Positions 1-64,000 of a DNA stretch of 64,000 nt are shown one piece after another. The notes under the pieces are model-generated. The model was given only the letters and a program-made list of their open reading frames with translations. It searched no databases and was not told the DNA's origin. A program made the position numbers and the translations under genes. Source of the stretch: Thermoplasmatales archaeon E-plasma. Its GTDB lineage: Archaea > Thermoplasmatota > Thermoplasmata > Thermoplasmatales > Thermoplasmataceae. The DNA lies in NCBI GenBank assembly GCA_000496135.1, contig KI542674.1, positions 248,001-312,000 of the forward strand, written 5' to 3'. Within the stretch, counting starts at the first letter, position 1; every line of letters starts with the position of its first letter.

Positions 1-129
1 ATTAGCAAAGCAAAGGAAGAAATTGCGAAGAAATTATGCGGAGCACTTAAAATAGATTTTAACAATAGAAAAAATTGGAAAGAGGTAGAAGAAATTATCA
101 GTGAGCAATCGTTTGAGACTGCTCCCTGA
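1..129 (+). CDS. C-terminal end of an unidentified protein (cut by window edge)
   Basis: An open frame runs from the first base of the window to a TGA at 127-129, giving 42 lysine- and glutamate-rich residues that end in SEQSFETAP. The frame is uninterrupted and its composition looks coding, but too little is present to name a family. Its 3' end overlaps the convergent aldehyde dehydrogenase gene by about 32 bases. This is a partial gene whose start lies outside the window. Confidence 0.5.
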   Translation: MSKAKEEIAKKLCGALKIDFNNRKNWKEVEEIISEQSFETAP

Positions 130-1648
130 GGAATTGCTGCAGATAATAGAAAGAACCTGTTCCTTTTCCGCTTATTCCACTCAGTTTCCAGCCGACAAAT
201 GGCTGTGAACCTACCATTGCCCCGGTTGATCCTCCCCTTTCCCTGTTCGCATAAAGAACTCCAACCTCAGCATTTTCAAAATAATACTGGATTTCATCAC
301 TATCCTCAGTGAATATTCCCCCGGTTAAACCATAATCTGATGCGTTAACCTTTTCAACTGCTTCCTTGAGTGAATTAACTTTCTTTATTGCCAGAACTGG
401 AAGAAACAGTTCATTCTTTATCACATATGAATCATCCTCGGGGTTCTCCACTAAGGTTGGCTCCACGTAGAATCCTTTTTTGTCGAGTACGTTTCCTCCA
501 GCGATCACTTTGGATTCCTTCCTGATAATCTCCATTGATTTTTTATATTTGTTTAGAGCTTCTTCATTTATGACCGGCCCCAGATATGTTTCAGCAATTC
601 TTGGGTCCCCCGGAATTGTCTTTTTTACCATTTCCAGCAGTTGATCCTTAAATTTATCATATATTCCGCTTTGAATATATGCGATTGAACATGCACTGCA
701 CTTCTGGCCTGAATAACCAAATGATGCCCTATAAACCCCGTTTACTGCCCTTTGAATGTTAGCCTTATCTGTTACTATTATTGCATCCTTTCCTCCCATT
801 TCAGTTATCACAACCTTTGGATGAACATCATTGGCTCTTCTAAATATGTCCATTCCAGCGTCCCTTGATCCTGTAAAGAGAACCCCGGATACATGTTTAT
901 TGGATACTATATATGGGCCAATGACACTTCCTTTCCCTGATACAAATGCCAGTACCTCCTTTGGAACGCCGGCTTCATACAGTATATTGGCAAAGATATG
1001 TGATGAAATAAGAAGGTTGCTTGAGGGTTTAAATATAACAGAATTTCCCGTTATGAGAGGACCGCATACCATGCCCACAGTAATTGCATAGAAATTAAAG
1101 GGAGCAATTACAGCGAAAATACCATAAGGCTTCATTACACTCTGGCTCTCCTCATTATCATACCCTTTTCCAGTGAATCTTATAAATCCCTGATTTTCTA
1201 TGAGATTAAGGGAATAGTATCTGAGAAAATCTATACCTTCATCAAGGTCGGCAACTGCTTCTGCTCTTGTCTTACCATTCTCATAGGCCAGGATTGCTGA
1301 TAATTCAAATTTTCTCTTGCTCAGTTCATCTGCAGCTCTCATAAAAATTTGTGATCTTTTCACGTAACCCAGTGAAAACCATTTCCTGTATGATCCCTTC
1401 AGCATATTCAAGGCGGAATCCACTGATTCCTTTGTAGCAGACTGAAAAGTTCCAATAATGGTTCCATCTATTGGACTGATCTCATGGATCTTTTCTTTTT
1501 CCATTACGTTTTTCCCTATTATGTTCGGATACTCCTGCCCCAGGAATTTGGTTACGTCTTTTAATGCGTCCTCATACATTCTGTTGAATTCCTGCTGGTT
1601 TCCTTTTTTTGCCATTCTCACGAACGTTGATTCGTTTTCAAAGCCCAT
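98..1648 (-). CDS. Aldehyde dehydrogenase, 1-pyrroline-5-carboxylate dehydrogenase type
   Basis: NAD(P)-dependent aldehyde dehydrogenase of 516 residues, the usual length of the RocA/PutA-type P5C dehydrogenases that oxidise glutamate semialdehyde to glutamate. The ALDH signature EMGGKDAII is followed by GQKCSACS with the catalytic cysteine at residue 317. The C-terminal block (YANRERGGSTGAMVG, then QPFVGWKLSG) is also typical of the P5C branch. Substrate is inferred from these motifs only; a glyceraldehyde or other aldehyde role is possible in a Thermoplasmatales archaeon. There is no clear SD before the ATG, and an AT-rich box about 24 bases upstream suggests a leaderless transcript. The SDR gene lies 73 bases upstream on the same strand. 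Confidence 0.85.
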   Translation of the reverse strand: MGFENESTFVRMAKKGNQQEFNRMYEDALKDVTKFLGQEYPNIIGKNVMEKEKIHEISPIDGTIIGTFQSATKESVDSALNMLKGSYRKWFSLGYVKRSQIFMRAADELSKRKFELSAILAYENGKTRAEAVADLDEGIDFLRYYSLNLIENQGFIRFTGKGYDNEESQSVMKPYGIFAVIAPFNFYAITVGMVCGPLITGNSVIFKPSSNLLISSHIFANILYEAGVPKEVLAFVSGKGSVIGPYIVSNKHVSGVLFTGSRDAGMDIFRRANDVHPKVVITEMGGKDAIIVTDKANIQRAVNGVYRASFGYSGQKCSACSIAYIQSGIYDKFKDQLLEMVKKTIPGDPRIAETYLGPVINEEALNKYKKSMEIIRKESKVIAGGNVLDKKGFYVEPTLVENPEDDSYVIKNELFLPVLAIKKVNSLKEAVEKVNASDYGLTGGIFTEDSDEIQYYFENAEVGVLYANRERGGSTGAMVGSQPFVGWKLSGISGKGTGSFYYLQQFLREQSQTIAH

Positions 1649-1721
1649 GGTTTAGCATTGCAATTTCTTAAAAGAATGTTTGCCTGAATATTTCATACGG
1701 TTTACAATAAATTTCTGCTGT

Positions 1722-2444
1722 TCAAAGGCTTGCACCCCGATCAGCTGTAATGGATTGACCCGTTATTGACTGCGCTAATTTACTGCAAAGGAAAAGAGAA
1801 ATATATGCCACCTCAAGTGGCTGAAGAACCTTATCCTCGGAAATCTCCGCGAATTTGAATGGAAAAACGTTAAAGAAGGTGTCTTCTTTTATGACGCTGC
1901 CAGGCTTTATAGAATTTACCCGTATGTTGTATTTCTTCAGTCTCGATGCCAGAACCTTTGTTATTTCCTCGATTGCATACTTTGACGCTGAATATGAAAC
2001 GCTACTTGCTCCCCTCAGTGCCTCTGACGCCCCAATGTTTACTATGGCACCCCCTTTGTTTTTCATAAAAGGAAGGAAAGCGTATATTGCATTATATTGT
2101 GAAGCAGTGTTAAATCTCAGCATTTCCAGGAAGGCTTCTTCATTCTCAAGGTCATCTCCACCAGACCATTTTCCTATATTATTTATTAAAAAATCCGGCT
2201 CACCCATTTCTGTAGAAATTTTCTTAGCAGTCTCCTTTATCTGACCGGGATCTGATGAATCGCATTTGAATGCTCTGATTTGAGATGTTTCTGTTAGTCC
2301 GTGCGTGTCGCCGGACCTGGAAATTATTGCAACTTTTACCCCACAATTTATAAATGCTCTGATGGTGGACATTCCCTGACCAGCACCAACCCCGTTCACT
2401 ACAGCAAGTCTTCCAGATAATGATTCCCTCAACAGATCTACCAT
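1722..2444 (-). CDS. Short-chain dehydrogenase/reductase (SDR)
   Basis: Rossmann-fold oxidoreductase of 240 residues. The N-terminal nucleotide-binding glycine motif is VNGVGAGQG, a variant of TGxxxGxG. The NNIGKW segment corresponds to the NNAG structural motif, the catalytic serine lies in NIGASEAL, and the YSASK motif supplies the catalytic Tyr and Lys. The C-terminal segment ITGQSITADRGASL matches the usual GQ-x-DGG ending of the classical SDR family. Substrate cannot be deduced. A TATA-like box (TTTATAAAAA, about 2475-2485) lies upstream of the ATG without an SD. The aldehyde dehydrogenase follows on the same strand, so the two may act on related carbonyl compounds. Confidence 0.85.
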   Translation of the reverse strand: MVDLLRESLSGRLAVVNGVGAGQGMSTIRAFINCGVKVAIISRSGDTHGLTETSQIRAFKCDSSDPGQIKETAKKISTEMGEPDFLINNIGKWSGGDDLENEEAFLEMLRFNTASQYNAIYAFLPFMKNKGGAIVNIGASEALRGASSVSYSASKYAIEEITKVLASRLKKYNIRVNSIKPGSVIKEDTFFNVFPFKFAEISEDKVLQPLEVAYISLFLCSKLAQSITGQSITADRGASL

Positions 2445-2504
2445 TAGTGTTAATTTTACTATGAGAGTTAAACCTTTTTATAAAAAATTATTCTGACATG
2501 ACGC

Positions 2505-2670
2505 CTTTTTTGGTAAGGTTACCTGTTTTTCTTTTTAACAGTTACCATATATAACATCTCTTTTAGTCCATACGAAATTGAACATGCAAACCATTCAGAT
2601 CAAAAGATATAATAATGGTGTATGTTATTGTATATCATTGCGTTGATCATTTGATCAGCGTAAAAGGTGA
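2505..2670 (+). promoter_or_regulatory. Promoter/operator region of the actin gene with two palindromic elements
   Basis: The 229-base space before the actin gene carries an imperfect inverted repeat at 2512-2546 (GGTAAGGTTACC, then AACAGTTACC) that directly abuts a TATA-like box, CCATATATAACAT, at 2545-2556. About 85 bases further on lies a second near-perfect 20-base palindrome at 2641-2660, built of two TGATCA units two bases apart and flanked by CG. The SD AAAGGTGA follows at about 2663-2670. The arrangement looks like an operator or protein-loading site; which protein binds is unknown. Confidence 0.5.
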
Positions 2671-2676
2671 AATGTG

Positions 2677-3663
2677 ATGGTATCAGAAATTATAGGAATT
2701 GACCTTGGTTATGGAGATACGAAAGTTGTAAGCAACAATAATGAAAAAATAAAATTCCCTTCAAGATGGTCCCCGTATATGGTTGAGCAGTGGGGTATTG
2801 GAGGTTCTATGACAGTTTTGAGGATCAATGGAGGAGAATCGTTCATTTTTGGTGAGGATGCTGCTGGTTCTAATATAAGAGAGCCACTCGGCGATGGAAG
2901 ATTGGCACATGATGATTCGTTACCGCTCATTGGCGCAGCCATTTGGCTGGCAGGAGTGGGAAGAAACGGTGAACCTGTTGATCTGGTAATTGGAAGTGGA
3001 ACCCCGCTGGGAAGATTTAATCAGGAACTTCTGGCGTCAAAGGAATATCTTGAGGGAAAGACCTTAAAATTAGAGTCTTCGTCTGGCGAAATCAGAAATG
3101 TCACAATAAAGAGAATGATAATGAGACCACAGGGTGTTGGGGCTGCCCTATATCTGCTTTCAAAAGGAATGATTGAAAAACAACCTGGATTTGGTGTGGT
3201 GGTAGATATTGGATCAAGAACTACTGATGTTTTGACTGTTAACCTTAAGAATATGGAACCTGTTGTGGACCTCTGTTTCAGTATCGAGAGTGGTATTGGA
3301 GATGCAGTTTCACAATTAGGGAGACTTATTGCCAAAGAAACCGGTTTCGTTATACCAACGGATATTGCCAGAGAAGCATTGTCCCGGGTTGTAACGTTTA
3401 AACAGAAGAGATTTGGGGGACCACAGGTTGCTGAACCTATACTTAACCAGTTGACTTCTAAGGTCCTTGATAGTTTGAGAGCAAATTTAAGAGCTGATCT
3501 AGACAGGCTCGTTGCCATTATACCTGTGGGAGGAGGAGCATCACTCATAGGTGATAAACTCGAAGAACTGGCTCCCGGTTTTCTCATCAAGATACCAGAT
3601 GAGGATGTGCAATACGCCAACTGTCTTGGGTACAAGGATGCAGCACAAAGATCGGAGAGTTAA
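2677..3663 (+). CDS. Archaeal actin-like ATPase, Ta0583/ParM-related
   Basis: Protein of about 328 residues with the actin/Hsp70 ATPase signatures: phosphate-1 loop GIDLGYGDTKVV near the N-terminus, phosphate-2 loop VVDIGSRTTDVLTV near residues 185-198, and an adenosine motif VGGGASLIG in the last quarter. Length and motifs agree with Ta0583 of Thermoplasma acidophilum, a filament-forming actin homologue whose structure resembles plasmid ParM. A GTG at 2674 is possible, but the ATG at 2677 lies 6 bases after the SD AAAGGTGA and is preferred. A coiled-coil protein gene follows after 8 bases and is probably co-transcribed. Likely a cytoplasmic filament protein; partition or shape roles are inferred. 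Confidence 0.9.
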   Translation: MVSEIIGIDLGYGDTKVVSNNNEKIKFPSRWSPYMVEQWGIGGSMTVLRINGGESFIFGEDAAGSNIREPLGDGRLAHDDSLPLIGAAIWLAGVGRNGEPVDLVIGSGTPLGRFNQELLASKEYLEGKTLKLESSSGEIRNVTIKRMIMRPQGVGAALYLLSKGMIEKQPGFGVVVDIGSRTTDVLTVNLKNMEPVVDLCFSIESGIGDAVSQLGRLIAKETGFVIPTDIAREALSRVVTFKQKRFGGPQVAEPILNQLTSKVLDSLRANLRADLDRLVAIIPVGGGASLIGDKLEELAPGFLIKIPDEDVQYANCLGYKDAAQRSES

Positions 3664-3671
3664 ACAGGAAA

Positions 3672-4199
3672 GTGATAAGATTGAACCAAGTAGAGGATCC
3701 TGATAAATCCTCTTCAAATTTTAAATTTAAGGGAAAACTTCGCAACCTTATAGATACCATTAAAGAACCAGATCAATCAGATGAAGAATTTCTTGAAAAA
3801 AGCGTTTTAGATGCTCTGGAATATAAGGAAAGCAAGAAATATTTAGAAGATATGATTCAAAAAGTTGAAAAATTACTTCTTGAAGTTAAGGACAAAGAGG
3901 AATTTATTAATATTAAACGGCAGGAAATAAAAGAGGAAAGAGAAAAACTTGAATCTCAATTGAGAGCTGCAACTCCTCATGCAAATCCCTCAATGCCATC
4001 AAGAGATCAGAGAAGATTCCGTGAGGAAGCCCACAGGATTCACTGGAACACGGAAAGGCAGATTAAAAGAAAGATTATCAACACTGAAATGGATGAATTG
4101 CTGACACACCTTGAAAGCAGGTGGGCTGAGCTGGATAAGCTGGAGCTTGGCAGGTTAAAGGAACTTATGGAAAAGAACCGTAAAAATGAGAAAAAGTGA
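3672..4199 (+). CDS. Coiled-coil protein encoded with the actin homologue
   Basis: Highly charged protein of about 172-175 residues, not assignable to a named family by eye. Residues about 15-50 (short strand NFKFKG, helix KLRNLIDTIK, then SDEEFLEKSVLDALEY) resemble a ribbon-helix-helix pattern. Residues about 55-100 form a heptad-rich coiled coil, followed by a Pro/Ser linker and a second basic helical segment. The start could be GTG 3672 or TTG 3681; the weak SD-like GTGAT favours the latter. It follows the actin gene by 8 bases, so a role as filament adaptor or regulator is a reasonable but unproven inference. Confidence 0.7.
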   Translation: MIRLNQVEDPDKSSSNFKFKGKLRNLIDTIKEPDQSDEEFLEKSVLDALEYKESKKYLEDMIQKVEKLLLEVKDKEEFINIKRQEIKEEREKLESQLRAATPHANPSMPSRDQRRFREEAHRIHWNTERQIKRKIINTEMDELLTHLESRWAELDKLELGRLKELMEKNRKNEKK

Positions 4200-4214
4200 T
4201 TCACGATTCCTGCC

Positions 4215-4994
4215 TTACTTTGTTACATTTTGAAGTTCACTGAAAAAATAGTATGAAAAATACGATAAATCTTTCCTGAAATCCAACTTTTTTTTATGAC
4301 GCGGAAAATTTACATTAAACGTAATGCCCTCAAAAAATATATCCTTTAAAAAGAGTAAATGCGGTAAGGCAGGTACAGGTCTTTTTACATTGTTTGAAAA
4401 TGGATCTCCTTCTGAGCCGCTTTGATCAATAGCATAGCCAATGATAAACCTGATCTGTTGCCAGATGAAGCTCTTCCCGGTTATTGTAACCATGAGATAT
4501 TCCTCCGTTTCTGTGAATTCGATGCGGTCTATTGTCCTGATTGTGTTTCTGGTATCAACTTTACAAAAATTTCTGAAATCGTGTGTACCCTGGAATTTCA
4601 GCAATATTTTTTTTAATTCTTCCCTCTTTCCTTTATTGATCTTAATGAGATATACATAAGATTTGCTGCCTGTATGCCTGGGATTGAATCCTTTTTTAAC
4701 TTCTGCCCATGAATGAAAGACCATTTCAGGAATCTCTGCATTTAATATTCCAAGTATTTTGGAAGGGCTGAATTTTGATTCTATATACATGCAATTTGAA
4801 ATTGCAGACACAAACTTGTCTGTTCTTGAGGACGTTTTCAGAACTGTTGAAATGTTATTTTCTAAGAGACAGCGGTTGATAACTGCTTCAACACTCCTCT
4901 TACTATTACTGAGTGAAAAACCTTCAAAATCGGTTCCAAAGTATGAAAATTTTATGAGAAATGCCTTTATATGAGAATTGTCCGGATTTTCCAT
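4215..4994 (-). CDS. truA: tRNA pseudouridine synthase A (TruA family)
   Basis: Enzyme of 259 residues expected to convert uridines 38-40 of the tRNA anticodon arm to pseudouridine. The catalytic motif SSRTDKFVSA contains the family's essential aspartate at about residue 59. The N-terminal FSYFGTDFEGF corresponds to the usual YDG-x-x-F-x-G-W segment, and ITGKSFIWQQIRFIIG matches the second RNA-binding motif (F-x-x-x-M/Q-x-R). An SD-like GAGGAG precedes the ATG closely. It is divergent from the flavoprotein gene at 5042, with only 47 bases between. Confidence 0.88.
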   Translation of the reverse strand: MENPDNSHIKAFLIKFSYFGTDFEGFSLSNSKRSVEAVINRCLLENNISTVLKTSSRTDKFVSAISNCMYIESKFSPSKILGILNAEIPEMVFHSWAEVKKGFNPRHTGSKSYVYLIKINKGKREELKKILLKFQGTHDFRNFCKVDTRNTIRTIDRIEFTETEEYLMVTITGKSFIWQQIRFIIGYAIDQSGSEGDPFSNNVKRPVPALPHLLFLKDIFFEGITFNVNFPRHKKKLDFRKDLSYFSYYFFSELQNVTK

Positions 4995-5012
4995 GGCTCC
5001 TCATAGAAATGT

Positions 5013-5020
5013 AATTTAAT
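5013..5020 (+). promoter_or_regulatory. TATA-like box of a leaderless gene
   Basis: AATTTAAT lies about 25 bases before the ATG at 5042, and no SD precedes that ATG. This spacing is expected when transcription starts at the start codon. Confidence 0.4.
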
Positions 5021-5041
5021 CTTTAGCTTTTACCCTTATCA

Positions 5042-6019
5042 ATGAACATTTGCGGTCTTGGTGTTTCCGGATCATACCTTTTCAGAAGACTTACAGACAT
5101 CGGATTTAGTGTGAATGCCTTTGACGTTAAGCGATCGGATTATTACATACCTTGTGGATACGCCACAAATGAACGAAAGATTGGAGAATATTGCAAGCGG
5201 GCAGGAATAAGTTTCGATGATTATATTATTTCAAGAGCTGAAAATGTAATTGTGGCAGGAGATAACTTTGTGGAACATACTTTCAAAAGTTCAGGTTTGT
5301 GCACATTTGACAAAAACCGGTTCGAGCATGACCTTATAAAAGATCTCAATGTGATGAAAAGTAAGCCTGATTATAATGATGGAATATCTTTGGACTGCTC
5401 AGGCATTTCAAGGGCCCTCCTGGGACAATCTCCTGATGATTATTGCATGAGCGCCATAGAATATCTCTCAGAAAATGCAAAGCATAAATCATTTTACTTC
5501 AAATTTTATGGTAAAGCAATGGGCTATTTCTGGGAATTCCCAATGGGAAACAGATATCATGTCGGTGCAGGAGGTCTGGATCATAGTGATAACCTTAGAC
5601 GCCTTGTGCCATACCAAAAGATTCTGGTTACCGGGAGAAAGATACGCCTTAAACCTCTGTTCGAAAATATTTATAAGGGAAACATAGCGGGAACAGGAGA
5701 AGCAATAGGATGTGTTTCCCCTATAACAGGGGAGGGCATTATCCCGTCACTTAAATCAGCAGATTTATTTATAGAATGCGCCAGAAGATATGATGATACT
5801 CCTGATCTGTTCGAAAAGTATGCAGTGAAGATAAGAAGAGAATTTGGGAGATATTACGGGTTGCACAGAATGGTTAAGAACCTTCAGGAAGGGAAAACCC
5901 TTAAAGTTGATAATATAAGATTTGCAAGATCAGCCCTGAATGAATTCAGGGAATTCGGTGTCGATATAACTGCTCCAGCTGTACTATCACACTTCATTAT
6001 GCCTAAGAGGCACAATTGA
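5042..6019 (+). CDS. Geranylgeranyl-reductase-like FAD flavoprotein
   Basis: Protein of 325 residues with an N-terminal FAD-binding Rossmann motif GLGVSGSY (residues 5-12) immediately at the start. The cysteine-containing PCGYAT segment and the SPITGEGIIPSLKSA block match the geranylgeranyl reductase family that saturates archaeal isoprenoid chains. It is shorter than the usual 390 or so residues, so it is probably a divergent paralogue rather than the main digeranylgeranylglycerophospholipid reductase. It ends one base before the convergent aldolase gene. Substrate is inferred; related flavoprotein dehydrogenases share the fold. Confidence 0.7.
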   Translation: MNICGLGVSGSYLFRRLTDIGFSVNAFDVKRSDYYIPCGYATNERKIGEYCKRAGISFDDYIISRAENVIVAGDNFVEHTFKSSGLCTFDKNRFEHDLIKDLNVMKSKPDYNDGISLDCSGISRALLGQSPDDYCMSAIEYLSENAKHKSFYFKFYGKAMGYFWEFPMGNRYHVGAGGLDHSDNLRRLVPYQKILVTGRKIRLKPLFENIYKGNIAGTGEAIGCVSPITGEGIIPSLKSADLFIECARRYDDTPDLFEKYAVKIRREFGRYYGLHRMVKNLQEGKTLKVDNIRFARSALNEFREFGVDITAPAVLSHFIMPKRHN

Positions 6020-7960
6020 TCAGATTACGCCTCCATCAATGGGAACCATGCAATCAGTTGTTGCTCCAAAGATATCGTCATTAACCATTGCAAGAACCAT
6101 GTTTGCCACATGTTCAGGGAGAACCTCCTTTCTCAGAAGATTTTGCGTTTTGTATTCTTCAACGGTCTGACCCTTCGCCTTTGCCCTGGATTCAAGTACA
6201 CCATTTTCCCAAATCTTTGAGCCTTTGAATATCTTATCCGGATTAATGATATTGGCGCGAATCCCATATTTTCCGCCCTCTTTAGCGAAATAGTGGCACA
6301 TTTGTGCTGCAAAAGCCTTTGAAGAGCCATAGCTGGCCATACCTGGACCCGGATGCGTTAAATTCTTGGAAATATTGAATATAAGGTTTCCACCGGTCCC
6401 CTGTGCCTTCATTATTTTAAAGGCCTCTCTTGAAACAAGGAAAGGAGCTCTTCCATTAATCCGATAATGAAGATCCAGAGTTTCCACAGAAATATTTTCA
6501 ATGGCCTCAGATTTTAAAACGCCTGCATTGTTGAAAACAATGTCCACGCCTCCAAACTTCCTGACTGCTTCTTTGAACGCGTTCTGAATTTGAACCTCGT
6601 TTCCAAGATCTAAAACACTATGGATACTTGCTGCTCCTGTTTGTTTTGAGATATCCCTGCATATACCTTCCACATTTGGATCAAGATCCATTGCGACTAC
6701 CGCAGCTCCATTTCTGGACAGAACCCGGAAAGTTTCCAGTCCTATTCCGCTGGCTGCACCGGTAACCACAGCAACTGAGCCTTCCAGTGGTTTTGGTTTA
6801 TCTTTCTTAAGTTTAGCTTCTTCCAGTGGCCAGTATTCCATTTCATAGGCTTCTGCTCTTGTTATGAAGTGCTGTTTACTGATTCTTGATGCTGCCCAGT
6901 TCACGTACATACTGTGTTTGATCTGATCCATTATTATTTTGGCTTCCCTGGAATTCTTTCCAGCAGTTATAATACCGTATCCTCTGGCTATTAGGATTGC
7001 AGGATACGGGTCGTGCATTGGAAAATCTTTAACATATTTCTCATATTCCATTTTATATTCTTCAGCGAATGACAATATTTTTTGCTCCATGTCGTGAGAT
7101 TCAGGCAAATAAAGATAGTTATATTTCGTCCGGATGAGCATATCTGGTGTTGCAGGCCCAGCCCTTTGAAAATTTTCTGCCTCCAGCGAACTGGCAATTT
7201 CCTTTGCCTCATCAGATGTGTCAATTTCTAGAATTTTTCTGCTGTTTTTTGATAATGATCCACGAATAAATGGTAAATATTCCTCAAACGATTTGTCATC
7301 ATCATATACCTTTTTCAGTTTTCTTGGACCTGCATTCTCCAAGACATATTTATTTGCTGCATCCACTATTAACAAATGATTGTTATATGCCTCCTCTGCC
7401 GAGTCTGAAAAAGTAAACAAACCGTGCTTTGAAAGAACTAATCCCTTTATGGTTTCATTCATTTTCTCGACTTTATCAAGTATTTTTTTTGCCAGTTTGA
7501 AACCAGGCGGAATGTATGGAACAACCATTACGTTTGGCAGGATCTTCTCTATTTCTTCCTGTGTGAATTCTGTGTTAGTGATTGAGAGTATTGCGTCTGA
7601 ATGGCTGTGTAAAACATATTTTTTATTGATAAAGCCATGAAGAAATGATTCAACAGATGGAGATGGTTCAGATGGATCCAGGCAGCTTTTTTTGAGATAG
7701 GACATCATTTCAATATCTGTCATTGCGGTTCTGGATTTCGCTTCAATTAGATCTGACATTCTTAATCCAGTGAATCCTGACCTTTCAATAGTGGCAAGAT
7801 CTGAACCACTACCTTTTACCCTCAACACCTGTACTGTTCTACCGGCATGATCCTTTTCCATTACTTTTACGGAAGTATTTCCTCCTCCATGAAGAACCAG
7901 GTTCTTGTCCTTTCCCAACAATCTTGAATATTTTACCAATTCGTCAATTTCATCTACCAT
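6020..7960 (-). CDS. Bifunctional class II aldolase / short-chain dehydrogenase
   Basis: Two-domain protein of 646 residues. Residues 1 to about 250 are a class II (zinc) aldolase/epimerase domain with HGGGNTS at 24-30 and the metal-binding HSHSDA at 118-123, plus SKHGLF later. From about residue 395 follows an SDR domain with VVTGAASGIG, NNAG and YGSSKA. This architecture is known from bacterial RhaD/RhaE-type proteins of deoxysugar catabolism (rhamnulose-phosphate aldolase fused to lactaldehyde dehydrogenase). The actual substrate here is unknown. An SD (AGGGTGA) precedes the ATG, and leuS ends 10 bases upstream, so the pair is likely co-transcribed. Confidence 0.85.
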   Translation of the reverse strand: MVDEIDELVKYSRLLGKDKNLVLHGGGNTSVKVMEKDHAGRTVQVLRVKGSGSDLATIERSGFTGLRMSDLIEAKSRTAMTDIEMMSYLKKSCLDPSEPSPSVESFLHGFINKKYVLHSHSDAILSITNTEFTQEEIEKILPNVMVVPYIPPGFKLAKKILDKVEKMNETIKGLVLSKHGLFTFSDSAEEAYNNHLLIVDAANKYVLENAGPRKLKKVYDDDKSFEEYLPFIRGSLSKNSRKILEIDTSDEAKEIASSLEAENFQRAGPATPDMLIRTKYNYLYLPESHDMEQKILSFAEEYKMEYEKYVKDFPMHDPYPAILIARGYGIITAGKNSREAKIIMDQIKHSMYVNWAASRISKQHFITRAEAYEMEYWPLEEAKLKKDKPKPLEGSVAVVTGAASGIGLETFRVLSRNGAAVVAMDLDPNVEGICRDISKQTGAASIHSVLDLGNEVQIQNAFKEAVRKFGGVDIVFNNAGVLKSEAIENISVETLDLHYRINGRAPFLVSREAFKIMKAQGTGGNLIFNISKNLTHPGPGMASYGSSKAFAAQMCHYFAKEGGKYGIRANIINPDKIFKGSKIWENGVLESRAKAKGQTVEEYKTQNLLRKEVLPEHVANMVLAMVNDDIFGATTDCMVPIDGGVI

Positions 7961-7970
7961 TTATTTCACC

Positions 7971-10664
7971 CTACAAAAGCTTAATTAAAGGTTTACCCGG
8001 AAGCGGTATCCTCCTCTTGTCAACCTCAGTGTCATCATCTGTAATAACAAACCTGCACGAAAATATTTGTGATAGATAACTCACAGAATCTTTGAGGATT
8101 TTTATTTCATCAATGTCGTTTCTGATGAACTTCCTGTTTTTCATCACCAACGGAATAATCCATTTTTCACCCGGTTTTATCTCTCTGCCGTTGAGGATAC
8201 TTTCAATTAATGAAGTTTTTTCTGCACTACACACAATTATTCTGATTTCGTCAGGTGTTTTCTTTGTTACCTTAATTACTTCTCTGATATCCGAAACGAT
8301 GTTTTCAAGAAATATCTCATTGTTTATTGGTCCCATTTGAGGTTCTCTTATCTCTTCTTCAGTAAATATTTCACTGGAAATATATGTGCTGTTTCCAAGT
8401 TTATGCCACATTTCTTCGGCAAAATGACATATCACCGGCGACAAAGCCTTCAGCCATGGCTTTATTATCTCCCTGATTGAAGCGGTTGGATTGATTCCTC
8501 TGGATTTTAACTTAGAAATATCGTTGAGAACTCCATAGAATATTTCAATGAATCCCAATCGTATATTCATGGCATCCATGTTTTCCCTGTATTTTTTCAG
8601 GTGAAGATAAAAGCTCTGGCAAAACCAGTTTGATATTTCTGATTGTGCCTGTACACCACCTTCTGCAACCTCTGTGATAATAGTTTTAAGTTCCGCGAAT
8701 CGTGAACCAACCACTGATACATCCTGTTCATTCCAGTCTACCACTGAGGTTGGATCAGATGTCACTGCAACATATAGTCTAAAGAGATCTGCGCCAAAGT
8801 TAGATGCTATCTGAAGAAGAGATATTGAATTACCCTTGCTTTTGGATATTTTCTTACCGTTGGAAATCATTGTACCTGCGATCATTATTCCCCCGGGCTG
8901 AGCGAATTCAGGAAGCAATGCACTGTGATTCATGATATAGAAAGCAAGATGATTTGTAAAGTGTGGAAATGCTGTTATTCTCAAATCAACTCCATACCAG
9001 TACCTGAACCATTCTCTGGCTTTTATTGCCATATCATCAGATGAGTTTCCGGTATCTGTGAAAATGAAATCAAGGATCTTATCATCCAGTTTCCCCATTT
9101 TATTATGAAGACTCCTAAGTGCATCTATACATGTATAAACTGCTGGATATATCGTCGAATCTGAAAGTGATTCTATGATCCATTTATCATCAAAAGGCAG
9201 CTTTGTTCCTAGACCCCTCATTCTGGCACAGGGTCTTTCTTTTAACCAGTCTATAACTTCATTCATCCCGTTTTTATAATGTGCAGGATAGAAAGTCATT
9301 TCCTGAACGGTTTTGTGCGCCTTGTCCTTCCAGCTGCCGTTTGAATAGTCCAGAAACCACTGATTACTTAAAACGGCAACAGAAACCGGACTCCCTGACC
9401 TTGTTCTTGCCCTGCGAGAAGTTTCATAGATGATAAAAGCGTTTTTATTTGTTTTAAGAGTATTTCCTATTTCTTCTCTTGCTTTGGAAACTTTTTTACC
9501 CTCAAATCCAGAATAGTCCATTATTCCCTCATAAAACTCTGTCTTGTACAGTTCTGAGTTTGCCCTGGCGATGGCCTCCGGATCTGAGAGGTCTACCTTA
9601 TGACTTTTTAAAAACTGTTCTGCAGATGAGAAGCTGTTACCGACCCTGATAAAATTCCGCTGGTCATATTTGATGCCAAGTTTTCTGCATTCCAGAAAAT
9701 CTATAATTGAATTGCCTGGAACTGATGCAACAATTCCTGTGGCATTATTTGGATCAACGAAATCAGCTGAATAAACCTTAAGGGCTTCTCCATTGAACGG
9801 ATTCTTAAATCTGGTCTCTGTAATTTTTTTTACAGATACTGGTTCCCATTCACTGATTTTATATTCCTGTCGTGATAGTTTTTCCATTGCTGAAGTGGAT
9901 ATTACAATTTTTTTGGAATTTAAAACGCAAAGGACGTACTTTTCCTCATTTGATACCCATAAATTTACAACTCCTGGTAAAGTCTCAGGTCTTAGAGTTG
10001 AGGCTGCTAGAGAAAATTCTTCACCTTCAAAAATTATACTTGTGAATTCCTCAATACTGACCTTATCTGTATCCCCATCTTCTATGTCGTCTTCGCCAAC
10101 TGCACTTTCTTCATCTGCGTTATAAAGTATAGGGTACCTTCCCTGGGTTATATAACCAAGATCATGGAGTTTTCTGAATTGCCATGAGACAACATCCTTA
10201 TATGAAGGCTCCACAGATTTGAATTCCCGTGACCAGTCAATGGAGAATCCTAGTGAATCAAAATCTTTTCTGATTTTTTCCGCAAAATAACCTGCCAGCT
10301 TTTCCTGATCCTTAAATGTCTCAATTATTGAAGGAATATTTTCAGAAGGCTCATATTCCCCTATGTATTTTTTATACATATCAATGGCAGTCTGGTCTCC
10401 TCTTCTTATCCTTTGGGAAATTGCAAGTATGGGAGTACCACTCTCATGAAAGCCCATTGGATACATTACATTAAATCCACTTAACCTCTTATATCGTGCG
10501 ATAAAATCCGCAATCGAATATGTCCTTGCGTGGCCTGCATGCAAAGGCCCGCTTGTATATGGCCATGGAACCGTCAGAAGATACTTTTTACGATCATCAG
10601 GCTCTGATTCAAATACCCTGTCCTTTTTCCAACGCTCCTGCCAGTAAATCTCAATCGGATCCAT
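7971..10664 (-). CDS. leuS: Leucyl-tRNA synthetase (archaeal type)
   Basis: Class I aminoacyl-tRNA synthetase of 897 residues that charges tRNA-Leu. The HIGH motif appears as HAGH (residues 42-45) after TVPWPYTSGPL, and the KMSKS motif as KISKSKGN near residue 605. The large insert between them corresponds to the CP1 editing domain. Archaeal/eukaryotic-type LeuRS is longer than the bacterial form, and this length fits. GAGGT stands just before the ATG; pdaD ends 5 bases upstream and the aldolase follows 10 bases downstream. Confidence 0.95.
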   Translation of the reverse strand: MDPIEIYWQERWKKDRVFESEPDDRKKYLLTVPWPYTSGPLHAGHARTYSIADFIARYKRLSGFNVMYPMGFHESGTPILAISQRIRRGDQTAIDMYKKYIGEYEPSENIPSIIETFKDQEKLAGYFAEKIRKDFDSLGFSIDWSREFKSVEPSYKDVVSWQFRKLHDLGYITQGRYPILYNADEESAVGEDDIEDGDTDKVSIEEFTSIIFEGEEFSLAASTLRPETLPGVVNLWVSNEEKYVLCVLNSKKIVISTSAMEKLSRQEYKISEWEPVSVKKITETRFKNPFNGEALKVYSADFVDPNNATGIVASVPGNSIIDFLECRKLGIKYDQRNFIRVGNSFSSAEQFLKSHKVDLSDPEAIARANSELYKTEFYEGIMDYSGFEGKKVSKAREEIGNTLKTNKNAFIIYETSRRARTRSGSPVSVAVLSNQWFLDYSNGSWKDKAHKTVQEMTFYPAHYKNGMNEVIDWLKERPCARMRGLGTKLPFDDKWIIESLSDSTIYPAVYTCIDALRSLHNKMGKLDDKILDFIFTDTGNSSDDMAIKAREWFRYWYGVDLRITAFPHFTNHLAFYIMNHSALLPEFAQPGGIMIAGTMISNGKKISKSKGNSISLLQIASNFGADLFRLYVAVTSDPTSVVDWNEQDVSVVGSRFAELKTIITEVAEGGVQAQSEISNWFCQSFYLHLKKYRENMDAMNIRLGFIEIFYGVLNDISKLKSRGINPTASIREIIKPWLKALSPVICHFAEEMWHKLGNSTYISSEIFTEEEIREPQMGPINNEIFLENIVSDIREVIKVTKKTPDEIRIIVCSAEKTSLIESILNGREIKPGEKWIIPLVMKNRKFIRNDIDEIKILKDSVSYLSQIFSCRFVITDDDTEVDKRRIPLPGKPLIKLL

Positions 10665-10669
10665 TTACC

Positions 10670-11215
10670 TCACACAATGAGAACCGCAGCTGAAATTACT
10701 GTGGTCCACTCCCCACCCTTCATAACTACTGCCGTTGAGCATATATTTTTTGTAGTCAATATCTTGTCCTTAAGAACATATTCTTCCTTTTCCTGATCCC
10801 ATGTAAGGTCATTCTGCATACCGGTAGTACTTGCCAACATCTCAGCTGCAAGCTTTTCTGCAAAAAAACCAGCTCCATGCTCTGTTTCTCCAAAGCTGTG
10901 ATGTTCACTCAGGTATCCCCATTTGCTTCTATCTGTGGGAATTGCGTATCCTATCGCGGCGGAAATCATTCTGTTCAGTTCATCGCTGGAATTTCTGGCT
11001 AACACGGTAAAAAGTATCTGCCCGGGATTGAGAAGTTTAAGACCTTCCTCCCTGGATATTGCTTCGGCATGGGGAGGAAATATGGAACTGACACTTACAA
11101 GATTAAACTGAGCTATTCCCCCATCTCTAAGCGCTTCCTCGAAAGACATTAACATGCTGTGCCCTCTGCCGACACCCCGGGTAAAGAACAATTTTTTAGG
11201 AACTAGATCTACCAT
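10670..11215 (-). CDS. pdaD: Pyruvoyl-dependent arginine decarboxylase
   Basis: Protein of 181 residues matching the archaeal PvlArgDC family, which decarboxylates arginine to agmatine for polyamine synthesis. The proenzyme self-cleaves at a Ser-Ser pair to make the pyruvoyl group; here the motif is VSVSSIFPP, with the predicted cleavage between Ser43 and Ser44. The segment [19 protein letters not shown] is also typical. No SD is seen; an AT-rich TATA-like stretch at 11224-11240 suggests a leaderless start. It lies 5 bases before leuS. Confidence 0.9.
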
Positions 11216-11262
11216 CAGCCCTTATATTTAATTATATATTAAGAATTATCAGTTTTGTCAAT

Positions 11263-11676
11263 TCATGTATCTATAGTTATTTCTGCATAACCTTTCTCAA
11301 TATTGAAAATTACTTCATTGTAAGTAGCACCCTTTGGAACAAATTTAAATGAGTTAACATTGAGAGGAATAACCTTGGTAAAAGTAATAGTTATAACCCC
11401 TTTTTCTTTATTTTCATTAATTTCCATCGGATTTACAAGAATATTAAAAGAATCCAGTTGAAGAATCAGCCATGAAAAAATGTTGACAAGAATCAACTCT
11501 TCTTTGTCAAAATGGAGTTCATACTTTTGCATCTTTTTGTATTTCCTGATCTGCCCCCCATATACTATCTCATTGAACGCCATAATACTGTTGAAAACAA
11601 TATCCACAACTCCATTTCCGAAAATCCTGATTCTTAAATCTGAAGTCTGGTCCAATAATTCATAGTTTTGCTTCAT
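11263..11676 (-). CDS. Archease family protein
   Basis: Small acidic protein of 137 residues, the usual archease length. The N-terminal LLDQTSDLRIRIFG corresponds to the metal-binding H-T-A-D-x-G-I motif, although the conserved His is replaced by Gln, and the C-terminal KGATYNEVIF matches the K-A-x-T-Y-H/N-x-L motif. Archease activates the RtcB tRNA ligase or protects RNA methyltransferases in other organisms. RtcB itself is not in this window. The replacement of the usual HTAD His is worth noting. An AAGGT SD-like sequence precedes the ATG. Confidence 0.75.
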   Translation of the reverse strand: MKQNYELLDQTSDLRIRIFGNGVVDIVFNSIMAFNEIVYGGQIRKYKKMQKYELHFDKEELILVNIFSWLILQLDSFNILVNPMEINENKEKGVITITFTKVIPLNVNSFKFVPKGATYNEVIFNIEKGYAEITIDT

Positions 11677-12052
11677 TGCTTTACCTTCTTATTTTTCTCT
11701 TTTCTTATAGCCGTTGCCTTCAGTGATGTCTAGCGAAGTATCTTATTAAACACTAACTTATGATAATTTCCCTATGGACATACAGTCATAACAATTGGTC
11801 TTGCAAATTCCTTGTTTTTTCTCAAGTTCATTTATACTCATTGATTTTTACATACAGTACATTGGATTCTATCGGTGCAGTAATGAGAATTCCAATAAAA
11901 TAGGTACTTTAGTTTTAGTATTCTGTTTTACCGATATTATCTCCCAAGCCAATATCATAATAAAAATGGTGCCACAATGGAAATAGCGGAACATCCATTA
12001 ATAAAGAAAGTGGTATTATTTTTAAAATAAAAAATTTGGTTGAGTAATAAAA
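11677..12052 (-). other. Intergenic region without a convincing gene
   Basis: 376 AT-rich bases between archease and the tetraether synthase. Frames are short in both directions. The only item of note is a 27-codon minus-strand ORF at 11758-11841 whose peptide contains CKTNCYDC. It has no SD and is probably chance, or at most a gene remnant. Confidence 0.5.
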
Positions 12053-13873
12053 TTACTCTGGCTTTTCTGAAGAGATAACTGGTATCTGTTCTTCAAGATT
12101 CAATCCTATCTCGTCCTGTGAAAGTTTTCTGCCTATGCTTCTTTCATAGAAATCAATGATTGATCTCTTCTCTTCCATTGTGTATTCTCTGAAGTACTTC
12201 TCCTTTTTAAGGATCTTTCCAGTTTTCTGTTCGTATGTTTTTGCTGGAATTGAATACTTTCTCTGAGTTGCATCTCTGTACAATTCAGGAATAACGTTGA
12301 AAGCGCAGAATGGAACTACTCTCCCATCAGGCATTGCGTAGTGGATATCGCATCTCTCTACCCTGTCAACATCATATGTGTATGGATCCATGAAGTGCAT
12401 GAAACCAACGAACATACTCTTGTAATGGAAAGCCTTCAGTCCATGGTAATCTCCATCTGTAAATGCGTTGTAAAGCATATCTTTCAGCTTAAAGTCCTTT
12501 GGAGCCTTCTCGTAGTCGACAAACTTTCTGAGATTTGCCATCAATCTTGTAACAGTAGAAGCTTTCTTTAGGGTTTTGAAGTTTGAGTCTTTAACCTCAT
12601 CTGCCATTTCTCCGATATACTCAAAGATTCCTCTTACATCCAAAAATCTTGTAATGGGTGTAATTTTGTCCCCTTCCTTGAATATGTATGTTCCCATACC
12701 ACAGGCAAAGTGTATTGAAAGTTTGTACATTTCCTTTCCCTTAAGCTGCTCAACAAAGTTAGATACCTTTGTTGTTGAAGGAACTGTGAAAAAGTCCTCT
12801 CTTCCAATCATACCATCTGTTTGCTGTTCAATCTTTTTTATACATCCTGGTATAGTAACTCTCTGCTTCTCTCTCATCCTGTCAGGCATTCTGCCCACGA
12901 GACTTACTGGCTGGAAGTTTACTGCCCTTACTGCATCGATGTTTGATATACCGAACTTTATAATGTCTCCCAGGTACATATCATTAATTCCACCTATGAC
13001 GGTTGGAACCAATACTACTCCCATTGGGGCTTTTTTATAGTTCTCCAGTGCTGCGGGTATTTCCCAGAAGTTCTTTGGGTTTGCTCTTGGGGTTGGGCCA
13101 TCAAAACTTGTATAAACCACGTTTGAACCTGCTTCTCTAACTTTCTTGGGGAAATCTGGGTCAAAAGCTGCCCTAATACTGTTTGTGTTAAGCTGAATGT
13201 GCTCATATCCCTCTTCCCTGGCTATCTTAACGATATCAAGGATATCATCTCTTATTGTCGGCTCGCCACCAGTAATCTGAACTGCGTTTGCTCCTACCGG
13301 CTTTTCATTTCTCATTCTCCTGAGCATCATTCTAACCTGATCCTGTGATGGCTCATAGATTGGCTCGTTTTCTTTTGCGTAGAAGAAGCAATACCAGCAG
13401 GATAAATCACACCGGTTTGTTACGACTACATTTCCAAGACCAGTGTGCGATTTGTGCTTTACGCATAATCCACAGTGAGTTGGACAAACGATTTTTGATT
13501 CCAGGTATGCAACGTGCGGGTTTAAAATTCTTACACCACCGTCTGCCCATTTCTTGGCTTCCTGATACATTTCATAATCTTCCCAGTATTTTTCTTTTGT
13601 TATACCGTGTTCAGCACATTCTTTGATAAGTCTGACTTCTCCTCCCTGCTCATATACAATAGCTGGGATTCTCATCTGATCAAACTTTTCATCGTCAACG
13701 CAAATAGGGCAAAGACTCTCAGTAACCCTCATTATCATCATATCGCTATTGATGATGTTACCCATTGTTCCTATGAACTCTTCCACAGTTTTGAATGGTG
13801 CGTTCTTGCTTATCTCAAAATCGCTAGCGAATCTAATTTCCGGGAATTTGTTTCTTTCCTCTAAAGCAATCAT
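12053..13873 (-). CDS. tes: Tetraether synthase, radical SAM (Tes/MJ0619 family)
   Basis: Radical SAM enzyme of 606 residues. The cluster-binding motif is RCDLSCWYCFFYA (Cys 155, 159, 162), preceded by further cysteine clusters at 55/58/86 and at 130/134/137 (CPTHCGLC). The TGGEPTIRDD segment is the SAM-contacting GGE motif. These features match the MJ0619 family, shown to join two archaeol chains tail-to-tail into tetraether (GDGT) lipids and to carry several metal clusters. Membrane-spanning tetraethers are expected in an acidophilic Thermoplasmatales cell. The start is set by AGGTGAT 8 bases upstream of the ATG. The C-terminal tail after about residue 560 is charged and may be lineage-specific. 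Confidence 0.85.
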   Translation of the reverse strand: MIALEERNKFPEIRFASDFEISKNAPFKTVEEFIGTMGNIINSDMMIMRVTESLCPICVDDEKFDQMRIPAIVYEQGGEVRLIKECAEHGITKEKYWEDYEMYQEAKKWADGGVRILNPHVAYLESKIVCPTHCGLCVKHKSHTGLGNVVVTNRCDLSCWYCFFYAKENEPIYEPSQDQVRMMLRRMRNEKPVGANAVQITGGEPTIRDDILDIVKIAREEGYEHIQLNTNSIRAAFDPDFPKKVREAGSNVVYTSFDGPTPRANPKNFWEIPAALENYKKAPMGVVLVPTVIGGINDMYLGDIIKFGISNIDAVRAVNFQPVSLVGRMPDRMREKQRVTIPGCIKKIEQQTDGMIGREDFFTVPSTTKVSNFVEQLKGKEMYKLSIHFACGMGTYIFKEGDKITPITRFLDVRGIFEYIGEMADEVKDSNFKTLKKASTVTRLMANLRKFVDYEKAPKDFKLKDMLYNAFTDGDYHGLKAFHYKSMFVGFMHFMDPYTYDVDRVERCDIHYAMPDGRVVPFCAFNVIPELYRDATQRKYSIPAKTYEQKTGKILKKEKYFREYTMEEKRSIIDFYERSIGRKLSQDEIGLNLEEQIPVISSEKPE

Positions 13874-14416
13874 TTCTTCATATCACCTATTGTTATTGTA
13901 CAAATTATATTGAGTTAAAAGTATTTTGTAGTAATTACAGCTAAGAAATTCATTGCTCATATTCTTTTTTTAATTAAAATAAAGCTTATATTTTATAGTT
14001 TAAAAAATAAAATCATTCCCCTACCAAAAATGCATTTTCACCCCCTTTGAAGGAAGAGCCGCGCTCCAAAGATATTATCTCGAATATCATTGAATTGAAT
14101 TCCCTTGTGTATGAAATTAGTCTCTGCTTATTTCTAAAATAAATGAATTCAGGAATTTATTTTATTCTAAATGATTCACTTAATTTCACCCTTTTCCCCT
14201 AAAACCTTCATTTTTACTTCATTTCCGGCTAAAATAAACCTGAATTTCCATTACTTTATCCTGAAGAAGCTGTAAAGTGTTCAGGATTAGACTTAGCCAA
14301 CTGAAGTATATCTAAAACTATAATCAGTATTTAAAAACACGATAAATCCAATTTAACACAAAATCATAAACATAATTAATACCAAATTCATCTCTGTTAA
14401 CCAACAGGGATGATTA
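13874..14416. other. Long intergenic region upstream of tes and rps15
   Basis: 543 AT-rich bases separating two divergent genes. It holds the tes promoter and SD on the minus strand and, for rps15, a TATA-like GTATTTAAAAAC near 14326 with the SD AGGGATGATT before the ATG. An inverted repeat with 10-base arms (TAAAATAAAT / ATTTATTTTA) lies at 14135-14164. On the minus strand, a strong SD (GGGGGTGA) precedes a four-codon ORF at 14021-14035. No conventional gene is visible. Confidence 0.6.
14135..14164. repeat. AT-rich inverted repeat
   Basis: Two perfectly complementary 10-base arms separated by a 10-base spacer containing GAATTC. It lies between the divergent tes and rps15 genes; hairpin, operator or chance cannot be told apart. 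Confidence 0.4.
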
Positions 14417-14854
14417 ATGGCAAGAATGCATAAAAGAAAGAGAGGGAAATCTGGTTCAAAGAATGTATATTTGGCAAATGGCCATGCTTGGGTAGAACAG
14501 AGTCCTAACGAAATAACGGAAATAATATTGAACTCGCAGAAGGAGCATTTGACTTCTTCCCAGATCGGAATTAGACTTAGAGATCAATATGGAATTCCAG
14601 GAACAAAGCATGTGCTGAACGCAAAAATAGGAAAGATCCTTCGTGATAACAATAGTAGCCCGGCTATACCTGAAGACTTAAACAGTCTAATCCAGAAATA
14701 TAAAAGAGTATCAAAACATATTGTTGCAAATAAGAGAGATATGAGTAATACCAGAGGCAGAAATTTGATCATGGCCAAAATGTTGAGATTAGTAAAATAT
14801 TACAAAAGGGAGGGATATTTGGCCAATGAATGGGAACTTAACAAAGTTCTATAA
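14417..14854 (+). CDS. rps15: 30S ribosomal protein S15
   Basis: Small-subunit ribosomal protein of 145 residues, the archaeal/eukaryotic S15 (uS15) length. The N-terminal extension MARMHKRKRGKSGS is characteristic of the archaeal form, and the core RLRDQYGIPG, LNAKIGKIL and HIVANKRD-x-x-NTRGR segments match the rRNA-binding helices. SD-like GGATGATT precedes the ATG. The DHH nuclease gene starts two bases after its stop, a conserved archaeal neighbourhood. Confidence 0.95.
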   Translation: MARMHKRKRGKSGSKNVYLANGHAWVEQSPNEITEIILNSQKEHLTSSQIGIRLRDQYGIPGTKHVLNAKIGKILRDNNSSPAIPEDLNSLIQKYKRVSKHIVANKRDMSNTRGRNLIMAKMLRLVKYYKREGYLANEWELNKVL

Positions 14855-14856
14855 TT

Positions 14857-16197
14857 ATGTTAAAGGACATCATTCCAATAAAATTTTTAGAAGCACTTAA
14901 TATTGCTAAGGAGAAAATAATTCATTCCCCTTATATTAGAGTTTTAACCCATTATGATGGAGATGGTACGAGCGCTGCGATTATTTTGGTTACAACTCTC
15001 GAAAGACTCAAAATACCCTACCATTTAAGTTTTGTAAAGGATCTGAGTGAGGATGGAATCAAGAAACGGCTACTTGAGGAGCCATACAACCTTACCTTGA
15101 TAGCAGATGCAGGTTCAGACCAGATTAAATTTGTACCTGAGATGGAAAATATAATTGTCCTTGATCACCATTATTATGAGGGTTCAAATTCAAAGTCCCT
15201 GAATATAAATGTAAGAGACTTTGGTTTTAATGGAACTACAGAGGCATGTGGTGCTACAATGGCTTTTTTAATGTCCCTAGCAATCGATGAATCAAACGCA
15301 GATCTTCTTAAATTTATGGTAGCAGGAGCCATAGCAGATAAACAGGACATTGGTGGTTTTAAAGGTTTAAACTCAGTTATAATTGAAAAGTATGGTAAAT
15401 CATACAAGCTTCATAAAAGATTGAACCTCAACGGTTTAACACTACTTGATGCTCTTACCTTTTCAACTGATCCGTTCTATTATGACTTAACAGGTAAAAC
15501 AGAAAACATAAGAGAATTCCTTAACGGGCTTGGATTTGAGCCGAACACAAAAATTTCGGATTTAAGCAATGATGAAAATTTAAAATTAGGAAAAGCTCTA
15601 TTCGCAAAGCTGGCGCTTCAAGGATGTGAATCAGAAGCAATCAAGTATATGGAAACAGAAGATTTCATGTTTGAAGATGGCTTTACTGGGAAATCACTTT
15701 CAAAGATAATAGATGCCAATGCTAAACTTGGATCTAATGCGATTCCTGTTAATTATTTTCTCGGAGATAAGAAGCTTTTAGAACAAATGCAATTGAACTG
15801 GAAAGCATTCGAAACCAAGCTTATCGACTATGCTTACCGTTCCTACAAAGAAATGGTTAGAGAGAAGAATATCCAGTATTTTTACGCACCTGGATCCGAG
15901 ATGGCAGGCTCCATAAGCGGTATTTTGATGTTATATATAGCTGATCAGACTAAACCGGTAATCGGATTTAATGCAGGAGATAGTAACACATTAATCTCCT
16001 CCCGGGGTACAAGAAACCATGTTAATAGAGGACTTAACCTGTCCTTGATAATGAAGGAAGCTTGCAAGAAAGTAGGCGGCAGTGGAGGAGGACATGATAT
16101 TGCCGCAGGAGGAGTGATTCCCAGGGGAACAGAAAAACAATTCATCGAGATAGTAGATAAAATGGTTTCAGAACAGATAGGAAGTAATAGAGTCTAA
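14857..16197 (+). CDS. DHH-family exonuclease (archaeal RecJ-like)
   Basis: Phosphoesterase of 446 residues. The first catalytic motif is HYDGDG (residues 32-37), the name-giving DHH is at 103-105 (LDHHYY), and the DHHA1 nucleotide-binding motif GGSGGGHD lies at about 407-414. Archaeal RecJ-like proteins of this type degrade single-stranded DNA or RNA, and the GAN member associates with the replicative GINS/CMG complex. Location directly after rps15 with a 2-base gap is typical in archaea and implies translational coupling. Which RecJ subtype this is cannot be decided by eye. Confidence 0.88.
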   Translation: MLKDIIPIKFLEALNIAKEKIIHSPYIRVLTHYDGDGTSAAIILVTTLERLKIPYHLSFVKDLSEDGIKKRLLEEPYNLTLIADAGSDQIKFVPEMENIIVLDHHYYEGSNSKSLNINVRDFGFNGTTEACGATMAFLMSLAIDESNADLLKFMVAGAIADKQDIGGFKGLNSVIIEKYGKSYKLHKRLNLNGLTLLDALTFSTDPFYYDLTGKTENIREFLNGLGFEPNTKISDLSNDENLKLGKALFAKLALQGCESEAIKYMETEDFMFEDGFTGKSLSKIIDANAKLGSNAIPVNYFLGDKKLLEQMQLNWKAFETKLIDYAYRSYKEMVREKNIQYFYAPGSEMAGSISGILMLYIADQTKPVIGFNAGDSNTLISSRGTRNHVNRGLNLSLIMKEACKKVGGSGGGHDIAAGGVIPRGTEKQFIEIVDKMVSEQIGSNRV

Positions 16198-16330
16198 GTT
16201 ACTTCTTTTACGAACTTTACAGCTGAAAATTCTTCTTTGAGCAATTCTAGTAATATCTCCGCGCACTTGAAGTGAGCCTTACACTTTTAAAATACTTCCT
16301 AATATTACTACTGGGATTCAACATTTGCAT
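16194..16330 (-). pseudogene. Possible small gene interrupted by a frameshift
   Basis: On the minus strand an ATG at 16330 follows the SD GAGGA at good spacing. The frame reads MQMLNPSSNIRKYFK and then is lost at an AAAA run near 16286-16289. One base inserted there continues into a well-formed frame, KCKAHFKCAEILLELL and EEFSAVKFVKEVT, ending at a TAG that overlaps the DHH gene stop. The corrected product is about 45 residues with two Cys and an amphipathic Leu/Glu/Lys helix. No family recognised; chance is possible. Confidence 0.3.
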
Positions 16331-16437
16331 TTCGATCCTCTTATGAGATTGATCTTGCAAGTATGGATCATCTTAAAACTGCTATGAGCAATATCAGTCC
16401 AAAAGGTTTTAATAATATTTTTTGTATATAACATTGA

Positions 16438-17085
16438 ATGGTACGGTTCGGGATTTATACCGACGATTTCAGATTTTATTATAAGGCCATTAAGGAATTA
16501 AAAGAATGGGGACTCCCTTTCTGCTCTATTGATGATATTTCAGATATACCAGTTGATATACCAGTAATTTTGAGTTCTTCCAACGATAAGGCCATGGATA
16601 GATTTCAGATAAGAGAAAATTCACCAATAAGAGCAATAAGGAAAGCCCTACCCATACTGGCGGGTAAAAAGCAGTTCTCTTCACTCATAATAGGAATGGA
16701 TCCTGGACCAAGACCTGGTGTGGCAATTTTGGCGGATCTTATAATAACAGAAGCAAATGAAATGCCGGATATTCATGAAGCCGTTATGTTCATTAAGAAT
16801 GTGTTAAATGATTATAGCTATAAGTTCTTTGAAATAAAGATAGGAAATGGTGATAAGCCAAACAGAAAGAAACTTATTTCGGAGATTTCCGATTTGAATT
16901 TAGAATACACAATTGTCAATGAAAAGGGAACAAGCGGTCCTCATGCTATTCATAATAATGCACTATCTGCTGCCAGGATAACCTTAGTTGATAATACAAA
17001 ATTTAGAAAATATCCCGATAAGCCTGGGGTGAAAAGAAAAAATGCCATAGAATCTGAATTCAGAACAATAAAAATATTGGTTTAA
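16438..17085 (+). CDS. Conserved archaeal protein with RNase-H-like motif
   Basis: Uncharacterised protein of 215 residues. The segment LIIGMDPGPRPGVAILAD (about residues 82-99) resembles the first strand-turn-strand of RuvC/RNase-H-fold nucleases, where an aspartate after a hydrophobic strand binds metal. The later NEKGTSGPHAIHNNALSAARI block could supply further acidic or polar sites, but a full DDE or DEDD set is not evident. No SD is present; an AT-rich TATA-like stretch 25-30 bases upstream suggests a leaderless start. The fold is inferred, and function unknown. Confidence 0.65.
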   Translation: MVRFGIYTDDFRFYYKAIKELKEWGLPFCSIDDISDIPVDIPVILSSSNDKAMDRFQIRENSPIRAIRKALPILAGKKQFSSLIIGMDPGPRPGVAILADLIITEANEMPDIHEAVMFIKNVLNDYSYKFFEIKIGNGDKPNRKKLISEISDLNLEYTIVNEKGTSGPHAIHNNALSAARITLVDNTKFRKYPDKPGVKRKNAIESEFRTIKILV

Positions 17086-17088
17086 ATT

Positions 17089-17889
17089 TTATTTTTTCTT
17101 GGCTTTCTTCCACTTTGGAATATATCCCATTCCCTTTTTCCTTCTCGTTGCAACGAAAAATAGAAATCCCATAAAAATGGCTGCTCCTATGGAAATGTAA
17201 TAAATCCAATCATAGTTGGGGGGAGTTCCATAGTAGAATGTAGTTGTATATGATTGCTTATTGCTGTTTATAAATACTGAAGCATTGCTGACTGTAATTT
17301 CCAAACTGTGCTCTCCCTGAGATACAAGATTTGAAGGAAGAGTTAAGTTGACTACGACTGTATCGTTTGGCATCAATGAAGACACATATTTAGAGCCAAC
17401 CTGTTGACCATCAAGGTAAAACAGAACTGTGAGGTTGTATATGGGAACCGGTAGACTGTCACTCAATTGTGCATGAAAAACAATTGGGCTAACCACTTTA
17501 ATCTCAATTTCCTGTGAGTGCTTTACCTGAACTCCATTATAATCTGCCGATTCCTGTATATATACGTACATGGTTTGTGGAGCATAACTTGGTGCAATCA
17601 GAGAAAATTCGAATGATCCGTTTTTTTCAGACACTTTTTGATCTGCAGTTATAGGCTTCATGTTTGTAACATTCTGAGCCCCTGCATATATTGTGGCAGA
17701 ATAATTTGAATATCCTGGAGTTTCTGTTACATTTAGGTGAAAATATTCAAAACTATAAACTGTTCCCGGATAGCTAAGAGTGGCACCAAAGGTTGCATTA
17801 GCAGCCTGCGAATCAACCGGTACAATGGTAATTAAGCCTGCTATTAAAAGTATAATTGAAATTATTGGAAAAATTGCCTTCATTCTCAT
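17089..17889 (-). CDS. Membrane-anchored secreted glycoprotein-like protein
   Basis: Protein of 266 residues with an N-terminal signal sequence (IFPIISIILLIAGLITI, residues about 6-22). An extracellular beta-rich region with several N-x-S/T sequons (NAT, NVT, NYS, NLT, NAS) follows, then one transmembrane helix near residues 228-248 and a strongly basic cytoplasmic tail ending KKAKKK. No named family is recognised. Its start overlaps the stop of the AglB extension gene by 4 bases, so the two are translationally coupled. It may be a substrate or partner of the glycosylation apparatus; that is inference from position. Confidence 0.75.
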   Translation of the reverse strand: MRMKAIFPIISIILLIAGLITIVPVDSQAANATFGATLSYPGTVYSFEYFHLNVTETPGYSNYSATIYAGAQNVTNMKPITADQKVSEKNGSFEFSLIAPSYAPQTMYVYIQESADYNGVQVKHSQEIEIKVVSPIVFHAQLSDSLPVPIYNLTVLFYLDGQQVGSKYVSSLMPNDTVVVNLTLPSNLVSQGEHSLEITVSNASVFINSNKQSYTTTFYYGTPPNYDWIYYISIGAAIFMGFLFFVATRRKKGMGYIPKWKKAKKK

Positions 17890-20567
17890 TTCCTGTTCCT
17901 CCTTGAAACAATTGCTGTAGAACCGATTCCTACAATAATAATAACAACTAATATAATTGAACCTGTTAAAAGTGTGTTATCCGGATTGCCCGTATAGTTC
18001 GAAATTAGATTGTTTCCACTTGGATAAGCCATTAACCCAGGAACACTCGGGAAGGAAACTGATAAATTGGGCATGGAATAGACATTCCCATGGACAGTTC
18101 CATTCAAAATTAATGATATTTGACTGGAGATATGTTGACTGCTGATTGGAGTCAATTTAACGTAAATCGTCAATGTCTGGTTGTAACTCAGGTTGACCTC
18201 ACTCACGTTTTTTCCATTATAAGTTATGGTTACATTCCAATTATACAGGTTAATAGTATGAAGATCACCTATTATCAAGTGTACTGTCTCGTTGGTATTT
18301 CCGGTATTTATTAATTTAACAGGAACTGCACCGTACCCTGAATCAAATACTACATATTTGTTGTATACTGATTGCAATTTTAAGTCATAGAATTTTGAAA
18401 TATTTACATTCACATAGTCTGTAATAGTTCCAGAGTGATAATTTAAAACAATTGGAATTGAATTGTTACCAGATGGAACCATGGTTGAATTCTTAAAGGA
18501 TGCATTTACGCTTAAAGACTGGTTTATGCCAAGTTTTAAATTTTTCTTGGCAAATGTTATATTCCAAGCACTTGCTCCAGATGACAGAGATATATTAACC
18601 ATTGAATTTCCACGGTTTCTGATTGAGAGTGTGTAATTGAAAGATGATCCTGCAGATATGTTTTTAATTTTTCCAAATGTCAGGGTCAAATTATATATGT
18701 ATAACTTCTGCAAAGTAAGCTGTACAGACATTGCAGTATTTATATCAATAACTGTGCTGTTCGTAAATGAAATAGATTCAGTGTAGTTGTTTGAACTAAC
18801 TGTAGTGTTTGTAGAAGCTGTGAATGTAAAATTACCTTCTGGTAAAAGTGTGCCGTGAGAATTAGAATTGACAACTATCAGCTCATTGGCCAGACTGATA
18901 TTCACAGATGTATTAATAATTGAAGTACCCATAGTGACTGCAAAGTTTGTCATGTAGCCTGTCGTCATAGTTATATTCATATATGCCACATTTTGGAAAG
19001 GTGAAATGTCTATTATCCCCATGTAAGCAGCCCCTGTGAGGTTATTATATGCATATATTGTGTATGAACCATTCTTGACCGACATTGAATAGAAGCCCTG
19101 CGTATTGGAATGAGAGATATAAGAAACTATCCCGTTCCTGTACAAGGCAACTGAACTTAGTGAAGAGTTTACTCCTGCATATGATACTGTTCCACTAAGA
19201 TCTGTAGTAAAGAGCTTTTGAGAAACAGATATGTTTACAACAGAATTTCCGGTAACCATTTGGTTTGTAGATCCAGCTATTGACCATGAGCCTGTGCTGT
19301 TTACCAAATTGTTTTGGAACGTTATTAGATAATTACCAGATGGAACCAAAAATGATGACAGTGATGTTCTTAGAGTTCCAAGGTTAGAAGTTATAAAGTA
19401 ATTGCCAGAACTCCCAATACTGTTTTTCAGCGTAAGCACATATCCTGTAGAATATACTGGCACTATTGTTCTATTTACATTCAAGTCTATTTTTGTAAGG
19501 TTGACACCACCATTGCTTGAAATAGAATAAATTGTGTAAACACCTGGAGCAACGTAATCAGTACCAGAAAACTGACTTCCTGTTGCATTGAAAAGATCAA
19601 CGGTCTTAGACCCAATAACTGTGACCATTACTTGACTCGTTGCATTGAGGAATACGCTTTGATTAGCCACCGTCACTGAGAGAATATTCCTGAAGAGTTT
19701 AACTTCCTGATTGGAACCTGATATGGATATGCTATAGATACCTGGCATTAAAGAAATATTAGCAAATCCGTTTTTTATTGCAGTCGTGTAGTTCTGATTT
19801 CCAAATATTTTTAAAGTCCCGTTCAAACTTGTCGAACTTTCATTGTTCAGTAAAATTTGTACTCTTACCCCATAGTTTGGGGGAGTTATTCCCGCATTTA
19901 ATGTAAGGCTTTCTACTGGAATCATACTGGATTGAAAACCAGATGAATATGACCTTACCGAATAACCTACCATGGAGGGACTCTGAATATAAACAGAGGA
20001 GTAACCATCACTCAAAATTCTTGAAGTGCCAAGAGGGCTGTTATCAAAGTACAGAACACTAACTCCAGAATCAAATGCCGATGTTGAAGAAAATGCCCCA
20101 AGTTCTTTGTTATATGTCAGCACTGTTATTGCTGTTGAATTTACAAGTTTAAGGGTATAATTTAGGCTGTTTGAAGTGATAAATTTCATAGTGCTTGAAG
20201 CATATATTTTCCCAGCAAATACGCCTTGGCCGGATAATCCATATTCGAATTCGGATGGAATTTCAAAAGTGAATGTTCCGTTCTGGTTGAAATCTTTTGA
20301 GATGAAACCCGAATTGTATGCGAGCGAAATCTGACCGGAAAATAATGTTGCGTTGGCAATCGATGGGGTGAGCTTAACTGTGGTTGCGCCTTCTGAGTAT
20401 ACTGAAATCATTTTTGTTGAATTCAAATTTGTTGTGTTCATTATTGCATAGCCATCATGCTCTGCATATATTGTGTAAGTTCCGATAGTCAGATTGGAAA
20501 AGTAATAACCATTGCCCAGATCCGACAACTCATAAGATTGATTTAAATTTCCATTCAACAGCGCCAT
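17886..20567 (-). CDS. C-terminal extension of AglB, split off by a frameshift
   Basis: Open frame of 893 residues from its first ATG, but with no signal peptide and no SD there. The same frame is open upstream to about 20636 and reads GLTVRVDGYSNFPSV, a natural continuation of the AglB sequence that otherwise breaks off. It contains many beta-sandwich units ending in G-x-Y-x-I-type strands (GTYTIYA, PGIYSIS, PGVYTIYS, NGSYTIYA, SGNYLITF, EGNFTFT) typical of carboxypeptidase-regulatory-like repeats. It also has dozens of N-x-S/T sequons, a C-terminal transmembrane helix (LLTGSIILVVIIIVGIG) and a basic tail. Best read as the external stalk of a 2113-residue AglB. Confidence 0.75.
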   Translation of the reverse strand: MALLNGNLNQSYELSDLGNGYYFSNLTIGTYTIYAEHDGYAIMNTTNLNSTKMISVYSEGATTVKLTPSIANATLFSGQISLAYNSGFISKDFNQNGTFTFEIPSEFEYGLSGQGVFAGKIYASSTMKFITSNSLNYTLKLVNSTAITVLTYNKELGAFSSTSAFDSGVSVLYFDNSPLGTSRILSDGYSSVYIQSPSMVGYSVRSYSSGFQSSMIPVESLTLNAGITPPNYGVRVQILLNNESSTSLNGTLKIFGNQNYTTAIKNGFANISLMPGIYSISISGSNQEVKLFRNILSVTVANQSVFLNATSQVMVTVIGSKTVDLFNATGSQFSGTDYVAPGVYTIYSISSNGGVNLTKIDLNVNRTIVPVYSTGYVLTLKNSIGSSGNYFITSNLGTLRTSLSSFLVPSGNYLITFQNNLVNSTGSWSIAGSTNQMVTGNSVVNISVSQKLFTTDLSGTVSYAGVNSSLSSVALYRNGIVSYISHSNTQGFYSMSVKNGSYTIYAYNNLTGAAYMGIIDISPFQNVAYMNITMTTGYMTNFAVTMGTSIINTSVNISLANELIVVNSNSHGTLLPEGNFTFTASTNTTVSSNNYTESISFTNSTVIDINTAMSVQLTLQKLYIYNLTLTFGKIKNISAGSSFNYTLSIRNRGNSMVNISLSSGASAWNITFAKKNLKLGINQSLSVNASFKNSTMVPSGNNSIPIVLNYHSGTITDYVNVNISKFYDLKLQSVYNKYVVFDSGYGAVPVKLINTGNTNETVHLIIGDLHTINLYNWNVTITYNGKNVSEVNLSYNQTLTIYVKLTPISSQHISSQISLILNGTVHGNVYSMPNLSVSFPSVPGLMAYPSGNNLISNYTGNPDNTLLTGSIILVVIIIVGIGSTAIVSRRNRK

Positions 20568-23500
20568 AACGCTGGGGAAGTTGGAATAGCCATCTACTCT
20601 TACGGTTAATCCCGAATGAGGCTGCAGTTGACAGATTTACAGTCTGATTTTGATCCAATGCACTAAAAACTACAGATTCTATGGAACTACTATATCCTTT
20701 ATATCCTGAAAAGACGTTGTATTGTCCTGGAAGGACATATAAAATGGCTCCACCTGATGAATTAGTAATGGCACTAGTCTGAGTATAGTCACCCTTCGCA
20801 GTTATAGTATATCCTGAGTTGGGAATTCCCCCAGTTTTCATAGTGGCAAAAATTGTGTCTAATTTCACATCAAGATCGTAAACAACTGGCGAGGTTGAAG
20901 AGGTAATATTCAGTGTTTCAACGTTACTGTACGTTGTGCCATTAACTATAACACTTGCACTGTAAGAATAAGCCGGGAGATCCCTGAACGAATATTGCCC
21001 ATTTATAATTGGAGCAGTTAACGTAAGATTGTAACTGGAATTATAGAGCTGAACTGTACCGGATACAACCTGTTTAGATATAAAATCACCTGATGTGTTT
21101 GAATAATAGCCCTTTTGATAATAGAGATTTACAAGACCTGATATGGGTGTCGTGTTCATCTTATAATTGTTTTCAATGTAATATCCAGGCAGTCCAGTAG
21201 TCATATTGTATGTCGTATCTGTTCTTTCCGCTTGATCCATACTCACATTAACGTTGAAGATTTTAATTGTGTTGGTACCTGAAAGATACTGTTGAAGGAA
21301 TGTTCCCGATGTTACAAAAAGTGTATCGTTTCCAGGAACTGCCGATATGTTATAGAATCCATTCCTGTTGGTTCTTGTATAACCATGTGGGATTCCATAC
21401 TGATCGAATAAGGTTACATAGGCTCCATCCACAGGAACTCCAGACTGAGTGGTAATTTGACCGTATAATTTAGCCCCGGGGAAATATTCCACTATTGGGT
21501 CCGCGCTACTTGTTATCTGATATGACGGAGGAAATATTATCTCTGTTCCCTTATTCTCTTTTTCGTATTTATATGCCTTCTGCAATGGAATCAGCGTCCA
21601 TGCATTAGGATGTGCGGTATAGTTTTTATATGGATTGTATGGAATGGACTCATACATTATCTCAAAATGACTCATGTTGTATGCAGGTTGCAAACTATAT
21701 GTTGTTTGCCCAAATGTGATACCTGGAATCCCGTTACTATGTCCAACAGAGCTTGGAGGAAGCCCAATCATGAATCTATAAATTGATGTGTTATAAAACG
21801 CGGGCGTATAGGTAATATCATAACCTATTGGTTGAACGTTTGTTGGTAATGAAGTCACATTATAAGTCCCATTGGAAGTAACTGCCTGAATACTGTAATA
21901 GTTTGTTGGAATTACCTCCCCGCTACTGCTTGTTACGGATGGAGTTTCAGTTAGATATGCTGGTGCGTAGAAAATCCCAGGATTGTTACCACTGAAAGGA
22001 AACAGGCTATGGTCTATCTGAATATATGAGATCTGGTAACCTGTTTCCTCTTCAAGTGCCTGATATAGATTAACTATGGTTGATGTTGAGTACTTCGATG
22101 AAAGCTGACCCTTGATCAACGCAAAATAAGAGTTGACAGGCCCTATATCTTTAATAAAAGTACCATAAATCGATTGGTTATTACCAATCCATGATGAAAA
22201 CATTGATGGATTCTGTTCAATTGAAAGAATCAGGTTAGCTTCATTTTGCCCCAGGTATTGAACCAGAGTATTATTCACATGCGAGCTAAACTGGCCGTTC
22301 CTTGCAGCGATATAATCTGCCTCCAGAAGTCTCGCTGCAAACAGAGAGATTATCTGACTTTGGTTTTCCGCGAGTAAAATTTGCCCGGCTACCTGATATG
22401 ATTGCTGAAAGTCATCTGCCACCGTGGGATGCCGACCCTGATACAATTCCTGGAATCCATAATCCCACCATGATACATATGCTGGTCTCTGATCCAAGGG
22501 AACATTGGTATTCTGTGTCGATAGCCATGCAAGCGAGGATGATAACGGAGAAGAATTATTGGTTATGAGAAGCCCAGTTCCTCCGATATAATCTGTGCTG
22601 TTTGCCTGGAATGCATATGGACGCAAAATGGAAGGAAGCGTATTGTATATCTGCTTATTCACCTGCTCTGCATTATTTGCAGGTATTCCATTTGAAATCA
22701 TAGACAATCCTGCTGGAAGCACCAGACCAAGTGATATCACAACGGCCAGAATTACCTGAAGCCATTTTATATCGGCTTTAATGGCACTCCTCCTCTGCTT
22801 CATTGTTTTTCTCGAGTTTTGTTCAGAACCTCTGTTTAATTTCAATATTTCAAGAATATACATTAAAAGGGCTCCTGTCCCTATCGCATAGGCTGGTGCA
22901 GCAGTTACGTTAAACCTTGCAGCAGCGAAACTCATATATATGGAAACGAGTGAGAAGACGAGTATGAATATAATTGAGTCTTTTTTCTCCTTGAAAGCCA
23001 GATAAAACATATAGATGATACCACCCATACCCATTGCAAAAATTCCAATTCCAAATTCCGATAAGTATGAACTAAGGAGAGGTGCAGCGGTAAGTGGAGA
23101 TTGTGCTTCAGCAATTGTGCTGTAGACTCTTGTCTTTATGAAGTATCCCTCACCACTTATAATCTCATTAAATATGTGAGGGCTTGCAAATCTTACTGCC
23201 GCCAATAAACCTCCTAGAATTATGATGAGCAGTGGGATTGAAATAATCCAAGGTTTTCTTCCGAGTATACCAATTAGTACTGATAGTGCAATAACGCCCA
23301 ACCCTATGAATAAAGGAGGTATAAACCAGATGCTTGGTGCATTATTTGCGGCATAATAATAATAATAACTCATGGCAAAAGATATCGACACAAAAATTAC
23401 TGAAATAAAAGTTACATATCCGGTATTTTGATTGATAAAGAGATTGAACACCAGCTGTATAATTATATATATGGCAATTATGGCCAATATGTATGCAGCG

Positions 23501-24228
23501 CCTTGCCATGAAAGCATGAGTGCACCATATGAAATCGCACCGAATATGGCGTATTCGGTAGATAATAGATTGTTTTTAACATACTTGATTATTGATCCAT
23601 AATATGATTTTATATCAGTAAATTTCTCTATGATCCTTTCCTTTGAAGACATTCTCATGGCTTTTTCAAAGAAATAAATAGCAAAGAACGCAAAAATAAG
23701 CTCAGGTGTATGCATTCTTCCATCTGTTAGAACCCCGGAACTGAGATCGCTTGGTATTAAGGCATAAACAAATGCAGAAATCAGACCGACTTTTTTCCCA
23801 AAGACATCCTTTGCTAAAAGGTAAACAGGTATTATTAAAAGCGCTCCAAAAACCGCGTCAAACTCCATAAAAGCGTAATATGCCGCAGTTTTAACGCCAA
23901 GGATTGGTGATAAAATTTCAGCTACAAATACAATTAATTCATGGAAGAACGGGTTACGGGGGTTTCCCGACCCTATTGGGTAATTGAGGGCTTGTGTATA
24001 TGTTAGCAAATGTCCAGTAGCTATAATTTGCTGAATTATATAATAATTGAAATACGGATCACTTCCTCCGGACACGTTTGCCACCATTCCAACAAATGCT
24101 TGCTGCCATGCAAAATAATTTCCTATAAATAAGTAAATTGCAACAAGCATTGCTATTATGGTAAGCTCTGAATTTCTAGAGACCCAAGATTTGAATCCCT
24201 GTATTGATTGGACTTGAATTTTACCCAT
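20530..24228 (-). CDS. aglB: Oligosaccharyltransferase AglB (STT3 family)
   Basis: Catalytic subunit of archaeal N-glycosylation, which transfers a lipid-linked glycan to Asn of secreted proteins at the outer membrane face. Residues about 20-510 form a multi-spanning membrane domain with the catalytic loop GGSDPYF (Asp57) and a TIAE loop (371-374) matching the external-loop-5 motif. The soluble domain has the hallmark WWDYG at 587-591. After about residue 930 the chain continues into beta-sandwich repeats not needed for catalysis. The frame ends abnormally after residue 1200 with INRKSRWLFQ; removing one G from GGG at 20611-20613 joins it to the following ORF. SD-like AGGTAG precedes the ATG. 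Confidence 0.9.
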   Translation of the reverse strand: MGKIQVQSIQGFKSWVSRNSELTIIAMLVAIYLFIGNYFAWQQAFVGMVANVSGGSDPYFNYYIIQQIIATGHLLTYTQALNYPIGSGNPRNPFFHELIVFVAEILSPILGVKTAAYYAFMEFDAVFGALLIIPVYLLAKDVFGKKVGLISAFVYALIPSDLSSGVLTDGRMHTPELIFAFFAIYFFEKAMRMSSKERIIEKFTDIKSYYGSIIKYVKNNLLSTEYAIFGAISYGALMLSWQGAAYILAIIAIYIIIQLVFNLFINQNTGYVTFISVIFVSISFAMSYYYYYAANNAPSIWFIPPLFIGLGVIALSVLIGILGRKPWIISIPLLIIILGGLLAAVRFASPHIFNEIISGEGYFIKTRVYSTIAEAQSPLTAAPLLSSYLSEFGIGIFAMGMGGIIYMFYLAFKEKKDSIIFILVFSLVSIYMSFAAARFNVTAAPAYAIGTGALLMYILEILKLNRGSEQNSRKTMKQRRSAIKADIKWLQVILAVVISLGLVLPAGLSMISNGIPANNAEQVNKQIYNTLPSILRPYAFQANSTDYIGGTGLLITNNSSPLSSSLAWLSTQNTNVPLDQRPAYVSWWDYGFQELYQGRHPTVADDFQQSYQVAGQILLAENQSQIISLFAARLLEADYIAARNGQFSSHVNNTLVQYLGQNEANLILSIEQNPSMFSSWIGNNQSIYGTFIKDIGPVNSYFALIKGQLSSKYSTSTIVNLYQALEEETGYQISYIQIDHSLFPFSGNNPGIFYAPAYLTETPSVTSSSGEVIPTNYYSIQAVTSNGTYNVTSLPTNVQPIGYDITYTPAFYNTSIYRFMIGLPPSSVGHSNGIPGITFGQTTYSLQPAYNMSHFEIMYESIPYNPYKNYTAHPNAWTLIPLQKAYKYEKENKGTEIIFPPSYQITSSADPIVEYFPGAKLYGQITTQSGVPVDGAYVTLFDQYGIPHGYTRTNRNGFYNISAVPGNDTLFVTSGTFLQQYLSGTNTIKIFNVNVSMDQAERTDTTYNMTTGLPGYYIENNYKMNTTPISGLVNLYYQKGYYSNTSGDFISKQVVSGTVQLYNSSYNLTLTAPIINGQYSFRDLPAYSYSASVIVNGTTYSNVETLNITSSTSPVVYDLDVKLDTIFATMKTGGIPNSGYTITAKGDYTQTSAITNSSGGAILYVLPGQYNVFSGYKGYSSSIESVVFSALDQNQTVNLSTAASFGINRKSRWLFQLPQRYGAVEWKFKSIL

Positions 24229-24391
24229 TACTTAACTACCTAGGAAAAGCTAATAGAATCTTTCTATATGAAGATTCTTGAAGGCTCTTTTTCTTCATAT
24301 TATACCACCTTCGACGAATAGATCTTAAGACTTCAATTATCGATTTAGTAAAGGAAAAAGCATTTAGCGCTGAATAAATAGACCCGAGAAA

Positions 24392-25399
24392 ATGAAATAT
24401 AATCGTTTAAGGGAACAGATAATGAAACTGCTGATTAACGAAAAGCAAAAAGGTATACTTCAGGCGGAACTGGAAAGAAAATTGAAGTTCTCACGCTCTC
24501 ATATATCAGAAACCTTAAAAAAACTGCAGAATGAAAGAAAAGTTGAGGTAAGAAAGGTATCCAGCAATATAAATCGTTTGTGGCTCCCGTTATACTTCCC
24601 GGGAACTTTAAATTATCAGGTAAGAATAGGCATTCTTCGTTCTTCTGAATATGTTATCCATTTATCAAAATTAATGGACATATTGGAAGATGAGAAGAAA
24701 AACGTTGCCATAAGAGTTTATGAGTCCACTATAGAACTTCTTCAAGATTTAAACCAATCTCTACTGGAAATAGTTATGGCTCCATTTTACCCTTCATTAC
24801 TGAATTCACTTATATATGAAAATCCAATAGTTTGCCCGGTTGCATCTGGCGGTTCGGCGATTGTCTCTCTTCCGGGAGAAGATATCCTTTATGTATCCGA
24901 GACCAGTACTATGGCTAAATTTGCTCAGGTCTACATTTCTTCTAACAGAAATATAAAAATGGTCAGTATGGGAAGTATGAAGAAAAACATTGAACAATTT
25001 TTGAAACAGGGAGGATTAATTACGTTATGGGAGCCTTATCTATCAATAGCTTTGAAGAAACATGGCGTCAAAATAAAATCGAAATATGAAGAGTTGCTGT
25101 TTGAGCTTCCGTGTTGCGTAATAACCTTTTCAAAATTATTCTATAAAACGAGAAATGATCTGGCACATAAAATAAGGGAAATAGGAATACAAAAATCAAA
25201 AGGAAATATGTCTCCGGAATTTAAAGAGAAAATTTGCCAAATCCTGGGTTTTGAAGAATCAGTTATTTTAAAGAGTTTAGAGTCTTACCATTATTTTACG
25301 GACTATTCTAATTTTTCAATTGACTCTGAAAAGCTTGGAATATACCTTACAGAAGGGCAAAAACAGGAGATTTTCCCACTAACTGATAGCAGAGAATAA
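24392..25399 (+). CDS. Winged-helix regulator with periplasmic-binding-like domain
   Basis: Protein of 335 residues. Residues 1-65 form a winged-helix DNA-binding domain (ILQAELERKLKFSRSHISE, then LKKLQNERKVEVRKV, the MarR-like pattern). The rest resembles a substrate-binding-protein-like ligand domain, with motifs such as ITLWEPYLSIALKKHG, which recall ABC-transporter nitrate/sulfonate-type binders. No transmembrane segment is seen, so a cytoplasmic ligand-responsive regulator is inferred. It is divergent from aglB with 163 bases between, and its 3' end overlaps pheT by 21 bases. Targets are unknown. Confidence 0.7.
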   Translation: MKYNRLREQIMKLLINEKQKGILQAELERKLKFSRSHISETLKKLQNERKVEVRKVSSNINRLWLPLYFPGTLNYQVRIGILRSSEYVIHLSKLMDILEDEKKNVAIRVYESTIELLQDLNQSLLEIVMAPFYPSLLNSLIYENPIVCPVASGGSAIVSLPGEDILYVSETSTMAKFAQVYISSNRNIKMVSMGSMKKNIEQFLKQGGLITLWEPYLSIALKKHGVKIKSKYEELLFELPCCVITFSKLFYKTRNDLAHKIREIGIQKSKGNMSPEFKEKICQILGFEESVILKSLESYHYFTDYSNFSIDSEKLGIYLTEGQKQEIFPLTDSRE

Positions 25400-26974
25400 T
25401 TTGTCAACGTCAATCTCAGCAACAGTAACCGGGTTGGCAAGTTCATAATTTAGGAGGATCTCAGGTAGAATTTCTCCAATAAAACCAACGCATATATCAT
25501 CAATCAGAATGGTTCCTCCCCTTCCATTTATAATTACCTTAATAAGATTTGATCCGTCTATGAAATAATTTTTTTGAGTAAGTGCCTTTAGAAAAGTTTC
25601 TAAATATCCCTTAATGTATGAGTAACCGTTTTTCGAATCTGCAACAGCAAATGCCATATGCTCTTCTTCATTTTCTTCCCCAAGTATTCTTCCTATCTCA
25701 AATATTCTTTGTGGATAGGATCTCCTCAAATTCCGCTGAAAGAATTCAAGCATCTCAGGAAAAATACTATTTCTAAGTTGCGAAAAGTCCTGGCTTTTTG
25801 GATTCATTATTTTAAGTTCCCTACTTTGCCTTCCGAATTCAACATTTTTAGAATTTGTGATAAAAAAGGACATAATCTCCTGAAATCCCATTCCGATCAT
25901 TATCTCAGATAGAATATTGCTGAATTTTTTGTGAGGATTTGCGGAGCCAAATGCTTTCAACTTTATCTCTTTTTCACTTATTTTGTCGTAACCTCTGGCC
26001 TTTGATATATCTTCAACCAAATCTACAAAACCCATAACGTCAATCCTGTAAAATGGTATGCCTATGGTACCGTCTTTAACTCTGTAACCCATTTTTCTAA
26101 GATAATCATATATATCTTTTTGAGCTATTTCATTGCCTATGACTTTAGGTACTTTATTTACATTTTCCATGCCCATGCTTTCAAAACCCTGTTTTAGTGG
26201 CGGAGCGTCCAGAATTCCGGAATCATCTATTAACTCATAGCCCAGAGAGTTGAAATAATACATTGAAAGAAGTTTTAATTTTCTTCCAGTTTCGCCATTT
26301 GTTGCCGTTATATCAACGAGAAAATTTTTTGTGCTGGTATTAACCCTTGTTCTTCTGCTGTTTAACATTGGAGGTATTGAAATAATGCCATTTACATCTT
26401 CCAAAGCATAAACCTTATTCCCTGTCTTCGCCAGGTCAATGAACAGTTTCCCCTTTTCATGAGTTAATACTATTTCCTCAAGTTTTCTTTCCTTATCTTC
26501 ATCATAGGGACAGAATTCTCCCTTAAGATCGGTACTGCCATATTTTAATGGCTGTGTTATTGTATCATAGTCATGAAGACCCACGGCTGCTTTTGTTCTT
26601 CTACGACCAACGTTATCTGATATGCTTTCATGGAAATCTATGAGATCGTTTAGCAATTCACCTATTCTTTCCCCCTTTGCAATAAATGTATAAATAAACG
26701 GCCTCCCCGATTTATTGTTTTCATTGGAAATATCCATATTGCCGGAAGAAAAATTATAAGTTTCATCTCTTTTATTATAGTAGAACTTCTTAATAGCATC
26801 TGCCAGCGTAACAAATGAAAAGAGGTCTGGTCTGTCAGGATTGAATTCGATTCTAACTTCTTCCCCAAATTCATATTCATAACCTATGACTTTTGAAAAT
26901 TCTTCTATTTTATCATATGTCTCCTTTCCCATTATATTTTTAACATACTCAGAAGAAGCTTTGATTACGACCAT
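25379..26974 (-). CDS. pheT: Phenylalanyl-tRNA synthetase beta subunit
   Basis: Subunit of 531 residues of the alpha2-beta2 PheRS. The archaeal/eukaryotic form lacks the bacterial N-terminal tRNA-binding extension. The B1/B5 region has FNPDRPDLFS (about 45-53), and VDITATNGETG and GYDKI match later conserved parts; the C-terminal third has the class II-like catalytic fold without active residues. ATG 26992 is possible, but ATG 26974 follows GGGAGATGA at ideal spacing and gives the typical start MVVIKAS, so it is preferred. The RHH gene is immediately upstream; pheS is not in the window. Confidence 0.9.
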   Translation of the reverse strand: MVVIKASSEYVKNIMGKETYDKIEEFSKVIGYEYEFGEEVRIEFNPDRPDLFSFVTLADAIKKFYYNKRDETYNFSSGNMDISNENNKSGRPFIYTFIAKGERIGELLNDLIDFHESISDNVGRRRTKAAVGLHDYDTITQPLKYGSTDLKGEFCPYDEDKERKLEEIVLTHEKGKLFIDLAKTGNKVYALEDVNGIISIPPMLNSRRTRVNTSTKNFLVDITATNGETGRKLKLLSMYYFNSLGYELIDDSGILDAPPLKQGFESMGMENVNKVPKVIGNEIAQKDIYDYLRKMGYRVKDGTIGIPFYRIDVMGFVDLVEDISKARGYDKISEKEIKLKAFGSANPHKKFSNILSEIMIGMGFQEIMSFFITNSKNVEFGRQSRELKIMNPKSQDFSQLRNSIFPEMLEFFQRNLRRSYPQRIFEIGRILGEENEEEHMAFAVADSKNGYSYIKGYLETFLKALTQKNYFIDGSNLIKVIINGRGGTILIDDICVGFIGEILPEILLNYELANPVTVAEIDVDKLFSAIS

Positions 26975-26996
26975 TTTATATTCATCTCCCATTGTT

Positions 26997-27329
26997 TTAA
27001 ACTTGAGTATGCTCTCTGGAAACTTCTTTCAACTTGCTATTTAGTTTAGCAGACATGTGTTCCCTTAAAATTTCCCTGATAAGATCGTCCATGGAAACCG
27101 CATTACCTTCTGCAATATCATTCCCAAGCTCTTCTATCAGTTTTCTTGGCAATTCCAAATCTATTTTTTTTACTGGCCCTTTTCCCAGATTTCTCTCCAC
27201 AAACTCATCAATAGCTTTCCTGACTATATCGGAAACGTTCTCGTACCTGAACTTCTCAACAAGTTCTTCCAGTTTTGACATGGTATCTTCTGATACTCTA
27301 ACGGTTATTCTATAGGGAACACCCATCAT
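26997..27329 (-). CDS. Ribbon-helix-helix (CopG-like) transcription regulator
   Basis: Small regulator of 110 residues from ATG 27329 (or 27326), both just downstream of GAGG. A longer frame to 27407 exists but has no SD and an unlikely sequence. The N-terminal strand YRITVRVSEDTMSKLEELV and helix YENVSDIVRKAIDEFV form a ribbon-helix-helix DNA-binding domain. A second RHH-like unit, IDLELPRKLIEELG then SMDDLIREILREHM, follows. It is divergent from the archaellin gene with 198 bases between, and ends 23 bases before the preferred pheT start, so it could regulate itself, pheT or the archaellum operon. Confidence 0.8.
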   Translation of the reverse strand: MMGVPYRITVRVSEDTMSKLEELVEKFRYENVSDIVRKAIDEFVERNLGKGPVKKIDLELPRKLIEELGNDIAEGNAVSMDDLIREILREHMSAKLNSKLKEVSREHTQV

Positions 27330-27341
27330 AATCCTCTTTAA

Positions 27342-27393
27342 TGTCTGACAAATGTTAGAACACTTATAAAGATTTAGTTTTTGAACATGTCTG
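27342..27393. promoter_or_regulatory. Candidate RHH operator and promoter between the RHH and archaellin genes
   Basis: A palindrome TGTCTGACA lies at 27342-27350, right at the expected transcription start of the RHH gene, whose TATA-like box CTTATAAAG is at 27363-27371. The heptamer ATGTCTG occurs at 27341-27347 and again at 27387-27393. Such short direct and inverted half-sites are what RHH dimers bind, so autoregulation is plausible; binding is not shown. Confidence 0.35.
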
Positions 27394-27527
27394 TGAAAAA
27401 AATTCAACGATATTACCTACAGTGAACCTTACATCGTTTCAAATCTTAGTTTATACCAAAGAAAAAGTACTGCTTCATACAAAAAACGAATAAAAGGGCA
27501 TCCTGCAATATTTGTCTTGGTGTCTAC

Positions 27528-28277
27528 TTGAATAAAGTGATAAAAAGAGGAGTTGTAAAACTCCATAAGTTGTTCAGCCTGAAGGCGGACAGCAATGCGG
27601 AAACCGGAATCGGAACCCTGATTGTTTTTATAGCAATGGTTCTTGTTGCGGCAGTAGCAGCTGCTGTTTTAGTCACAACGGCTGGAAATCTGCAAACCCG
27701 TGCGACAGCTACTGGATCCCAGACCATAAATCAGGTCTCAACTGGATTGGTAATTAACTCAATCTGGGGAAATAACGCATATACAGGAAATTCTCCTGAA
27801 TCTGGGAATATAACACAAATTGCCATAATAGTGCAACCTAATTCGGGAAGTGGTGATATAAACCTTGCAAATACCACAATATCGTTAACATACCAGGGAT
27901 CATCTGCAATTTTGACATATGATTCCGGAGCCTATACAAATGTTGCCAACACATCTGCTACAGCTACATCCGGTACATCAAACATATTTAGCAAATCGTA
28001 TTTTAGTGGTTTCACTAGTACAGCAGCAAAAACGCAGTTCGGAATACTTGTTCTCAAGGACGTGTCTGGATCTTTTGCAAAAAGCTATCCAGTTCTGGCC
28101 CAGGGAGATGAGGTCGCATTGCTCATAAACGTGACGGCGGTCTTTAGTTTAACGGGGTCCGGGTTAAAGCCTGGTCAACTAGTAGTTGGAACTATAGTAC
28201 CACAAACAGGAGCGTCAGCCCAGATAGACTTCACAACACCACTGGCTTACACATCTAAAGTGTTGCAACTGGCCTGA
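27528..28277 (+). CDS. arlB: Archaellin (archaellum filament protein)
   Basis: Structural subunit of the archaeal motility filament, 249 residues from TTG 27528. The class III signal region contains the nearly invariant [22 protein letters not shown]. The prepilin peptidase should cut just before ETGIG, after a leader of about 28 residues, longer than usual. No ATG is available; TTG 27528 has a GGTG 5 bases upstream, and a second in-frame TTG at 27570 would give a more typical leader. The mature part is rich in Ser, Thr, Ala and Gly with N-x-T sequons (NIT, NTT, NVT), so glycosylation by AglB is likely. First gene of the archaellum operon and the only archaellin here. Confidence 0.93.
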
Positions 28278-28300
28278 TCCAGTACTAGGAGCGTGAAGAA

Positions 28301-28810
28301 ATGGGTCTCTTTGACAAAATAAAAAATCCATTACACAAAGAGACCGCAGCAGCACAGCCGGTTCCGGGAATACAGGCTGCAAATATTGGCACTCCAGCCG
28401 GTCAAATGCAGTCTTTAACTCCTGGAACTCTAGAGCCTTCGCCGGAGCAGAAACTCATCGACGGCCTGAACAGGAGAATGGGAAACATGGAGAATGAAGT
28501 GGGAAAAATGTCAACCTTGCTGGAATCCCTTAAACGGGGGTTTCAGGAATCGGGTGATAAATTGACCATGATTTCAGAAAATGTGAAGATGGTGGTATCA
28601 CTATATGAAGTGGTATCCAAAGACTTCAACCCCTTCCTGGACAATACGCCAGATGAAATCAAGGAAATAACTGAGGAACTCAGAAAAGAGCTAATGGGAC
28701 TGAAAGCACTTATTGAATCTGCGCTCGATGATTTGAGGGAGCTCTACGGAACTCCTGATCTCAACCAGATCTTTAAGACAATCGAACAGGAGGATTTAAA
28801 TGATAAATGA
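28301..28810 (+). CDS. arlC: Archaellum accessory protein C
   Basis: Protein of 169 residues: a low-complexity Pro/Ala/Gln N-terminus, a coiled coil at about 55-100, and the ArlC signature VSLYEVVSKDFNPFLD. In other euryarchaea ArlC with ArlD/E forms a ring at the archaellum motor base and links it to the chemotaxis adaptor. SD AGGAGCG precedes the ATG. The 3' end overlaps arlD by 11 bases. Confidence 0.85.
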   Translation: MGLFDKIKNPLHKETAAAQPVPGIQAANIGTPAGQMQSLTPGTLEPSPEQKLIDGLNRRMGNMENEVGKMSTLLESLKRGFQESGDKLTMISENVKMVVSLYEVVSKDFNPFLDNTPDEIKEITEELRKELMGLKALIESALDDLRELYGTPDLNQIFKTIEQEDLNDK

Positions 28811-29489
28811 AGCAATGAAAGGATACGTTGAAGAAAAGATAAGGAATCTTTCGGAGCAAGCTCCGCATTTTGTCCTTGAAGAATTGAAACAGAGGATTGT
28901 TAACTCTCAAAAGAAGTTCTCCAAGGATGATATTGATGCACTCTTTCAGAGCATAACGGAAAACTATTCAGCGCAGAAAGAAAAATCCCTTGTTGGAAAA
29001 GTCGACAAGCTCTTTGATGAAATTTCCGCAATAGAGAAGATGCTCACTCCGGGAAAGTCTAGAAATCTTCAGGATAGTGACAGGAAAGATACAGAGAAAA
29101 AACCAAAACTGGTCGAAAGGCCTTTTTTAGCTCCAAAGCTGGAAAAGGTTGGAGATGATGTCGTATCACTTGTCATTGCCTTGAGGTGGCTTGAGTTCCT
29201 GCTGGATAACTATGGCCCTGAGAACACTCTCGATGTCCTGGATTATTATGAGAATCTAGGATGGATATCCTCAACAGTTAAGGAACAGATGACACGGTTC
29301 ACCAAAATGACCGGGATGCTTGGACCGGTACAGGAATATAAGATCAAACCTACTATCCAGGATCACGTCATAACCATGCTGTTCATCGAAAAGCTTAACG
29401 GGGAAGAGGTAAACAGAGAGCTAATAGAAACACTGGAAAGAGAGTTTAGAAGCCTTAAGAAGGGGGTTGACGAACTTTATGGGATTTAG
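28800..29489 (+). CDS. arlD: Archaellum accessory protein D/E
   Basis: Protein of 229 residues. Its N-terminal half is helical and charged. Residues about 115-165 carry the ArlD/E domain (LRWLEFLLDNYGPENTL, then DVLDYYENLGWIS). A strong SD (AGGAGG) lies within the end of arlC, so the two are translationally coupled. Expected to sit at the cytoplasmic base of the motor with ArlC. Its end overlaps the arlF start region. Confidence 0.85.
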   Translation: MINEAMKGYVEEKIRNLSEQAPHFVLEELKQRIVNSQKKFSKDDIDALFQSITENYSAQKEKSLVGKVDKLFDEISAIEKMLTPGKSRNLQDSDRKDTEKKPKLVERPFLAPKLEKVGDDVVSLVIALRWLEFLLDNYGPENTLDVLDYYENLGWISSTVKEQMTRFTKMTGMLGPVQEYKIKPTIQDHVITMLFIEKLNGEEVNRELIETLEREFRSLKKGVDELYGI

Positions 29490-29901
29490 CTATGCAGTTG
29501 CTGTGGTAATTTTGCTAAGCTCCTCCCTCATTTTTTTTGGTTTAGTTTACGATCAATTTCAAACTGGCAATGTTCAGCTTGATAATTCACTTTCGAATAA
29601 AAATAAGATTATATGTGGACTTGAAAATTCAAAGGTTTCAGTGTCCAATTACTCCGTGAATAAAGGAGTTTCCGGGTTTAATATAACCATAAATATGACA
29701 AACAATGGTAGTGTGGCACTTACTATGTCACAATCAAATGTGCTGGTAAATGGTACGGAAGTAAATTTCATTTACTCAAGTAATTATTTTCTTCCACTAA
29801 TGAAGGAATCAATATCTATGAGCTATCCAAGCGGTAATGCTTCCGTTTTAATCATATTCAACACAGGATATGAAAAATACATTCAGGTGGTTTTCAAATG
29901 A
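29479..29901 (+). CDS. arlF: Archaellum stator protein F
   Basis: Membrane-anchored protein of 140 residues beginning MGFSYAVAVVILLSSSLIFF, a single N-terminal transmembrane segment followed by an extracellular beta-sandwich domain. ArlF and ArlG form the stator that binds the cell-surface layer. A longer frame from TTG 29467 exists, but ATG 29479 stands 8 bases after AGGGGGTTGA and matches the family start. Overlaps arlG by 4 bases. Confidence 0.85.
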   Translation: MGFSYAVAVVILLSSSLIFFGLVYDQFQTGNVQLDNSLSNKNKIICGLENSKVSVSNYSVNKGVSGFNITINMTNNGSVALTMSQSNVLVNGTEVNFIYSSNYFLPLMKESISMSYPSGNASVLIIFNTGYEKYIQVVFK

Positions 29902-30350
29902 GTTCAACCGGAATATCTGAACTCATATTTTTTATTGCTACGCTAATAGTAACTGCTTCTGTGGTTGGTGCACTTGCATACCAGACATCAGATCTTACCA
30001 TTGGTATGAAAAACTCGTCCACTCAGGTTTCTTCCATGCTGGATGATAATTTCAAAATAATCAATGACCCATCCCAGATACCATACAAGCAGGGAACTGG
30101 ATATACTTTCTACATTAAGAATATTGGAACTCAGGCCTTTTATTTTACAAATAACACTGTAAACGTCATGATCAATGGAAGTGAAATTCTGAATTCTCAG
30201 TTACTCTTCAGCAATCCCGGGAATAATGGAAGTTTATCACCTGGACAGGTGGGTACAATTGTTGCAAATGTTACACTCTCTCCTGGTTATTACACATTGA
30301 CAATAACAATATATAATGGAATCAGCAAACAGCTAATTTTTGAGGTGTGA
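29898..30350 (+). CDS. arlG: Archaellum stator protein G
   Basis: Protein of 150 residues with the conserved N-terminus STGISELIFFIATLIVTASVVG, a membrane anchor preceding an extracellular beta-sandwich. Partner of ArlF in anchoring the motor to the envelope. The start codon overlaps the arlF stop (ATGA). Several N-x-S/T sequons lie in the external domain. Confidence 0.88.
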   Translation: MSSTGISELIFFIATLIVTASVVGALAYQTSDLTIGMKNSSTQVSSMLDDNFKIINDPSQIPYKQGTGYTFYIKNIGTQAFYFTNNTVNVMINGSEILNSQLLFSNPGNNGSLSPGQVGTIVANVTLSPGYYTLTITIYNGISKQLIFEV

Positions 30351-30352
30351 AA

Positions 30353-31024
30353 ATGTATTTGAATTTTGGATTGGAAAGCGATGAACTTGAAAAAAGAATG
30401 GGAGGTGGTCTGTACCAGGGGCAGATAATTACTGTTATGGGGGGGGTTGGTGATGGAAAAACTCTTTTTTCCATAAGATTGGCCTATGGCCTTGTTAAAA
30501 ATGGAAATACTATTGCATATATTTCCTCTCAATTTCCAATTAGAGAGTTTATATCAGAGAGCGAAACGCTTGGATATCCACTCTTTGATTCCATAATGAG
30601 CGACAGGGTTACTTACCTTACATCTGTTTTTGTGCTTATGAGGGCAAGGAAACCTAACATTGAAGAGATACTTTTGAACCGGAAAATTGTGGAAAAGAAT
30701 GTGGTGATTCTGGATTCACTTCAGGAGGGAATGTTCAAAGATTTTGAACCTGTTCAGTTTTACAGTTCCCTCAGGAAGTTTTCAGAGGGAAGAATAGTAA
30801 TGGTTACATTGAACCCTTCAGATTTTGATGAGCAGACCTTACTTAAAATACACCAGCTTTCAACGACTGTGATCAGCCTGAATTCCAAGGATATGCTTGG
30901 TGAGAGAAAGCACATCATAGATCTGATAAAATTTCCAATGGCAAGGCACAGTTTTCAGCAGACAATTCCTTACAGGATTGAACCTGGAAGGGGCCTTATT
31001 GTGGAAATATCCAGCGTGTCCTGA
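30353..31024 (+). CDS. arlH: Archaellum ATP-binding protein H
   Basis: KaiC/RecA-like protein of 223 residues. Walker A is GGVGDGKT (about residues 31-38) and the Walker B strand VVILDSLQEG. ArlH binds ATP and the ArlI motor and acts as a regulatory switch. ATG 30353 with GAGGTGTGA just upstream is chosen over GTG 30347. Confidence 0.9.
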   Translation: MYLNFGLESDELEKRMGGGLYQGQIITVMGGVGDGKTLFSIRLAYGLVKNGNTIAYISSQFPIREFISESETLGYPLFDSIMSDRVTYLTSVFVLMRARKPNIEEILLNRKIVEKNVVILDSLQEGMFKDFEPVQFYSSLRKFSEGRIVMVTLNPSDFDEQTLLKIHQLSTTVISLNSKDMLGERKHIIDLIKFPMARHSFQQTIPYRIEPGRGLIVEISSVS

Positions 31025-31033
31025 GGGGAAAAG

Positions 31034-32653
31034 ATGGAAGCAGGAATAAGATCAGATACTCTGGAGCAAGCGGTTAGCAGGAATCCACACCTGTACAACC
31101 ACCTTGTGAAATACAGAAATGAAAGACAAAGAACACCAAATTTTGTTACTGTTCCGGACTCATCGATGAAATCGCTCAAGGAATTTGATATTATCTATCC
31201 AGTGGGCGATCCTATTTTTATTCATGTTTATAGAATTGATGGTGAGCAATTCTATGAAACTATAGAACCGGAAATGTCAATGGAAGAATCTGATTTTCTT
31301 GAAAAGGTTCTTGAACTCATACTGCAGAGAGCTGCAGAATTTCCTGCTCCAAAAAATGAAAGTGAACTGGAAAAAAGCATAGATATCCTGTTCTCTAAGG
31401 TAGTATCTGTGGGAGGATCTAACAAAATTTCCGGTTCCAGAGCAACGGTTACTCAGGAGTTTTTCCCAAGACTGTTATACCATCTCAAAAGGGATGTTGT
31501 TGGGCTTGGGCCGATTGAACCGCTTATCAGAGACCCGAATATAGAAGATATCAGTGGAATTGGACCTTCTGACGTATTTATTGTTCATAAAATATTTGAT
31601 ACATTGAAAACATCCATAGTTTTCGGCAGTATGGAGAGACTCTCCACGTATTCAAAGAGGTTGAGTGAGCGAATAGGGAGACCGGTCAGCGATAAGGTGC
31701 CCATTGTGGATGCTACACTTCCTGACGGTTCGCGATTATCGATTGTATATAGCAGCGATGTTTCCATAAGGGGTCCGAGTTTTACAATCAGGAAATTCTC
31801 AGATATTCCCATCAGTATAATTCAACTTGTGAAATATAACACCATGTCGGCCGAGGAGGCTGCTTACCTCTGGTTGGCTCTTGAATATGGCCAGAGTATT
31901 TTTGTTTGCGGTGAGACTGCAAGCGGAAAAACAACTGTGGTAAACGCGCTTGTGCCATTTATAAGACCTGAATCGAAGATATTCAGTGCGGAAGATACCC
32001 CGGAAATCAGATGTCCCCAACCTGCATGGCAGCAGCTTGTTACCAGGGAAAGAGGTGCTGAGGAAAGCAGAGTAACGCTTTTTGATCTGCTAAAAACTGC
32101 ATTGAGGTCAAGGCCCAATTACATCATTGTTGGAGAAATAAGAGGTGCAGAAGGATCAATGGCATTTCAGGCCATGCAAACCGGTCATCCTGTCATAGCA
32201 ACATTTCACGCAGCATCTGTCAAGAGAATGATACAGAGATTTACAGGTACGCCAATCAATATACCGGTTACGTTTATGGATAACCTTAATATTGCGCTTA
32301 TCCAGCAGGCTGTATATGTGAATGGAAAATTTTTAAGGAGAACTACAAGCATAAATGAAATAGAAGGCTATTATGAAGAATTAAACGGTGTTTCAACAAA
32401 ACAGGTGTTCCAGTGGGACCCAACGACTGATAAGCACCTTTTCAGAGGTATGAACAATTCGTATATACTTGAAAGAAGAATTGCCCAGACGGCTGGTCTT
32501 GCTGATCCAAAAATCATTTATGATGAGCTGTTTAAGAGGGCCAGAATAATAGAACTGCTGATCAAGAGAAATCTTAACAGCTACTTTGAGGTGTTTGAAA
32601 GCATAAAGAAATTCTATCATCAGGGAGAGGGGGCTATCCTGGCAGGTAATTAG
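31034..32653 (+). CDS. arlI: Archaellum motor ATPase I
   Basis: Type II/IV secretion-family ATPase of 539 residues that drives archaellum assembly and rotation. Walker A is GETASGKTT at about 293-301, the Asp/Glu box with VGEIRGAEG near 366-374, and the His box TGHPVIATFHA follows. The N-terminal 200 residues are the usual variable region. SD GGGGAAAAG precedes the ATG; arlJ begins 1 base after its stop. Confidence 0.95.
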   Translation: MEAGIRSDTLEQAVSRNPHLYNHLVKYRNERQRTPNFVTVPDSSMKSLKEFDIIYPVGDPIFIHVYRIDGEQFYETIEPEMSMEESDFLEKVLELILQRAAEFPAPKNESELEKSIDILFSKVVSVGGSNKISGSRATVTQEFFPRLLYHLKRDVVGLGPIEPLIRDPNIEDISGIGPSDVFIVHKIFDTLKTSIVFGSMERLSTYSKRLSERIGRPVSDKVPIVDATLPDGSRLSIVYSSDVSIRGPSFTIRKFSDIPISIIQLVKYNTMSAEEAAYLWLALEYGQSIFVCGETASGKTTVVNALVPFIRPESKIFSAEDTPEIRCPQPAWQQLVTRERGAEESRVTLFDLLKTALRSRPNYIIVGEIRGAEGSMAFQAMQTGHPVIATFHAASVKRMIQRFTGTPINIPVTFMDNLNIALIQQAVYVNGKFLRRTTSINEIEGYYEELNGVSTKQVFQWDPTTDKHLFRGMNNSYILERRIAQTAGLADPKIIYDELFKRARIIELLIKRNLNSYFEVFESIKKFYHQGEGAILAGN

Positions 32654-32654
32654 C

Positions 32655-34301
32655 ATGCATGAGGCTAAACGTCTTGGAGCTTTAACCGGTATTGAATTCA
32701 GTACAAAGGGCGTTGCAGTTGTATTGATCTTTACGCTGATATCTGCAATATTTTTTCCTTTGTATATTGAAACAAAAAGTACAGATTATGTGATTCTTGC
32801 TTCAATATCCATGTCCATGCTCCTCTATGGCCTATTAAATCCAATAGTTCAGAGACAGAACAGGAAAATAAACATTGATGGATCAATACCTTTCTTTATT
32901 ACAGCATTTGCAACACTGGCAGTCAGCGGAGCAGACAGGGTAGAGATACTGAAAATACTGGCAAGAAAAGAAAAACTGGGTTATATAAACGAAGAACTCA
33001 AAAAGATTGTAAATCTTACTCAAAACTGGAAAATGAGCCTGGGAGAAATATCTAACTTCCTGGCAGAAAGGACTCCAAGTGATCTTTTTGCCGATTTCCT
33101 TTCAAGACTGGGGCAGGCAACAGACAGTGGTCAGAATTTCGAGGAATTTTTAAAAACAGAAACCAGCACTGTAATGGCTAACTATGAAAATAACTATGTT
33201 TCCGCCTTATATTCTTTTGATCTTTTCAAAGATATATACATTTCAATGCTTCTGGCTTTTGCTTTTATGATAGCTTTCATCATGATAATGCCCATTCTAA
33301 TCCCGGTAAATATGGATGTAATGATGATACTTGCAATACTGGCCATGGTAATGGGGGAGAGTATGATTGTAGTTGGTATCAAAACCGTGCTTCCCTATGA
33401 TCCAATCTGGCAAAGGACCGGTATTAGGACAAACACTGAGACAGTTCTGAAGATCTGGTTTTTGGGTTTCGGGTTAATGACATTAGGACTTCTTGCAGTA
33501 TTTTTCCTTACCCCGTTTTTTTCATCCGTTCCTTTTTACTTACTGTTTGCAATTGCCATAACACCCCTTGCAATACCAAGCATAATAGGATCAAATACTG
33601 AGAAAGAAATTATGAAAAAGGAGGATATGTTTGGAAGTTTCATCAGGGCACTTTCAGGATCTGCATCTTCCAGAGGAAATATTATAATAGAGGCACTCGG
33701 GGAAATTCAACTTCATGATTTTGGTAAGTTGACAAAAAATATAAGAGATTTATACAAGAGGCTTGTCTATAGAATCAACACTCTAATTGCATGGAAAGAT
33801 TTCAGTGCTGATACGGAATCCAGACTTGTAGAGGTGTTTTCTGAATCATTTTCAGAAAGTCTGGAACTGGGATCTGATGCACAGAAATGCGGAGATATAG
33901 TTGCTGATAACTTCGATCGCGTAACAAGAATGAGGAAAAGGAGGCATTCCAGTATCAGCAGTTTCATTGGGGTTATGTACGGTATTTCTGCAGGTCTTGC
34001 CTTTGCTCTCTCCATATCATATGCCATATTGGGATTTATTGGAGGAATTTTCAGCACATTCCCAACCAGTTTTATAAATGATCTGGGAATTTTCGTTGCC
34101 CAACCTACAAACACAATGTTCACAGTTGAGCTGTTCATTGTCATTATTCTGTTTATGCATGCTTTTGTTGCAGGTACTGCACTGAAGGTCGGAGATGGTG
34201 GCAAACTGATTCATGGACTCCACCATTTTGTGGCTATGGTATGGCTCATATCGATCACAATGATCGGAACCAATATCGTAGTTTCCCATTTGCTGATCTG
34301 A
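32655..34301 (+). CDS. arlJ: Archaellum membrane platform protein J
   Basis: Polytopic membrane protein of 548 residues with two T2SF-type domains. Hydrophobic helices occur near residues 20-60, 195-250, 270-315 and at the C-terminus (440-545). ArlJ is the only integral platform protein and transmits ArlI movement to the filament. It is the last gene of the eight-gene archaellum operon. Confidence 0.93.
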   Translation: MHEAKRLGALTGIEFSTKGVAVVLIFTLISAIFFPLYIETKSTDYVILASISMSMLLYGLLNPIVQRQNRKINIDGSIPFFITAFATLAVSGADRVEILKILARKEKLGYINEELKKIVNLTQNWKMSLGEISNFLAERTPSDLFADFLSRLGQATDSGQNFEEFLKTETSTVMANYENNYVSALYSFDLFKDIYISMLLAFAFMIAFIMIMPILIPVNMDVMMILAILAMVMGESMIVVGIKTVLPYDPIWQRTGIRTNTETVLKIWFLGFGLMTLGLLAVFFLTPFFSSVPFYLLFAIAITPLAIPSIIGSNTEKEIMKKEDMFGSFIRALSGSASSRGNIIIEALGEIQLHDFGKLTKNIRDLYKRLVYRINTLIAWKDFSADTESRLVEVFSESFSESLELGSDAQKCGDIVADNFDRVTRMRKRRHSSISSFIGVMYGISAGLAFALSISYAILGFIGGIFSTFPTSFINDLGIFVAQPTNTMFTVELFIVIILFMHAFVAGTALKVGDGGKLIHGLHHFVAMVWLISITMIGTNIVVSHLLI

Positions 34302-34451
34302 ACAGTACACTTAAGGAATAAGCGTTCAGTAAGCACTATGCAAACGATGCTGGAAATCGGTTCTCTATCAATTCCGCTATTGATTACAATCTCGAAATTA
34401 TACATATGCATGAATTATTTGGATTTAGAAGACGCATAAAGATGTGCAAAG

Positions 34452-34462
34452 TAATATATAAC
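34452..34462 (+). promoter_or_regulatory. TATA-like box of a leaderless gene
   Basis: TAATATATAAC centred about 26 bases before ATG 34483, with no SD between. Indicates that the repeat protein is transcribed separately from the archaellum operon. Confidence 0.5.
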
Positions 34463-34482
34463 TTTAATATTGTAGTAATTCG

Positions 34483-37400
34483 ATGGCAGATGAACCAGCA
34501 AATGCAGTTTCAGACAAAAGAGTGTTATCTGCACTGGATAGTGTAATAAAATCCAATAATTCAAGTGAGAAAGGTGAAAGATTAAAATCTCTTTTAAAAC
34601 TTTTAAACGAACTGGAAGTTCAGAAGGTATTTCAGACCAATGAAAAGGCAAGAGAAAAGCTTTCAATAATTGCTGATTCCATTGTTTTAAATTACCCGGA
34701 ACTCGCGGATCCAGAAATTATAGAGACGTTTATGCATGCAGACATGCGCAGGGAAAATCTTATTCTGGATTATATGAAATCCATCGTCATGACCAGCAAT
34801 CGTGAACTTGCGGCAAAATTCCTGAAGAGTGAAACGATTATACCAGGTCTTCCCACTTCTTCTGATCTTATGAAGAAAATGGCCTTTATGACAGATGATT
34901 ATGAACACGCCTCCATAATATTTTCGATGAACGGGAGGTTTGACAGAGAACTCTTTTCCGAGTATGTATCTGGAAGACAGACAGAGGTAATTAATTCCAT
35001 AATAATAAAAAATTTCAAAGAAAAAGGAAAATTTTTGGAACTTGCCGAGTTTTTAAAACTTTTACGAATTGCCACCGGTAACCCTGCCTACACCATTGAA
35101 CTGGCCTCCACCATGAAGAGGCTAGGAGACATTAACGGAATGAAGGATGTTCTAAGCAGCATTGATATAAGGAAAATAGATGAAAGTGCACAGAAACATT
35201 CCCTCGCTGAATTATACAATCAGGCAGGTGAAAATGAGCTTGCCCTGAATATTTCAAATGAACTGCTAAACTCAGGTTTTGAAACTCAGGAGATTATAAT
35301 TGTAAAAGCAAAGTCGCTTCTCTCACTGGACAGACCGGAGGAATGCCTTTATTTTCTGCAGCAAAAAGAGGCAGTGTGCAAAAAGAGTGAAGAGTTGCTT
35401 ATCCTGTTATGCAAAGCAGGAGAGCAAATCAATAACTACAGAGTCCCACTGGATATTTTAACGGATGTGCAGGATATAATTCAGAAGAATCAATTTCTCT
35501 GGAAATATTTTATCATATTTCTGGCTAGAGATTCAAAGTTCGATCTTGCAAACAAAAAACTGTCTGAGATGGAGAAGCAGTTTCAGGATTCAAGGGAGGT
35601 ACTTGAAGCAAGACTATTCATACAATCTACCCTGAATAAGGAATCTGATGCCATTAACACCGCTCAAAGGATATTTGAAAATGATCCCGGCGATGATAAA
35701 TCTGCAAGGCTGCTTTTGAATGCTCTGTATTCTAACAAAAACTATAAACAATTCATAGAATTTTATGATAAGGCAATCAATGATTCAATAATTTCCCAAT
35801 TCAGGTCCATGGCTGCTTCGGCTCATCTGTTTGTTAATGGCGTGGCCGACATGGTACAGTATGTGAAGAAATATTCTGTAAATATTTCTGAAGCACATCT
35901 TGTGGATGCCCTCATAGAATCCATAAGGACAGAAGAACAGATAAAAGAGATTCAGAGATTGAAAGACTTTGTCTCCATGTCAGAAATTGAAATAGTTAAC
36001 TCAATAATCGCATGGGCAAAAGGAATTCTATTTGACACTGAGGGATTAAGAGATATAGTCATTGTTTCCTGTTCAGAAAAACTTTCCGCCATAATTAGCC
36101 TTCGATCAATTATGATCGACACAAATTCAAATATTGATCAGAATATATACAAGTGCGGCAAAAATATCATTGACTCCATAAAAGAAACTATTGCATCCAT
36201 TAAAAAGGGAGCAGTTCTTAAGAATATCGAAGATTATCCTTACCTTAACTACCCAAATACACAGACCCTTATTTCTGTGAAAAGGTTTAAGGAAGCCTCA
36301 GAAACACTGATTAAAGCCACCAATCCAAGAAACCCTGACCCTTACTACTATTATCTGGAGGGAGTAATTTCAGGAGCTCAGGGTAACACAGGTGTTGCTT
36401 CCAAAAACCTGGAAAAGGCTCTTTCCATGTTGGATTCAGCAACTTTTAGAAGTTATCTTCTCAGGGAATATATGAAAGCGGGAGATGATAAACGTGCTAT
36501 TGCAGAGACTGAAAAGATAATAAAAATGGCTGGCTTCGATGCTCTTCCTTTTTCTGAGATATATGAATTTTCAAGGAAGATGTCCGCTGACTTCTGCAGC
36601 AATATAATTGATCTTTTTGATTATTCTGGAAAAGATAATATTTACACAATGAGAATTAGAAGAGACCATTACATTGAAATCATGGATGATCCCAGGGCCA
36701 TAGAACTTTCTAAAAATATAATTTCAATGAAAGAAAGGAACGCCAGAGATGTGATGACTTACCTTGCAGTATTAAAGAGATCCGGAAAAGGATCCATGAT
36801 TGAAGAGGTCATTGAAATCCTCTCTGGAACTGATTTGAATGGAGAGATTCATGCAAGTTTTGGAGACTATTATCAATCAAAGGGAGAATTTGAAAACGCA
36901 ATATATCATTATGATAAAGCTGATGCGGACGGGTTTGACCCGGACAGGATGCCGGGTTATGCTGACTGCCTTATTGAACTTGGGAAATACGGCGATGCCT
37001 CGAAAGTTATTTCCAGAATGAAAGAAAAGGGAATTCTGGAAGTAAAGTTGTATCTAAGATCAGGAGAGATAGAAAAGATAATAAATATACTGAGAAACAA
37101 GAAGAACAGAGCTACTTCAGATGATGAGATCTATTCCTTTATTGCCTTAACTCTCTGGAAAAATTCTGAGGTCAGAAATAGCCTCATTTCCCTCTATGAA
37201 AGAGACGGGAATCCAGTTCTCGGAAAGTTAATAGCCAGGAAACTGCTTGATTCCAGAGAAACAGAAAAAGCGATTCAGATTATGAGGAATATCCTGAAAA
37301 ACGCTCCAAACGACATTGAAAACGTTATTATGCTTTGCGAAACACTGGCAAAACTAGCTAGGGAGGAAGAGGCAAATGTAATATTAAAGAAGCTTCTTAA

Positions 37401-38181
37401 GGAGAACCTCAAAGCTGATGATTTGAAACAGCTATTCACCGTGTTCACCGAAATAAATTTTAATGCCAGAATGTTTGAAACTGTTATGAAGGGCTTTGAA
37501 GATTATCCAATGCTCATTAACAAAGATTCAATAAATTACATCATTCGCTCCATGATAGAACTGGAATTTTACGATCGGGCTGAGAAATTAATCTCAAAGC
37601 TCCACAATAAGATGATACCACAGGAACGCTTTGACGAATATGAAGAACTTCTCAGGAAAAAGGAAGAATTTGCTGAAGTTCTCTATTTTGCAGTTCGAAT
37701 TATGAAGCTTGAATTTAAAGCAGGAAGAAAGCTCGATCAGAGGGAAGCCATAATAAAAGCAGAAATACCTGTTGAAATTGCTGGTGAAGTTTTTCAGTTT
37801 TTCACAGAATTGGATGAGGAGGTAAAATTACCTGCAGAAGCCTTTGATGCACTCGCAAAAGAGACTCTGAAACTTATCAGGAAGAAAACCAACATAAGAA
37901 GCATCAATGAAGTCACCATATCTGTTCTGTTCAATATGATGCAAAGGAAAGACCCGCTGGTTGCCCGGAACCTTTACATTTACATAAGAAGAATGCTTAA
38001 GGAAAAGAGGAAACCAAAAATTGATGATGAGGATTTGAACAGGATACTGAGGATTGCCATGAAGGAAAATTTAGTGCCAGACCCTTTAAATATGATTGTG
38101 CGGTTTGATATAGGTCTCAATAGATCCCTGGATCTCCTTGCACTAATGGATTACGTTTCCAAAATGAATCCGTGGAGATAA
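34483..38181 (+). CDS. Very large helical-repeat (TPR-like) protein
   Basis: Soluble, mostly alpha-helical protein of 1232 residues without signal peptide or transmembrane helix. Repeated helix pairs such as ALNISNELLNSGFETQEII, YYLEGVISGAQGNTGVA and GDYYQSKGEFENAIYHYDKA follow the TPR pattern, most clearly at about residues 240-330, 610-660 and 780-850. The C-terminal third is a degenerate solenoid. No catalytic motif is visible. It starts leaderless 181 bases after arlJ and overlaps the S2P-type protease gene region, so a cytoplasmic scaffold role is possible. I do not recognise a characterised homologue. Confidence 0.7.
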   Translation: MADEPANAVSDKRVLSALDSVIKSNNSSEKGERLKSLLKLLNELEVQKVFQTNEKAREKLSIIADSIVLNYPELADPEIIETFMHADMRRENLILDYMKSIVMTSNRELAAKFLKSETIIPGLPTSSDLMKKMAFMTDDYEHASIIFSMNGRFDRELFSEYVSGRQTEVINSIIIKNFKEKGKFLELAEFLKLLRIATGNPAYTIELASTMKRLGDINGMKDVLSSIDIRKIDESAQKHSLAELYNQAGENELALNISNELLNSGFETQEIIIVKAKSLLSLDRPEECLYFLQQKEAVCKKSEELLILLCKAGEQINNYRVPLDILTDVQDIIQKNQFLWKYFIIFLARDSKFDLANKKLSEMEKQFQDSREVLEARLFIQSTLNKESDAINTAQRIFENDPGDDKSARLLLNALYSNKNYKQFIEFYDKAINDSIISQFRSMAASAHLFVNGVADMVQYVKKYSVNISEAHLVDALIESIRTEEQIKEIQRLKDFVSMSEIEIVNSIIAWAKGILFDTEGLRDIVIVSCSEKLSAIISLRSIMIDTNSNIDQNIYKCGKNIIDSIKETIASIKKGAVLKNIEDYPYLNYPNTQTLISVKRFKEASETLIKATNPRNPDPYYYYLEGVISGAQGNTGVASKNLEKALSMLDSATFRSYLLREYMKAGDDKRAIAETEKIIKMAGFDALPFSEIYEFSRKMSADFCSNIIDLFDYSGKDNIYTMRIRRDHYIEIMDDPRAIELSKNIISMKERNARDVMTYLAVLKRSGKGSMIEEVIEILSGTDLNGEIHASFGDYYQSKGEFENAIYHYDKADADGFDPDRMPGYADCLIELGKYGDASKVISRMKEKGILEVKLYLRSGEIEKIINILRNKKNRATSDDEIYSFIALTLWKNSEVRNSLISLYERDGNPVLGKLIARKLLDSRETEKAIQIMRNILKNAPNDIENVIMLCETLAKLAREEEANVILKKLLKENLKADDLKQLFTVFTEINFNARMFETVMKGFEDYPMLINKDSINYIIRSMIELEFYDRAEKLISKLHNKMIPQERFDEYEELLRKKEEFAEVLYFAVRIMKLEFKAGRKLDQREAIIKAEIPVEIAGEVFQFFTELDEEVKLPAEAFDALAKETLKLIRKKTNIRSINEVTISVLFNMMQRKDPLVARNLYIYIRRMLKEKRKPKIDDEDLNRILRIAMKENLVPDPLNMIVRFDIGLNRSLDLLALMDYVSKMNPWR

Positions 38182-38183
38182 TT

Positions 38184-38792
38184 ATGTTCAGAGGTTCGGT
38201 ATTTAGCAGAAATGAGTTTGTCGACATTCTAACTGCCGTAATAGTTTTAGGAAGTGCTTTTACAATAGCCCTGACAGCTGATTTCAATGTTGCGGTGAAC
38301 AGCTACTTTACACTGTATTATCTGGTTCCAATTGGATTTCTGGGGGCAATTACTGCATTTCTTATGCATGAACTGGCTCATAGACAGATGGCCATAAGAT
38401 ATGGTGGAGCGGCACATTTCAGACTCTGGCCCATGGGCTTGCTTCTTTCCCTTATTACAAGCCCGTTTGGATTCCTGTTTGCAGCTCCGGGAGCTGTTCA
38501 GATATATGCCATAGATAAGCCAGAGCATGTTGGTATTGTTGCACTTGCAGGACCTGCTACGAACCTTATCCTTGGAATATTATTTATGGCTTTTTCCTCT
38601 GTTCTTTCAGGGTTTGCTCAGGGGATAACTCTTTACGTGGGAGAGATTAATGCAATAATGTGTCTTTTCAACATGATTCCAATACCGCCGCTTGACGGAT
38701 TCAAGGTTCTTAAATGGGATTATAGACCATACCTGATTGTAATGTCACTTGCAATATTAACTGAGATATACATAGTAAGGGGATTAATTTAA
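38184..38792 (+). CDS. Site-2-protease-like membrane metallopeptidase (M50)
   Basis: Intramembrane protease of 202 residues with about five or six hydrophobic segments. The zinc motif HELAH is at 62-66 and the second metal-ligand motif appears as IPIPPLDGFKV near residue 168. The family cleaves transmembrane segments of regulatory or membrane proteins. ATG 38184 with GGAGA 5 bases upstream is preferred to GTG 38172. The SD lies inside the end of the repeat-protein gene, so the two are coupled. Confidence 0.85.
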   Translation: MFRGSVFSRNEFVDILTAVIVLGSAFTIALTADFNVAVNSYFTLYYLVPIGFLGAITAFLMHELAHRQMAIRYGGAAHFRLWPMGLLLSLITSPFGFLFAAPGAVQIYAIDKPEHVGIVALAGPATNLILGILFMAFSSVLSGFAQGITLYVGEINAIMCLFNMIPIPPLDGFKVLKWDYRPYLIVMSLAILTEIYIVRGLI

Positions 38793-38813
38793 AAAATAAA
38801 AAAGTGTTTTATT

Positions 38814-39725
38814 TCAGGAAATAAGTGTGATGAAGGCGGCCTTTGCACTGTGCAGCCGATTCTCAGCTTCCTGAAATATGACACTGTTAATACTGTCTGC
38901 AACATCGTCGGTTACTTCAAGTCCTCTGTGCGCAGGAAGGCAATGCATAAAGATGTAGTCTTTTTTAGCCTCTGAGACAAGTTCAGAGTTTACCTGAAAT
39001 GGTTTGAATGCCTTTTCCTTGATCTCTTTCTGCTTCTCCTCTCCCATGGATATCCAAACATCGGTGTATATGACATCTGCATCTGCAACGGCTTCCTTTG
39101 GATTTGTTGTGGCTGAAATCTTGGCACCTGTCAATCTGGCTATCTCTCTTGCCTTTGCAATGTATTTTTCATTGGGCTTGTATTGTTCAGGTGTACCGAT
39201 AGACATATCCATTCCTAAGAGTGCACAACCAAGAACCAGAGAATTTACCATATTATTTCCATCCCCCACATAAGAAAATTTAAGGTTACTGGTTCTGCCT
39301 TTCTTTTCTGCAATAGTCATAAAGTCTGCCAGTACCTGAAGCGGATGCTCGACATCGTCAAGTGCATTTATAACCGGGATTGAAGAATTTCTTGCAAGTT
39401 TTAATACATTCTCATGACTGAATGCTCTGTAAGTAATTGCGTCAAGGAATCCAGATAGAACATGGGCTGTGTCCTCCACGGTCTCTCCCCTTCCCATCTG
39501 CATATCATTTGGGTTCAGATAAATGCCGTGTCCTCCAAGTTGTGTTATTGCCGTTTCCAGTGATATTCTGGTTCTTGTGCTGGGCTTTTCGAAGATCATT
39601 CCAACAGTTCTGCCTTCAAGTTCTGATCTTTTGGAATAACGATCTCTCTTTACTTTTAATGCCAGAGAGATAACATCCTGTATGTCCTTCTCCATATCAA
39701 GAATTGAAATCAGATCTCTCTTCAT
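38814..39725 (-). CDS. argF: Ornithine carbamoyltransferase
   Basis: Enzyme of 303 residues that makes citrulline from ornithine and carbamoyl phosphate in arginine synthesis. Carbamoyl-phosphate motif STRTR at 49-53; ornithine-binding MHCLPAHRG near 258. Candidate starts are GTG 39734, ATG 39731 and ATG 39725; the last has GGAG at the best spacing. It overlaps or abuts the end of sucD and is the last gene of the sucC-sucD-argF run. Confidence 0.92.
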   Translation of the reverse strand: MKRDLISILDMEKDIQDVISLALKVKRDRYSKRSELEGRTVGMIFEKPSTRTRISLETAITQLGGHGIYLNPNDMQMGRGETVEDTAHVLSGFLDAITYRAFSHENVLKLARNSSIPVINALDDVEHPLQVLADFMTIAEKKGRTSNLKFSYVGDGNNMVNSLVLGCALLGMDMSIGTPEQYKPNEKYIAKAREIARLTGAKISATTNPKEAVADADVIYTDVWISMGEEKQKEIKEKAFKPFQVNSELVSEAKKDYIFMHCLPAHRGLEVTDDVADSINSVIFQEAENRLHSAKAAFITLIS

Positions 39726-39730
39726 TTTCA

Positions 39731-40588
39731 TCACTCCAAAAGCGATGGTATATCTACCGGATATTCAGCAACCTTTACGCCAGCCTCACCAAATGCCTTA
39801 ATTTTTGATTCTGCAGTTCCAACGCCTTTCTCTATAATGGCACCTGCATGACCCATTCTTTTTCCCTGAGGTGCACTCCTTCCGGTAATGTATGCTACAA
39901 CTTTCTTGGACACATTGTCCTTGATGTACCTGGCTGCAATCTCTTCATTGCTTCCTCCTATCTCTCCAACTAGAACTATTTCTTCTGTCTCGTCATCCTT
40001 TTCAAACTCCTTCAGAACGTCTATGTAGTTCATTCCTACTACTGGATCTCCACCAAGTCCTATAACCGTGCTTTCTCCCATTCCTGCCTCGGTTATGGCG
40101 TTGACTATTTCGTAGGTAAGGGTCCCGCTTCTTGAAGCCACAGCAATTTTTCCCTTCTTAAAGATCTTGTTTGGCATAATCCCTATCTTACATTTACCTA
40201 CTGCAGTGATCCCCGGTCCGTTTGGCCCCAGTACAATTGAACCCATTCTTCTTGCATTATGCACAATTTCCATGGAATCGTGGAACGGCACGTGTTCTGT
40301 CAGGATATATATAATTTTAATGCCGGAATATATGGCTTCCAGTGCAGCATCCTTAACGTAGGGTGCGGCAACACTTATCATTGTTGCATCGGGTTTCAGA
40401 TGAATGGTCTCACTCACATTATCAAAAACCGGAACTTTATCCATGAATTTACTGCCACCTTTTCCAGGAGATGTACCAGCTACAATCTTCGTACCGAACT
40501 TCAGCATTTCTCCAGCATGGAATGATCCCTGATGACCTGTGATACCCTGAACTATTACCTTTGTCTTTTCATCTACAAACGAACTCAT
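39731..40588 (-). CDS. sucD: Succinyl-CoA synthetase alpha subunit
   Basis: Subunit of 285 residues of the TCA-cycle enzyme that interconverts succinyl-CoA and succinate with nucleotide phosphorylation. CoA-binding GITGHQGSFH near the N-terminus; phosphohistidine motif RMGHAGAII near residue 243. ATG 40588 follows GGGGGT 8 bases upstream and is chosen over an in-frame TTG at 40606. The SD sits inside the end of sucC. Confidence 0.95.
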   Translation of the reverse strand: MSSFVDEKTKVIVQGITGHQGSFHAGEMLKFGTKIVAGTSPGKGGSKFMDKVPVFDNVSETIHLKPDATMISVAAPYVKDAALEAIYSGIKIIYILTEHVPFHDSMEIVHNARRMGSIVLGPNGPGITAVGKCKIGIMPNKIFKKGKIAVASRSGTLTYEIVNAITEAGMGESTVIGLGGDPVVGMNYIDVLKEFEKDDETEEIVLVGEIGGSNEEIAARYIKDNVSKKVVAYITGRSAPQGKRMGHAGAIIEKGVGTAESKIKAFGEAGVKVAEYPVDIPSLLE

Positions 40589-40589
40589 T

Positions 40590-41696
40590 TTAATTACCCC
40601 CTGCAATTTTTACAACTCTTTCAATCGCTTTCATCATTCCTGGAAATGCTTCTATTCCTGCGTCTGAAAGAATTTTTCTACCTTCATCTTCCTTTACACC
40701 ACTAAGTCTCACAACGATCTGCTGTGCGATTTTGTATCTTTTCTTGGCCTCCACTATTCCAGTTGCAACTGTGTCACACTTGGTAACTCCGCCAAAAATG
40801 TTCACAAGAATAGCCTTTGGATTTGCCTTCAGTACAAATTCAAATGCCTTAGCAACGATTTCAACATTATCTGTACCTCCAAGATCAAGGAAATTTCTTG
40901 GATATCCCTTGTGAAGGGTCAGTGCATCCAGTGTTGCCATGGTTAAACCTGCTCCATTGGCTATTACTCCTATGTTTCCATTCAATTCTATGAATGAATA
41001 TCCTGCTGCGTTAGCCTCCAGTTCAAGAGGTGTTTTTTCAGGATCAACAACGTTGAATTCCTTGTGCCTGAAGATTGAATCGCTGTCAATTATGACCTTT
41101 GCATCGGCTGCTATTAATTTACCTTCTCCGGTAATGACAAGTGGATTGATCTCAACGAGCTCACAGTCCTTCTCTTCGAATATTTCATAAAGTTTTCTTA
41201 GAATTCCCGTAAACTGTTTCCCGATTTCCGGGCTTAACCCCATAAATTTAATTGCTTCTCTGGCCATAAAATCAGAATATCCCAATATTGGGTCGACTGT
41301 CTTTATGAAGATATTCTCCCTTGGCAGGGTTTCTATTTCAACCCCTCCCTGAGAGGTTGCCATTATAATTGGACTTCTTGATGTTCTGTCTAGAGTTACG
41401 CTAACATAAAGTTCCTTCTGGATATCGATCATCTCTTCGATGAGTACCTTTGATACTGTATAGTCCCTTATCTTCGAACCTAGAAGTTCCGAAACTCCTT
41501 TCTTGAGATCTGCTTCAGTTTTGGCAAATTTAATGCCTCCTGATTTTCCTCTTCCGCCCAGCAAAATCTGGGATTTTATAACAACTGGCTTTGTAAAAGC
41601 CTTCACTTCATTTAAGTTTTCAACAACATAGCCATCAGGCACTGGGACTCCATATTCTCTGAAAATGGATTTCCCCATATATTCATAGAGATTCAA
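40590..41696 (-). CDS. sucC: Succinyl-CoA synthetase beta subunit
   Basis: ATP-grasp subunit of 368 residues. KSQILLGGRGKSGGIKFA binds the nucleotide, ELVEINPLVIT the metal, and NIFGGVTKCD (about 300) the succinate-site region. An SD (TCCGGTGA on the coding strand, then TTTGAATCTC) may be weak, but the start MNLYEYMGK is standard for the family. The thermosome gene ends 92 bases upstream. Confidence 0.95.
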   Translation of the reverse strand: MNLYEYMGKSIFREYGVPVPDGYVVENLNEVKAFTKPVVIKSQILLGGRGKSGGIKFAKTEADLKKGVSELLGSKIRDYTVSKVLIEEMIDIQKELYVSVTLDRTSRSPIIMATSQGGVEIETLPRENIFIKTVDPILGYSDFMAREAIKFMGLSPEIGKQFTGILRKLYEIFEEKDCELVEINPLVITGEGKLIAADAKVIIDSDSIFRHKEFNVVDPEKTPLELEANAAGYSFIELNGNIGVIANGAGLTMATLDALTLHKGYPRNFLDLGGTDNVEIVAKAFEFVLKANPKAILVNIFGGVTKCDTVATGIVEAKKRYKIAQQIVVRLSGVKEDEGRKILSDAGIEAFPGMMKAIERVVKIAGGN

Positions 41697-41788
41697 ATAA
41701 TCACCGGAGGGAAATCATTTCAACATAAATAAGATTAATTGGGAAAAAAGTAAAAATGGAGATATTTTAATAAAAATTAGGATGTTTT

Positions 41789-43435
41789 TCAGTATGGCGG
41801 CATTCCACCCATACCGCCCATGCCTCCCATACCGCCCATGCCGCCTCCCTGGCCGCCTGGACCGCTCTTCTTTGAGGCAATTACGTCGTCTATTCTCAGA
41901 ATCATGGTGGCAACCTCAACTGCGCTTTCAAGAGCATTTCTCTTGACTCTAAGAGGATCATAGACTCCTTTCGCTTTCATATCGCCAATTTTGTTTGCCA
42001 AAAAATCTATTCCATAATCGATCTTGCCATGTTCGTGTTCTGCCTTTAGATTTATGAGTGTGTTTATGGGATCCATACCGGCATTTTCTGCAAGCGTTCT
42101 GGGAATTACCTCAAGGGCTTTTGCAAATGCCTCTATGGCTAACTGTTCTCTGCCCCCTACTGATGCTGCATAGTTTCTGGTTCTAAGTACCAGTTCAGCT
42201 TCTATTGCGCCGCCACCCGGGAGAGTTCTACCATCTTCCTTGGTGATTGCTACTACACGAATTGCGTCATTCAGTGATCTTTCAATTTCAGAAACAACAT
42301 GCTCTGTTCCACCTCTGATAAGAATACTCACCGCCTTAGGGTTTGCACATCCTGTAATAAATGTCATCCTGTCATCGCTGATCTTTTTCTCTTCTACCTT
42401 TTCAGCTTTGCCAAGCATTGATTCTGTCAAATCGTCAAGGTTAGTAACTATCTTTGCGCCTGTGGCCTTTGCCAATTTTTCCATATCACTTTTCTTTACT
42501 CTTCTCACTGCATAAATTCCATCTTTTGCAAGATAGTGCTGAGCCAGATCATCTATACCTTTCTGACATAGTACGACATTTGCCTTACTGGCCTTTATCT
42601 TTTCCACCATATGCTTGAAGGTGTCTGACTCCTGGTTCAGGAAGTCCTGGATTCTTGATGGGTCAGTTATCTGAACCTTGGCCTCTATTTCGGTTTTCTT
42701 AATTTCAAGTGCACAGTCAATGAGTGCTATCTTTGCATCCTTTACAATTGAAGGCATTTTTGAGTGAACCTTTTCCTTGTCTATAACAAGACCGCTAATG
42801 AACTGAGTGTCATTAACACTTCCTCCTGACTTCTTGTCTACCTTTATGTTAGCCGTATCAACTCTTATCTTCCCGCCTTTTTCCTCGGAAACAGCGTTAA
42901 CAGCCTTTACTACCAAATCACTCAGTATCTCAGATTTTAAACCTATATTCTTTCCGGAAAGTGCAGTTTCAGATATCTGCTTCAGAATCTTATCGTCAAG
43001 TGACTTTGTTGCTATGACCTCAAGGTTCTTTTTTACCTCGTTCACAGCAAGCCTGTAACCGTTTGCTATAACAGTTGGATGAACACCCTGACTGAGGAGT
43101 TCTTCCGCCTGCTTGAGAAATTCACCAGCAAGTATAACAGCCGTTGTTGTTCCATCTCCAACTGCTGAATCCTGTGCTCTTGCTACCTCTACTATCATCT
43201 TTGCAGTTGGGTGATCAACATCCATTTCTTTGAGAATAGTGGCACCATCATTTGATATAATTATGTCACCGATTGAATCAACCAGCATCTTATCCATACC
43301 CTTCGGACCTAGTGTAGTTCTAACTGCATCAGCTATTGCCTTTGCTGCTTCTATGTTAGCCTTCTGAGCATTTTTTCCCTGTTCCCTGTTTGTTCCTTCT
43401 TTCAGCACGAATATTGGCATATTTCCTGTTAACAT
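41789..43435 (-). CDS. thsA: Thermosome subunit (alpha-type group II chaperonin)
   Basis: ATP-driven protein-folding chaperonin of 548 residues. Start [15 protein letters not shown] is close to the Thermoplasma alpha subunit. [10 protein letters not shown] (41-50) and GDGTTTAV (93-100) are ATPase signatures, and the tail of GGM repeats ending in PPY is normal for the family. ATG 43435 with AGGTG 8 bases upstream is preferred to ATG 43420. An AT-rich promoter (CTTTATATTG) lies about 43475-43485. Confidence 0.95.
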
Positions 43436-43852
43436 TATTTGTACACCTCTATTGGTGGATAAATTTGTTCTTCAATATAAAGTTTTTGAATATAATTTTC
43501 AGATTAACAGGCAATAATCCATAGCATTCGAGCGATTGTAATATCCACCATATTTTAATAAGGGAAAATCTCTTTTATCGCTTTGTATCTTTCCAGTTTT
43601 CTCTATGCTTCCATATCTCTGTATGTGTATAATATTGCAGGTAATTTCAATTATATCAACATAGGGCTATTGGAGGATATGTGATACCTGCTCTTTATAA
43701 GCCAGTATTCTGTGAATGATAATTTCAATTCTTTTAACGTATCATGTTGATAAATATATATCACTTATAATTCTATTTTAATCGTAACAAAGTTCAAAAA
43801 TGTGTTTTATTTGAAAAATGAAATTAAAAAAATATGTTTAGAACTATTTCAC
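43436..43852 (-). other. Intergenic region upstream of the thermosome
   Basis: 417 AT-rich bases. The end next to 43435 holds the thermosome SD and TATA-like element. The remainder shows only short frames, including a 12-codon plus-strand ORF from a GTG just after GGAGG near 43675. No RNA gene or repeat is convincing. Confidence 0.5.
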
Positions 43853-45715
43853 TTATGAAACTGGAACGTATGAGAAATAGTTCATCGGTACATTGAAACT
43901 GTATGTGTTGTAATTACTGTTATCCACAAAGAATATGGGTGTGCTTCCTGCTGATTGATATATCGTGTAATCAACATTTGACCCAGAGGTCCCAGAGTCA
44001 GCGCTCAACTCATTGTTTACTGTAAATTCACTGAAGTGAACTGTGGATGAGGTATATATGGAGATTGAAGACATGTCTGATATGATTGCAGATGAAAGAC
44101 CAACCTCTGAGCTTGCAAGTGCTATTCCATTAACAACATCTTCTGCATCTGCACCACCCGGGATTAAACCTGTGGCTGCATTTATTGCTAATGCTACACC
44201 CAAAGCCGCTGAAAATGTTCCCATTGCATTGTTTACCTGTGCCATTTCTGATTTTGCATTGTTATATTCTTTAACATAGTTGTTATATTGAAAATCAGAT
44301 AAAGTATCTCCAGCGTTAATTGTTCCAGAATTTACCTTTACCATACCCAGAGAATTTAAAACTGCTGACCAGTCTGATGCAGTGGTCTGATTTGAATTTA
44401 GTCCAGTAGTGTGTGCCTGATCATACAGGTTTTCCACGACAGCCAAGTTATTTGACATAGATGAGATTGCCATTACGGTATAAGGTGCGCTTTCCAAGAC
44501 ACCACAGTACCATTTCCCATTCAAATAGACATCCTGAGGTGTTGCATCCCGATATTCGTATGCCGTAAATGTGACATTTGGTATATACACCATAGACATG
44601 CTCCCACTTATTGTAGTGTTGGAGTCAAGACTGCCTGAAACAGATGTAATACTGCCTGACTTGAATGAACCTGATGTGGAATCCATAACCTGAGAACTTG
44701 CGGAATCTACCTGACATGCTTCAGCTGTATTGAAACTCATTCCGGATGCGCTGGACATATCTGCAAACGATGTTAATAATTTCGATTGGGATGGTAACTG
44801 CTGTGTTGATATTGCCAATGGAAGCGGTCCGGTCCATGATTTTCCGCCCAAAGACTGTAATATAGAATCAATATCCGGACAAGTCGAGTCATCTTGACAT
44901 CCATCTCCGCAATAAGGTATACATGGTGTGCCCCAACCTCCAGGAGGACCTATTATTCCTTCTGTGTGAATTTTCACCGGGTGTAATCCATGCATATCGG
45001 ATATGTTAAACGGCCCAACATATGACGGATGTGAGAGATTGAAGAATATATGTGATTGCATTGAAATAGACGGAGAATTTGGATTTGTCACATATGTCTG
45101 CATATCATTGAATACTTCGCTGAATGGAGAATACTGTATATTGTTGTAATATCTGTATTCGTATATGGTTCCATTAATTATAAACGAATATTCCGCCTGA
45201 AGCATAACTGAAACATCACTGCTGTTTGATATTCCGCTTGCTCTCCACTGTCTTGCAATGTTATAGAAGTTGTTTCCGAGTATACCGGAAAACTGACCGT
45301 TTGATGATAATCTTCCTCCAAGTATTGTAACATCATATGGATTGTTTGACATGTTCATTCCAGTCATATTGACAAACTTGCCCTCCGGTGTTGTGTTTAG
45401 ATTCATGGGTATTACGGATAGAAGTGAGAAGAATACATTCTCATTATTGTAATATTTTGCTGCGTTTTTTGACACCATTGCAAATGATGATACACCTGGC
45501 GGTGCACCTGTGAACTTCACAGACAGATCTACCGGAACACCCTTTTGCAGTTCACTGGAATGTATGTATACAACATATAGCCCCACTGATCCAACCATGA
45601 TCAGGGCAGCAATAATTGCAAACGTCGTCTTCTTCCTTGCCTTTGCTTTTTCTATGAGTGAACCCATTTTTCCGTTTATGGATTCCCCATTAAAGTATTC
45701 TTTTATGCTTTTCAT
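43853..45715 (-). CDS. Large secreted/membrane-anchored protein with Cys cluster
   Basis: Protein of 620 residues from ATG 45715; a longer frame to 45781 exists, but a TATA-like AATATATATATT at 45735-45746 lies 25 bases before 45715, indicating a leaderless start there. A basic cytoplasmic N-terminus (MKSIKEYFNG) precedes one transmembrane helix at about 31-51, then an extracellular domain with many sequons. Four Cys at 265, 269, 273 and 279 form a tight cluster, and two further Cys follow later. Residues about 525-580 are an Ala/Gly-rich hydrophobic stretch (AALGVALAINAATGLIPGG). No family recognised. Confidence 0.7.
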   Translation of the reverse strand: MKSIKEYFNGESINGKMGSLIEKAKARKKTTFAIIAALIMVGSVGLYVVYIHSSELQKGVPVDLSVKFTGAPPGVSSFAMVSKNAAKYYNNENVFFSLLSVIPMNLNTTPEGKFVNMTGMNMSNNPYDVTILGGRLSSNGQFSGILGNNFYNIARQWRASGISNSSDVSVMLQAEYSFIINGTIYEYRYYNNIQYSPFSEVFNDMQTYVTNPNSPSISMQSHIFFNLSHPSYVGPFNISDMHGLHPVKIHTEGIIGPPGGWGTPCIPYCGDGCQDDSTCPDIDSILQSLGGKSWTGPLPLAISTQQLPSQSKLLTSFADMSSASGMSFNTAEACQVDSASSQVMDSTSGSFKSGSITSVSGSLDSNTTISGSMSMVYIPNVTFTAYEYRDATPQDVYLNGKWYCGVLESAPYTVMAISSMSNNLAVVENLYDQAHTTGLNSNQTTASDWSAVLNSLGMVKVNSGTINAGDTLSDFQYNNYVKEYNNAKSEMAQVNNAMGTFSAALGVALAINAATGLIPGGADAEDVVNGIALASSEVGLSSAIISDMSSISIYTSSTVHFSEFTVNNELSADSGTSGSNVDYTIYQSAGSTPIFFVDNSNYNTYSFNVPMNYFSYVPVS

Positions 45716-45734
45716 CAGAGCCCGAATGAATAGG

Positions 45735-45746
45735 AATATATATATT
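45735..45746 (-). promoter_or_regulatory. TATA-like box of a leaderless gene
   Basis: Centred 25 bases upstream of ATG 45715 on the minus strand, with no SD. It decides the start of the secreted protein. Confidence 0.5.
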
Positions 45747-45855
45747 ATGTGATAAATGTTAACACGGCAATCCTTGGTCAATGGGCCTTATTATCTATGA
45801 ACAAAATGTCAATGCTGAAAAGATAGTTTAGCCAAATGCCATTTTATCGTAAAAT

Positions 45856-47403
45856 TTAAAGCTGATTAAGCCCTAAATTCCTAATTTTTTCCTGTTTTCT
45901 ATACTCCTGAGAATATCTCCCGAGCGGGTAATCACCAGTATCACAGAATTTAATCAGCTGTGACAAACCTGGATGAACTTTAACGATCTCATTGTAGAGT
46001 TGAATAGAAAAATTTCTCAAATCATAATGCGCTTGAGGAGTGCTCCTCAATTCTATGAAGTAAGCGAATTCTCTAAAATTACCATGAATTATAACTGGAT
46101 GTCTGTAAGCGAATGGTATTGCGTATTGAGCCATGATTTTGTCATTAGATAGAGTGATGTTTTTGAATAGAAGCTTTGCTTCCTCCATCAGCGAAACAAA
46201 TTCTCTTTTCTTCGCATCATCTGAAGAAATCACAGAGGGTATATCATATCCAAAGTCGGGGGTTAGATGCTTCCTCAATATGGTAAACATCCTGTGTCTT
46301 TGAAGATCTCTGAATGCACCAAAGTTCAGATTTGCCTCTACTGTATATCTGATTGATTCGAATGCCCTGGGAAGTTTATCCCTCCTGTTTTTTCTGGCAT
46401 TCATAATCTTCTGAATTACCTTCGCTTTTTCATTTGAATCGAGAGTTTTTACATACTTTTCAATTTCTGCATACGAGGAATCGTTTGAATAGAAAAAATT
46501 TGTCAGGAGTAAGTTGATGGCCTGTTCCTCATTTAAGTCAGGTATTAATGAACTTCCTGCCTGACCTGATGGTAGCATGGCTTGAAGTTTTGAAATTTCT
46601 GAAATGGAGATTCTGTAATTTGTCTGATCTGTACCATGTTTGGAAATGGCAGACTTAATTATTTCACCATATTCCGGTTCCAGTTCCTCATAGAGTGCCT
46701 TTGCGATTTTCTTAGCTTCTTCGTTACCTGAGGCGTTCATTTTCTGAATAAGGTTGATAAATGCTCTTGCATTTCCAGATATACCCATATTGGTCAGTGT
46801 GGATGCTGGAAGCACAAAGCGCAAATCATCAAGTGCCCTTGCCCTTATTGCCGAGTCGTAAGATTTCCTTGAAATTTCCTTATCTGAATTGGTTGATGAT
46901 GCATAAGATTCCTCCGGATATTTCTCCCGAAGAAGTTTCACCGTGTAATCGTAATTTTGTTCGTAGAATAAGAAGAGACGGTTACAATAGTTATCATAAT
47001 CAGAAGCAAATTTGCCCTTCATACCCAATGTTTCAGAATTCATATAGAGAAAATTATCCTTGTATTTTTTATCATACCTGACATATCGCGAAGATTTTTC
47101 AAGATAAGATAGCCCTATCCTTGATTCTTCAATGAGCTTGGCGGTTATATTTGATACATTTTGAATGGAAAGCTGTATATTTACAAGTTCAGCAACAGAT
47201 TCGTCTCCGTACTCCAAAAAAACCCTCCTGTAAAAATCCCTACCTCTCGATTCATTGTTTTCAAATTCTTTTGAGTACAGTTCACGAATGTCTAATGAAG
47301 CTGTTCTGCTGTACCTTGAGAGAAGTGCGCCTCTATCGAGCTGGTTTTCCAGATTTATAAGAAATATGTTTTTATCAAAATTAGAAAAAGGTTTTTTTGG
47401 CAT
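45856..47403 (-). CDS. Tandem ThyX-like (flavin-dependent thymidylate synthase fold) protein
   Basis: Protein of 515 residues with two ThyX-like halves. The first has SYLEKSSRY (99-107), matching the latter part of the ThyX motif (S-x-N-E-x-S-x-R-Y) but lacking the RHR, and later RFVLPASTLTNMGISGN. The second keeps RHR (369-371) but not the following Ser, Asn and Glu, and ends with NFREFAYFIELRSTPQAHYDLR. True ThyX proteins of about 220-250 residues methylate dUMP using FAD. The decayed motifs make activity doubtful; a structural or divergent role is possible. It follows the DUF35 gene by 11 bases. Confidence 0.75.
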   Translation of the reverse strand: MPKKPFSNFDKNIFLINLENQLDRGALLSRYSRTASLDIRELYSKEFENNESRGRDFYRRVFLEYGDESVAELVNIQLSIQNVSNITAKLIEESRIGLSYLEKSSRYVRYDKKYKDNFLYMNSETLGMKGKFASDYDNYCNRLFLFYEQNYDYTVKLLREKYPEESYASSTNSDKEISRKSYDSAIRARALDDLRFVLPASTLTNMGISGNARAFINLIQKMNASGNEEAKKIAKALYEELEPEYGEIIKSAISKHGTDQTNYRISISEISKLQAMLPSGQAGSSLIPDLNEEQAINLLLTNFFYSNDSSYAEIEKYVKTLDSNEKAKVIQKIMNARKNRRDKLPRAFESIRYTVEANLNFGAFRDLQRHRMFTILRKHLTPDFGYDIPSVISSDDAKKREFVSLMEEAKLLFKNITLSNDKIMAQYAIPFAYRHPVIIHGNFREFAYFIELRSTPQAHYDLRNFSIQLYNEIVKVHPGLSQLIKFCDTGDYPLGRYSQEYRKQEKIRNLGLNQL

Positions 47404-47414
47404 TGTTAAAACTT

Positions 47415-47903
47415 TTATGCTTTTGGAACAAAGTACACATCAGTTGGGTTCAGTTTCAGATTTCTCCTGAATTTTGCCCTTATTGGCATTCCAACATAAA
47501 GGTCCTCAGTGTCAACTCCTATTATCCTGCTCATGAATAGTGAATCTACACCCTCGAATTCTACCAATACCAGATGGAATGGTGTTTCGTTAAGGAATGC
47601 TTCTCCTCCAAAATAGCATGTTGTGAATGCGTGTATTTTTCCCTCGTTTGGTAGTTTGTACCATTCTGTTTCTGCACCACACTCCATGCAGTGTCCCCTA
47701 GGAGTACCATAGGTATAACCGCACTTCTTACATTTACTCCCGAGGAGTTCCTTGCGGCCAAGAGCTTTAAAGAACTCTGAGTCCTGAGCATAGCTGTGTA
47801 CGTAATCAATTTCATAGTGCGATTTCACTATCAATGGATCAAAATTGTAAACTACTGTTCCATCCTGTGTTTCTTCCAGTTTTGCCTTTGGATTTATTGT
47901 CAT
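47415..47903 (-). CDS. DUF35 / OB-fold zinc-ribbon acyl-CoA-associated protein
   Basis: Protein of 162 residues with a rubredoxin-like zinc ribbon (CKKC at 58-61 and CMEC at 72-75) followed by an OB-fold (HAFTTCYFGGEAF, then FHLVLVEFEGVDSLFMSRI). In archaea such proteins bridge thiolase and HMG-CoA synthase in the first steps of mevalonate synthesis. Its start overlaps the thiolase-like stop by 4 bases, which supports a complex with that protein. Confidence 0.88.
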   Translation of the reverse strand: MTINPKAKLEETQDGTVVYNFDPLIVKSHYEIDYVHSYAQDSEFFKALGRKELLGSKCKKCGYTYGTPRGHCMECGAETEWYKLPNEGKIHAFTTCYFGGEAFLNETPFHLVLVEFEGVDSLFMSRIIGVDTEDLYVGMPIRAKFRRNLKLNPTDVYFVPKA

Positions 47904-49162
47904 TTTACCGCCTCCATAATTGTTGCCGTAACATAAGTTCCAGTTCCGGCATGGCTGTGAATCAAGCCGCGCTTTGCATTGGGTATCTGCAGGGCATCAT
48001 CCTTGAAGTGCTTTTTTATTGTTCTCTGAAGCTGCCAGAACATGAACACCGCCTGCATTATGCCTGTAGCACCAACCGGATGCCCGCATGCGAGTAAACC
48101 TCCTGATGGATTTACAGCGACCTTTCCTTTCAGATCAGCTTTTCCTTCCTCTACGAAATGTCCACCCTCCCCATATTTACATAATCCAAGATCTTCATAA
48201 GTCTGAATTTCAGATGATGTATATGCATCGTGCAACTCTACAATATCCAATTCTTCCAGTGGGTCGGTAATTCCTGCAGACTGGTATGCTTCTTTTGCGG
48301 CAGATCTTCCTGCCCTGAATGAATGGATTCCGGGATATTTTAAATTCTTATAATCTGCTTCTGTCTCATTTGGAAGAAGAATAACCTTTCCATGAGGTCT
48401 GTCAGACAGTCTCATTGTATCTGTTCCCGTTCCAATTCCCTTAATTAGTACAGGATTGTCACAGAGTTCGAATGCTTTCTCTTCGTTTGCGAGAATTGCC
48501 ACTGCTGCTCCATCTGACATTGCACAGACATCAAGCCTGGTAAGCGGATATGAAACCATTGGTGATTTTCTTACATCCTCCACAGTTATTTTCATAGGAC
48601 TTTGTGCATATGGATTGTGCAGAGCATTCCCATGGTTCTTTACTGATACTTTGGCAAGCTGTTCAACAGTTGTTCCGAATTCATGCATGTGCCTTGTTGC
48701 CATCATTGCGTAATATCCTGTATAGAATCCACCAATTGGATAATCAAAATTTGTATCACTTGCAAGGGCAATAAATTCATTCCCCTTCCACGTATTGACA
48801 TGAGACATTGTCTCAAAGCCATAAACAACGCAGGTATTCATTCTTCCTGATGCAACTTCCTCAACTCCTGCCTGGAAGGATAAACCTCCTGTGGCTCCCC
48901 CGCCTTCAACTCTCTTACTTGGCTTTGGCGTGAGCCCCAGATAATCCTGAGCCATTATACCTGACATTAACTGTCTCTGAAAATGGTCAGAAAAATATGA
49001 AGCTACTGACCCGTCTATATCTTTCAATGTCATTCCAGCATCGTTCAAGGCATAATCAAATGCCTTTTTTGTTCGCAGTCTAAAGTCCGCTTCCGGAGAG
49101 GCTTTGGTAAATTTGGTTACACCTCCAGAAATCATATATACGTCCTGTCCTTTGTTTTTCAT
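47900..49162 (-). CDS. Thiolase-like protein (SCP2-thiolase type)
   Basis: Protein of 420 residues with the thiolase fold: GHPVGATG near residue 375 with the preceding Cys, and ELHDAYTSSE and NPSGGLLACGH blocks. At the nucleophile position, where thiolases have E-N-A-C-A-S/T-G-G, this sequence reads EGGGATGG (86-93), so the usual Cys appears as Gly89. It could still act in acyl transfer through another residue, or be non-catalytic. SD GGGATT precedes the ATG. Coupled to the DUF35 gene. Confidence 0.8.
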   Translation of the reverse strand: MKNKGQDVYMISGGVTKFTKASPEADFRLRTKKAFDYALNDAGMTLKDIDGSVASYFSDHFQRQLMSGIMAQDYLGLTPKPSKRVEGGGATGGLSFQAGVEEVASGRMNTCVVYGFETMSHVNTWKGNEFIALASDTNFDYPIGGFYTGYYAMMATRHMHEFGTTVEQLAKVSVKNHGNALHNPYAQSPMKITVEDVRKSPMVSYPLTRLDVCAMSDGAAVAILANEEKAFELCDNPVLIKGIGTGTDTMRLSDRPHGKVILLPNETEADYKNLKYPGIHSFRAGRSAAKEAYQSAGITDPLEELDIVELHDAYTSSEIQTYEDLGLCKYGEGGHFVEEGKADLKGKVAVNPSGGLLACGHPVGATGIMQAVFMFWQLQRTIKKHFKDDALQIPNAKRGLIHSHAGTGTYVTATIMEAVK

Positions 49163-49274
49163 ACGTAATCCCTATTCCTTCACAATTATTAATTTTCCTT
49201 TTTTTAATAACTACAGATTTGAAAATGTTTTCCTTACGAATCAGTTTCGGTTATAACTATAGAAATAAAGGCTT

Positions 49275-51093
49275 CTATTTGCTTCCGGAACTGATAGCAT
49301 ACAATTCCAGAATTCCATCGAATATACTTAAAATACCCGCAATAAGAAGAAGTATCAATGCCAAAGTTCCTGCATTTACTGCACTTATATATATGAGATT
49401 CCATTTGACAGATTGAAAAACATTGTATGAGATCATAAGCAGTGAAATTACAAGAAACAGAACTATCTCAAAGAATCCACTGAACAATCTTAATGAAATT
49501 CTTTCCATTGATATTAGATCATGAATAAGATAGCTGAAAACTATGACTATAACTGCAAAGAGTACAACAATTGGATCAATGAAATATGTCATTACGGCAA
49601 AGAAAAGTGTTAAACCGGAAACCATCAGCGGGAATAGAATGCCGTTCCTTCTACCAAGCTGGCTTCTATAATTAAACCCGGAAAAAACAATCAACCCCAA
49701 ACTGATGAGAACCATGAAATCAGTTATACTTAACAGAAAATTTTCTCCAGCACTCACCAGTACTATAATGAATAACAGCGTGAAAACCCATGAGACCCTT
49801 GATACCGAATATGGAAAAATCTTATCCTCACCCAGTGCCTTTAAATGTCTTGAAGCTGCAAGAAATGCCGGCGTGAAAGTAGTTATGGTCGCAATAAGAA
49901 AAGCCACGATGAGGAAAAATAAACCAGGATAACCCTGAAGACTTTGTGCAATGTAAAAAGCTGGGATAGTGGCAGTTTCAATAGCTCCTGTTGCAATACC
50001 TGAAAGCATAACAGACGCAGAATATAAAATATTAATGGAAGACGAAATAAGAACTGTCAGAAACATGGAAACCTTTAAAATTGTTGCCTTTTTGACCTTA
50101 ATTTTTTTATTGATAAACAACAATTTCATTGTTATTTCTTCCTTAACCTCACGCTGAAAAGCCATAATTTCCTGAAATCCGAAGAACAAAATGTAGAGAT
50201 ATCCTGTGTTGATGAATAGATCAAAAATCCAGTTCGAACCGAATGAAACCTTGTAAAACCTGGCAAAATTCAGGTGCGGTCCAAATATAAGCAAGGATTC
50301 ACCTATTAAAATTGAAGCCATAATTATAACAAGAATAAGTTGAATCCTCCCAATGGCTACAAGGAACCTTTCTTCATAGAACGCGTTAATGATGAACCAT
50401 ATAACAATCATAAAAAGGATGGTATAAACGATCGCCGGTTCACCATAACCTCCTAAAAATCCTGATGAAATCGTATTTGGCAGGATTATATATAGAAAAT
50501 CATAGAAGATGATTATACAATATGCGGAAAGGGAAGAATTGGCCACCCACATTGAAGTCCTGGATACAAAATACTTCAGGGAATCCCGTCCGTATGCCTC
50601 TCTTATAAATGTTGGACCACCTACTATATCCTTTCCATTCCTTGCATGGAAAGCATAAACATCTGAGTATACCTTTGCCATTCCAAAAGATATAAGGGCA
50701 GCCCAGTAGGAGAGATATAACAGAAATAAAACCATACTGAACTGCGTTTTCAGGTATAAGCAGAAATAAAGGAGAACCCAATGTCGATCCCACTCCAAGA
50801 CCAATCATTATCCATATCCCATAAGAAGGATTCCCTTTGCTTCGAATGGATGGTTTCACAAATTTGACACGATAAGTTGTCGGGTACGATAATACAAGAA
50901 TAAGACCAAAAAATATGAGAGAAATAATTAATGCAAAATAAGCAACTGTTCCGATCTCAATATGAGATAGACTGGAAATTTTATTAAATGAGCCGAGAGT
51001 TAGAATTGCACCAGTTAATATTAATATGGCACCAAATACAGTTGACACTAGACGCAGTGAGATTAGAAACCTTGCAAGCCTTCTTTTTTGCAT
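49275..51093 (-). pseudogene. APC-superfamily amino-acid permease, frameshifted
   Basis: Two overlapping frames make one transporter. The N-terminal part (51093 to about 50730) has a first helix and the unwound-helix motif GIWIMIGLGVGSTLGSPLF. The C-terminal part (about 50730 to 49275) supplies the remaining ten or so helices, starting SYWAALISFGMAKVYSD. The break lies at a TTTT run (AAAA at 50728-50731 on the plus strand); deleting one base joins them as QYGLFLLYLSYWAALISF, and the corrected gene is 605 residues. The substrate is unknown. Either a sequence error or a genuine pseudogene. A membrane-protein gene lies 22 bases upstream. Confidence 0.8.
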
Positions 51094-51115
51094 TTCTTCA
51101 ATACTCCAGTTACAC

Positions 51116-51583
51116 TTATTTCACGAGAGTCAAAAGTGAATTTTTTGCCACCCTTATTGTATAGAATGCGGATACCAGGAGAAATACAGCCAGAAGGAAA
51201 GAGATTATAACTGATATATATAAAATCCCGGTTGATTCCCCATAATAAGCGATCCCGTTTGAATAATAAGAAAGAAACGCCTTCAATGAAAAATTTGGAG
51301 AAAGGGATGGAAAGAGGAAGAGTGCTCCAGCAATAAACAAAACAGCCGCCATTATGAACTGGCCTATTCCTGTTATAAGAAGCTCTTTAAATCTCTGATT
51401 TCTTGCAACAATTACTGACGCAAAAAATTCCTTTACCTGTATGTCATCTTCCATTAGCATTTTCACTATTTTATATCTTGAAATTTCCTGATTCTGTTCC
51501 GTGAGCAGCATAACACCTTTTATTGTTAATTTAAGCTGATCCAGTAATGGTTTTAAGGAGTCTTTTGATTCTTGATTTTCCAC
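51116..51583 (-). CDS. Small membrane protein with two transmembrane helices
   Basis: Protein of 155 residues. The first 70 are charged and helical, then come two hydrophobic segments (GQFIMAAVLFIAGALFLF and ISVIISFLLAVFLLVSAFY) separated by an external loop. No family recognised. It precedes the permease by 22 bases, so it may be an accessory subunit or simply co-transcribed. Confidence 0.6.
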   Translation of the reverse strand: MENQESKDSLKPLLDQLKLTIKGVMLLTEQNQEISRYKIVKMLMEDDIQVKEFFASVIVARNQRFKELLITGIGQFIMAAVLFIAGALFLFPSLSPNFSLKAFLSYYSNGIAYYGESTGILYISVIISFLLAVFLLVSAFYTIRVAKNSLLTLVK

Positions 51584-51710
51584 TGCTTTGGAAAAGAAGG
51601 AACAATATTAGCTTTGCCATTTAATTGTTAGCAATTGATAATGAATCTAAATTATTTAATTAAAAAGTTTTCAACAAGAATTAATAAATGATAATTCATT
51701 CTCTCTAAAG

Positions 51711-52856
51711 ATGGAAATGCAGGATTCCTCAAATGTAAAGAATTTAAGGCAATTAAAGTCGTTCTTTACTTATATGATTGATGCGATAGGCAGTCAGAAG
51801 GAGTCTTTGCAGCAAAGTGAAATTCTTGAAAAATTAAAAAATTCAATCCCCGGAGAATTAGCAGATATTGATTCAATAACGAACTCAATAGCTAAAGTAT
51901 TTGAAACCTACAGGAATGAAAAAGGCATTACTAGCATATTAGATACAGAAACAACAGTTGTAAACTTTGCAAAGGGGGCAATAGAAAATTACAAAAAACG
52001 AGTTGTTGATGAAAAGAATCAAAAGATTAATGAACTTACTGCCAACGTAAATGCTCTCATACTGAATTCCAACAAGTCGATGCAGGCATATCTTTCAAGC
52101 GATCCCATAGATATCCTTGACTACTCAATAGGAATAAAGTGGACCAACGGAGCATATGAGGGAATTGCAAGATATTCATGCCAGAACAATATTGAATATG
52201 ATTTTACCCTGAATACAAGAGATTCAGAACTTCTTAAGGAATCTTTAAAGTTCTCAATGCTTGAAAAGGGTCTAAAGATACCTGTGAGATCTGCTTCAAC
52301 ATGGATAGGAAAGGATCCTCAACTGGATTATGAGAAGCTTGATAAATACAGCATGGTTTCATCTACCATTACAAAGGGGAACCTGTTCGTGGTATTTCAG
52401 GATCCTGAGAAATCATCCGCTTTTACATTTGTGATGTCAAGGGGAACAGACAATTCATTCTTATCAGTGGAATATAAGGACGAAAATGGAAGTGTAGACA
52501 TTACGGGTCAACCGGCAATGAACAACATGCTGGAGATCGAGAGAATTGAAGATCCTCTTGACAGAATATACGGAACATTGCTGGAATTAGAGCAGAACAA
52601 ACTCAAATTATCCCGATTGTCTGTGAATGGAAAAGATGTTTTAGCTACGTCATCTTTCCTTGAATTTGGTAAATTTATTTTTGATATCATGAAAGAAAAT
52701 CTAAAGGACTTTATTGCTAATTTACCTGAAAAAACTACTGAACCTAATATAAATGGAGGCTTGTCGAAAAGCTACATACGGGAAAGACTGAGGGTTCTGG
52801 GGGAACTGGGCAACGAAATGCTTTTAGAATTGGATCTAAAGAAAAACGGGAACTGA
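51711..52856 (+). CDS. Hypothetical soluble protein
   Basis: Protein of 381 residues with a charged helical N-terminal third including a probable coiled coil (about residues 85-120), a beta-rich middle (KWTNGAYEGIARYS, LFVVFQDPEKSSAFTFVM), and a helical C-terminal part. No signal peptide, transmembrane helix or catalytic motif is seen. No family recognised. It is divergent from the membrane-protein gene at 51583. Confidence 0.6.
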   Translation: MEMQDSSNVKNLRQLKSFFTYMIDAIGSQKESLQQSEILEKLKNSIPGELADIDSITNSIAKVFETYRNEKGITSILDTETTVVNFAKGAIENYKKRVVDEKNQKINELTANVNALILNSNKSMQAYLSSDPIDILDYSIGIKWTNGAYEGIARYSCQNNIEYDFTLNTRDSELLKESLKFSMLEKGLKIPVRSASTWIGKDPQLDYEKLDKYSMVSSTITKGNLFVVFQDPEKSSAFTFVMSRGTDNSFLSVEYKDENGSVDITGQPAMNNMLEIERIEDPLDRIYGTLLELEQNKLKLSRLSVNGKDVLATSSFLEFGKFIFDIMKENLKDFIANLPEKTTEPNINGGLSKSYIRERLRVLGELGNEMLLELDLKKNGN

Positions 52857-52939
52857 ATATTACAGTGGCTAAGGGAAATTAGTTATGTTTTCCATATTAT
52901 GGATAGAATTATATGAAAAAAGTAGTGCTTTATAGGACG

Positions 52940-53035
52940 ATGAAAAGCATAAAAGAATTTTTCAACAGCCAGATGTCAACAAACATTAACCTGGAAAGGT
53001 TTAAAATAAACCAGCTTTTGAAATTTAAAATGTGA
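52940..53035 (+). CDS. Possible 31-residue protein sharing an N-terminal motif with the secreted protein
   Basis: Short ORF beginning MKSIKEFFNSQ. Its first 20 bases (52939-52958, from the G before ATG) are identical to those around the start of the gene at 45715, which encodes MKSIKEYFNG. A TATA-like AATTATATGA at 52907-52916 lies about 28 bases upstream, so it too would be leaderless. It may be a small protein or the remnant of a paralogue whose body is lost. Confidence 0.35.
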   Translation: MKSIKEFFNSQMSTNINLERFKINQLLKFKM

Positions 53036-53086
53036 TTCTTTCATTTAATGATTAATATTAAGGGAACTGTTTTTGTATGCATGGTC

Positions 53087-54064
53087 TTAATTTAGCAAAG
53101 AAATTAAGTCACTGAGCACACCAATAGATGTTTCAAGAGGCCCATCGTAATCTTCCGATACAAAAATTGGGGCTCTTAGAATGGGTTTGATTTCATATGC
53201 CATTGCCTTTGCTTTAAGGCTGTAAAATTTATCGCTCTCATTGACGTCTTCAATACGTGATTGTGCAAGAACTCCATCCTGTGTCTTTTTAATGCTTGAA
53301 ATGAGCATTTTCCTTGTTCCCTTGTGAAACTCCGTGCCTGATTCTATCCCCTCGAACTTCTGATCCTTCAGCCTTAATTGCGTTCCAAAAAGTGAATTTG
53401 CAACAATAACTGTCTTTCTTGCACTATCCAGCCCTGATACATCATCAAAATAATCTGTTTCAGCAAATCCTTCTTTTATTGCATTATTTATTGCTTCTTC
53501 CTTTGTGCCGCCCCTTCTCATATTTTCAAGAATGTAATTTGCTGTAAGATTTACTATCCCCCTGAAACTCGAGATTTCCATTTCCGGCAGGGCAGATTTG
53601 ACCATGTTGAACAGGGGAAGACCTCCGCAAACTGTTGATTCGTACAATATGCTCCCTTTACCTTCCTCTGCTAATTTCATAATTTCCGGCCAGAAATTTG
53701 CCAGAGGCGATTTGTTTGATGTAATTACTGATTTCCCGGATTTCAAATAATCTGAATAAATGCTCAACTCCCTTTTTCCATCTTTGCTGGCCGTGCTCAT
53801 ATCAACGAAAATATCCACTTCATCGGCTCCAGGAAGTTTTTTCAGTACTGTTCCTGCTGAATCAAGGGCTTTATTTGTCTTGCTTTCCAGAACAAGTTCC
53901 GGTGAGAATCCTTTTTCATCAAATATAATATTCCTGGAATCAGCAGCTCCAACAAGCACGAACTTCTTTCCAACTGCATTATGAAAATTTTCATTCACCA
54001 ATAGAGATAACAGGTTCCTGCCAACGGAACCGAGACCCATTAAGAATATTTTCTTTTCACTCAT
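53087..54064 (-). CDS. hom: Homoserine dehydrogenase
   Basis: Enzyme of 325 residues that reduces aspartate semialdehyde to homoserine for threonine and methionine synthesis. N-terminal [10 protein letters not shown] binds NAD(P); [30 protein letters not shown] and [10 protein letters not shown] are catalytic-domain signatures. No ACT or kinase domain. ATG 54064 overlaps the gyrA stop (ATGAGTGA) by 8 bases and is preferred to an upstream TTG at 54076. The linkage to gyrase genes suggests co-transcription. Confidence 0.9.
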
Positions 54065-56450
54065 CTTCAGGACCAATTCTTCCTATTGCAATAACCTCAT
54101 CATCTTTATTCAGCGAAATGAGTTTTACCCCTGATGTGACTCTGGACTGGAGCTTAATCTTTGAAACGTTGATTCTGATAGTCATTTCATTCCTTGTCAT
54201 GATTATGATATCCTCCCCTTCTTTTACCGGGAGAGCAACTGCAATTGGACCCGTTTTCTTGCTCTGCTTCATACACAAAACACCTCCTGTTCCTCTCCTG
54301 TGAGACTGAAATTCTTCCGGGTTTGTGCGTTTTCCAATTCCGTTTGAGCTAACTGTGAGAAGACTGTTTCCCTCAGGCAGAGAAAATGCACTGATTATCC
54401 TGTCTTTTGCTTTCAAACGCATGGCTTTGACCCCCATTGAACCCCTTCCAGTGCTTCTGACTTCCTCAGAGTTAAACATAGATGCTTTACCGGCGCTTGA
54501 GACAACAACCAGTTGCATATCCTTATCGATTGACTCTACAGCAACAACCTCATCGTCATCATTAAGTGAAATCAATCTTAAACCGTTAGACCTGATATTT
54601 TTCAACTGATCCTTTTTGAGTTTCTTGATTTTTCCGTTTCGTGTGGTTACTATGAGATATCCCGTTTCATCTTCATAATCTCTCATAATGTGCTTTATGA
54701 CCTCTCCCTCTGATAGATTGAGGATTGCACTCAAGGATACTCCTACTGACTTCCTGCTCTTAGTTTCAATCTCATATACGTTTCTTTTCAGAACCCTTCC
54801 TGTATTGGTGAAGAATAATACGGTATCATGGGACGTGCAATGCATTATATTTTTTGGAAAGTCCTCTGACCTGAATGAGGTTATAATTCCTTTTCCTCCT
54901 CTTCTCTGGGCACGATATTCCTCAAGAGCTATTCTCTTCAGGAATCCTTTTTCCGTCAGGATGAGGACACATTCCTCAAGTGGAATTACATCTGTTACGG
55001 ATCGAACTTCAACGCCCTTGAATATAATGTTTGTTCGTCTCCTGTCACCATACTGCTTCTTTACGTAAGCAATTTCCTGCAGGGCTATTTCCCTTCTCTT
55101 AGATTCGCTTGAAATAATTTCCTCTAACCTTGCTATGTTGGTTCTTATATCAGCTATTTCGGTTTTAATCTTCTCTATCTCAAGAGACGTTAACCTTTGA
55201 AGCCTCATATCCAGAATAGCATTTGCCTGAATTTCGCTTATTTCGAGAAACTCAATTAGTCTTTTTCTTGCTTCCGATGGATCCCTGGATGCCCTGATGA
55301 TCTCAATGGTTCTATCCAGTTTTCCCAAAGCCTTTTCAATACCTGAAAGCAAATGATCCCTTTCCTTCAGCTTCTTCTGTTCGAATGTGCTTCTCTTCAG
55401 AATAATTGAAAGCCTGTGCTCAATGAAATATCCAAGTATCCCCTTAATTCCCAGAATCTTTGGAACATTATTAACCAGTACCAGATTGATAATACCCATG
55501 GACTGCTCCAGATCCGTATGAGCGTAAAGCTGATTGAGAACCAATCCCTTCGTCTCATCATCCCTGATTTTAATAACAATCCTCATTCCCTCTCTGCTGC
55601 TTTCATCTCTGATATCTGTGATTCCGGTAAGAATTTCGTCTTTGACCTGATTGGCCATTTTTTCCAGAAAGACCGATTTATTGACACCATAAGGTATGCT
55701 TGTGATGACTATCTTTTTCTTTTCCTCAAGGTTAACCTCCCCCCTGGCAACTATTTTTCCTCTCCCTGTTTCATACGATGCCATTGATTCTTCAGAGAAG
55801 AATACAATGCCTCCTCCTGGAAAGTCCGGTCCCTTTATATGCTTCATTATATCCTTTGTTTCAGCCTCCGGATTTTTTATTAACAGAGAAATGGCATCAC
55901 AAACTTCTGACAGATTGTGCGGAAGAATATTTGTTGCCATTCCCACCGCAATTCCGGAAGCTCCGTTTATAATTAAATTGGGTATCATTGAAGGGAGAAA
56001 ATCCGGCTCATAAAGCGAGCCATCAAAATTTAGTCTGAAATTAACGGTTTCTTTGTCCAGATCCATGAGCATATCTTCTGAAATTCTCCCAAGTCTTGCC
56101 TCGGTATACCTCATAGCTGCCGGTGCATCCCCGTCTATTGAACCGAAATTTCCCTGTCCGTCAATGAGAGGATACCTTAGTGTGAAATCCTGTGCCATCC
56201 TTGCAAGCGCCTCATATATTGCTGAATCCCCATGGGGATGATATTTTCCCATGGTGTCTCCCACAATTCTCGCAGATTTTCTATATGGTTTATCGTGTGT
56301 AAAACCCATTTCGTTCATTGAAAACAGAAGTCTCCTTTGAACCGGTTTCAGGCCATCCCTGACATCTGGCAACGCCCTGCTTACTATTACGCTCATGGCG
56401 TATTCAAGATATGACTTTTTAATCTCTTCCTCTATACTTTTCTTTTCCAA
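54057..56450 (-). CDS. gyrA: DNA gyrase subunit A
   Basis: Subunit of 797 residues that cleaves and rejoins DNA to introduce negative supercoils. The catalytic tyrosine is at 115 in [10 protein letters not shown], and the GyrA box QRRGGKG lies at about residue 525 in the C-terminal beta-pinwheel wrapping domain. Gyrase in Thermoplasmatales is regarded as acquired from bacteria. The start codon is TTG 56450, preceded by GAGGATGAT. Confidence 0.95.
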
Positions 56451-56460
56451 ATAATCATCC

Positions 56461-58397
<1,937 letters not shown>

Positions 58398-58440
58398 TCA
58401 TTTCACCAAACTTTGAATGTACCCTATCCTTAATTGATTC

Positions 58441-58716
58441 TTAAACTTCTTCTGTCTGCATCTTAACTGGCTTGATTAAAAATATGTGTGTTTCTTCCCC
58501 TTCCTTCCTGTATTCCTTTAATTTCAGCTTTGTTGTGGAAGCAAGACCCTCAAAAACCTTCTGTTCATAGGGAAATTTCTCTGTCATCATAATTACCTCT
58601 GCCTCATTACCTTCATCCAGTTCGATGCTTAAGCCCTTAAACACGCTTTTCATGTAATTAAAAGGGTCTCCTCCGCAGGAGATATATCTGTGATCCTCAA
58701 CAATCATACTTTCCAT
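58441..58716 (-). CDS. Small conserved-looking hypothetical protein upstream of gyrB
   Basis: Protein of 91 residues, acidic N-terminal half and basic C-terminal half, with an EEVDAEV-like central strand (EGNEAEVIMM) and FEGLASTTKLKLKEYR. No known domain recognised. It lies 43 bases before gyrB on the same strand and is divergent from the DUF1059 gene at 58846, so it may lead the gyrase operon. Confidence 0.6.
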   Translation of the reverse strand: MESMIVEDHRYISCGGDPFNYMKSVFKGLSIELDEGNEAEVIMMTEKFPYEQKVFEGLASTTKLKLKEYRKEGEETHIFLIKPVKMQTEEV

Positions 58717-58845
58717 ATGCCTAAATAATATTATTTTGTTTCCAATTTCATTAATAACAGTTCCAAACTGTACCTGCTCTAAAGAACTAACATTGAATCT
58801 TCATATGAAAATATAACAGCAAATTTTTATCTCTGTTAATAATAG

Positions 58846-59031
58846 ATGCTGATGTCAAGATTTTATTATAAATGCAGGGACATAGGATTTGATTGCAGTT
58901 GGGAAGTAGATGTTCCAACAAACAAAGACGTTTGGGCCAAGGTTCGAATTCATAACAGATATGCACATAATGAGTTTGAGATTCCTCCAGAAATAGAGGA
59001 AAAAATCAAAAAAGCAATCAAAGAAAAGTGA
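58846..59031 (+). CDS. DUF1059 family small protein
   Basis: Protein of 61 residues with the pattern CRDIGFDCSWEV, then IHNRYAHNEFEIPPEIEEKI, matching the DUF1059 consensus of two Cys near the N-terminus and two His before an acidic helix. Function unknown. A TATA-like AATTTTTATC about 22-28 bases upstream suggests a leaderless start, at ATG 58846 or 58852. The GTPase gene starts 4 bases later. Confidence 0.75.
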   Translation: MLMSRFYYKCRDIGFDCSWEVDVPTNKDVWAKVRIHNRYAHNEFEIPPEIEEKIKKAIKEK

Positions 59032-59035
59032 AGAG

Positions 59036-60001
59036 ATGATTTTCAAAATACCCACCGTATTGATGGCGGATGAGATAATAGACAAATGTCTGAGAAAGGC
59101 ATCCAAAATAGAGGAGCCATATAATCCGATTTTCGAGGAGAAAGTCAGAAGAGAAAATATTAGTAGAGTTGCTGCAATAGAAAGCGCAGCATGTTCACAT
59201 CTGGATCGCCTTGTTAAAAAATTCCCGGGAATAGAAAGAATTCATCCCTTCTATGAAGATCTCATAGATCTCAGTTACGGCAGGGACAAATACAAAGAAT
59301 CTCTATCCAGAGTAATGTGGGCAAGCAACAAGATAAAGAATCTTGCCACTGAATCCATTAGAAGCATTAAGAAAAAGAGAAAGGCTTTCCTGATTGTTGA
59401 GGAAAGAAAGAAATTTTACGGAAGATTCTGTTCAGTTATTGAGGGTATCAGCGATGAACTTGTGCTCCTGAATTCATGCCGTGACTTTATCAGGAAGCTG
59501 CCTGATGTCGATCCGGACGAGTGGGCCTTTATAATTTCAGGACTTCCAAATGTTGGGAAAAGTTCCCTGTTGTCCGCATTATCAGGCACAGATGAAAAAG
59601 TTGCCCCATATCCTTTCACAACACAAACTGTTAAGATAGGACACGTGCAGATCGGCTATAGCAGGGTTCAGCTCATTGATACCCCAGGAATACTTGACCG
59701 TCCAATGGAAGAGAGAAATGAAATGGAGCGAAAGGCCATTCTGTGCCTTAAGGATATAAAGGGATCAATCCTCTTTCTCATAGACCACAGCGGCACTTCG
59801 GGTTATTCCATGGAGGAACAGGAACATCTTTACAATGAGATAAAATCAAAATTTATGAAGAATGTAATAAGGATCCAGACAAAGTCAGACATTTCTGAGA
59901 AGAAAGAAAATATAGCAATATCTTCCGTAAATTATACCGGAATAGACGAACTTCTAAAAGTAATGGAGAATGAAATCCATGGATTACAGGTCGCTCATTG
60001 A
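59036..60001 (+). CDS. NOG1-like GTPase
   Basis: TRAFAC GTPase of 321 residues. The N-terminal helical domain of about 150 residues is NOG1-like. G1 is GLPNVGKSS, the switch region PYPFTTQTV, G3 DTPGILDRP and G4 TKSD. In eukaryotes NOG1 works in 60S maturation; archaeal homologues probably help large-subunit assembly. Its end overlaps the gltX start by 23-32 bases. Confidence 0.88.
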   Translation: MIFKIPTVLMADEIIDKCLRKASKIEEPYNPIFEEKVRRENISRVAAIESAACSHLDRLVKKFPGIERIHPFYEDLIDLSYGRDKYKESLSRVMWASNKIKNLATESIRSIKKKRKAFLIVEERKKFYGRFCSVIEGISDELVLLNSCRDFIRKLPDVDPDEWAFIISGLPNVGKSSLLSALSGTDEKVAPYPFTTQTVKIGHVQIGYSRVQLIDTPGILDRPMEERNEMERKAILCLKDIKGSILFLIDHSGTSGYSMEEQEHLYNEIKSKFMKNVIRIQTKSDISEKKENIAISSVNYTGIDELLKVMENEIHGLQVAH

Positions 60002-61634
60002 AAAAACGGCATTGAAAAATGCCCATGGACACGACGGAAAAGCTGATGTAGGATCGGTAATGAACAAGATCCTTGGTGAATTTCCTGATGAGAGAAAGAA
60101 CGCAGGAAAACTTATAATAACAGTAAAGGAAGTTGTGGAGAAGATAAATTCTCTTTCTCCGGAAGAACAGAATTCTATCATCATGGAAAAATATGCAGAC
60201 ATATTGACTGTTGAGAAAAAGGAACAGGAGCACAGGCTTCACGATCTTAAGAATGTGCATGGCAGGGTGGTGATGAGGATGGCCCCATCTCCATCGGGGC
60301 CGCTGCACCTTGGACATTCAAGGATGGCAATACTCAATGACGAATATGTGAAACGTTATGGCGGTGAACTGATCCTGAGAATTGAAGATACCAATCCTCA
60401 GAATATTGACCCAGTTGCCTATACAATGATCCCGGAAGACCTCAAATGGCTCAATGTAAATGTAACGCAAACAGTGATTCAATCAGACAGATTTGAATTA
60501 TATTATGAAAGAGCAAGAGATCTCATTGGTAAAGGGGCAGCATATATGTGCACATGTGAGGTTGATACATTCAAGGATCTGCTAATGAAAGGGAAAGCTT
60601 GTCCCCACCGTAATAATGATCCTGAATCAAACCTTGAGAAATTTCAGGAAGTTGTTGAAGGAAAAAACAAGGATGCCTCACCGGTACTTATCATTAAAAC
60701 AGATATTGAGCACCCAAATCCTTCTGTGAGAGACTGGATTGCTTTCAGGAGAATAAAGGGGACCCACCCGAGAACAGGAAACAGATATACATTCTATCCA
60801 ATGATGAACTTCAGCGTTGCAGTAGATGACCATGAACTTGGTTTGACGCACGTGATCAGGGGAAGTGATCACATAAGCAACACAGAGAAACAAAAATATT
60901 TATTCAACTATTTTGGATGGGAGATTCCTGAATATTTTCACTATGGAAAAATTTCAATACCTGACTCCATACTGAAAACCTCAATAATCAAGAAGGGAAT
61001 AAAAGACGGCATTTATTCAGGCTGGGATGATGTTAAGTTACAGACAGTCTGTTCAATGGCTCGAAGGGGATATCAGCCTGAAACGTTTAGAAAATACTGG
61101 ATAGATTCAGGGCTCAGGGAGGTAAATGCAGAATTTTCATGGGACATATTTAATTCCATAAACCGTCTATTTATTGATCCAGGTGCTGACAGATATTTCT
61201 TTGTGAAAAATCCAGTTTCCATAAAGGTCGAAAATTCCCCCGAAATTAATTCCAGAATACCTAAATATCAAGGGAAACCGGAAAGGGGGTTCAGAGAATA
61301 CCACATAAAAGATTCTCCAGAGCTATTCATTACAGGGGAAGATCTGGGGAATATAAAGCATGGAGAAAAAATAAGACTCAAAGATCTGTTCAACGTGCGT
61401 TTAGAAAATGGAATTTTCAGATTTTCGGAAATTGAACCTTCAAAAGAGAAGATAAAGATTATTCACTGGTGCCCAGCAGGATCAAAGCCCTTTAAAATTG
61501 AAAAACCCGATGGAACATTTGATGAGGGATTTATTGAACCCCTTGCCGTTAACATGAATGGAATATTTCAATTTGAACGATATGGATTCGTTAAAAAGGT
61601 TTCAGATGACTTTGGAATATACATTCACAACTAA
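59979..61634 (+). CDS. gltX: Glutamyl-tRNA synthetase (archaeal type)
   Basis: Class Ib synthetase of 551 residues that charges tRNA-Glu (and probably tRNA-Gln for transamidation). An archaeal N-terminal helical domain precedes the HIGH motif HLGH (about 110-113) in APSPSGPLHLGHSR. The KMSKS region reads LKTSIIKKGI, a divergent form. The C-terminal beta-barrel anticodon domain is of the archaeal/eukaryotic type. ATG 59970 is possible; ATG 59979 has better SD spacing. Confidence 0.92.
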   Translation: MDYRSLIEKTALKNAHGHDGKADVGSVMNKILGEFPDERKNAGKLIITVKEVVEKINSLSPEEQNSIIMEKYADILTVEKKEQEHRLHDLKNVHGRVVMRMAPSPSGPLHLGHSRMAILNDEYVKRYGGELILRIEDTNPQNIDPVAYTMIPEDLKWLNVNVTQTVIQSDRFELYYERARDLIGKGAAYMCTCEVDTFKDLLMKGKACPHRNNDPESNLEKFQEVVEGKNKDASPVLIIKTDIEHPNPSVRDWIAFRRIKGTHPRTGNRYTFYPMMNFSVAVDDHELGLTHVIRGSDHISNTEKQKYLFNYFGWEIPEYFHYGKISIPDSILKTSIIKKGIKDGIYSGWDDVKLQTVCSMARRGYQPETFRKYWIDSGLREVNAEFSWDIFNSINRLFIDPGADRYFFVKNPVSIKVENSPEINSRIPKYQGKPERGFREYHIKDSPELFITGEDLGNIKHGEKIRLKDLFNVRLENGIFRFSEIEPSKEKIKIIHWCPAGSKPFKIEKPDGTFDEGFIEPLAVNMNGIFQFERYGFVKKVSDDFGIYIHN

Positions 61635-61888
61635 TTCGGGCTACCTGTGACAATTCTGACCCGTGACGGAAACTTTCTTAGAAGTATGGCATCTCCAACT
61701 GCCTTTACCCATCTGTAAGGAATGGAAATTGGTGCCCCGCCATCAACAAGCGCCGGATTTGACTCTCTTACCAGTATTCCATAAATTGCACCAGTTTCCA
61801 GATCAATAATAATATCTGAAACTTTACCAATAAGCATCGCTTTTTCAGAATATATATCCATATCAATCATATTGGAAATTTCTATCAT
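61631..61888 (-). CDS. PRC-barrel domain protein
   Basis: Protein of 85 residues made of a single PRC-barrel (MLIGKVSDIIIDLETGAIYG, then IPYRWVKAVGDAILLRK). Such small archaeal proteins are thought to bind RNA or take part in ribosome or division functions, but the role here is unknown. A strong SD (GGGGAGGAG) precedes the ATG. Convergent with gltX, overlapping by 4 bases. Confidence 0.85.
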   Translation of the reverse strand: MIEISNMIDMDIYSEKAMLIGKVSDIIIDLETGAIYGILVRESNPALVDGGAPISIPYRWVKAVGDAILLRKFPSRVRIVTGSPN

Positions 61889-62252
61889 TTTACTTCTCCT
61901 CCCCTGATATTTTCCAGATGATATAGTTCCCCATAGATTTTTCCATATAATGTACCTTTTTCATGAGTTACAGGTCATTATATACTCCAGCTTATTATTA
62001 ATTTTTGCGAATATTCCAGTTGTTAATAAATTATTTATTCAACTGAGTCGAATAATATCATATGAATTCTTTTGAGAAATGTGTTATTGCAGAAAGTAAA
62101 CCTGATACGAATATTAAGGGAATTATAACAAACAAAATTATACTCTTTTTACCTGAAATGGCAGATAATCTTTGTATTCCATTTCCTGACCTTGCTTGTA
62201 TTGATGCCTTTTAGCATAGTTAAAATTTTATTTTTTATGTGCTGTTTTTAAG
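61889..62252. other. Intergenic region with one possible small ORF
   Basis: 364 AT-rich bases between the PRC-barrel and guaA genes, holding the PRC-gene SD and promoter and the small ORF at 62062-62214. Nothing else is apparent. Confidence 0.5.
62062..62214 (+). CDS. Possible 50-residue protein
   Basis: ORF of 50 codons starting MNSFEKCVIAESK and ending DLACIDAF. It has no SD, but an AT-rich AAATTATTTATT element about 25-35 bases upstream would fit a leaderless start. No family recognised; coding is uncertain. Confidence 0.3.
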   Translation: MNSFEKCVIAESKPDTNIKGIITNKIILFLPEMADNLCIPFPDLACIDAF

Positions 62253-62828
62253 CTATCGGTTAATTTTATTACATTCAGAAATAAAATTTTCAAACATTTC
62301 CTTTCCGAATTCTGTATTCTCAACCTCTGGATGGAACTGAACTCCATAGATGGGCCTTACCTTATGGTAAAAAGCCTGTACTCTGCAGTTTTTGGATGAG
62401 GCACACAGTTCAAACTCAGGTGACAGTTCAGTTATCTCATCGTTGTGATTTTCCCATGCCATGGTTTTTTCAGGAACTTTTTTAAATATGCCCCCCTGAT
62501 TAAAGAATGACAATTGCGTTTTACCAAATTCAGGAACTTTTGCTCTTCCAACCTTGCCTCCAAAATGAAGTGCTATGAATTGTGCCCCAATGCATATTCC
62601 AAAGACGGGTAGATTCAAACTGTCAATATATTTTCCTATGATCCCGAGTTTGTCCATTTCATCCACAATGCTTGGAGCACCACCTGACAGCACTATTCCT
62701 GATGCATCGCTTAGAACAGATACGTCCACGTCATTCTGGACGATTTCTGATTCCACTCCAAGTTTCCTCAAAACTTTCCATTCGCGGTGGGTCCATTGCC
62801 CACCGTTGTCTATTACATATATCTTCAT
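62253..62828 (-). CDS. guaA: GMP synthase, glutaminase subunit
   Basis: Class I glutamine amidotransferase of 191 residues supplying ammonia for XMP to GMP. Nucleophile Cys79 lies in GICIGAQ, and His166 and Glu168 in QFHPEVENT. Archaea often encode this subunit separately from the ATP-pyrophosphatase subunit, which is not in this window. A strong SD (GGAGGA, 5 bases before the ATG) forms half of a 12-base palindrome. Confidence 0.93.
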   Translation of the reverse strand: MKIYVIDNGGQWTHREWKVLRKLGVESEIVQNDVDVSVLSDASGIVLSGGAPSIVDEMDKLGIIGKYIDSLNLPVFGICIGAQFIALHFGGKVGRAKVPEFGKTQLSFFNQGGIFKKVPEKTMAWENHNDEITELSPEFELCASSKNCRVQAFYHKVRPIYGVQFHPEVENTEFGKEMFENFISECNKINR

Positions 62829-62833
62829 CTTAT

Positions 62834-62845
62834 TCCTCCGGAGGA
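62834..62845. promoter_or_regulatory. Palindromic SD element serving both strands
   Basis: TCCTCCGGAGGA is a perfect palindrome. On the minus strand it gives guaA its SD (GGAGGA, 5 bases before ATG); on the plus strand the same bases give GGAGGAG 9 bases before ATG 62856. Confidence 0.45.
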
Positions 62846-62855
62846 GATCTCCGCC

Positions 62856-63005
62856 ATGAGTGCTTGTATGTATCTGGATTTAAACGATGTATGTTTCGAC
62901 TGGATACTTCCATGCCTGCTGAATACATTGATTCTTAAATTACTTCCTGATCCTGAGCTGAGATATGTTCTTATAAAAGATCAAAGATTTATGGTTTTCT
63001 TGTGA
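62856..63005 (+). CDS. Possible 49-residue Cys-containing protein
   Basis: ORF starting MSACMYLDLNDVCFDW with three Cys in the first 22 residues, then a hydrophobic helix (LLNTLILKLL), preceded by a strong SD. The guaA promoter (TTTAAATCC on the minus strand near 62876-62884) lies inside it, which argues against it. No family recognised. Confidence 0.3.
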   Translation: MSACMYLDLNDVCFDWILPCLLNTLILKLLPDPELRYVLIKDQRFMVFL

Positions 63006-63101
63006 CCATATATCACGAATGGCTTTCGACAAAGCTTTCTCCCATAAATATGAAGTGTGCTTAAGGGTTACAAGCCACATCCGTTTGGAGTGTTATTGTA
63101 C

Positions 63102-64000
63102 TTACTCTAATCCAGGTATATTCAGAACTTTACTTATTTCCTTATATCGGTTTCTTATAGTTACCTCTGTGACACCTGACACCCTTGCAATTTCCTTCTG
63201 CGTTCTGGGCTTTCCGACCAGTACAGACGCAATATAAATGGAGGCTGCAGCTATTCCGGTAGGTCCTTTTCCAGATGATATCCCCATATCATTGGATTTC
63301 CGGACAATTTCTTCGGCCTGCATGATTGCCTGCTTATCCAGCTCCAGTTTACTGCAAAATTGAGCTATATAGGAAAACGGAGTGGTAGGTTGCAGGTTAA
63401 GGGATAATTCCTTGGACAGATGACGATAAGCTTTTCCCACTTTTTTCTTATTTACCTCCGAAGCCTTTGATATTTCGTCCAGCGTTCTTGGTAGATTGAC
63501 CATTCTGCATGCAGCATAAATTGATGCACAAACAATGCTCTCTATGCTTCTTCCTCTTATGAGATTTTTTTCAACAGCCTTTCTATATGTGAGAGCTGCT
63601 GTCTCCTTAATGTCCTTGGGAATCCCCATCTTAGCGCCATAATCATTCATCATTTGCAAAGCAAGGGACAAATTCCTTTCTGCAGCATTACTTACCCGGA
63701 TTCGCTGATGCCATTTCCTGACCCTGTAGATTTGTGCTCTATTCTTATGTGGTATCCTTTTCCCATAATAGTCTTTGTTTGCCCATGAAATTTCAGTGGC
63801 AAGACCCTTGTCATGACTTAGAAAAGTCATTGGTGAACCGGTTCTGGATCTCTTATCATCCTGATCTGTGTCGAATGCTCTCCATTCCGGACCCTGATCT
63901 ATGAATGCATCTTCAACGACCATTCCACAATCGTTACAGATCAGTTCTCCCCTTTCATAATCCCTAATTAAATGTTCTGAATTGCATTCTGAACATCGTT
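63102..64000 (-). CDS. tfb: Transcription initiation factor TFB (5' end outside window)
   Basis: Archaeal TFIIB homologue that bridges TBP and RNA polymerase. Reading upstream of the ATG at 63923, the frame stays open to the window edge and encodes RCSECNSEHLIRDYERGE and ICNDCGMVVED, the N-terminal zinc ribbon. Thus the true start is beyond 64000 and the visible part is about 299 residues. The B-finger/linker (GPEWRAFD, TGSPMTFLSHDKGLAT) is followed by two cyclin repeats, with RSIESIVCASIYAACR in the first and GPTGIAAASIYIAS in the second. Confidence 0.93.
   Translation of the reverse strand, partial: RCSECNSEHLIRDYERGELICNDCGMVVEDAFIDQGPEWRAFDTDQDDKRSRTGSPMTFLSHDKGLATEISWANKDYYGKRIPHKNRAQIYRVRKWHQRIRVSNAAERNLSLALQMMNDYGAKMGIPKDIKETAALTYRKAVEKNLIRGRSIESIVCASIYAACRMVNLPRTLDEISKASEVNKKKVGKAYRHLSKELSLNLQPTTPFSYIAQFCSKLELDKQAIMQAEEIVRKSNDMGISSGKGPTGIAAASIYIASVLVGKPRTQKEIARVSGVTEVTIRNRYKEISKVLNIPGLE

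Follow-up and report, generated by a model that had tools for sequence, protein, structure and literature searches.

A Ta0583-family actin gene and its conserved neighbour: a probable ParM/ParR-like two-gene module on archaeal chromosomes

Results

The actin gene and its downstream partner

The window, i.e. the whole 64,000-nucleotide stretch of DNA analysed here, comes from a Thermoplasmata genome of 1.66 Mb, where it is part of a 556-kb contig, and carries an actin-like gene directly followed by a small gene for an adaptor-like protein (Table 1). The actin ORF comprises 329 codons, its product is matched by Pfam ALP_N and MreB-like_C, and a search of PDB sequences aligns it with Ta0583 (PDB 2fsj) at an E value of 1e-128 over 322 residues. 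The ATP-site motifs DLGYGDTK, DIGSRTTD and GGG are conserved in the family alignment, and by its sequence the protein is a member of the Ta0583 family. Its dN/dS of about 0.01 within the genus indicates strong constraint. It is also a ParM-type actin ATPase according to two further models, the partition-type ParM family phrog_691 (E 2e-37, PHROGs) and the pSK41-type ParM model NF010498 of NCBIfam, the latter with an E value of 1e-8, a match that falls far short of the equivalog cut-off.

The downstream ORF is a real gene, because its dN/dS against same-genus relatives is only 0.10-0.15. Searches of Pfam, NCBIfam, PHROGs and the PDB sequences with its product returned nothing acceptable. The AF2 model contains helices at residues 15-30, 37-100 and 110-174, in keeping with a protein that begins with a short unit and continues as long helices. 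An earlier sequence-only reading of this DNA, which had described a Ta0583-type actin ATPase and, after 8 bases, a charged protein, is therefore borne out as far as the two genes are concerned.

Table 1. Positions of the genes and elements at the actin locus (numbered from the first letter of the window)
Feature	Position	Strand	Remark
Palindrome GGTAAGGTTACC, near the TATA box of the sequence-only reading	2512..2523	.	not conserved; probably not functional
TATA-like element AAAAGATATAATAA, probable promoter	2602..2615	+	best kept in 4/4 genus members (alignment); promoter role inferred
Hairpin/dyad GCGTTGATCATTTGATCAGCGT (TGATCA element)	2640..2661	+	directly 5' of the Shine-Dalgarno sequence; pairing kept in 4 species
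Shine-Dalgarno sequence AGGTGA	2665..2670	+	read from the sequence; retained in most relatives
Ta0583-family (ParM-like) actin ATPase	2674..3663	+	328-329 aa; ATG at 2677 favoured as start by the alignment of relatives
Adaptor-like partner protein	3672..4199	+	175 aa; 8 bases downstream of the actin gene
Partner N-terminal RHH-like region, residues ~15-60	3714..3851	+	N-F-K-F-K possible strand, helix A, helix B; basis is homology to relatives
Partner long helices 37-100 and 110-174, coiled-coil-like (predicted)	3780..4193	+	AF2 model, mean pLDDT 82
Motif LLTHLESRWA (LxxxLExxW), candidate actin-binding element	4098..4127	+	conservation in 22 family members

A partner family beside the actins

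Within the family, the actin is present in 37 of 77 genomes, representing 11 of the 19 genera, and the other 8 genera are without it; none was detected in other families among 400 genomes of the class. The actin genes of three genomes are fragmented or contain internal stops, which reflects either gene loss in parts of the family or poor assemblies.

A small gene lies approximately 7-84 bases 3' of the actin in 9 of the 11 actin-bearing genera. The pair is thus kept well beyond the window's genus, which strengthens this part of the sequence-only reading. Ta0583 itself is included: in genome G057, whose encoded actin is identical to the crystallised protein, the partner, a protein of 102 aa, starts 7 bases behind the actin gene (L174:5246-5554). 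In the remaining two genera, of the Acidiplasma/Ferroplasma type, the actin is kept and the profile search found no recognisable partner.

The partners, of 102 to 237 aa, are dissimilar at first sight, yet their two ends can be aligned. Across 22 aligned partners, E50, E148 and W151 do not vary, and at least 90% keep L143 and L147, so that the family-invariant residues sit mainly in a C-terminal motif, LxxxLExxW. With a whole-protein HMM built without its genus, the window partner scores 24.2 bits, whereas the highest of 2000 shuffled sequences reaches 9.0. When the 77 genomes were searched with the profile, partners were found only beside actin genes, except for one match at a contig end; two marginal matches (E 0.002 and 0.007) were left uncounted. 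Genome G033 encodes two actins, with a separate partner copy behind each. The second of these pairs, in the genome of the uncultured archaeon A1, is diverged (L173, G033:C1:479800-483500; positions 1004-1996 and 2018-2383), and its partner retains the motif as LKKKLERKW.

We assembled this family in the present analysis. Its members consist of an N-terminal RHH-like (ribbon-helix-helix) part, a variable linker and the C-terminal LxxxLExxW motif. A literature search, which covered papers other than the two primary reports on Ta0583 and may therefore have passed over an earlier notice, found no paper naming an adaptor beside Ta0583; as far as can be told, the family has been undescribed so far.

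The DNA upstream of the actin gene

The sequence-only reading had pointed out two palindromic elements upstream of the pair, and these fared differently in the comparison with relatives. The first, said to abut the TATA box (2512-2523 / 2546-2555), has no counterpart in three relatives from the same genus and is probably not functional; the TATA-like element that is kept best is a different one, at 2602-2615. The second, composed of TGATCA units, recurs in each of the four genus members as a hairpin or dyad with arms that change together, and it behaves more like an RNA hairpin. In the four species, 34 of 36 cells are paired (94%) and three pairs are changed on both sides, whereas slid controls reached at most 31%; the shuffle control for covariation was only moderately passed (32 of 500). 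Of the cells without a Watson-Crick pair, 6 are G-U and 2 unpaired; an RNA hairpin therefore fits better than a DNA operator, a comparison of four sequences that cannot by itself decide. The element is the most stable predicted upstream fold among 48 large ORFs in the window and ends a few bases 5' of the Shine-Dalgarno sequence. Its role is probably to adjust expression, not to act as a centromere. Rfam returned nothing, and neither palindrome has an exact copy elsewhere in the genome.

The leader 5' of the hairpin (2584-2643) shows unusually high conservation across the genus, and a short peptide, MQTIQIKRYNN..., could be encoded there; a short leader ORF at this place was dropped from consideration, as its end is inconsistent between relatives.

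In two other genera, a different element is shared: a conserved CAATTG-containing block around TTGACAATTG..GTAAGCTTRGRACAG lies right behind the ATTTAAATG box, on its 3' side and about 110-160 bases 5' of the actin gene, at nine of the loci compared. It may be an operator of the partner.

These elements bear on the view that the partner makes no contact with the actin and is an RHH repressor by which the actin operon regulates itself. RHH proteins are often autoregulators, and both the promoter-proximal dyad of the window genus and the CAATTG block just 3' of the TATA box in the two other genera would suit such a role. However, the most conserved part of the partner is the C-terminal LxxxLExxW rather than the DNA-facing strand, and the dyad varies between genera and shows G-U wobbles. 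We therefore regard a pure repressor as quite improbable.

Repeats of the parC type were sought by a scan for iterons upstream of 16 operons. No iteron array was found; 15 operons were blank and one was marginal for one 8-mer, the scan detecting six copies well and four poorly, with low power below five copies. Because the same scan was also blank on four bacterial ParM loci (three plasmid, one MAG), divergent sites may still exist in the archaeal operons.

The fold of the partner N-terminus

The proposal that the first part of the partner is an RHH domain gains support from the homologous relatives, although the window protein itself yields no match. The N-terminal profile of the relatives aligns with RHH_1 proteins over the full strand-helix-helix length (hhalign probability 74%) at a score of 25.5; among 100 column-shuffled controls the highest score was 19.9. 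The comparison set consisted of proteins from related archaea, with the textbook sequences of CopG, NikR and Arc added as seeds. Only this profile-profile comparison rose above its control; an RHH sequence HMM run against single partner sequences did not exceed shuffles.

The structural comparison points the same way. No match with E <1 was obtained by Foldseek against the PDB for the partner models. A second look at the Foldseek list with VIA, for the AF2 model of a relative, gave MatP (Z 4.7, rmsd 2.0 over 55), MazE-mt1 (4.6), TacA2 (3.8) and NikR (3.4), with VapB also among the matches. We take all five to be RHH proteins, and most of the listed rows represent this one fold, at modest Z values of up to 4.7. 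The N-terminus of the relatives is thus probably RHH, as far as profiles and models can indicate. The RHH-like pattern is retained in the eight genera besides that of the window, and one residue of the putative strand carries an acidic side chain in some genera (locus L044).

For the diverged partner in the window, no RHH match was found in Pfam, among PDB sequences, in the fold comparison or by hhalign (0.8%), and VIA returned only long-helix matches for its model. On the other hand, its alignment with helices A and B of the relatives reaches 74.7% in hhalign, and its residues 16-20 (N-F-K-F-K) alternate as an RHH strand would. An RHH domain in this protein is therefore suggested through its homologous relatives. 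The arrangement read by eye, an RHH domain and then a coiled coil, is partly reproduced by the AF2 monomer, with its short N-terminal unit and long helices, but residues 16-20 are drawn as helix, giving a helix-loop-helix without a strand. The ribbon of RHH proteins arises only in the dimer.

The same data can be read in favour of a partner that, like arcadin-2, regulates the actin, as a nucleator, a capper or a depolymeriser. In this reading, an RHH-derived dimerisation domain has lost DNA binding, and the filament would help to shape the wall-less cell or act at its membrane. The partner of the window genus, mostly long helices and devoid of a recognisable RHH signal, fits this explanation, as do the acidic strand residues, the concentration of invariant residues in the C-terminal motif and the failure to find a conserved DNA site. 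Nevertheless, the RHH-like pattern persists in all the other eight genera, and the closest bacterial relatives of the actin are plasmid partition ParMs. A regulator of this kind seems unlikely to us, albeit a contender to be taken seriously.

Genomic setting

The locus lies on a chromosome rather than a plasmid, as judged from the 556-kb contig of the window and from five single-contig genomes of 1.6-2.2 Mb that carry the actin. Two genomes have a cdc6 gene 38 and 54 kb from the actin, but in others the distance is hundreds of kb; as this proximity is inconsistent, we do not claim a linkage to the origin. A pattern in which the actin replaces ParA is not seen either, ParA-like genes occurring with or without it.

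The actin-adaptor gene order and the resemblance of the actin to plasmid ParM might suggest that a complete ParMRC locus, with parC on its upstream side, was taken up recently from a plasmid or a virus. The distribution argues against this. The actin occurs once, either on a large contig of the chromosome or on a complete chromosome, and is confined to one family yet spread over 11 genera. Viral contigs of IMG/VR contain no match to it, and the plasmid matches are only distant bacterial ParMs of <30% identity. Together with the iteron scan, these observations make a recent acquisition highly improbable.

Discussion

The pair is best read as a ParM/ParR-like two-gene module on archaeal chromosomes and not as ParMRC in the strict sense. 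We do not file it as ParMRC because both a plasmid location and an iteron parC were looked for and neither was found. The ParMRC-like layout recognised by the sequence-only reading is accordingly strengthened in one part, a chromosomal actin with an RHH-like adaptor, while its parC part fails.

We consider it moderately probable that the actin and the adaptor act together in the manner of ParM and ParR. Ta0583 actin forms nucleotide-driven filaments, and the window actin would do the same. The partner would dimerise through its N-terminal RHH-like domain, which may hold DNA, and its C-terminal LxxxLExxW helix would dock on the actin. The filaments could then shift a DNA site or hold it in place, and the simplest such site would be one on the chromosome. 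Such a module is not an essential segregation system, since the actin stands without a recognisable partner in two genera and is absent from 8 of 19.

A bolder extension of this module, which we put forward tentatively and would rate at below an even chance, is a native archaeal machine for actin-driven chromosome segregation or nucleoid anchoring. In it, Ta0583 would supply the filament, and the LxxxLExxW proteins the overlooked adaptor family, of an inherited pair of genes. The resemblance of the conserved partner to the DNA-gripping adaptors of bacterial plasmid partition suggests that, in the thermoacidophilic, wall-less cells of the Thermoplasma type, DNA may be moved or held in place by actin filaments. 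These wall-less hosts figure in ideas on early eukaryotes, and T. acidophilum is culturable.

Comparison with known systems

The structure of Ta0583 (Thermoplasma acidophilum; PDB 2fsj/2fsk/2fsn) was solved twenty years ago, and the protein has been described as ParM-like and known as a lone actin. It belongs to the same family as the window actin and occupies the same place before a partner gene. A dedicated partner turns its likeness to ParM by structure into a testable mechanism.

Crenactin with its arcadins and salactin likewise form archaeal actin filaments, but they belong to different actin families, and no RHH partner was found for them in the portions of the literature consulted, in which salactin is suspected of a part in DNA partitioning (PMC10746226). 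MatP, an RHH and coiled-coil organiser of chromosomes, is the top structural match of the RHH and helix region of a relative (Z 4.7); it has no actin partner, and as the arrangement alone is shared, we do not claim homology.

The type II plasmid partition systems of pSK41 and R1 combine an actin-like ATPase with a following adaptor made of an N-terminal RHH domain and a C-terminal filament-binding part, and the archaeal pair, with its RHH-like N-terminus and candidate actin-binding motif, is laid out in a similar way. The archaeal pair differs from them in being chromosomal, in that no iteron parC was found, and in its separate adaptor sequence family with LxxxLExxW. In pSK41 ParR, the first 52 residues are enough for parC binding and the C-terminus is thought to recruit ParM (PMC4911067). 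We propose the same division for the archaeal partner, with a DNA-binding N-terminus and an actin-recruiting C-terminus.

Distant ParM-like actins of Campylobacterota are followed by small RHH-like proteins ending in GW (L062:4001-5265 and L125:1504-2659). The adaptor-like proteins beside distant ParMs in a Campylobacteraceae MAG and in Nitrosophilus have a C-terminal Trp (VGW and YGW, respectively), which recalls the W motif of the archaeal family and may be taken as a weak hint.

The closest parallel in setting is found in bacteria. Chromosomal ParM-ParR pairs (cParMR) have been published for Desulfitobacterium and Clostridium (PMC12270681), and they share with the archaeal locus the layout of a chromosomal actin and an adjacent adaptor, predicted to be RHH in the bacteria and probably so in the relatives of the window protein. 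The expectation that a chromosomal archaeal version would be new is tempered by these pairs and by the earlier description of Ta0583 as ParM-like: the kind is not new, because bacterial chromosomal ParM-ParR is already known, and the archaeal variant is. In contrast to the bacterial pairs, the archaeal pair has an adaptor that is absent from the libraries and is kept across nine genera of one family, and it would represent an archaeal branch of these recently described chromosomal ParM-ParR systems.
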